From IMG/VR virus record IMGVR_UViG_3300007734_000513, positions 1 to 25,648 of that record: 25,648 nucleotides of DNA, one strand, 5' to 3'. Below are positions 1 to 25,648 of this stretch, piece by piece. Under the pieces are notes generated by a model, which saw nothing but the letters and a program-made list of their open reading frames with translations, ran no database searches and had not been told where the DNA came from. This DNA comes from a virus. How positions within the stretch are numbered: the stretch's first letter is position 1; every line of letters begins with the position of its first letter. A program made the translations under genes and the position numbers.

Positions 1-11
1 GTACGGATCAG
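1..11. repeat. 11-bp direct repeat, left copy
   Basis: GTACGGATCAG occurs exactly at the window edge and again at 282-292, 281 nt apart. The left copy may extend further to the left, outside the window, so the true repeat length is unknown. It lies at the end of the minus-strand frame at 8-202. Confidence 0.5.
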
Positions 12-202
12 CTGTTAGTCACACGTGACCTTGAAACAGGAATGTAATCTCCTGTGATACGTGCATCAAGCTGTTGTTGTCTAACCTTAAGCTGACGGAG
101 TTCATACTCCGCATTGTGCTGAGCTAACCCAGCATCAAACTCCATTCGTGCAACGGCTACACCATTGCGGATAGCTGCTACTAAACCTGAGCGAATGCCC
201 AT
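8..202 (-). CDS. small hypothetical protein (64 aa), minus strand
   Basis: Unrecognised. The 64-residue frame starts at ATG 202 and ends with TGA. Its N-terminal half is Ala/Val-rich (GLVAAIRNGVAVARMEF). The C-terminal half is helical and charged, with a Gln/Arg-rich stretch (ELRQLKVRQQQLDARI), and codon use is unremarkable. No Shine-Dalgarno sequence precedes the ATG. An AGGAG at 229-233 (minus sense) is too far away and sits directly before another ATG in a different frame. Upstream the same frame stays open past ATG to an amber codon near 239, and a protein-like reading continues beyond that. The + strand is closed by several stops over 48-240, so the minus frame is the better candidate here. 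The protein could be a real accessory gene or the C-terminal part of a broken one. Confidence 0.4.
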   Translation of the reverse strand: MGIRSGLVAAIRNGVAVARMEFDAGLAQHNAEYELRQLKVRQQQLDARITGDYIPVSRSRVTNS

Positions 203-241
203 GATGTTGATGCGGTGCAGGTGCCCATCTCCTGCGGACTA

Positions 242-386
242 GGCAATAACTGTCCAGGGGTTTGCACCCTGGAACCCGCTTGTACGGATCAGTATATTTG
301 CTACGGTTAACGTCCAGCTTGACGGCCCAACATTCGTTCAAGAACAAAAGCAGGCGATTCTAGCACGACCTAATCTACAAACGTGA
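242..386 (+). other. start-less protein-like + frame, possible 3' remnant of a gene
   Basis: Directly after an amber codon at 239-241 the + strand is open to a TGA at 384-386. The translation looks like genuine protein: it begins AITVQGFAPWNPLVRIS and ends FVQEQKQAILARPNLQT. It contains no ATG, GTG or TTG start. The second copy of the 11-bp repeat (282-292) lies inside it and encodes part of VRIS. The reading could be the 3' end of a gene whose 5' part was lost or displaced, or chance. The minus strand is also open here (135-347, TTG start), so the coding strand cannot be decided by eye. Confidence 0.22.
282..292. repeat. 11-bp direct repeat, right copy
   Basis: GTACGGATCAG is identical to positions 1-11. 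In the + frame that is open over 242-386 it encodes part of VRIS. At the left copy the same frame gives VRIS, one Cys codon, then a stop at 16-18. The two copies could be the ends of a duplicated or inserted segment. Confidence 0.5.
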
Positions 387-409
387 AGAAAACATTAAGA
401 AGATTAGGT
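368..409. repeat. 9-bp perfect inverted repeat with 24-nt spacer
   Basis: ACCTAATCT at 368-376 is the exact reverse complement of AGATTAGGT at 401-409. It lies just beyond the 3' end of the minus-strand gene at 429-827. Neither side has a T-tract, so it is not a standard intrinsic terminator. It could be a protein-binding site or a long-loop RNA hairpin. Confidence 0.45.
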
Positions 410-428
410 TATACTAGATATCCGGCGC

Positions 429-827
429 TTAGCCAATTACTTTCGCCTTGAACACATATACTCCGCCACGCTTGGTACACCAAACTGTAAACTGGCGTCC
501 CTTAAGCGCTCCGTCACCGCAGTAAGCTCCGTCGCGATCTGCTTCCCATACTGCTTCAGCCTCTTCTCCTTGCACCCAGCCAAGTAACTCACTGATCATC
601 TGATGCGGGCTCACGTCATACCACTGGAGCTGATGCTCCGTGATACTTACACTCTTGCCTTGCCACAGATACATTGCTACCTGTTGACAACGGCTGTCGA
701 AATCGACAACCTTCTCCTCTAGCTTGCTCAGTTGCATGGTACTATTGCGATGGAATACCTGCGTTGTAAGGATGCGCAGCCCCCTATCTTTACGAACTAC
801 CCCGTAGTTCTTTTTTTTTCTCCCCAC
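429..827 (-). CDS. hypothetical protein (132 aa), minus strand
   Basis: Unrecognised soluble protein. It runs from GTG at 827 (MGRKKKNYG) to TAA at 429. The N-terminus is basic (RKKK), followed by a charged segment (residues ~31-60), a Trp/Glu-rich middle (LLGWVQGEEAEAVWEADRDG) and a C-terminus with an alternating beta-like pattern (RQFTVWCTKRGGVYVFKAKV). No Shine-Dalgarno sequence is seen before the GTG. An internal ATG (MQLSKLEE, about residue 31) is an alternative start that would drop the basic tail. The gene points away from the + strand virion genes and has its own upstream gap at 828-983. In minus sense that gap contains CTATAAAG-like sequence near 890, a weak promoter candidate. The frame is long, compositionally normal and unopposed on the + strand, so it is probably real. 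Confidence 0.6.
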   Translation of the reverse strand: MGRKKKNYGVVRKDRGLRILTTQVFHRNSTMQLSKLEEKVVDFDSRCQQVAMYLWQGKSVSITEHQLQWYDVSPHQMISELLGWVQGEEAEAVWEADRDGAYCGDGALKGRQFTVWCTKRGGVYVFKAKVIG

Positions 828-937
828 ATTATGTTTGCTGTGGGTATGTGGAGAACAGTAACAAAATTTTTACCCTAATTAGACCTCTTTATAGTGCTTT
901 TAGTATGTAAAATCCCTACTTAGCCCAAAAATACACA

Positions 938-963
938 CAAAAAAACCGGGTTTTAAGCCCGGT
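938..963 (-). terminator. intrinsic terminator of the minus-strand gene at 984-1211
   Basis: Read on the minus strand, the hairpin ACCGGG / CCCGGT (6 bp, 7-nt loop, 945-963) is followed immediately by a run of T (A run at 938-945 on the + strand). It lies about 20 nt past the stop of the 75-aa gene and would insulate it from the 429-827 gene. Confidence 0.85.
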
Positions 964-983
964 AACTTAACTTTTATTTAAAT

Positions 984-1211
984 TTAGTCAACAATAGGAT
1001 CTGTTGCCTGTCGCCTCTTGTATTCTAGTGCAAGAGACTTAGATTTTCTAAACTGATCTTCTTCTGGTATTGTATAAGCAAGTCCTTTTTTAGCTTCTGT
1101 TACAAAATCACGTACTTCAAAGGCATCCGCACCAGCACTAGCAAGGTTTAACGCTTTTTTTTGAATGGTTTGCAACCCTTTAATTCTTGCTTGCCTTGCT
1201 TGAGGATCCAT
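984..1211 (-). CDS. small hypothetical protein (75 aa), minus strand
   Basis: A short soluble, highly charged, probably all-helical protein running from ATG at 1211 to a stop at 984. Features visible are an Arg/Gln-rich N-terminus (DPQARQARIKGLQTIQKKA), an Ala-rich middle and a C-terminus with KSLALEYKRRQATDPIVD. No family is recognised and no membrane segment is present. It is transcribed divergently from the 1123-residue gene starting at 1302, across a 90-nt AT-rich gap, and is followed by a clear intrinsic terminator. It therefore looks like a monocistronic unit. The terminator and unbroken frame argue strongly that it is real. Confidence 0.72.
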   Translation of the reverse strand: MDPQARQARIKGLQTIQKKALNLASAGADAFEVRDFVTEAKKGLAYTIPEEDQFRKSKSLALEYKRRQATDPIVD

Positions 1212-1301
1212 GTATGTTTAAACTTGTTTTATTATTTTACTATAACCTAGATTATCAACATTAGAATATTTACAGAACAAAAATAAAGCTAATAAACCTA
1301 C
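1212..1301. promoter_or_regulatory. divergent AT-rich promoter region
   Basis: The 90-nt gap separates the minus gene (ATG 1211) from the + gene (ATG 1302). On the + strand TTAGAAT at 1261-1267 matches the TANAAT box found in other gaps of this window and lies 40 nt before the start. On the minus strand TTATAGT (about 1240-1246) is the best -10 candidate. No convincing -35 or Shine-Dalgarno sequence is visible for either gene. Confidence 0.4.
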
Positions 1302-4300
1302 ATGGCTCTTTCTCCAACTGATTTTTATGCATATAGTCGTGCTACTGGAACACCATTCCCAGAAGATGCAGAAGAAAGGGCACAAAGGGCACCTGAGGTG
1401 CTTGAGTTTAGGCGTAATCAACTCAAAAGTAAAGATGAAGACTTTAACGTAACAAATGCTTTAGGTGTAGGTGCAGCTTTAGCTGGTGTAGGCGCTGGTG
1501 GATATGCTTTATCTCGTACCTTAGGACGTAAAATACCAACTAATGCAACATCAACACCTCGCGCAGCTAACGAAGGACTTGTTCGTACTGATCTAGATAG
1601 AGTTCGTAATGAATTTATTCCTAATCCAATAGAAACAGAAGTTGTTAAACCTTCTAGAACAGTTGAGACTACTCAAAATTTTACACCTAGAGAATATATT
1701 GAAAAACAAGGATCTATTGAATCTGATCCCTGGTACACAGAAACAAAGAGAGTGCGTTCTCCTAGAACCCAAGTAGAACAACCGCCAGCTCAGTTTCTTC
1801 TTCCTGGGATGACTGACTTAGAAGAATTAGAAGAATCTTTAGAAGGAGCTAAATATAATCGGTACTTTATAAATAAACCTGCGGGATCTGTTGCAGCTAT
1901 GGCAACACAATCAGCCAGAGAGCAAATAGCAAAAGCAGAAGATCAGTTAAATAGAACTAATCCAGAGTCAGAGTCTTATATTTCAAGACTAAGATCAATA
2001 AAAGAAAATAAAGCAGAACAAGCACAGAATTTAGCAAACAAGACATTAAAGGCTCTTCAAGCTGGGGCAGAACAAGAACACTATGCTTTAAATACACAGC
2101 AAGAAGATGTTCTTGCTACCCGTTCACAAGAAGCTTTAGATATAGCAAAACAAGGAATGCCTGCTCCTAAACCAGCAGGAATTTCAAAAGATTGGAGTAA
2201 TAAATTATTTAACCAAGATGGAATGCTTCGTGAAGAAATCTTATCAAATATTCTTGGTGATGCTAATGTACTTCCTCTTAATATCTCAAAAGCATTATTA
2301 GAAAGCAGTTCTGTTAATCCTCAAGGAATTTATAATCCCAATGCAGTTTTTGCTGCGACAAAACATATTCGTGAAAATTTACTCGCAGAAGATTATCAAG
2401 ACACAATTAAAAATTATTTACTTACGGGTGATATTCAACCATTACAAAGTAGGGGTTTTGGTTATAGCACCAAGAGTCCTGAAGCAACTCAATTATTAAT
2501 TGTTTCCAAGGGAGAAAAAGGAGAACCTAAATTCCAAGCAAAAGCAGCAGCTCCTGCTCGTTATTCAAGAAGCGATCTAGAACCTTTATTTCAAGATAAG
2601 GATACAGGTGAAATAGTTACAGCTCAAGAGCTTGCTGCAAACATAGCAAAACGTAATCCTAAATTGGCAGAAGCAGGTACAGGCTATGGTGCTGAAATAG
2701 GACAAGCTATTGGTTTTGTACCAAGAGAACCAATTGCTCCTTTTGGGGCTTTACCTGGAGTCTCCGCTAGTGGCACTGAAAAATATAAAGATGCTGGTAT
2801 AGGTTATGCGATTGGAGGCATTAAAGAATATGGCTCTACACCTGGGGCAGCAGATTTTTCAGAGGCCAACCCACTACCAACTTTTGCAACAGCACAAGAA
2901 TATTTTGATACAGAACACATAGGTCGAAATAAATACGGTAAATTATACGCAAAGGTTAAACCTATTTCTTTAAGCACCAGCGCATATAGCAACAGAATGA
3001 ATAAAGATTATGGAAATATTTTTCATCAGAATCCAATAAGTGGACAACCTTGGTCTAGTGAACAAGATGTTGCTCAATTTGTGCATAATATGCATTCTAA
3101 TTTTAATACTAAAATAGCTGCTGCTTCTGAACGTCAATACGGTAAAGATCTTTTTCACGAACCCTTCTTGGTTACTTTAGAAGGTACGGATGAAAAAGGA
3201 AGAACACGTCAGACCGTGTTAGATCCTTTTCAACCAATAGGATCTCAAGGAACACTAGCGTCTCAGATGCAAGATGAATTGTTACAGAAAGGAATTATTC
3301 AAGAAGTACAAACGGAAGAAGGTGCATCCTATCTAAGGCAAGCAAGATATGATGTACCAATTCCAGAAGGCGAAAGAATTCCTGTCTTGGGTTTTGGTGA
3401 TACTGGAAAATATCAACAAACAACAGGAAAAGGAATAGCAAATCATTACGAATATCTAGAAAATGTACAAAACTTATACGAAAGACAAACAGGTAATAAG
3501 TTAGCAGATATTCAAGTTGCTCTTGATCTAGCAAAAACAAACACAGGTCCCTACCTTGGTGGGCCATCTTCTAATCCATTTTTAAATCGAGCTCTTACCA
3601 CTGCTAATACTCTTACCCAGATATCTGAACCTACTCGTTTACGGATGCGTGAACCAGGACAGGGAGAGTCTGCAGCAGAGCGTTATGGCGTCGGTACAAG
3701 AGCAATGGCCGCTCCCGCTGAAGCTGAAAGAGCAGCAATTGCAGCAAGAGAATTCAGAACGCTTTCTTCCTTGGAACAAAACCCTGAAATGATGGCTCGG
3801 CTGTATCCAGAAAAAGCAGCAAGCCTTGCGGCAAAACAACAACTTGCAAAACAACAAGGTCAAAAAGTTGCTTTTGTTAATGAGTGGGCTGATACACGTA
3901 ATGTTTCTGCAGCAGAAGCCCAAGCTTTATATGAAGGCTCAAAAGGCCTTTCAGGATATGAAGAATCACAAATTTATCCTGAAGCAACAGCACGTCCAGA
4001 AGAACCTATTGAAAGACGACAACAAACACATACTCCTGCTTTTGAAGACATAGCTGTTCAGCGTCCTGACCTTTCTTTAACACGAGCAGAAGTAAGAGCT
4101 ATACAACGTCCAGGGGGTGAACTGAATCAACAAATACAAACACGTTCCCTTGAACAAGCACGTGAACGTGGACGGATGGCAAGAGCAGCTTCTCTTACTC
4201 CTGGTGGTACTGTTGAAAGAGGAGCATTAAGAGTTACCCCTGGAACGTATTTAGAAACAGGATTAGGTGGATTAACTGAATCTGAAGTTATTAGTCGATA

Positions 4301-4673
4301 CGGACGCACTTCAGATCAATTAGCACAAGAAGCAAATCGAATAATGTATCGATCTGCAAGACAACAGGGATTACCATCAATGCCTGCTAGTATAAGAACA
4401 ACAGTTCCAACGCCAGGAGTAAATAGAGTGACAGGAGGCGTAGCACAACCATTTATTCCAGGTATCCTAGAAACGAGTCCAAAAATCACTCCTGGTTATT
4501 CTGATACAGTTGCAGCATATTATGCAAGACAAGCTGCAAGAGAAGCTCCATCAAAAACAGAACAAAACATTAGACAGAATGTAGCTAAATCAAAGCAAGC
4601 ACGTCTTGCTTCTGATTTTTCTAACTTATTTAAAGGAGCCATACAAAAACAATTAAGATTACCTGTCTTTTGA
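1302..4673 (+). CDS. very large virion-type protein (1123 aa), candidate internal/ejection protein
   Basis: Unrecognised by catalytic motif. Residues 1-50 are polar, with a conserved-looking DFYAYSRATG stretch near the start. Residues ~52-74 form a Gly/Ala-rich GxxxG hydrophobic helix (NALGVGAALAGVGAGGYAL). A long Gln/Glu/Ala-rich helical region follows (~200-290). A folded-looking central part (~480-760) contains aromatic and charged motifs such as FDTEHIGRNKYGK and DLFHEPFLVTLEG. The C-terminal third (~800-1123) is Ala/Gln/Arg-rich and basic, ending LFKGAIQKQLRLPVF. One hydrophobic helix, great length, and position at the head of a block of Gly/Ala-rich virion-like genes fit an internal capsid protein ejected with DNA. 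A tape measure is the main alternative, but there is no extended heptad pattern throughout. The ATG at 1302 has no Shine-Dalgarno sequence. Confidence 0.75.
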   Translation: MALSPTDFYAYSRATGTPFPEDAEERAQRAPEVLEFRRNQLKSKDEDFNVTNALGVGAALAGVGAGGYALSRTLGRKIPTNATSTPRAANEGLVRTDLDRVRNEFIPNPIETEVVKPSRTVETTQNFTPREYIEKQGSIESDPWYTETKRVRSPRTQVEQPPAQFLLPGMTDLEELEESLEGAKYNRYFINKPAGSVAAMATQSAREQIAKAEDQLNRTNPESESYISRLRSIKENKAEQAQNLANKTLKALQAGAEQEHYALNTQQEDVLATRSQEALDIAKQGMPAPKPAGISKDWSNKLFNQDGMLREEILSNILGDANVLPLNISKALLESSSVNPQGIYNPNAVFAATKHIRENLLAEDYQDTIKNYLLTGDIQPLQSRGFGYSTKSPEATQLLIVSKGEKGEPKFQAKAAAPARYSRSDLEPLFQDKDTGEIVTAQELAANIAKRNPKLAEAGTGYGAEIGQAIGFVPREPIAPFGALPGVSASGTEKYKDAGIGYAIGGIKEYGSTPGAADFSEANPLPTFATAQEYFDTEHIGRNKYGKLYAKVKPISLSTSAYSNRMNKDYGNIFHQNPISGQPWSSEQDVAQFVHNMHSNFNTKIAAASERQYGKDLFHEPFLVTLEGTDEKGRTRQTVLDPFQPIGSQGTLASQMQDELLQKGIIQEVQTEEGASYLRQARYDVPIPEGERIPVLGFGDTGKYQQTTGKGIANHYEYLENVQNLYERQTGNKLADIQVALDLAKTNTGPYLGGPSSNPFLNRALTTANTLTQISEPTRLRMREPGQGESAAERYGVGTRAMAAPAEAERAAIAAREFRTLSSLEQNPEMMARLYPEKAASLAAKQQLAKQQGQKVAFVNEWADTRNVSAAEAQALYEGSKGLSGYEESQIYPEATARPEEPIERRQQTHTPAFEDIAVQRPDLSLTRAEVRAIQRPGGELNQQIQTRSLEQARERGRMARAASLTPGGTVERGALRVTPGTYLETGLGGLTESEVISRYGRTSDQLAQEANRIMYRSARQQGLPSMPASIRTTVPTPGVNRVTGGVAQPFIPGILETSPKITPGYSDTVAAYYARQAAREAPSKTEQNIRQNVAKSKQARLASDFSNLFKGAIQKQLRLPVF

Positions 4674-4681
4674 TCTATAAT
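4653..4681 (+). promoter_or_regulatory. sigma70-like promoter with -35 and -10
   Basis: TTAAGA (4653-4658), a 17-nt spacer and a perfect TATAAT (4676-4681) sit across the stop codon of the large gene. Transcription would begin only about 8-10 nt before ATG 4696, giving a very short leader with no Shine-Dalgarno sequence. This is the only gap in the window where a reasonable -35 is seen at ideal spacing. Confidence 0.5.
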
Positions 4682-4695
4682 AAAAAATAAATAAC

Positions 4696-4917
4696 ATGAC
4701 TGAAAAAAAGAAAAAAGAAAAAAAGTGGATTCAAAAAGCTGAGATTAAAGAAGGAACTTTTACAGCAAAAGCTAAACGGAAAGGTATTACTTCTTCTCAG
4801 TTACAGGAGAACGTTCTTTCTGAGCCTGATAAGTATGATGAAAAAACAGTTAAGCAAGCCAACCTACGTAAAACCTTGGTAAAGTTAAATAACCGTAAAA
4901 AAGAAAAGGCTAGCTAA
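4696..4917 (+). CDS. small basic protein of the FTAKAK type (73 aa)
   Basis: A highly basic 73-residue protein that opens with a Lys run (TEKKKKEKKWIQKAEIK), followed by GTFTAKAKRKGITSSQLQ and TVKQANLRKTLVKL. From memory, small phage and virus proteins with a FTAKAK...G...VQ...VL...Y...TVKQANFA pattern form a widespread unnamed group. The match here is by eye only. The charge suggests nucleic acid binding, but no DNA-binding fold is identified. Its stop overlaps the next start by one base (TAATG), so translation of the following gene is probably coupled. A sigma70-like promoter lies immediately upstream. Confidence 0.65.
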   Translation: MTEKKKKEKKWIQKAEIKEGTFTAKAKRKGITSSQLQENVLSEPDKYDEKTVKQANLRKTLVKLNNRKKEKAS

Positions 4918-5558
4918 TGTCAAAAGATGCTCGCCTTGATCTAGGTCGTTATATTACTAACCCTTTCAACAGGGGAAATTATGACCATAAAAAACTTTCT
5001 TTTGATGATTTATTTCGTACAAAAGCAAGTAGTAATAGAGCCCCATGGACACCATCACGTTTTACAGAAGAGGATTTATTAAATCGTGTTAAAACTAAAC
5101 AACTTAATTTAAACCCTGATCTTAACTTTATTTCTAATTCACCTTTCTTTGATGAAAATAAAGAAGTCAATAGTAACTATGAATTATTTAAAGGATTAGG
5201 TAGGTTTAAACGCAGAGAAGATTATGATTTTGTGGAAGGTCGTGCTCTTACTAAACAACGTCCACAAGAACAACCAGACTATCAACCTCTTTGGATAGAT
5301 GCATATAAACTTAGTCCTACTTTAAATCCTGCTAAACGAGCTAAAAATCCAATGCCTACAATGTCTAATCCAGATCCAAGAGGATTCTTAATGGAAATAG
5401 CTGATCAACGCGCAGAAGATGAGGCTAAAGGAAAGATGAGTGTTGCTGAATTGTTGCCATCTAAACAAACCAGTAGTGAAATACGGAAAGAACAACAAGA
5501 AGGAACTAAAACAATACAAGAAGAAAATAAACTCCCCCTGGAGCCCAATCAAAAATAG
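4917..5558 (+). CDS. hypothetical virion-region protein (213 aa)
   Basis: Unrecognised. The protein is hydrophilic and lacks a membrane segment. It is rich in Asn, Pro, Arg and Lys, with PF and DP turns throughout (NPFNRGNY, NLNPDLNFI, NPDPRGFLMEIADQRAEDEAKGK). The last ~45 residues are Lys/Glu/Gln-rich and probably disordered. The start ATG overlaps the stop of the basic 73-aa gene, which indicates translational coupling. The absence of hydrophobic segments separates it from the Gly/Ala-rich proteins that follow. It might be a minor structural or assembly protein; nothing in the sequence says which. Confidence 0.6.
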   Translation: MSKDARLDLGRYITNPFNRGNYDHKKLSFDDLFRTKASSNRAPWTPSRFTEEDLLNRVKTKQLNLNPDLNFISNSPFFDENKEVNSNYELFKGLGRFKRREDYDFVEGRALTKQRPQEQPDYQPLWIDAYKLSPTLNPAKRAKNPMPTMSNPDPRGFLMEIADQRAEDEAKGKMSVAELLPSKQTSSEIRKEQQEGTKTIQEENKLPLEPNQK

Positions 5559-5593
5559 TTCGTATAAAATAAAGATAATATAGGACAAATAAA

Positions 5594-6175
5594 ATGTTGG
5601 GTGGAATAGCAAAATTAGCAGGTAAATATTTTGCTAAAGACGGAGTAGGAAGGCAAGTAGCAAAAGATGTAGGTATCCAATCTGGGATATCAGGTTTACT
5701 TGGTCTGGCTACAGGGGGACCGGTGGCTGGACTTGCATATGGCTTAGGGGACTTTGCTACTAACTTGCCTTTAGTAGGACTTGCAAGACATTTTTCCCCC
5801 GGTGTAAAAGGGACTTTACAAGTAAAAGATGCGACAGGTAAGCTTATAAGTAAACCTTACCATGCACCATCCGCTATAGAACAAGGTGTTAATCTAGGTG
5901 CTTCTTTCCTGTCCCCTGTAGCTGTTGATATGGTAACAGGAGGGAGTTTATATCCACAAGTAACACCTACTGTAGTTTCACAAGAACAACAGTTATATCA
6001 TCAAGGAATGCAATTTCAAAATTTAAACAATGGTGCCACTCAAGCTCTTGCTCAAGGTACAAGATTTCAAATGCAAGGTCTACCTGATCGATCATTATTA
6101 AACATGCAAGGTATTGAATTATTACCTGAGCATCAAGCTTATCTAGCAGAGCAAGCACGTCTTTTAGAGAGATAA
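5594..6175 (+). CDS. Gly/Ala-rich hydrophobic virion-type protein (193 aa)
   Basis: No family recognised. Residues ~30-65 form a continuous Gly/Leu/Ala hydrophobic stretch (GISGLLGLATGGPVAGLAYG...) with GxxxG spacing. The C-terminal half is Gln-rich and soluble (EQQLYHQGMQFQNLNNG, LPEHQAYLAEQARLLER). The N-terminus (AKLAGKYFAK) resembles that of the protein at 18984 (MLKLAGKYAN), hinting at distant relatedness. AGGA lies at suitable distance before the ATG, and a TAAAAT box (5565-5570) lies 29 nt upstream. One nucleotide separates its stop from the next start. A likely role is a small internal or ejection protein, or another membrane-interacting virion protein; this is inferred from composition and position only. 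Confidence 0.6.
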   Translation: MLGGIAKLAGKYFAKDGVGRQVAKDVGIQSGISGLLGLATGGPVAGLAYGLGDFATNLPLVGLARHFSPGVKGTLQVKDATGKLISKPYHAPSAIEQGVNLGASFLSPVAVDMVTGGSLYPQVTPTVVSQEQQLYHQGMQFQNLNNGATQALAQGTRFQMQGLPDRSLLNMQGIELLPEHQAYLAEQARLLER

Positions 6176-6176
6176 G

Positions 6177-7175
6177 ATGGCAAAAACTCCTTGGGATTAT
6201 TCGCGCCATATGGGTAAGTATGGTAGACCAGCAGGTATGCAACAAGGGGCTGCCGTTGGCGCATACATAAAAGAACAGATTGCAGAGGAACGAGGCTACG
6301 GAAAAGGTGTACGTGATCCACAATTTTATAAACGTTTAAAAGCACAAGGTGTATCACCTGTTGAAACTCCTCTTGCTTTTTTTGGTGCATATAGTGCCAA
6401 CATTCTAGGAGACGTTTTAAATGACGAGACTAGACGCTTTTATTGGAAATACAATCACCCTGGTGCAATAGCAGATGAGTTAGTACAAAAGCTAGTAGAC
6501 CCACAAGATCGTCTAGGTGGTTATGGGAGAGCTGCTGTAGGAATTACTGCTATCCAATCAGCGGCAGCTCTTTCTGGTGCATATGACCCACTTAACATTG
6601 CACAGTTGGGTAGACCAGCAGGATATAAACAAAACTTACCTAGTGAAGAAGACCCTAGGGAAACAACCGATCCGGCAGCAGAATTATTTCAACGATTTTT
6701 TCAAGGAAGACGTGGGCGTCCTTTGAAATATGACACAGCAAAAGAAGAGATTCCTGATTTAACGCATGCAAGGTACGCTAATTATATGAATTATTTACAT
6801 AATGATCCAGGTATCCCTGGCACAATGGGCATTGTAAAAGTAACAGGTGAGAATCTAGAAGGCAAGCCAGAGATGCGTATCTTAGGTAATCCTGTTTCTA
6901 TACCTGGGGTCACAGCTTTTGCTGGTGGAGTAGCAGGAGCAAGAATGGGCGTTACTTCTGTTGATAGAATGAAAGGTCCACAACAACTTAATTTACTTAG
7001 TAAAACACCTGATACGCTAAAAGCAAATGCACCAAAAGGAACACGAATGGGCAGAGGTATTGCAGGATCAGCTATTGGCTCACTAGCAGGATCAGCTATT
7101 GGTTTATTAGCTAATGAAATAATAGCTTCTGCTAATAGGCCACAATTACCTAGACTTTCAGATTATCAACAATAA
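6177..7175 (+). CDS. virion-type protein with C-terminal GxxxG helices (332 aa)
   Basis: Unrecognised. The first ~210 residues are soluble and Tyr/Arg/Gly-rich (YSRHMGKYGRPAGMQQG, RLGGYGRAAVGITAIQSAA). After a basic stretch (GRRGRPLKY, 177-185) there is a short beta-like part. Two Gly/Ala hydrophobic segments follow at ~243-262 and ~293-318. The second contains an internal repeat, AGSAIGSL then AGSAIGLL, encoded by a 24-nt direct duplication. The protein ends in a short polar tail. It starts 1 nt after the preceding stop, so both are probably translated from one transcript. The helix pair suggests membrane insertion or oligomerisation during DNA ejection, by analogy with podovirus internal proteins. 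Confidence 0.6.
   Translation: MAKTPWDYSRHMGKYGRPAGMQQGAAVGAYIKEQIAEERGYGKGVRDPQFYKRLKAQGVSPVETPLAFFGAYSANILGDVLNDETRRFYWKYNHPGAIADELVQKLVDPQDRLGGYGRAAVGITAIQSAAALSGAYDPLNIAQLGRPAGYKQNLPSEEDPRETTDPAAELFQRFFQGRRGRPLKYDTAKEEIPDLTHARYANYMNYLHNDPGIPGTMGIVKVTGENLEGKPEMRILGNPVSIPGVTAFAGGVAGARMGVTSVDRMKGPQQLNLLSKTPDTLKANAPKGTRMGRGIAGSAIGSLAGSAIGLLANEIIASANRPQLPRLSDYQQ
7062..7102 (+). repeat. in-frame direct repeat, 24-nt period
   Basis: GCAGGATCAGCTATTGG occurs at 7062-7078 and again at 7086-7102. The 24-nt offset keeps frame and duplicates the octet AGSAIGSL/AGSAIGLL in a hydrophobic helix. The identity at third positions suggests a recent slippage or duplication. Confidence 0.8.
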
Positions 7176-7184
7176 GATAATATC

Positions 7185-7193
7185 TGATAGAAT
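7185..7193 (+). promoter_or_regulatory. extended -10-like box TGATAGAAT
   Basis: In the 49-nt gap before ATG 7225, TGATAGAAT is identical to the box at 15311-15319. TATAAATA follows at 7201-7208 and AAAGGA at 7208-7213. No -35 is evident. Confidence 0.4.
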
Positions 7194-7224
7194 TTAACTA
7201 TATAAATAAAGGACTGAACAATAA

Positions 7225-8178
7225 ATGGCTTTTTTTCCTTACAGCTTGGGTGGAGGTTCTTCAGGTCTTATAGGCAATAAAATATCTCCAGAACAATTTT
7301 CACAGCTTTATTTAGCTGCAGAACTTAATAAAGCCAGGGGTTTTCTTCCACCTGAAATTGCAGCTGCTAGCGTTCTAGGACAAGATACAGCAAAAAACAT
7401 ACCCGGACAAGCAAAACAAGCGTATGCTGATATTTTGCCAGGTCTTTCTGCTACTGGCGTCAATACGCGTAATATAGGAAGACTTGGGGCAGCAGGAGTA
7501 ACAGGCCTTTCGGCTTATCAGCAATTTGCAGCTAACGAACCAACTGGTGCAATAACAAGTATAGTAGGCGGCCTCGGTGGAGGTAAACTTGCTTCAATGG
7601 GTGCGAGAGCGCTTACAGCAGGAATGCCAGGCATAGGAGGCAAGATAATCAGAGCTGCTGCGCCTATCCTAGGTTCAGTGCTTGGAACACAAGCAGGACC
7701 AGCAGCAGAAGGAGTTATAAACAAAGTGACTGGCCAACAAACTGGAAATAAACCAGAAACAAAAGGAACAGAAGCCCCTCTGTTTACTCCTAATGGAATT
7801 CCCTTAAATGAAACAGCCCGTGTTTTAGCACTTAGCCAAGCAGTCAGAGATCAAGACATAAGATACTATAGACAAGAACTTTCAGCAGATACAGCTGCTC
7901 AAAAAGATCTTATTCAACATAGCTTTAATCAACAATTACAATATAGTAAATCTATAGATCCACTTGTTAATTCAAATTTAGATAAACAAATGGTACGTAC
8001 ACAAGCTTTAATGAATACACAAGGTAATATGGATGCACGTCTTGGTATGTTAGCTACACAAGGAGCCTTAGCTAAAGGAGCACAAGCAGAAGCTGGAGCA
8101 TTAGCCCGTACTTTTGCAGGTACTAATCCATATGCACAATTTGCTAATCGTCAATCACCTAATATCCAATTTGGTTAA
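7225..8178 (+). CDS. Gly/Ala-rich virion-type protein (317 aa), candidate ejection protein
   Basis: No family recognised. The N-terminal ~80 residues are mixed. Residues ~84-98 and ~107-165 are a long Gly/Ala/Ile/Leu-rich region (ITSIVGGLGGGKLASMG, IIRAAAPILGSVLGTQ) with multiple GxxxG motifs, long enough for two or three membrane helices. After residue ~195 the protein is helical and Gln/Asp/Leu-rich (DQDIRYYRQELSADTAAQKD), ending in a polar Asn/Gln-rich tail. A TGATAGAAT box and an AAAGGA sequence with 11-nt spacing precede the ATG. It opens a tightly packed set of four genes (7225-10175) with gaps of about 2-10 nt. Length, hydrophobic core and helical tail suit an internal virion protein; function is inferred. 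Confidence 0.62.
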   Translation: MAFFPYSLGGGSSGLIGNKISPEQFSQLYLAAELNKARGFLPPEIAAASVLGQDTAKNIPGQAKQAYADILPGLSATGVNTRNIGRLGAAGVTGLSAYQQFAANEPTGAITSIVGGLGGGKLASMGARALTAGMPGIGGKIIRAAAPILGSVLGTQAGPAAEGVINKVTGQQTGNKPETKGTEAPLFTPNGIPLNETARVLALSQAVRDQDIRYYRQELSADTAAQKDLIQHSFNQQLQYSKSIDPLVNSNLDKQMVRTQALMNTQGNMDARLGMLATQGALAKGAQAEAGALARTFAGTNPYAQFANRQSPNIQFG

Positions 8179-8180
8179 TT

Positions 8181-8672
8181 ATGGCAAATACTCGTAATTA
8201 TTTTCCGCTCGCTGGGTCTTCTATGGGATTAGGAGCTAAGGATTTACTTACTGCTTTTGGACCCGAAACCCAGTTTGGTACAAGAACTCCTGGACAAAGT
8301 CTTCCAGATATTTCGAAATACGGTGAATTAGGACAAGCTGTTGTTTTAAGTAATTACTTTAAACCAAGTCAAGCAGAAGAGTTTAAAACCATGGTTCCAT
8401 TTCTTAAAGAAATGAGCACATTTCAAGCTGATTTAGCCAATAAAAATGCGCAGCGTAAATTTGGACAAGAAATGTTAGGTGCGGGAATAGGTGCTTTAGG
8501 AAGAGGAATACAAACAAGCATTGCCGGAGGTAGTCCAGAGATGCTTGCTTACATGGCACAAGGTCCAGTAAGAGCAGCAGAAGCATATCAACGGGGTATA
8601 ACATCTATACCTCGTCAAGATGTTCCAGTATTTGCTGCACGGCCAACACCTGATCGAAGATATTTTAGTTAG
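8181..8672 (+). CDS. virion-region protein (163 aa)
   Basis: Unrecognised small protein starting 2 nt after the preceding stop. The first ~60 residues are polar with FPLAGSSMGLGAKDLL. Residues ~62-95 form an amphipathic helix (SQAEEFKTMVPFLKEMSTFQADLANKNAQ). Residues ~96-117 are Gly/Ala-rich (GQEMLGAGIGALGRGIQTSIAGG). The tail is basic and Pro-rich (PRQDVPVFAARPTPDRRYF). Composition echoes the neighbours at 7225 and 8675, so the three probably work together in the virion. No Shine-Dalgarno sequence precedes the ATG; translation likely depends on coupling to the upstream gene. Confidence 0.58.
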   Translation: MANTRNYFPLAGSSMGLGAKDLLTAFGPETQFGTRTPGQSLPDISKYGELGQAVVLSNYFKPSQAEEFKTMVPFLKEMSTFQADLANKNAQRKFGQEMLGAGIGALGRGIQTSIAGGSPEMLAYMAQGPVRAAEAYQRGITSIPRQDVPVFAARPTPDRRYFS

Positions 8673-8674
8673 AT

Positions 8675-9232
8675 ATGGCTTATGATTGGAGTAAAGCAAA
8701 TTTAAACTCTAATTTTGGAGATTGGAGTAAACTAGGTTCAAATCAAGGAGGAAAAGATATGAGTTTTTTTGCAGGAGCGGGGGGTCCTATTTTAGGAGGA
8801 CTCATTGGACTTGGCGGTAATATTTTACAAGGCCAGGCTGATAGAGAAGCAGCAAATCAACAACGTAAGTCTGCAAAAGAACAAGCATTATACGGCATGC
8901 TTGGCACTATGCAAGCCTCCAATGATGCACGTGCAGCTAGAGCTACTGCAGGTGCAATGAATGTATTTGGACAACTTAGCGGATCGTTATATAACGCACC
9001 TATTGATTTTAAATGGCAGCGCCTAGCTGAAGAAAAAAAATACAACGACTTGATACCAAGACAATTTGCAATGGCAAGAGAAGAGAGTCGTCTGGGAGAA
9101 GAACAAGAACAGACTCCTTTATTTAGAAAAGGTAGGGAAGATGCCGCTAGAATGGATAGGTTCGCAGGTAGATATGCAGCAGCATTACCTGCAATGACTC
9201 AATATGGTCAGTTTAATCTACCAAACGTATAG
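8675..9232 (+). CDS. internal-virion-like protein (185 aa) with two possible starts
   Basis: After a polar 28-residue leader, residues ~30-52 are a Gly/Leu hydrophobic helix (FFAGAGGPILGGLIGLGGNIL). A long Ala/Gln/Arg/Lys helix follows (QADREAANQQRKSAKEQ, ~54-80), with further helical charged sequence to the end. A hydrophobic N-terminal segment followed by an Ala/Gln-rich amphipathic helix is reminiscent of the T7 gp14 type of internal protein. That is a resemblance of architecture, not a demonstrated homology. The ATG at 8675 lies 2 nt after the previous stop and has no Shine-Dalgarno sequence. Met29 at 8759 has a perfect AAGGAGG (8745-8751) 7 nt upstream. The shorter 157-residue form beginning MSFFAGAGG may therefore be the main or an additional product. 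Confidence 0.6.
   Translation: MAYDWSKANLNSNFGDWSKLGSNQGGKDMSFFAGAGGPILGGLIGLGGNILQGQADREAANQQRKSAKEQALYGMLGTMQASNDARAARATAGAMNVFGQLSGSLYNAPIDFKWQRLAEEKKYNDLIPRQFAMAREESRLGEEQEQTPLFRKGREDAARMDRFAGRYAAALPAMTQYGQFNLPNV
8745..8751 (+). promoter_or_regulatory. strong internal Shine-Dalgarno for ATG 8759
   Basis: AAGGAGG with a 7-nt spacer to ATG 8759 is one of the best ribosome binding sites in the window, yet it lies inside the frame opened at 8675. It would start translation exactly at the hydrophobic segment. Confidence 0.55.
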
Positions 9233-9242
9233 GAGTTAAATC

Positions 9243-10175
9243 ATGGGAGGCGGAGGATCTAAAGGCGGCGGCGGCGGTAATGATATGGCAATGATGATGA
9301 TGATGAATCAGCAGGCGGAAGCGTCTGCAAGAGAAGCTAGAGATGCAAGAGATGCACAAGAAAGAATACTAGGTGAAGCACGAGCTGAAAAACAAAAAGA
9401 ACTTGATCGTATTGATCGCATAGCTGCAGAACGTAAAGCCGCAGGAGAAGCGGGTCGTCCTGGGTATATTGCTAATGTTAAAAGGCGTTTATCAAGCGGT
9501 CTAATTGGAGAAGAATCAGCTCAGAAATTAGTAGAAGATTATTACACAAAATATGAACTTGCTCCAGCGGCAAACGAACTTGAAGATATAACTAAAACAT
9601 ATCAAGAATTTGCACCTAAACGTAGAGAAGCAGATATTTCAGCAGCCTATCAACGTCTTTTGGGTCGAGCACCAACAACAGAAGAACTGGCACGAAACCA
9701 ACAACAGATGGGCCTAGGACGCACCACTGGTGATATTGAACAAGATATACAAGGAACAACTGAATACAAGAAGGCTCGTCCTAGTAGTGCCTTTGAAGCT
9801 GAAATGGAGGCTCGTTATGGTGGCCCCGTATTAGATGATACAGGTACCAGGACAGGTAAATATAAATATAATTTTGGAACAGGCGCTTTACCTGGTTTAA
9901 CAGCTGATTTAATTTCTAAAACAAATGTTACTACTCCAGGTTTTCTTGCCCCTGGCGCTCCCGTGTTCACGGGATCAGCAGAAGAGATTGAAGGAGCAAA
10001 ACAATCTAAAAATAACTATGAAAGTTTTTTATATAATTCTGGATTAAAATCACTAGAAGGAAACATATCAACTGAATTAACTAAATTGCGTACTGAAGGC
10101 GAGCTTAAAATAGGTAAGCAGCAAGGACAATATGGTTTACTTGCAAGTACTATAGGAGCTTTTAACTTCTCATGA
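9243..10175 (+). CDS. virion-region protein with DUF4214-like motif (310 aa)
   Basis: It starts with an unusual Gly-run (GGGGSKGGGGG) and a run of Met (residues 15-21, AMMMMM). A charged Ala/Arg/Glu helix follows (~24-70), probably a coiled coil. Residues ~132-178 (AAYQRLLGRAPTTEELARNQ, then GDIEQDIQGTTEYKK) fit by eye the DUF4214 pattern of YqriLgRapd...GxxxE(Y), a motif found in phage and secreted proteins. The remainder is Gly/Thr/Pro-rich with a beta-like character. AGGAG in the preceding 10-nt gap gives a good ribosome binding site. The final codons overlap the next start (ATGA). It closes the 7225-10175 set; a structural role is likely, a specific one cannot be named. Confidence 0.6.
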   Translation: MGGGGSKGGGGGNDMAMMMMMNQQAEASAREARDARDAQERILGEARAEKQKELDRIDRIAAERKAAGEAGRPGYIANVKRRLSSGLIGEESAQKLVEDYYTKYELAPAANELEDITKTYQEFAPKRREADISAAYQRLLGRAPTTEELARNQQQMGLGRTTGDIEQDIQGTTEYKKARPSSAFEAEMEARYGGPVLDDTGTRTGKYKYNFGTGALPGLTADLISKTNVTTPGFLAPGAPVFTGSAEEIEGAKQSKNNYESFLYNSGLKSLEGNISTELTKLRTEGELKIGKQQGQYGLLASTIGAFNFS

Positions 10176-10312
10176 TGAAAGAACCTACACAAGAAGTAAA
10201 TAAAACAAAAGAAATAAATGAAGAACAACCTCAGGCGGAGTTTGATGTCAATAAATTCAAAGAGTTATTAAAACTTTTAAAAACTAAACAAGAATCTAAT
10301 ACGTCTTTTTAA
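10172..10312 (+). CDS. small overlapping hypothetical protein (46 aa)
   Basis: A 46-residue frame begins at ATG 10172, overlapping the previous stop in the arrangement ATGATGA, and ends at TAA 10310-10312. The product is very polar: an N-terminal half rich in Glu, Lys and Asn (MMKEPTQEVNKTKEINEEQ), then a short amphipathic helix (NKFKELLKLLKTKQ) and a Ser/Thr tail. The 4-nt stop/start overlap typical of coupled phage genes, and the filling of an otherwise empty 177-nt gap, are the evidence that it is real. No function can be assigned. Confidence 0.55.
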   Translation: MMKEPTQEVNKTKEINEEQPQAEFDVNKFKELLKLLKTKQESNTSF

Positions 10313-10320
10313 GATTAAGT

Positions 10321-10329
10321 TGCTATAAT
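10321..10329 (+). promoter_or_regulatory. extended -10 promoter box TGCTATAAT
   Basis: TGCTATAAT is a perfect extended -10 element (TG, one base, TATAAT) 24 nt upstream of ATG 10353. No good -35 is visible, which an extended -10 does not require. It would drive the 10353 gene and those after it. Confidence 0.55.
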
Positions 10330-10352
10330 TAATTCAGTTAACGATAATAAAA

Positions 10353-10619
10353 ATGGCTACTACACCAAAGACTTATGCAGAAAGGTTATCCGGCTTAAGA
10401 GCAGAAAAAGATGCAGGAAGAATTGACGAGGAAACATATAACGACCTAGCAAAAGAATTAGTAGGAGGAGAGTATGGTCCTCAAGCAGATTTGACTCAGT
10501 TTGAGACCCTTCTTGGTAAGTTAGAAGGCTCCAAGATGAAACAACAACGTCAAAAATCTGTTGAAGGACGTCGGGATATCTACAGCCAAGGTCTTTCTAG
10601 CATGATGGCTAACTTCTGA
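10353..10619 (+). CDS. small helical hypothetical protein (88 aa)
   Basis: An 88-residue soluble protein. Residues ~8-38 (ERLSGLRAEKDAGRIDEETY followed by NDLAKELVGG) look like a short helical hairpin. The spacing of LxxLRxxKDAGxIxEExY resembles SHOCT-type C-terminal domains, although the match is weak. The second half is polar and basic (KMKQQRQKSVEGRRD) and ends in SSMMANF. An extended -10 box precedes it; no clear Shine-Dalgarno sequence is present. It lies between the Gly/Ala-rich virion block and the packaging genes. Confidence 0.55.
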   Translation: MATTPKTYAERLSGLRAEKDAGRIDEETYNDLAKELVGGEYGPQADLTQFETLLGKLEGSKMKQQRQKSVEGRRDIYSQGLSSMMANF

Positions 10620-10626
10620 TAAGAAC

Positions 10627-10881
10627 ATGGCAGACGATATAGGCACAGCATTTGACAACGATGAGTTGTTCACAGACAAAGGTCTTGAGCAATATCGCAA
10701 GGCCGCTGGTGTAGCTTATGAATTTGCTAAACAAAAGTACAAAGATACTGGTGAACAACAAAGAGAAACTATTGGAAAACAAGCCACAGAAGAACGTGCA
10801 GGAGCTAAGCAAAAACAAGAGTTCAGTGAAAGCGACGAAGCCAGGGATACTGCCCAGGCCCGTGGAGCTTACAAATACTGA
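10627..10881 (+). CDS. small acidic/polar helical protein (84 aa)
   Basis: An 84-residue frame from ATG 10627. The first 30 residues are acidic (ADDIGTAFDNDELFTDKGLE). The rest is a long polar helix rich in Lys, Gln, Glu and Ala (FAKQKYKDTGEQQRETIGKQ onward), ending RGAYKY. The stop TGA at 10879-10881 lies inside the start of the next gene, whose frame is +1 relative to this one. The two could be ordinary overlapping genes or could be joined by a +1 shift at the TAC TGA stop context. No family is recognised. The position just upstream of the terminase genes suggests a packaging or head-assembly accessory. Confidence 0.55.
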   Translation: MADDIGTAFDNDELFTDKGLEQYRKAAGVAYEFAKQKYKDTGEQQRETIGKQATEERAGAKQKQEFSESDEARDTAQARGAYKY

Positions 10882-11368
10882 AGTCTTTGATGCGTGGGCA
10901 GAAGGTTTAGATCCTGGCACCCATGAGTCATTCTGTTCTTTTTGTGCTGAAAACTATTCAACAATAGAATGTTTTCTGTATGCTCGTTTCCTTGGTTACC
11001 TAGGTAGTATCACTGCATGTGAAGAGTGGATAAAAGAAAAGTATCAGAAACCTGATCACAGACAGATACTACTAGATGAAATTGGCTACATGAAAGATGA
11101 CATTCGTTTGTTGCGTGATGATATTGAAAATATGGGTGTAAAGAGAGAAGCAGGGGTAGCACGTATTGCGGCAATGGAAAAAGAACTCCGTGGTACCATC
11201 AATCAAGTAGAGCAGTTTACTGCTAATAAAGATAGGAAAGGCTTGTTGATGGCAGGGGCAGACCGTGCCATACGTGAATTAGCTTTTATATTTAAAGATG
11301 ATCCAATAGAAGGTCCTTTAAAAGAAGCAGCAATGAGTGTATGGGCAAGAATGCAATTAGAAGAATAA
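10862..11368 (+). CDS. candidate small terminase subunit or packaging accessory (168 aa)
   Basis: The reading frame is open from further upstream (ATG 10718). However, the first ~48 residues of that longer version are only the alternate reading of the preceding gene, so GTG 10862 is chosen. Residues ~5-60 (VFDAWAEGLDPGTHESFCSF onward) are compact, aromatic and helical with four cysteines (25, 28, 37, 53). Residues ~62-128 form a long charged coiled coil (LLDEIGYMKDDIRLLRDDIE). The C-terminal ~40 residues are helical (AGADRAIRELAFIFKDDPIE). An N-terminal helical domain, a central coiled coil and a position shortly before the large terminase fit small terminase subunits. A DNA-binding helix-turn-helix is not obvious. 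The cysteines could bind metal. TerS is a hypothesis. Confidence 0.5.
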   Translation: MELTNTEVFDAWAEGLDPGTHESFCSFCAENYSTIECFLYARFLGYLGSITACEEWIKEKYQKPDHRQILLDEIGYMKDDIRLLRDDIENMGVKREAGVARIAAMEKELRGTINQVEQFTANKDRKGLLMAGADRAIRELAFIFKDDPIEGPLKEAAMSVWARMQLEE

Positions 11369-11373
11369 TGTAC

Positions 11374-11379
11374 TAAAAT
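11374..11379 (+). promoter_or_regulatory. -10-like box TAAAAT
   Basis: TACTAAAATAAATTT in the gap after 11368 contains TAAAAT 30 nt before ATG 11404, matching the spacing of similar boxes elsewhere in the window. No -35 is evident. Confidence 0.3.
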
Positions 11380-11403
11380 AAATTTATCACCTAAGTGAAT
11401 GAC

Positions 11404-11580
11404 ATGGCTGGCAAAGTACCCCCTAAAGGGAAAGAAGAAATGAAGGGTGGCAAGAAAGCTATCCCACCTAATCCACCTAAAGGCGGTAAGCCCGGTACCA
11501 AAAAAGCTACAAAGCCTGTGGACAAGAAAGAGGATATGAAGGCTAAGATGGATCGCTTACGCGCCCTAAAGGGTAAATAA
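11404..11580 (+). CDS. Lys/Gly/Pro-rich mini-protein (58 aa)
   Basis: From ATG 11404 the product has 17 lysines in 58 residues and only six acidic ones. They are arranged as Lys/Gly/Pro spacers (KVPPKGKEEMKGGKKAIPP, PKGGKPGTKKATKP) and followed by a short helix (KAKMDRLRALKGK). The repetitive basic-Pro pattern resembles histone H1-type tails and suggests binding to nucleic acid or to an acidic partner. No domain is recognised. An in-frame GTG at 11395 would add three residues; the ATG is preferred. It lies two genes before the large terminase in a run of small basic proteins. Confidence 0.55.
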   Translation: MAGKVPPKGKEEMKGGKKAIPPNPPKGGKPGTKKATKPVDKKEDMKAKMDRLRALKGK

Positions 11581-11587
11581 AGTAGTC

Positions 11588-11959
11588 ATGGGAGCCAATA
11601 GCGGATCACCAGGTATGGGAGGCAGAACTGTTGATGCAGGAAAGCAAGCCATGATGGAAGCTATGATGCGTAAACAAAGAGAAGAGCAAGTAACAAATGC
11701 TCAAAGATCCCCAGTAAATGCTGATTTTCGCCCTGGTTTAGAACCAGATTATAGTGACATGGAAGCCAACAATCGTTACAGCGGTCTTGAAAACAGATCT
11801 AATGTAGAAGCAGCTAATCCTACTGCTGGATTTAATATGCCTGCTAAAGGAGGTATCTCCATGGGACCAGGTAGATCTACTCGTTATACAGATGAAGATG
11901 CTCAGGAAATAATGCAACGTGCTCAAATGGCAGCTCGTTTACAAAGACAGATGCGTTAA
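11588..11959 (+). CDS. disordered Gly/Met-rich hypothetical protein (123 aa)
   Basis: No family recognised. The N-terminus is Gly/Ser-rich (GANSGSPGMGGRTVDAG), then a Met/Gln/Arg helix (QAMMEAMMRKQREEQ). The middle is Asn/Asp/Arg-rich and probably disordered. The C-terminal ~20 residues form an Arg/Gln/Ala helix (AQEIMQRAQMAARLQRQMR). It starts 7 nt after the previous stop, and only 4 nt separate it from the next gene, so it is part of one transcript with both basic mini-genes. The terminal basic helix could dock on a capsid or terminase partner; this is speculation. Confidence 0.55.
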   Translation: MGANSGSPGMGGRTVDAGKQAMMEAMMRKQREEQVTNAQRSPVNADFRPGLEPDYSDMEANNRYSGLENRSNVEAANPTAGFNMPAKGGISMGPGRSTRYTDEDAQEIMQRAQMAARLQRQMR

Positions 11960-11963
11960 TAGA

Positions 11964-12116
11964 ATGGCTAAAAAATCAATGCCGCCTGAAGTTCTTGAGA
12001 TATTCAAGAATAAAGAGGCAAAAAAAGAAGACGGCTCTAATATGACGGACAAGGAAAAACGTAAAGCAGCTTTAGATAAAGCTCGTAAATACAAAGAACA
12101 AAAAGTTAAATCTTAG
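11964..12116 (+). CDS. small basic protein (50 aa)
   Basis: From ATG 11964, 4 nt after the previous stop, a 50-residue protein opens MAKKSMPPEVLEIFKNKEAK and ends in a Lys-rich helix (EKRKAALDKARKYKEQKVK). The longer frame from 11919 is rejected because it overlaps the preceding gene. The pattern MPPEVLEIFK followed by a Lys/Glu/Ala helix is reminiscent of short basic phage proteins, but none can be named. The high charge suggests nucleic acid or capsid-surface contact. It is the last small gene before the large terminase. Confidence 0.58.
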   Translation: MAKKSMPPEVLEIFKNKEAKKEDGSNMTDKEKRKAALDKARKYKEQKVKS

Positions 12117-12145
12117 GCTATATTTGATCTAGTTAGTTTCTTGGC

Positions 12146-14809
12146 ATGCCCTCATATTTACATCTTGCGTATCGACGCAACGCAAGGGCGGCTGCAAAAA
12201 ACTATACAGTTAAACCATCTGATAACCAAGAAGCAGTAAAAAAAGCTAGAGAAGATTTTAGTTTCTTTTGTGAGTATGTTGCTAATAAACCTCCAGCTTC
12301 TCATCATAAAGATTGGCATGGACACTTTGTAACAGGTGAAGATAGTGTCTGTTTAAAAAATATAGCCGGTCCTAATATTGATCTACTTGGTCCCCGTGGG
12401 CCATTAGCTGTATCTACACCGGTAGCTACTCCTAATGGATGGGTACCTATAGGTGAACTACAAGTTGGTGATATTGTCTTTTCTGAACATGGTCAATTAA
12501 CTGAAGTAGTAGGTATATCAGATTACGAAGAATCACTTACATGGGAAGTTGTCTTTACTGATGGCTCTTCTGTTCGTTGTGACGACCAACACCTATGGAA
12601 GGTGCGACGAATGGGAACAGACGGAAAAGGAGATTGGCGTAGCATGACACTTAATGAAATACGTACACAAAAAACAATAGGGATTAAAGGGAATGGTCGC
12701 CCTGGAGCGCTGACTCAAAGAATTACTGCAACTTGTGAACCAGGAGAAACACCTTGGTTAGACAGTAGAGGCTATCCTCGTTATCAGATTCCTGTCACAC
12801 AACCAGTTGAATATCCAGCAACAGAACTTCCTCTTGATCCATACTTATTAGGGGCATTGCTTGGTGATGGTTCTCTTAGTTCCAATAATCTTTCCTTGTG
12901 TAGTGCAGATCCAGAGATTGTTGAACGTTGTGCCTTAGGATTACCAGAAGATTATCGTTTTAAAAAAGTAGCAAAATATGGATATAATATCTCACATGTT
13001 AAAGGGGTTCTTGCTGGAGGAAAACCAAGTATTGTGCGAGAGATCCTAAAAACACTCGGGGTCTATGGTAAAACATCAATTGATAAGTTTATTCCTAAAT
13101 CTTATTTGACAGCATCGCTACCTGATCGAGAAGCCTTGCTACAAGGGCTGCTAGATACAGATGGTACTGTTGCATCTACAGGAGGGGTGTCGTTTTGTAC
13201 AACATCTACAGCTCTTGTTAGAGATGTAACAGAACTAGTTCAATCTCTCGGAGGGATAGCAACACAACGTGCGTCACAACTAAATACATATTTAAACAAA
13301 CATCAAGAGCGCGTACGTACGACAACACCGTCAGTTACTTTAGGTATTAAATTACCAGATAGCATTAAACCTTTTCACTTACATCGTAAAGCCCAGAGAT
13401 ATTCTCCTTGTACCAAGTATCTTCCTTGCCGCAGTATTAAAGATATTTGCCCATCAACAACAGAAAAAGTACGTTGTATTGAAGTAGCCAACACTTGTCA
13501 TACTTTTTTAACTAAAGATTATATTGTTAGTCACAATTCGGCAAAGTCAACGACCTTAGGTTTGTTTACTGCATGGGCTATTGGTGTACACACCACAGCT
13601 AAATTACCTTTACAAATTCTTTATCTTTCTTATACAGTTGAAATTGCACGTCCTAAATCAGCAGCAATTAAACGTATTATAGAAAGTCGTAAATATCAAG
13701 AAGTATTTCCGGCGGTCCGTTTATTAAAGAACGTAACAAGTAATGAATATTGGTCCATTGATCATAAATTTGCAGGCATTGATAACATCGGTGACGAGAT
13801 GTTTACTCTTTGTGCAGCTGGATTAAAAGGCTCTGTTACATCTAAACGTAGTCATTTATGTTTAATTGATGACTGTATAAAATCAGCAACAGATATAGCT
13901 AATCCTGATATACGTAAAGCAATGCAAGATAACTGGAATGCAGTTATCTCACCAACTATGTTTGAAGGAGGAAGAGCAATATGCTTAGGTACCAGATTTA
14001 GACATGATGATATACACGCTACTACTTTTAATGAACAAAATAACTGGCAACAAATTGTGTTGTCTGCTATCCAAACAGATCCTAAAACAGGGGATGAGAT
14101 TTCTTATTGGCCTGAAATGTGGTCATTGGACTACTTAAAAGAAAAGAAAAGGCAAGCACCTGTTGCATTTTCTTTTCAATACATGAATCAGATTGTTAGA
14201 CAAGGTGAATTATCCCTGGCGCCAGAGCTGATAGTAAAGGCGGAGATAGCAACTGAATTTGATACACTTGGTATAGGGGTAGATTTATCTGCCGGTATTA
14301 AAGAAAAGAATGACTACACCGTAATGGTCTTAGGTGGACGCATTGATGATCGTATTCATATCATTGATTACCGTAGGATACGAGCTATGGGTAACCTAGA
14401 AAAGCTAGATGAAATGAAAGAATTACTTAATGATTGGTCGATCATAGGAAAGGATGACAATGGAAACTACTTCCCAACCTTCTCTACTTGTGATATCTGG
14501 TCAGAAGCCGTCCAATACCAAGCTTCTCTCGAAGCCGACTTTAAGAGGATTTGCCTTAATGACGAAGGTCTGAACAACTTGATCTGGCACCCTGTCAAGG
14601 GATTCCGTGCAGACAAGCTGGCGCGGTTTAGGGGGATTATAGGCATGTTTGAAGAACGTAAAATAATCTTTAATCGTTTTCGGAACTTCACTAATCTCTT
14701 CGAGGAACTCACAAACTTCGGCGTGAGTAGTCATGATGATTGTGTGGATGCGTTGGTATGGCTAGTAAATGGATTGGCCAAAAAAGGAAAGCTCCAATTT
14801 GATTACTAG
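12146..14809 (+). CDS. terL: terminase large subunit containing an intein
   Basis: The packaging ATPase/nuclease that moves DNA into the prohead at the portal. The 887-residue precursor contains an intein at residues 86-464; splicing would give a 508-residue TerL, a normal size. The extein halves LLGPRG (80-85) and SAKST (465-469) join to the Walker A loop GPRGSAKST, a common terminase variant. Walker B is HLCLIDD (570-576) and coupling motif III is CLGTR (613-617). The RNase H-like nuclease shows an Asp in GVDLS (713) and the terminal HDDCVDAL motif (863-870). Without splicing the ATP-binding loop is split, so activity depends on the intein. The start ATG has no Shine-Dalgarno sequence; a weak TATATT box lies at 12119-12124. 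Confidence 0.92.
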   Translation: MPSYLHLAYRRNARAAAKNYTVKPSDNQEAVKKAREDFSFFCEYVANKPPASHHKDWHGHFVTGEDSVCLKNIAGPNIDLLGPRGPLAVSTPVATPNGWVPIGELQVGDIVFSEHGQLTEVVGISDYEESLTWEVVFTDGSSVRCDDQHLWKVRRMGTDGKGDWRSMTLNEIRTQKTIGIKGNGRPGALTQRITATCEPGETPWLDSRGYPRYQIPVTQPVEYPATELPLDPYLLGALLGDGSLSSNNLSLCSADPEIVERCALGLPEDYRFKKVAKYGYNISHVKGVLAGGKPSIVREILKTLGVYGKTSIDKFIPKSYLTASLPDREALLQGLLDTDGTVASTGGVSFCTTSTALVRDVTELVQSLGGIATQRASQLNTYLNKHQERVRTTTPSVTLGIKLPDSIKPFHLHRKAQRYSPCTKYLPCRSIKDICPSTTEKVRCIEVANTCHTFLTKDYIVSHNSAKSTTLGLFTAWAIGVHTTAKLPLQILYLSYTVEIARPKSAAIKRIIESRKYQEVFPAVRLLKNVTSNEYWSIDHKFAGIDNIGDEMFTLCAAGLKGSVTSKRSHLCLIDDCIKSATDIANPDIRKAMQDNWNAVISPTMFEGGRAICLGTRFRHDDIHATTFNEQNNWQQIVLSAIQTDPKTGDEISYWPEMWSLDYLKEKKRQAPVAFSFQYMNQIVRQGELSLAPELIVKAEIATEFDTLGIGVDLSAGIKEKNDYTVMVLGGRIDDRIHIIDYRRIRAMGNLEKLDEMKELLNDWSIIGKDDNGNYFPTFSTCDIWSEAVQYQASLEADFKRICLNDEGLNNLIWHPVKGFRADKLARFRGIIGMFEERKIIFNRFRNFTNLFEELTNFGVSSHDDCVDALVWLVNGLAKKGKLQFDY
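12401..13537 (+). mobile_element. intein with LAGLIDADG homing endonuclease in terL, class-3-like
   Basis: A 379-residue in-frame element (P86-N464 of the precursor) inside the Walker A loop. Block A is LAVSTPVATPNGWVPIGELQ followed by VGDIVF. Block B ends H149-L-W151, with Trp two residues after the His. Block F carries VRCIEV (Cys444). Block G is VSHN (461-464), followed by Ser +1. A Pro in position 1 instead of Cys/Ser/Ala, with the Trp and block F Cys, matches the class 3 mechanism known from mycobacteriophage DnaB inteins. Class 3 usually has Thr at G:5; here it is Ser462. Two dodecapeptide motifs, LLGALLGDG (234-242) and LLQGLLDTDG (331-340), mark a LAGLIDADG homing endonuclease, so the element may still be mobile. 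Confidence 0.9.
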
Positions 14810-14845
14810 ACCTTAGAATAGTAGCAGAAAGAACAGGCTGACGCA

Positions 14846-15121
14846 TTGGGACCCGAACTCTTGCTGGTTATTATTGGCTTTTCGGTACCAGCTGTTACTG
14901 GTGTTGGGTGGGTGACGAATAAATTGTTAGGCCGCTTTCATGAACGCATCCTTCGTGTGGAAAAACGAATGGACAACACCGATGCCGATCTGAATTCCAT
15001 GTATCATCGTTTACCTATTGAGTATGTTCTTAAGGTTGATTTTTTAAGAGAGATGCAACAAATGCAGGATAATTTTAAACAGATTAATATTAAACTTGAT
15101 AAACTAATTGAAAAGCTATAA
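14846..15121 (+). CDS. small one-helix membrane protein with coiled coil (91 aa)
   Basis: It begins at TTG 14846. Residues ~4-23 form a hydrophobic membrane helix (ELLLVIIGFSVPAVTGVGWV). A basic junction follows (NKLLGRFHER), then an extended charged helix with heptad-like Leu/Ile positions, ending QINIKLDKLIEKL. The layout suits an inner-membrane anchored phage protein such as a holin-like or spanin-like lysis factor; a virion membrane-contact protein is also possible. No diagnostic motif separates these. Beginning at the internal ATG (MDNTDADL) would remove the membrane helix, so TTG is favoured. A TAGAAT box lies 32 nt before the start. The next gene begins 4 nt after its stop. Confidence 0.58.
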   Translation: MGPELLLVIIGFSVPAVTGVGWVTNKLLGRFHERILRVEKRMDNTDADLNSMYHRLPIEYVLKVDFLREMQQMQDNFKQINIKLDKLIEKL

Positions 15122-15125
15122 CCAG

Positions 15126-15308
15126 ATGAATTACACCCTTGAAGTTCAAGAAGACGTCAACGGAGATTATTTTATTGAATTTCCCACTGAAATAGCAGAA
15201 GCCCTTGATTGGAAAGAAGGAGATGTTTTAGAATGGAAACTTAAAGGTCAGTGTGTTATTTTATCAAAACTTAATGATCCAACAGGATACGAAGTAATAG
15301 AAGAATAG
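15126..15308 (+). CDS. AbrB-like small protein (60 aa)
   Basis: From ATG 15126 the 60-residue product shows the swapped-hairpin AbrB/SpoVT pattern: a beta strand ending in GDYFIEFPTEIAEALDW, then KEGDVLEWKLKGQCVILSKL. The FP.E....L.W.EGD.L.W signature matches AbrB-type antitoxins and transcription regulators, and similar short proteins occur (from memory) in cyanophages. The usual basic DNA-contact residues are sparse; the protein is acidic overall (EVQEDVNGD at the start, EVIEE at the end). It might thus be a protein-binding relative instead of a classic repressor. No toxin partner is adjacent. A longer frame from 15108 overlaps the membrane-protein gene and is not preferred. Confidence 0.68.
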   Translation: MNYTLEVQEDVNGDYFIEFPTEIAEALDWKEGDVLEWKLKGQCVILSKLNDPTGYEVIEE

Positions 15309-15310
15309 GT

Positions 15311-15319
15311 TGATAGAAT
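15311..15319 (+). promoter_or_regulatory. extended -10-like box TGATAGAAT
   Basis: Identical to the box at 7185-7193 and placed 28 nt (TAGAAT to ATG) before the gene at 15342. No -35 is apparent. Confidence 0.4.
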
Positions 15320-15341
15320 AGAAACAATAATAAATAGATAG

Positions 15342-16208
15342 ATGAGAGTAAGCGGGTTTCAAAATATTCCAGGTGCTCCTGGAAATTTACAGTCTTTTAA
15401 TACAACAGAAATTCCACCCAGGGCACCTATGACTTTTGGTGGTAGTGGGGCTGAAACCCAAATAGCTAATGCATTTACTGATTGGTTATTTGGTAAAAAA
15501 TCGTTGTCTGATATAGTTGCTCCAGGTGTAGATAAAACTTTAAAAAAGATTCCTGATCCTACACAAATTAATGGTTCCCCTGGTATTCGTGACACTCGAA
15601 ACAAACAACAACAAATAATTGATCAGCTTCGTAAAGGTCAATCTTTTGTCCCAGAAGAAAACACTTTTCTTGCACAAGCTTTTCCAGGGGGACAAAACAT
15701 AGGTAATGTTGGTGGGATGATGCAGCCCCCACAAGAATTTATACCTATGGCAAATTTTGAAGGATATGGACCTCCTCAACCAACAGGGCCTTCACCGGAA
15801 CAGTTAAAAGCTTTGCAGACATATGAGGCTGCTAAGCAACAAAAAGAAGCTCAAAATGCAGCAATTCTTCAACAAGGAATACAAGCTAGAAATCAAATGT
15901 TAGAGAAACCACCTATGTCTTCTAAACCAGTGTATTTAAATATTAATGCAGTGCCTACAGGACTAGAATCTGTGGGGGCAGGAGCCGAGCTTGACCTTGG
16001 ACGTAATCAAAAGCTTAATTTTGGAGGCATGTTTACCCCTGGATATACAGAGCAAGGAGTTCAAATTCCTCAAGGATACACATTAAAAGCTGGTTATGGC
16101 ACTCCAAGTCTTGATATAAATGTAAACTATAGAGAAGGTAGGCGAGGATTCGGATCACCACAAGGTGGGGCCTTTGGTGCCGAAGCAATGTATAACACTC
16201 GTTTTTAA
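15342..16208 (+). CDS. Pro/Gln-rich virion-type protein with beta-rich C-terminus (288 aa)
   Basis: No family recognised. Residues ~1-200 are Pro/Gly/Gln-rich, with extended segments such as GFQNIPGAPGNLQSF and a Gln/Ala helix near 160-190. The last ~85 residues change character. They show short alternating hydrophobic/polar strands separated by Gly-rich turns (LESVGAGAELDLGRNQKLNF, YTLKAGYGTPSLDINVNY) and end in NTRF. The C-terminal aromatic residue and alternating strands resemble outer-membrane beta-barrel repeats, though a phage fibre or tip domain could look the same. A TGATAGAAT box precedes the gene. It lies immediately before the portal gene. Confidence 0.58.
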   Translation: MRVSGFQNIPGAPGNLQSFNTTEIPPRAPMTFGGSGAETQIANAFTDWLFGKKSLSDIVAPGVDKTLKKIPDPTQINGSPGIRDTRNKQQQIIDQLRKGQSFVPEENTFLAQAFPGGQNIGNVGGMMQPPQEFIPMANFEGYGPPQPTGPSPEQLKALQTYEAAKQQKEAQNAAILQQGIQARNQMLEKPPMSSKPVYLNINAVPTGLESVGAGAELDLGRNQKLNFGGMFTPGYTEQGVQIPQGYTLKAGYGTPSLDINVNYREGRRGFGSPQGGAFGAEAMYNTRF

Positions 16209-16232
16209 ACTTCAAAAAGCCAATAAAGATGC

Positions 16233-16238
16233 TAAGAT
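16233..16238 (+). promoter_or_regulatory. -10-like box TAAGAT before portal
   Basis: TGCTAAGAT at 16230-16238 places a TAAGAT box 35 nt before GTG 16268 and carries the TG extension seen at other gaps. No -35 is recognised. Confidence 0.3.
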
Positions 16239-16267
16239 TTACAAAACTAAACCCTAATAACTAATCT

Positions 16268-18556
16268 GTGGACGCTAACTCTCGCCTAAAAGAAATTGTT
16301 GATTCCTATCTTGAGAAAGATGGTGGAGCAAATATTGACACAGGTATTGTTGCGTCTCACGTAGCACAAATGAAACTCTTTGGTATTCGCCAAGGGGTAG
16401 AATTTTTTCCTTCTCAAGATAACTTTGGTAATCAACGCAAAGATTTTGTCGATAGAGTACTTAAATACAACAGGATGGATACACGCCTAGATTCAATCTG
16501 GGAGTATTTCCTGTGTGATGGACAAGGTTTGTTTTATATTAGACCTACTGAGTCTAATTACCGACTTTACTTTTTTCGTCAACATGAATATCGTTCTTAC
16601 TATGGCATCAATGGTGAGTTAGAAGAAGTAATTATTATCTATAGTTATAAAGTAAGGCAGGGAACAGGCTTTAGCGATGGTGTTAACATTACCAATATCT
16701 CAGGTACTGCTATTACTGGACCACAAGGAGCCAAGCGATACATTAAATTATCGATTAAAGATAAGGTAATTGAAGAAACACATAGTGAAGGAGAGATGTC
16801 CTTTGACTTACCTAGTTATAATGTCCCAGGACGTACTCAAACATTCAGAAATACACTCGGATTTATTCCCTGTGTAGAAATATTTAATAGTCCTAAGGGG
16901 TTTTCTAACGAAGGAGTAGGTGAATTTGACGCTTTAGCCAATCATATTGTCACGCATGACGAAATGGTACGCACTATGCGTAAGAATGTACAGTTTTTTG
17001 GTAATCCAACCCTTCTCTCGTCAAGGCCTAAGACAGATCTGATGGAATCTGGGTCGGATTCAACGGTTCAACGTCCTTCTATCGCAGCAAATTCCGGTTT
17101 TACTGGATTAGGGGCCTTAAGTCAATCAAGATTTAAGTCTGATCCACTCTCTAGGGGTATGGATGGACAAATTAGGGTGCCTAGGGTGATTGCTAACCTG
17201 GAACCTAATGACCGTGTTGGCTATATTGTCCCAGATGCTATCACTGGTGACCAAAATAACTTTGCACGTCAGTATCGAGAAGAAATACGGACAGCTTTAG
17301 GGGGTGTAGACGATCTTTCTATCTCCGCTGGTATCACAGCAACAGAATACAAGTCATTATTCGGTCGTGTATCAGCAACATCTAAGAAAAAAGCAAATGC
17401 TATTTATACATATGGTATTTGTAGGTGTTTAGAGTTAATCATCTATCAAGAAGAGCGTTTGTTCCGTGATACTTTAGCTGCTGCCACAGGAATTGAAAAG
17501 CCAGTTGAACCAACAGAGAACGCATCCAAAGAAGAAATTGATTTATACGAAGCAAGTTTAAAAGGATTTGAAGAAAAAATTAAACAAATAATGAAGGCAT
17601 GTGTAGAGACACAACATATACCTACAGGAGTCATTGGCCTAATACCAGACGGGGATCTGACCATGCTTTGGCGTTGGTTAGGTCCTGTTTACGAAGACTC
17701 TACACAGGATATACTTAATAATTCTATCGTGGTACGTAACCTCCAAGAATTAGGTGTTGATAGTATTGAAGCACTGAAGTACCTCTTCCCGTCAAAAACG
17801 GATGAGGAGCGGGCCGCGATGTTATCGGGGTTTCCGTTCAGGATGGTCAACGAATTGCAAGGTGCTTACTCAGCTTTTGCAAAATTAGTGGGGGGCATGA
17901 TGCAGACCCCTCACCCGCAGTCACCAGATTTACCGATGGCTGCGGACCCACGTCTCGACCTTACACCTTATCTGTATCGCACCTTAGAAGCATTACAAAA
18001 GGAGATGAGTTATGCAGGACGCTACCGTCCAATCGATCCCACAGATGAGCCAAGTACCAACAGCAGTAGCACCAAGCAGCTACGTGGCAGTACCAGCGCC
18101 TCAGGCTCCAGCACAGAGCTACCAGGGACCGATCAATTACCAAGTGGGTACCAGCTACCCCCAAGCGGTGCCACAAGCACCTATCAGCTACCAATCAAGC
18201 CCTACTCAGTACGCCCCCCAATCCCAACCGGCGGCACCCCAGAGCAGCCCATGGGAATCGGCGTTCAACAAAGTGGTGGGTCTGCTGAGCGCACCAGTCC
18301 AATCCCCGTTCCAGGGTCAACCCTCGGCTCCGACGCCAACATACGCCCCGGCCAATTACGGTCAGACGTACAACGGCCAACCTATGCCCAGCTTGGGGAC
18401 GCAGACCTCGTATCCCAACCAGGAATACTCAGCCAATTATTCCCAAACCTCCTCCAGTCCCTCACTGGCGGACGTAGCGGATTACCTGGGCCTGAGCAAC
18501 GAAAGCCGCCAGGTGATCGACGCGTTCGGGGTAGAAGCACCAGCCGTCCTAAATAA
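16268..18556 (+). CDS. portal protein (762 aa) with long overprinted C-terminal tail
   Basis: Portal subunits form the dodecameric ring at one capsid vertex through which TerL pumps DNA. The call rests on position after terL and before a scaffold-like gene and the capsid gene, on size, and on a core typical of portals. That core has an N-terminal helical part, a beta wing around residues ~80-130 (WEYFLCDGQGLFYIRPTESN, YRSYYGINGELEEVIIIYSY), a middle with EEIRTALGGVDDLSISAGIT and TEYKSLFGRVSATSKKKANA, and a helical C-terminal domain to ~residue 580. The start is GTG 16268. Residues ~582-762 are Pro/Ser/Gly/Thr-rich, low in hydrophobics and probably disordered. They are encoded where another gene reads a different frame from 18012. 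The true end of the folded portal may thus be near residue 580. Confidence 0.78.
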   Translation: MDANSRLKEIVDSYLEKDGGANIDTGIVASHVAQMKLFGIRQGVEFFPSQDNFGNQRKDFVDRVLKYNRMDTRLDSIWEYFLCDGQGLFYIRPTESNYRLYFFRQHEYRSYYGINGELEEVIIIYSYKVRQGTGFSDGVNITNISGTAITGPQGAKRYIKLSIKDKVIEETHSEGEMSFDLPSYNVPGRTQTFRNTLGFIPCVEIFNSPKGFSNEGVGEFDALANHIVTHDEMVRTMRKNVQFFGNPTLLSSRPKTDLMESGSDSTVQRPSIAANSGFTGLGALSQSRFKSDPLSRGMDGQIRVPRVIANLEPNDRVGYIVPDAITGDQNNFARQYREEIRTALGGVDDLSISAGITATEYKSLFGRVSATSKKKANAIYTYGICRCLELIIYQEERLFRDTLAAATGIEKPVEPTENASKEEIDLYEASLKGFEEKIKQIMKACVETQHIPTGVIGLIPDGDLTMLWRWLGPVYEDSTQDILNNSIVVRNLQELGVDSIEALKYLFPSKTDEERAAMLSGFPFRMVNELQGAYSAFAKLVGGMMQTPHPQSPDLPMAADPRLDLTPYLYRTLEALQKEMSYAGRYRPIDPTDEPSTNSSSTKQLRGSTSASGSSTELPGTDQLPSGYQLPPSGATSTYQLPIKPYSVRPPIPTGGTPEQPMGIGVQQSGGSAERTSPIPVPGSTLGSDANIRPGQLRSDVQRPTYAQLGDADLVSQPGILSQLFPNLLQSLTGGRSGLPGPEQRKPPGDRRVRGRSTSRPK
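17999..18004 (+). promoter_or_regulatory. Shine-Dalgarno for overlapping gene at 18012
   Basis: AAGGAG within an AAAAGGAG run stands 7 nt before ATG 18012, inside the portal coding sequence. Because good ribosome binding sites are rare in this window, it is strong support that translation starts at 18012. Confidence 0.7.
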
Positions 18557-18980
18557 CTATGCTCTCCAACTGGAAAGCATGTTGGATAGTGCAGTTGCAT
18601 GGGGCTCTAAAGCCAGCGGTTTACTGCATGGCTACGCCAACTTTGCTGTAAATGAGCACCAAGAGAATCTCGCTTATAACGAAATTCTGACTAATCCTGA
18701 TGTACTGAGTGACTACACTTTGAAGTTCTTCGGTCCTGAAGGTCCTTATCCTGTATATGAAAGTGAGGGCGAATTGGAAACACCTGGTTATCGCACAGAG
18801 CAAGTAGTACCTGGGTATGGGAATTTCCCTGCACCTCCTGAGGCTGCTGGCCCACAACAACCCCAAAACTTCTGGGGTGGCTTCAATGAAATCATGGCAC
18901 GAGATCCCCAGAATGCCTGGCGTGTTCTCAACCAAGCTCAACCCAATACTGTAGCTAACAAGCTATTTGTAATGGAGTGA
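18012..18980 (+). CDS. scaffold-like capsid assembly protein (322 aa), overlaps portal by 545 nt
   Basis: ATG 18012 lies inside the portal gene in another frame and has an AAGGAG 7 nt upstream. Residues ~1-150 are Pro/Gln/Ser/Ala/Tyr-rich and probably disordered (VAVPAPQAPAQSYQGPINYQ). Residues ~155-235 are folded and helical (SLADVADYLGLSNESRQVID, LNNYALQLESMLDSAVAWG), followed by Pro-rich linkers and a C-terminal helix (RDPQNAWRVLNQAQPNTVAN). A disordered Pro/Gln-rich part plus helical segments, placed between portal and capsid genes, matches scaffolding proteins, which shape the prohead and then leave. No protease motif is seen. Amino-acid pattern and ribosome binding site make this the more convincing frame in the overlap. 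Confidence 0.72.
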   Translation: MQDATVQSIPQMSQVPTAVAPSSYVAVPAPQAPAQSYQGPINYQVGTSYPQAVPQAPISYQSSPTQYAPQSQPAAPQSSPWESAFNKVVGLLSAPVQSPFQGQPSAPTPTYAPANYGQTYNGQPMPSLGTQTSYPNQEYSANYSQTSSSPSLADVADYLGLSNESRQVIDAFGVEAPAVLNNYALQLESMLDSAVAWGSKASGLLHGYANFAVNEHQENLAYNEILTNPDVLSDYTLKFFGPEGPYPVYESEGELETPGYRTEQVVPGYGNFPAPPEAAGPQQPQNFWGGFNEIMARDPQNAWRVLNQAQPNTVANKLFVME

Positions 18981-18983
18981 AGA

Positions 18984-19613
18984 ATGTTGAAACTTGCTGG
19001 TAAATATGCGAATACGATCAGCAGAAACCCAGTAGCTTCTGCAGTGGCTGGCGGTCTTGGTGCCGCTGGCCTTGCTACCTTAGGAAACATCGTTTCTGGG
19101 GAAGCTTCTGAAGAAGACCCTGGTCGATTAGGCATTGAAGCATTAGGTGCAGGTGCACTGGGAACTGCTTTAGGTACACAGATTCCTGGCCTTCGAGGAC
19201 GAGCAGCACTTGCAATGCGTAATGTGGGTGCAGTTGGCCTCCAAAATCCAGGTGCTGTTGCACGTCGAGCAAAAATGTCACCTGCCGAGATTCAGTCAGC
19301 TGAGTTTGCTAACGAGATTTTAAACTCAGCCGTTCGAGAAGGTACTGATCCCAATACCTTGAGGCGCGACCTTAAAACAAGTATGCGTAGAAGTCAAACA
19401 CTTATTAACACTGCCGGAATTCCACTTGGGTTAACAGCTGCAGGTGGACTTGGCGGTATGATTGGTGGGGGTACATCAGATCTAGCACAATTTATTGGTG
19501 TGCCAGGCTTTACAGATCAACGCATTGATCCCGAATCTTATGGATCTAGCAATTCACCAGGTGCCCGGTACAAACAAACAACAGGCACTGCAGGTATTAT
19601 CTATCCACGATAG
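18984..19613 (+). CDS. Gly/Ala-rich hydrophobic virion-type protein (209 aa)
   Basis: Starts 3 nt after the scaffold-like gene. Residues ~16-37, ~49-68 and ~145-165 are Gly/Ala/Leu-rich hydrophobic stretches (VASAVAGGLGAAGLATLGNI, GIEALGAGALGTALG, LTAAGGLGGMIGGG). Between them is a basic Ala/Arg-rich helical part (RGRAALAMRNVGAVG onward, then LRRDLKTSMRRSQTL). The tail is polar and Gly/Ser/Thr-rich. The N-terminus MLKLAGKYAN resembles that of the 193-aa protein at 5594, and the GxxxG helices echo the whole 5594-9232 block. An internal capsid protein packaged with the scaffold is a reasonable guess; no enzymatic motif is present. Confidence 0.6.
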   Translation: MLKLAGKYANTISRNPVASAVAGGLGAAGLATLGNIVSGEASEEDPGRLGIEALGAGALGTALGTQIPGLRGRAALAMRNVGAVGLQNPGAVARRAKMSPAEIQSAEFANEILNSAVREGTDPNTLRRDLKTSMRRSQTLINTAGIPLGLTAAGGLGGMIGGGTSDLAQFIGVPGFTDQRIDPESYGSSNSPGARYKQTTGTAGIIYPR

Positions 19614-19626
19614 TTAAATTAATACC

Positions 19627-19708
19627 TGCTAAAATTTTCATAGATAAAGACAGTTGTACGTCTGAATCTTTTCACCATACATCCTGCAATATAGGAGGAT
19701 AAACTAAA
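19627..19708 (+). promoter_or_regulatory. capsid gene promoter box, leader and strong Shine-Dalgarno
   Basis: TGCTAAAAT at 19627-19635 is an extended -10-like box. It would give the longest leader in the window, about 70 nt. The leader ends with AGGAGG (19693-19698), a perfect anti-rRNA match 10 nt before GTG 19709. A small AGAC/GTCT stem lies near 19647-19662. The arrangement fits high expression of the capsid gene. Confidence 0.55.
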
Positions 19709-20875
19709 GTGTTTATTGATACCGATTTTCCAAAAATCTTAGGTGCAGAACTTTACCGTCCTCACCCTGCTTACATCTGCGAGATGGCTGTAGAACCAGT
19801 AGTGGTTCACGACTTTACTCGTCAGCCTGGTCAAACCGTTCAACTTGATCGTTACAAATTCTGGGGCACTCCTGGTACTAAGGATAGCCGCGAACGTATT
19901 TCCGATCAAACCATTGGTACTGCTAACAGCCGTAACATCACTAAGGAAAAAGTTCTTGTGGTGCTTAAGGAATACACTGGCCCTGCGGATCCTTCTGATC
20001 CTACTCAGCCCAGTACCTTTAAGATTGCTCGTGAAACTCTGATTACTGCTCAGCGCATGTTGCTGGACACAGGTAATCTGAATATGTTCCACCAGTCTAT
20101 TGGCTCCCTTACACTTCTTGATGATTATCGTCGTTGGCGTGATCGTGTGTTTATTGATGAACTAGCCAAAGCAGAAGCTAATGGTGAAGCATCAACATCA
20201 CAAGGTGGTTATTACTTCCCAACTGGCGCTGCCAAGGATTCCAGTGGCCGTATTTCTTACACCACTGCTCAGTACACAGCTAATTCACAACAGTTCCACG
20301 TATCTACCGACCTGTTGAATGTAGTTAAGGATCTTCGTAAGCGCAACGTACCTACCTTCTCTGATGGTTTGTATCGTTGTATTTGCGATCCTACTTTCAT
20401 GATGCACTTGCGTCGTGATGCTGACTTCCGTGAAATTGCACGTTATTCAGGTAATCCTGGCCAAGGCATGTATATGTCTGGCAATCCCATGATGCCTAAT
20501 AATGCTAGCTTCTACCAAGGTCCTCAAGCGGGTCAAGGTTACTTCCTGGCTGGTGAACCTGTGATGCCTACTGGCGTTCAGTTTGAAGGTGTTAAATTCT
20601 ACGAATCTACCAACTTCCCAACCAAGAATATTACAGCTAGCTTTACTGATGCTCCTGCTTATACTTCCCAGGAAGTGGCCCAAGGTTTCTTCTTTGGTCC
20701 TCAAGCAGTAGGTGTTGGTGTAGGCGGTCCTAATGCTCAAGTTCTCATTAATAATAATGATGACTTTAGCCGCTTTATCATTCTCATCTGGCAACTGTAT
20801 GCTGGTTTTGAAATCCTGAACAAGGACTTTGTTACCACTGCTTACAGCTTCGTCAGCGATGACGGCGTTCTTTGA
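19709..20875 (+). CDS. major capsid protein, HK97-fold type (388 aa)
   Basis: The main shell protein of the phage head. Early sequence contains RQPGQTVQLDRYKFWGTPG and TIGTANSRNITKEKVLVVLK, an extended arm and beta region. A helix-rich region with RWRDRVFIDELAKAEANGE is the probable spine helix. The segment YRCICDPTFMMHLRRDADFR followed by EIARYSGNPGQ matches by eye the A-domain pattern common to many HK97-fold capsids, including N4 gp56-like ones. A Gly/Met/Pro-rich loop follows (MYMSGNPMMPNN). Size and position after a scaffold-like gene agree. The codons and GC are richer than in neighbouring genes, and the ribosome binding site is the strongest in the window despite a GTG start; both suggest high expression. 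No N-terminal delta-domain for cleavage is apparent. Confidence 0.82.
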   Translation: MFIDTDFPKILGAELYRPHPAYICEMAVEPVVVHDFTRQPGQTVQLDRYKFWGTPGTKDSRERISDQTIGTANSRNITKEKVLVVLKEYTGPADPSDPTQPSTFKIARETLITAQRMLLDTGNLNMFHQSIGSLTLLDDYRRWRDRVFIDELAKAEANGEASTSQGGYYFPTGAAKDSSGRISYTTAQYTANSQQFHVSTDLLNVVKDLRKRNVPTFSDGLYRCICDPTFMMHLRRDADFREIARYSGNPGQGMYMSGNPMMPNNASFYQGPQAGQGYFLAGEPVMPTGVQFEGVKFYESTNFPTKNITASFTDAPAYTSQEVAQGFFFGPQAVGVGVGGPNAQVLINNNDDFSRFIILIWQLYAGFEILNKDFVTTAYSFVSDDGVL

Positions 20876-20881
20876 TACAAT
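20873..20881 (+). promoter_or_regulatory. extended -10-like box TGATACAAT
   Basis: The box overlaps the capsid stop codon (TGA 20873-20875) and lies 30 nt before ATG 20906. AAGGAG follows at about 20893-20898. It could give the decoration-type gene its own transcript. Confidence 0.4.
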
Positions 20882-20905
20882 AAATAAAACAACAAGGAGA
20901 AATAA

Positions 20906-21739
20906 ATGACTTATTTGACTTCCAAAAAGATTTACCCTGGCAACTGGGTAGAAGCTCTTAATGGCTGGTACAAAAACTTTGATTCCACTGGTGCTGGTGG
21001 AACTGCAGACGTATCCAAAGCTGGTCCTACATCTGTTCTAGCTATCCCTGGCTATCGTTATTTTCAGCAACGTGGTTATGTTCCTGTAACCTGGGTGTCT
21101 GGCGATTCTGCTACTTATGGTCAAACCATGAGTGTTATCATCCCATCTCCTTACAGGCAAGATGATACCCGTACTGATATTACCGGAATGGTAATCAGTG
21201 GTAACTCCACCCAAGCAGGCTATGTTTACCGCGCTGCAATCTCCGTTGGTTCTGGCTGGGGAGACAATCGTGTTGCTTCTGGTGTTTATAACACTACAGG
21301 TAATGTAATTGCCTTTGGTCGTGACAGTTCTGGGCCAGTTGCTGCTTCTGGTGAATCAGTTGCTGCTGCTGTGTTATCTTCTACTGTTTCAGGTGAAGGT
21401 GCAGGTACTGTTTATTTTGCAGGTGGTAGTCAAGCCTTTGGTTCAGTTCCTGTATTTATTGGACCTGCCTCAGGTCTACAAGTTACAGCTGGTTCAGGTT
21501 TCGTAAACAGTGGCGCTGTATACAAACAGATCACTTCTGCTACAACCTTTAAGGTATACTCTAAAGCTTCTGGTGATGCCACTGCTGTTGCAGGCGGTGT
21601 GTACATCTCACAAGCAGACAAAAATGCTGGTTTAACCGGCTATCTGTTTGTGGAAGTTTGCTATCTGGTTCCTGATAACGCCCCTGATTACAGTGATTTG
21701 GAAGCTTATCTTAATAATCGGACTGTCAGTTCGACTTAA
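20906..21739 (+). CDS. probable head decoration or capsid-associated protein (277 aa)
   Basis: Immediately follows the capsid gene with its own AAGGAG and a -10-like box. The N-terminal ~100 residues contain aromatic motifs (KKIYPGNWVEALNGWYKNFD, IPGYRYFQQRGYVPVTWVSG). The C-terminal ~170 residues are almost wholly short beta strands separated by Gly/Ser/Thr/Ala turns (STQAGYVYRAAISVGSGW, AGTVYFAGGSQAFGSVPVF). Strand-rich, Gly/Ser-rich proteins encoded next to the capsid gene are typically decoration proteins that bind the mature shell; a tail-tube or major tail protein is the main alternative. Its GC and codon use match those of the capsid gene, again suggesting abundant expression. Confidence 0.6.
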   Translation: MTYLTSKKIYPGNWVEALNGWYKNFDSTGAGGTADVSKAGPTSVLAIPGYRYFQQRGYVPVTWVSGDSATYGQTMSVIIPSPYRQDDTRTDITGMVISGNSTQAGYVYRAAISVGSGWGDNRVASGVYNTTGNVIAFGRDSSGPVAASGESVAAAVLSSTVSGEGAGTVYFAGGSQAFGSVPVFIGPASGLQVTAGSGFVNSGAVYKQITSATTFKVYSKASGDATAVAGGVYISQADKNAGLTGYLFVEVCYLVPDNAPDYSDLEAYLNNRTVSST

Positions 21740-21753
21740 TTAGGGTAAACTAA

Positions 21754-21770
21754 TACCAGAACACCTGGTA
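21754..21770 (+). promoter_or_regulatory. start-proximal hairpin before the helix-hairpin-helix gene
   Basis: TACCAG (21754-21759) and CTGGTA (21765-21770) form a perfect 6-bp stem with a 5-nt loop. The stem ends only 3 nt before ATG 21774, where the ribosome binding site would normally be, and no Shine-Dalgarno sequence is visible. It could restrain initiation. A weak TAAACT box lies upstream (21746-21751). Confidence 0.4.
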
Positions 21771-21773
21771 CCC

Positions 21774-22184
21774 ATGCTTTATCAACACACCAAAACCGGC
21801 GCTCGGGTCAAAGTTATTAGTGAATGGGATAACGGCGAATGGTTCATGGTCGAAGATCAGGACGGTCGCCTTTATACCGTATACAAGACTGAGATCAAAC
21901 CGGATGAGTCAGCCACTAAAACGGTTAAGACTCTACAGGTAAAAGATAAAGCAGCAAAGGAAGCGCCCCGTGCTTTTCCCCCAGATCATCGCTTGAATAT
22001 TAATTCAGCAACCGCTCAAATGATTGCTGACCATATTAAAGGGATTGGTCTCAAGACAGCACGTGAGATTAAAGACATACAGATGAGTCTTTCTGGTGAA
22101 AAGTTCAGCAATCTAGATCAGTTAAAACAGATCAAACGTGTTGATTGGGACTCTGTATTTGCTGCTAACCTGGTACGCGTGTGA
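21774..22184 (+). CDS. ComEA-like helix-hairpin-helix protein (136 aa)
   Basis: Two parts are visible. Residues ~5-45 form a small beta unit of SH3/KOW character (GARVKVISEWDNGEWFMVED, then GRLYTVYKTEIKPD). After a charged linker, residues ~72-136 form a ComEA-type tandem helix-hairpin-helix. It begins RLNINSATAQMIADHIKGIG (NINxA plus the GIG hairpin loop), then KTAREIKDI, then EKFSNLDQLKQIKRVDWDSV. The family (ComEA, T2SK, Tex-like HhH) binds double-stranded DNA non-specifically. The gene sits among virion genes and is followed by a strong terminator, so it may act at the head-tail junction or on packaged DNA. A non-virion competence or repair role is not excluded. Confidence 0.72.
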   Translation: MLYQHTKTGARVKVISEWDNGEWFMVEDQDGRLYTVYKTEIKPDESATKTVKTLQVKDKAAKEAPRAFPPDHRLNINSATAQMIADHIKGIGLKTAREIKDIQMSLSGEKFSNLDQLKQIKRVDWDSVFAANLVRV

Positions 22185-22187
22185 TAT

Positions 22188-22218
22188 AAGCCCTGCTTCG
22201 GTGGGGCTTCTTCATTTT
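22188..22218 (+). terminator. intrinsic terminator with UUCG tetraloop
   Basis: AAGCCCTGC and GTGGGGCTT (22188-22196, 22201-22209) form a 9-bp stem with two G-U pairs closed by the stable C(UUCG)G loop. CTTCATTTT follows. It ends the transcript of the capsid block 4 nt after the stop of the helix-hairpin-helix gene. Confidence 0.85.
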
Positions 22219-22240
22219 AGAATTGAAATAAAGTAGTAAA

Positions 22241-22972
22241 ATGGCAAACTCAGGTGGTAGGTTCTTTGTAGGAAATATTGGCAGTACTGGTACAGCTACT
22301 GGCCCTCATATTCATAAATACGTTAAAGATTTAAAGACAGGTTCTTATATTGATCCATCGACAATTAAAAGCGCTTTAACCGGGATTCAGATCGGAGAGA
22401 AAAGAACTCCTTTGGTTAGACGTACCTCTACGGGTGGTTTTGAGTGGAATCCAGATACAGGATTAGTAGTTACCTCACCGTTTGGTAAAAGGACAGCACC
22501 AACGGCAGGAGCATCGACTGATCATAAAGGCATCGATTTTGGTGGCGCAGCTGGAACACCAGTTTATTTACAAGGTTATGGTAAAGCATTACCTGTACCA
22601 TCAGCAGGTGGTTACGGTAACTTAATGACGTTTAGAACAGCAGATAATAAATATGAATTAGGTTTTGGTCATATGAGTAAGCTGGGACCAGAAGCGCAGG
22701 TATATGCATCAAATTTAAATTCAAAGCCAACAGCACCTGCATTACCGCCTTCTGATTATGTTACTTATAATCAAGGTAAACAAGAAGGGCAAGGGATAGG
22801 AGCATTAGCAACATTAGGATTACTAAATACACTATTTGGTCAAGCCAAAAAAGATAGAAGTAGTTCAATGGGTTTATATGGAGATTTAATGGGTTCTTTA
22901 TTAAAACCAAAAAGTGATCCGACTACTGATTTTCTAATGAGTTATATGATGCAAAATCCGTATGAAGCATGA
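22241..22972 (+). CDS. M23-type peptidase with circularly permuted motif order (243 aa)
   Basis: The protein carries the complete set of M23 (lysostaphin/LytM) elements, but in swapped order. Residues 7-39 (GRFFVGNIGSTGTATGPHIH... DP) match the C-terminal end of a normal M23 domain, including the HxH pair H23/H25. Residues ~75-156 match its beginning: TSPFGKRTAP (78-87), the zinc motif H95-KGI-D99, GTPV (105-108), GGYGN (123-127) and GHMSKL (143-148) with H144. All expected zinc ligands and active-site histidines are present. A Gly-rich, flexible C-terminal ~85 residues follows. M23 enzymes cut peptidoglycan cross-bridges, so a cell-wall penetrating virion enzyme is likely. It is the first gene after a terminator, with a TAGAAT box (22218-22223) 23 nt before the ATG. 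Confidence 0.75.
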   Translation: MANSGGRFFVGNIGSTGTATGPHIHKYVKDLKTGSYIDPSTIKSALTGIQIGEKRTPLVRRTSTGGFEWNPDTGLVVTSPFGKRTAPTAGASTDHKGIDFGGAAGTPVYLQGYGKALPVPSAGGYGNLMTFRTADNKYELGFGHMSKLGPEAQVYASNLNSKPTAPALPPSDYVTYNQGKQEGQGIGALATLGLLNTLFGQAKKDRSSSMGLYGDLMGSLLKPKSDPTTDFLMSYMMQNPYEA

Positions 22973-22989
22973 GATTGATTTATTACACC

Positions 22990-22995
22990 TATAAT
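22990..22995 (+). promoter_or_regulatory. perfect -10 box TATAAT
   Basis: CCTATAATAAAAG lies in the 45-nt gap, 28 nt before GTG 23018. No convincing -35 or Shine-Dalgarno sequence is seen. Confidence 0.45.
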
Positions 22996-23017
22996 AAAAG
23001 AATGATGGTAACAAGAA

Positions 23018-23479
23018 GTGCAGCTATCTGATTTTGACAAAAGTAGAGTAAGGTACCATCTAGGTTATTTTACTGTTTCTATTCCAGCAGGAGACTACGC
23101 CCGGCTGGAAGAAGCAATGAATACTATACCTGATTCTTATTTCTACAATAAGATTACTATTCAGGTCGGTCGTTGTGATACAGCAGAAAAGAAAACTGAA
23201 GTTGCAAGTTCTCCTTCTACTAGGATTGAAAGTATTCTTGGAGACGTAGACCGTACTATTCGATCTTCTAATGCAAAAGAAGCTCTTAAAGTATGGGATG
23301 AAATATACTTGTATGAAACAAATCGACTAGCAATGATTCTTTATGTACCAAATTATAAAGATCCATTCCAAGCTCGATATCGTTACGAACGTTCAGGTGC
23401 TGAATATATTCAAGCATTACCAGGGCCTGCTGATACTGCCGTAGGTAGTAATCTTTATCTTCACGTAAACCACAGGTAG
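23018..23479 (+). CDS. neck / head-tail connector type protein (153 aa)
   Basis: Begins at GTG 23018; nearby ATGs at 23002 and 23005 are out of frame. The N-terminus, LSDFDKSRVRYHLGYFTVSI then PAGDYARLEEAMNTIPDSYF, resembles from memory a conserved family of marine phage head-tail connector proteins with an RYHLGY...PAGDRARLEEAM...I signature. The middle is helical (TRIESILGDVDRTIRSSNAK) and includes the ETNRLAMILYVPNYKDPF motif. The C-terminal ~30 residues are polar. Size (~150 aa) and lack of membrane segments fit a neck protein that closes the portal after packaging. The next gene begins 4 nt after the stop. Confidence 0.55.
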   Translation: MQLSDFDKSRVRYHLGYFTVSIPAGDYARLEEAMNTIPDSYFYNKITIQVGRCDTAEKKTEVASSPSTRIESILGDVDRTIRSSNAKEALKVWDEIYLYETNRLAMILYVPNYKDPFQARYRYERSGAEYIQALPGPADTAVGSNLYLHVNHR

Positions 23480-23483
23480 TATC

Positions 23484-24773
23484 ATGAATCCACTTGAATT
23501 TTTAAATACAATAAAAGGATATGGCGCTAAAGCAGCGCCTAGAGTTTTTCAAGGGACTATAGACACTGTCACTGACCCGCGAACATACCAAAGATTAGCA
23601 AAAGACGCTGAAAAATTATTAGGCCGTAATCTTCCTCCTCAATTTTCAGGAGCGAACTTCGGTAATATTCCCACTCGTGCTACGGGTTTAATCAACGATC
23701 TTGTTGAAACCTCTGGTGTTCAACGAGCTGTTCAGGGAGGGATGACAAATAGAGCCATTCAGGAAATGGCGGGAATTGCCCCAAGACTTGCTAGAACTGC
23801 TACACAAACTGCTGAAGGTCTGTTACGAGCACCTAGTATTGGACAAGGATTAACACGGCAAATAACAACTCGTTTACCTGAAGCAGCTCAAGCTCTTGAT
23901 CCTTTTGCACGTGATTATGGTTTAACTAGAGAATTAATGAAAAGAGCAGGAGGAGGCATGCAAGATGTTGCTGAATCACTTCTTCCAAAACAAGCTTTTA
24001 ATCCTGTTGGCGGTGTTGGTGGACTACTTCAAAATTTAAATAAAGTAACAACACCAATGGGTGCAGTAAAGATGGGACTTAAGATAGGAGGTCCACTCGG
24101 AGGATTAATTGATTCAGCACAGACAGCTTACAAAGGATCCGTACAGCAAAACCAATTAGGAGGAGTTTTTTCTATTCCAGGAGCTGCCTATGGTGTGGCA
24201 CGAATGCTTACAGGAGGTCCTTTTTCGCTGTTACCTGAAATAGTAGACGCAATGCCACGAACCTCAGATAAGGATTTGCTACAGGAATACGCCAACATCA
24301 AAGCTCGTGACCAAGAATTTAATACAAACCGTACTGACGCAGGACGTTACATCCCTGGCAACCAACAAAAACCTATTTTTGTAAATCAAGTTAATCCACC
24401 ACCCCCACCTGTTCTACCTCCTGCTGATCCAAGGTTTATACCCGCAGCTAATTTAAACATCGGCACAGGAACACCCGATCAACGACGGACAATAGAAGAA
24501 CGTAATTATCAAACTCAATTAAATAATGCTAGGCAACAATATGCAACACCTGACCCCATGTCTCCAGATTTCCAAGGATATCCAAATGAGTTAGCCGCTA
24601 AGTACGGATTAGAACAAGCTTACGGCCAAGAATTAAAGCAAGCTGGAACCTTAGTGCCCCAGTTACAACAAGCAGGAGCAGGAGCAGGTATGACACCTGA
24701 AAACTTTGCAGCTTGGGCTAAAGCTAACCCAGGACTTGCTGTACGTTTACTAAGTCAGGGACAAAGAAACTAA
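23484..24773 (+). CDS. virion-type protein with Gly-rich core and Pro run (429 aa)
   Basis: Unrecognised. Residues ~1-190 are Ala/Arg/Gln/Thr-rich with helical segments (IQEMAGIAPRLARTATQTAE, LTRQITTRLPEAAQALDPF). Residues ~191-217 include a Gly/Leu hydrophobic stretch (GAVKMGLKIGGPLGGLID), with a second Gly/Ala-rich part near 227-250. A Pro-rich linker follows (NPPPPPVLPPADPR, 304-317), then a helical Gln/Ala-rich C-terminus (GLEQAYGQELKQAGTLVPQL). The GxxxG core and length recall the large proteins of the first block. One base separates its stop from the next gene, a SleB-like protein, so the two probably act in the same step, perhaps host-envelope penetration. Confidence 0.6.
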   Translation: MNPLEFLNTIKGYGAKAAPRVFQGTIDTVTDPRTYQRLAKDAEKLLGRNLPPQFSGANFGNIPTRATGLINDLVETSGVQRAVQGGMTNRAIQEMAGIAPRLARTATQTAEGLLRAPSIGQGLTRQITTRLPEAAQALDPFARDYGLTRELMKRAGGGMQDVAESLLPKQAFNPVGGVGGLLQNLNKVTTPMGAVKMGLKIGGPLGGLIDSAQTAYKGSVQQNQLGGVFSIPGAAYGVARMLTGGPFSLLPEIVDAMPRTSDKDLLQEYANIKARDQEFNTNRTDAGRYIPGNQQKPIFVNQVNPPPPPVLPPADPRFIPAANLNIGTGTPDQRRTIEERNYQTQLNNARQQYATPDPMSPDFQGYPNELAAKYGLEQAYGQELKQAGTLVPQLQQAGAGAGMTPENFAAWAKANPGLAVRLLSQGQRN

Positions 24774-24774
24774 A

Positions 24775-25527
24775 ATGGCACCTAACATTAATAATCAATT
24801 TGGTATCCCAAGAGAGGTTTTTAAAAACATACTCCGGGTAGCATCCGCAGAATCAGGCAATCCAGTCACAGGAGCTAACCCTGGCACTGTGGCTTCGATG
24901 CTTAATCGTTATTACAGTCCTAGTTATGGAAGTAACGTGAATAAATGGTTGATTCCAGGGCAATATGCCGTAATGGAAAAACCAAATTTCAGTAGAACGG
25001 ATCCTTCACGTGCTGTTTCTTATTACAGTTCTCCTACTGGACAACAAGAACTTTTAAAAACAGGACTAGCTCTCCGTGGAGCAACTGATTTTCGATCTAC
25101 GTCTTACTTAAAAGATACTGGTAATTTGTTTAAGTATCAAGATAATTTAATTCCTGCAATGGTTGGAGGAGTGCGTAAGTATTTAACACCTAAAGAATTA
25201 CAAAGTACAGGTGCTAAACCAGATTACAGTGAAAATACTTTTTTTAATGAAACTAAAAGACCAGCACCAGCGAAATGGTGGGAGAAGTATAGTGATCAAT
25301 CAGTAGTCCCCGGAGTTGCTCCACCTGTGCAATCAGCACTAGAAACAGCACCACCTGACGTAAAGGCAAAAGTGTTAGCCGGTAATTTATTTGGAGGAAT
25401 GACCTTAGAAAATATTATGAAACAAGACATACAAGACGACCTTTTAACTGAGTTGATTCAACCTGAAGAAGATAAGACCAACTTATTTGCTCAACTTTTG
25501 AATCAAACTAGACCATATTACAGTTGA
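24775..25527 (+). CDS. SleB-like cell-wall hydrolase domain protein (250 aa)
   Basis: The N-terminal ~70 residues resemble the SleB / lysozyme-like hydrolase fold. There is a helix with VASAESGNP (22-30; candidate catalytic Glu26), a spacer containing TVASMLNR (38-45; the A..LNR motif of SleB enzymes), and NKWLIPGQYAVMEK (56-69; the GQY/GQF motif). The rest is Ser/Tyr/Thr/Pro-rich and may bind partners (AKWWEKYSDQ near 162-171), with an acidic helical tail (LLTELIQPEEDKTNLFAQLL). Such enzymes cleave the glycan backbone of peptidoglycan. No signal peptide is present, consistent with a virion-borne enzyme and not a secreted lysin. The identification is by pattern alone; a non-catalytic structural descendant is possible. 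Confidence 0.55.
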   Translation: MAPNINNQFGIPREVFKNILRVASAESGNPVTGANPGTVASMLNRYYSPSYGSNVNKWLIPGQYAVMEKPNFSRTDPSRAVSYYSSPTGQQELLKTGLALRGATDFRSTSYLKDTGNLFKYQDNLIPAMVGGVRKYLTPKELQSTGAKPDYSENTFFNETKRPAPAKWWEKYSDQSVVPGVAPPVQSALETAPPDVKAKVLAGNLFGGMTLENIMKQDIQDDLLTELIQPEEDKTNLFAQLLNQTRPYYS

Positions 25528-25533
25528 ATAAGT

Positions 25534-25539
25534 TAGAAT
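25534..25539 (+). promoter_or_regulatory. -10-like box TAGAAT
   Basis: AGTTAGAATTTAAATA in the 40-nt gap lies 34 nt before the TTG start at 25568. AAGG precedes that start by 8 nt. Confidence 0.35.
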
Positions 25540-25567
25540 TTAAATACGAAGAATTAAGGTAAAGAAC

Positions 25568-25648
25568 TTGTCATCTACTTCCACAAATAAACAACCCCTG
25601 TTTATTGATCGTCCTTTATTTGATACTGTTCGTGTAACAACACAAACA
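25568..25648 (+). CDS. partial gene running off the right end (first 27 residues)
   Basis: TTG 25568 opens a frame that stays open to the window edge. An AAGG ribosome binding sequence stands 8 nt before it, and a TAGAAT box lies upstream. The visible N-terminus is polar and begins MSSTSTNKQPLFIDRPLFDT. No family can be assigned from 27 residues. A start such as NKQPLFIDRPLFDTVRV would suit a tail, neck or fibre-anchor protein, but that is only position-based. Confidence 0.6.
   Translation, partial: MSSTSTNKQPLFIDRPLFDTVRVTTQT

Follow-up and report, generated by a model that had tools for sequence, protein, structure and literature searches.

The gene at positions 22241–22972 (plus strand) of the window, by which we mean the whole analysed stretch of 25,648 bases, codes for a protein of 243 amino acids that contains both parts of a peptidase M23 domain, each once and in rotated order. 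We consider it likely that this is a circularly permuted M23 zinc endopeptidase domain, rebuilt in one chain, most likely carried in the virion and cutting the peptidoglycan locally when the phage DNA enters the cell. M23 is one of the main peptidoglycan hydrolase families, and the experimental M23 structures found as matches in this analysis have one common motif order. A natural permutant in several phage groups would provide enzymes with different attachment points; it also helps to explain why M23 is only half annotated in phage proteins, and it opens to experiment the question of how a cell-wall enzyme is accommodated in phage proteins which pass the tail or portal. The recurrence in several phage groups and the ease of testing make the permuted domain of interest.

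Among peptidoglycan hydrolases, circular permutation has a precedent in the NlpC/P60 enzymes (PMC3142127, PMC6403190), and the permuted endopeptidases of PMC12667903 are also of this type, as far as the portions of these three papers covered here go. Unlike M23, the NlpC/P60 enzymes have an unrelated papain-like cysteine peptidase fold. In a literature search of titles and abstract beginnings, with subscription papers mostly outside its reach, no description of a permuted M23 peptidase was found, and the main text of the M23 review PMC9662197 contains no word beginning with "permut". An earlier, sequence-only reading of this DNA, made without searches, knew of no described permuted M23 enzyme, which agrees with the literature searched here, and within the same literature the permuted M23 domain is new, whereas permutation in NlpC/P60 hydrolases was known before.

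Order of the M23 motifs in the window protein

The reading frame was confirmed in the virus record. It starts with ATG and opens at position 22232, following a TAA stop codon at 22229–22231. A hidden in-frame domain upstream is ruled out, because the frame opens only three codons 5′ of the ATG. Within the protein, GSTGTATGPHIH with H23 and H25 is located N-terminal to SPFGKR...HKGID (H95, D99), and GHMSKL (H144) follows. All five active-site residues are present and the motif order is HxH – HxxxD – His, not HxxxD – His – HxH as in canonical M23 domains. Residues 10–41 (22268–22363, plus strand; VGNIGSTGTATGPHIH...DPS with H23 and H25) correspond to the last third of the M23/LytM domain and residues 71–148 (22451–22684, plus strand; H95, D99, H144) to its first two thirds. 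In between, residues 42–70 (22364–22450, plus strand) form a linker that bridges the two old termini; it corresponds to the gap between two profile matches and is modelled with high pLDDT. Behind this N-terminal domain, residues 160–243 (22718–22969, plus strand) form a fast-changing, partly helical tail of low model confidence, which might possibly serve as a virion attachment segment.

The Pfam profile PF01551 matches the protein in two stretches with 37 bits (gathering cut-off 28.7), the best stretch covering residues 94–148 only. With a profile that we built from 62 bacterial M23 domains of canonical order, residues 71–148 align to columns 7–83 (59.9 bits) and residues 10–41 to columns 97–126 (17.0 bits). 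Both pieces are found in inverted order in 35 of 36 targets; in the exception, S-EIV1, the first-two-thirds piece alone exceeds 3 bits. A phmmer search against canonical M23 chains of the PDB matched 17 chains in total, and all five alignments shown (3slu, 6muk, 9m7n, 6smk, 5j1l) consist of two inverted pieces per target, for example, query 64–148 on 215–298 and 5–29 on 306–330 in 3slu, or query 72–146 on 784–861 and 10–40 on 877–907 in 9m7n. The N-terminal pieces, which are the second stretches in these alignments, are weak singly, with i-Evalues of 0.037 to 5.9. The placement of HxH ahead of HxxxD with all zinc and catalytic residues kept, as the sequence-only reading had claimed, is thus borne out by the motifs and by the inverted profile matches.

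In four of six related records the Pfam last third (profile positions 69–96; 67–96 in G006) is likewise found upstream of the first part (2–55; 2–68 in G005), these last-third matches having E-values of 0.003–0.006, below the cut-off. The PF01551 cut-off is passed by two of the six, and one further record shows positions 2–55 only. S-EIV1 has no PF01551 match at E 0.01 or even at E 5, and R3177 stays below the cut-off. A canonical M23 domain encoded elsewhere that supplies the missing half was also considered and rejected, as no PF01551 match at E 0.01 was found outside the permuted gene in the six related, possibly incomplete, records.

When the canonical profile was rotated in four-column steps, the mean best single-domain score of the 36 targets rose from 53.8 bits unrotated to 60.0 bits with the cut at column 84 and 59.4 bits at column 88, and the peak of the scan is located at columns 84–88. 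The score of the window protein rose from 59.9 to 70.1 bits with the cut at column 88, and the two inverted pieces became one contiguous match over residues 10–148. The mean full-sequence score is about equal for the unrotated profile (69.3 bits) and the best cuts (70.9–71.1 bits), and is lower where cuts cross motifs. Rotation also improves the tape measure proteins of the Acinetobacter phage R3177 (54.9 to 72.8 bits) and of the Moraxella phage Mcat23 (53.6 to 69.7 bits) and, slightly, the S-TIM5 protein (5.8 to 13.3 bits). The scores of S-EIV1 (45.4 to 45.6 bits), S-CBP1 (12.4 to 12.9 bits), and DSL-LC07 (8.4 to 9.0 bits) stay level; in these three proteins in effect one profile piece matches, and the gain on rotation by which a permutant is recognized from its score is almost absent. 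Canonical cyanophage M23 proteins, on the contrary, lose on rotation (ACG-2014f 82.6 to 48.9 bits, S-PM2 p208 81.4 to 57.3 bits), as do all 35 full canonical cellular M23 domains tested.

The profile columns 84–96 (VSVGQTVSQGQKI in the consensus) are unmatched in the window protein, and some relatives match part of them, for example, L070 up to column 94. These columns correspond to the hairpin between the strand with the catalytic histidine and the strand preceding HxH. By eye, this M23 hairpin resembles the GD-box-like motif of the HABAS barrel-sandwich domains (PMC11515920). HABAS is a small four-stranded domain inserted in many proteins and belongs to a group whose topologies are related by circular permutation; the parts of that paper covered here describe no permuted M23 peptidase.

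Predicted fold and conservation of the order

An AlphaFold2 prediction (35 aligned sequences) gave for residues 1–160 one compact domain with a mean pLDDT of 90.5 and a pTM of 0.86; in the model of the full protein most of residues 160–243 have a pLDDT below 50. The high pTM suggests that the N-terminal piece is confidently placed relative to the rest of the domain, and in the model this piece would take its canonical place with H25 beside H95 and D99. Using VIA-align with the trimmed model among Foldseek's 1,000 best chains, eight M23 entries were found with Z 4.7–5.9 and rmsd 2.6–3.6 Å over 84–91 residues, where a Z below 8 denotes a possibly common arrangement. Among them are lysostaphin (4qpb, Z 5.9, 2.6 Å, 89 residues) and EnpA (6smk, Z 5.8, 2.8 Å, 87 residues), both below Z 8 and tied, as rows within 1 of each other are. 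No unrelated row is above Z 2.7. Since a Z below 8 alone may reflect a common arrangement, the weight of this comparison of a model comes from all top rows being M23. Seven of the eight rows lie inside model residues 42–155 and one is listed from residue 4; because the aligner is sequential, the superposition is limited to the 43–155 part. Over this part the predicted sub-structure is like that of the M23 structures, and the window protein shares with family M23 (PF01551; lysostaphin, EnpA, ShyA, NMB0315) homology of both pieces and the same zinc and catalytic residues. It differs from the canonical domains in the rotated order, in the unmatched hairpin columns 84–96, and in the linked old termini.

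When the PDB was searched by Foldseek with the full-length model, no hit reached E 0.001 (best E 0.27). Such a failure is to be expected when a model with a long disordered tail is used in a sequential search, and we do not read it as evidence on the fold. Against predicted viral structures Foldseek found three matches with E below 0.001 and a fourth with E 0.0019. The four alignments have 158–174 columns, TM-scores of 0.67–0.48 and rmsd values of 6.2–8.2 Å; they are near full length, go to viral virion proteins, and therefore have the same sequence order.

The close relatives have kept the motif residues. In the alignment A1 of 25 sequences, of which the 24 others are 34–93% identical to the window protein, H23, H95, D99, and H144 are invariant and H25 is His in 23 and Asp in 2 sequences. 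For codons 1–42, dN is lower than dS against all 11 homologues of equal length (for example, 0.010/0.334 against L012), and in 10 of the 11 comparisons the tail (160–243) has a higher dN than residues 43–160.

Four scans of viral contigs were made, in two of which all loci were kept (61 and 45) and in the other two the best 80 of 436 and the best 80 of 140. From these loci, 218 ORFs match the four queries at 1e-8, namely 131 short ORFs (89 distinct sequences, including the window copy and S-EIV1, some contigs being fetched twice) and 87 long ORFs (70 distinct sequences). All queries were rotated proteins, and canonical domains are still picked up via one piece. TG(P/A/S)Hx(H/D) stands ahead of HxGxD in 127 of the 131 short ORFs and, with an SGPH or NGPH variant and judged by eye, also in L014, L068, and L069, which brings the rotated order to 130 of 131; the one remaining, L053, is cut off before HxGxD. 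Homologues with a normal-order domain, which according to the sequence-only reading would speak against a permutation, were looked for among the 131 short relatives, and neither such a domain nor a second HxH behind HxGxD was found. At the predicted last zinc ligand, 100 of the 131 short ORFs have His and 31 have Asp; a different mode of metal binding, or inactivity, is thus possible for some members. Rotated order is also present in 81 of the 87 long ORFs, the 6 canonical ones stemming from three contigs fetched twice. The rotated long ORFs were mostly found via the tape measure domain of R3177; they are mutually close and therefore represent one lineage and not 81 independent cases. The permuted gene occurs twice on the 85 kb contig IMGVR_UViG_3300034062_004592, near either end, and the copies differ slightly (L039, L046).

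In cellular genome contigs the best 80 of 472 relatives were classified by order. By motif 62 are canonical, 17 are without readable HxH, and L225 is a cut piece of a member of the phage family. Among the 17, 13 have a second match downstream and are thus canonical, and 4 have one match only. The A3 profile matches at 1e-12 in 46 of 398 genomes of the phylum of G001, with no match starting before profile position 29, and in 16 of 200 genomes of the phylum of G002, which are G002 itself and 15 that are also in the former set. The 36 loci retained from both phylum searches (L312–L347) are 35 full canonical-order domains, which score higher unrotated, and a phage piece in G002 (L346). As a lone last-third piece is below the reach of 1e-12, what the phylum searches could reveal are whole permutants and pieces of the first two thirds. 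A cellular origin of the rotated order was rejected, since this order occurs in none of the cellular M23 domains covered here whose order could be read. In the Lake Lanier MAG G002, two contigs (L225, L311) carry parts of the permuted gene, one of them beside window-like downstream genes; probably phage sequence was binned together with that of a bacterium.

Gene neighbourhood and relatives in other phages

The window phage is a freshwater cyanobacterial phage, and the permuted gene is situated among the head genes of S-EIV1-like cyanophages. The late genes are ordered large terminase, phrog_20475 virion structural protein, major head protein, D-like protein, helix-hairpin-helix (HHH) protein, permuted M23 gene, and phrog_29158. 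The phrog_20475 protein is presumably the portal, judging from its size and position. The major head protein gene (19709–20875, plus strand) was assigned by phrog_1357 (7e-17) and by the conserved order. It is followed by a gene with weak similarity to the lambda head decoration protein D (20906–21739, plus strand; PF02924 with E=0.0036, under the cut-off), which is a conserved neighbour. The immediate neighbours of the permuted gene are the HHH gene upstream (21774–22184, plus strand; PF12836 with E=3e-5, just under the cut-off) and the phrog_29158 gene downstream (23018–23479, plus strand; 4e-76). The order from the head protein gene to phrog_29158 is found in 21 of 29 loci compared, including S-EIV1 (L062). 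Two loci (L088, L225) start at or within the permuted gene and keep the downstream order, and in five loci of a TGPHLD subgroup (L182, L184, L190, L196, L209) phrog_29158 and further sequence lie between the HHH gene and the permuted gene. An Acinetobacter phage locus (L063) has the domain alone in common with the window locus.

Some observations concern other genes of the window. The phrog_20475 gene (16268–18556, 3.9e-289) shares 545 bases with the next ORF (18012–18980), which is read in another frame. Homologous loci, for example, L029, give matches to both frames across this stretch, so that this is a long conserved out-of-frame overlap. The large terminase gene (12146–14809) has an insert with matches to LAGLIDADG-like homing endonucleases (PF14528, PF05204) and a weak Hint match under the cut-off, by which it is probably an intein. 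The 250 amino acid protein encoded at 24775–25527 has no Pfam match at E 5; by eye its N-terminal part (VASAESGNP...NRYYSPSYG) is like a cell-wall hydrolase.

The S-EIV1 protein AHV82231 (KJ410740, annotated as "peptidase M23 family") occupies the same syntenic place as the window protein and has the same rotated order; it differs by GAHLD in place of GPHIH, and its annotation is silent on the order. Phages of Acinetobacter and Moraxella also have the rotated order, here in their tape measure proteins. The R3177 and Mcat23 proteins, the latter annotated as "tail protein", give one contiguous match with the A3 profile, which includes R3177-like rows. Unlike in the window protein, their domain is situated in the middle of chains of 1,436 and 1,462 amino acids and has an HLD motif.

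Highly diverged, the rotated order is also found in internal virion proteins of P60-like cyanopodoviruses. In gp33 of P60, GPHLD is located at 880, GVDF at 941, and FVHG at 992 of 1,000 residues, behind a tail-lysozyme-like domain (under Pfam's cut-off). The relatives in S-CBP1 and DSL-LC07 have clearer motifs, with FLHG three residues from the ends; in all three proteins the chain ends 3–5 residues past the last histidine motif. These domains differ from the window protein by their high divergence and little or no HMMER support. P60 gp33 was found by none of the HMMER profiles used, the rotated one included (best domain at most 0.9 bits), and a profile–profile comparison with three sequences gave a probability of 87.8 over query columns 9–116 only. 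The placement of the P60-type domain in this family, which we propose with reserve, draws on Foldseek, on this match over part of the domain, and on motifs recognized by eye. Two of the Foldseek matches to predicted viral structures, the BFVD entries L0CQF1 and H6WFX6, would from equal lengths (1,000 and 997 amino acids) and names be P60 gp33 and the S-TIM5 protein AEZ65701, respectively.

Putative function and origin of the permuted domain

The permutation, as proposed by the sequence-only reading, is supported by the inverted order of the profile matches, by the rotation scan with canonical controls, by the conservation of the order, and by the confident single-domain model. We suggest the following arrangement. 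The new termini would lie at the canonical hairpin between the strand equivalent to that of H144 and the strand leading to HxH, the old termini would be joined via the linker of ∼30 residues, and fold and zinc site would be rebuilt within one chain. Mapping after LytM, we take H95, D99, and H25 (His or Asp in relatives) to be the metal ligands and H23 and H144 to be the catalytic histidines. The conserved active-site residues, the homology to M23, and the place behind the head genes, together with the relatives in tape measure and internal virion proteins, argue for a peptidoglycan endopeptidase that most likely travels in the virion and would cut the cell wall locally during DNA entry. With the permutation, the enzyme might be anchored to the virion in a different way.

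This function has to be weighed against other readings of the same data. The domain might be a genuine circular permutant but no enzyme, with a role in structure or binding, as is the case for LytM factors that are catalytically dead. The Asp in the position of the third zinc ligand in 31 of the 131 short ORFs would fit such a role, as would the degenerate HxxxD region of P60 gp33 with its near-zero score in all profiles used and the finding that the permuted gene diverges faster than the adjoining head protein and HHH genes. However, Asp is also a possible metal ligand, and the window protein has all five active-site residues, four of which are invariant in A1, so that we regard a non-enzymatic role as unlikely, though worth considering. 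The permuted endopeptidase might also be an endolysin acting at the end of infection. Of the 19 PHROGs matched, 7 are labelled endolysin, among them 5 of the best 6, and a scan of 13 other proteins of the window (by PHROGs, Pfam, or both) hit no lysis family, the window being a fragment. With the gene behind the head genes in S-EIV1-like contigs and with relatives that form part of tape measure and internal virion proteins, an endolysin appears quite unlikely to us.

Two further explanations question the single-chain site itself. As the models made were of monomers only, one could imagine a domain-swapped dimer, in which the HIH segment completes the site of the neighbouring subunit and every site, though canonical, is built by two chains. 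In the monomer model, however, the domain is compact and predicted with confidence (pTM 0.86), and the linker is long enough for folding in one chain; we regard such a dimer as very improbable. Hardly credible is an N-terminal motif which arose by chance or duplication ahead of an incomplete M23 domain. It would account for the absent C-terminal HxH piece and has nothing else in its favour, whereas the profile piece of the last third scores 24.2 bits on residues 11–40, while 5,000 shuffled versions of the protein reach at most 11.8 bits and the other 394 frames of the window (at least 30 amino acids) at most 4.2 bits; the corresponding values for the piece of the first two thirds are 64.4 bits on residues 71–148, 10.8, and 4.8 bits. 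The motif is in addition kept in 130 of 131 short relatives, the last one being truncated behind it, dN is below dS, and the model is of high confidence. We thus reject a chance motif and return to the virion-carried, permuted endopeptidase.

More tentatively, and with somewhat more doubt than confidence, we propose that the rotated M23 domains are an old, phage-specific class of entry enzymes, spread across head-module, tape measure, and internal virion proteins, which arose by tandem duplication and trimming. A cut in the hairpin would bring the two termini of the domain close to each other, which would suit an insertion into the tape measure rod; the domain could then sit as a loop within long rod-like proteins that are ejected, or hang from their end. 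The S-TIM5 virion protein AEZ65701 (L351, 7229–10222) might be a surviving intermediate. It has GAHLH at 536, HTGVD at 591, and FLAHL at 637, and PF01551 positions 45–79 also match at 430–464, ahead of the rotated set. Its M23 pieces are thus ordered middle–last–first–middle, followed by a tail lysozyme domain (PF18013), and this is what a front-trimmed tandem duplication would leave, seen here in one protein group with weak scores for the rotated set. A search of the S-TIM5 genome with the A3 profile gave no match, and direct HMMER comparison with the protein gave weak scores. Relatives of this stretch of AEZ65701 are present in S-TIM61 and S-TIM66.
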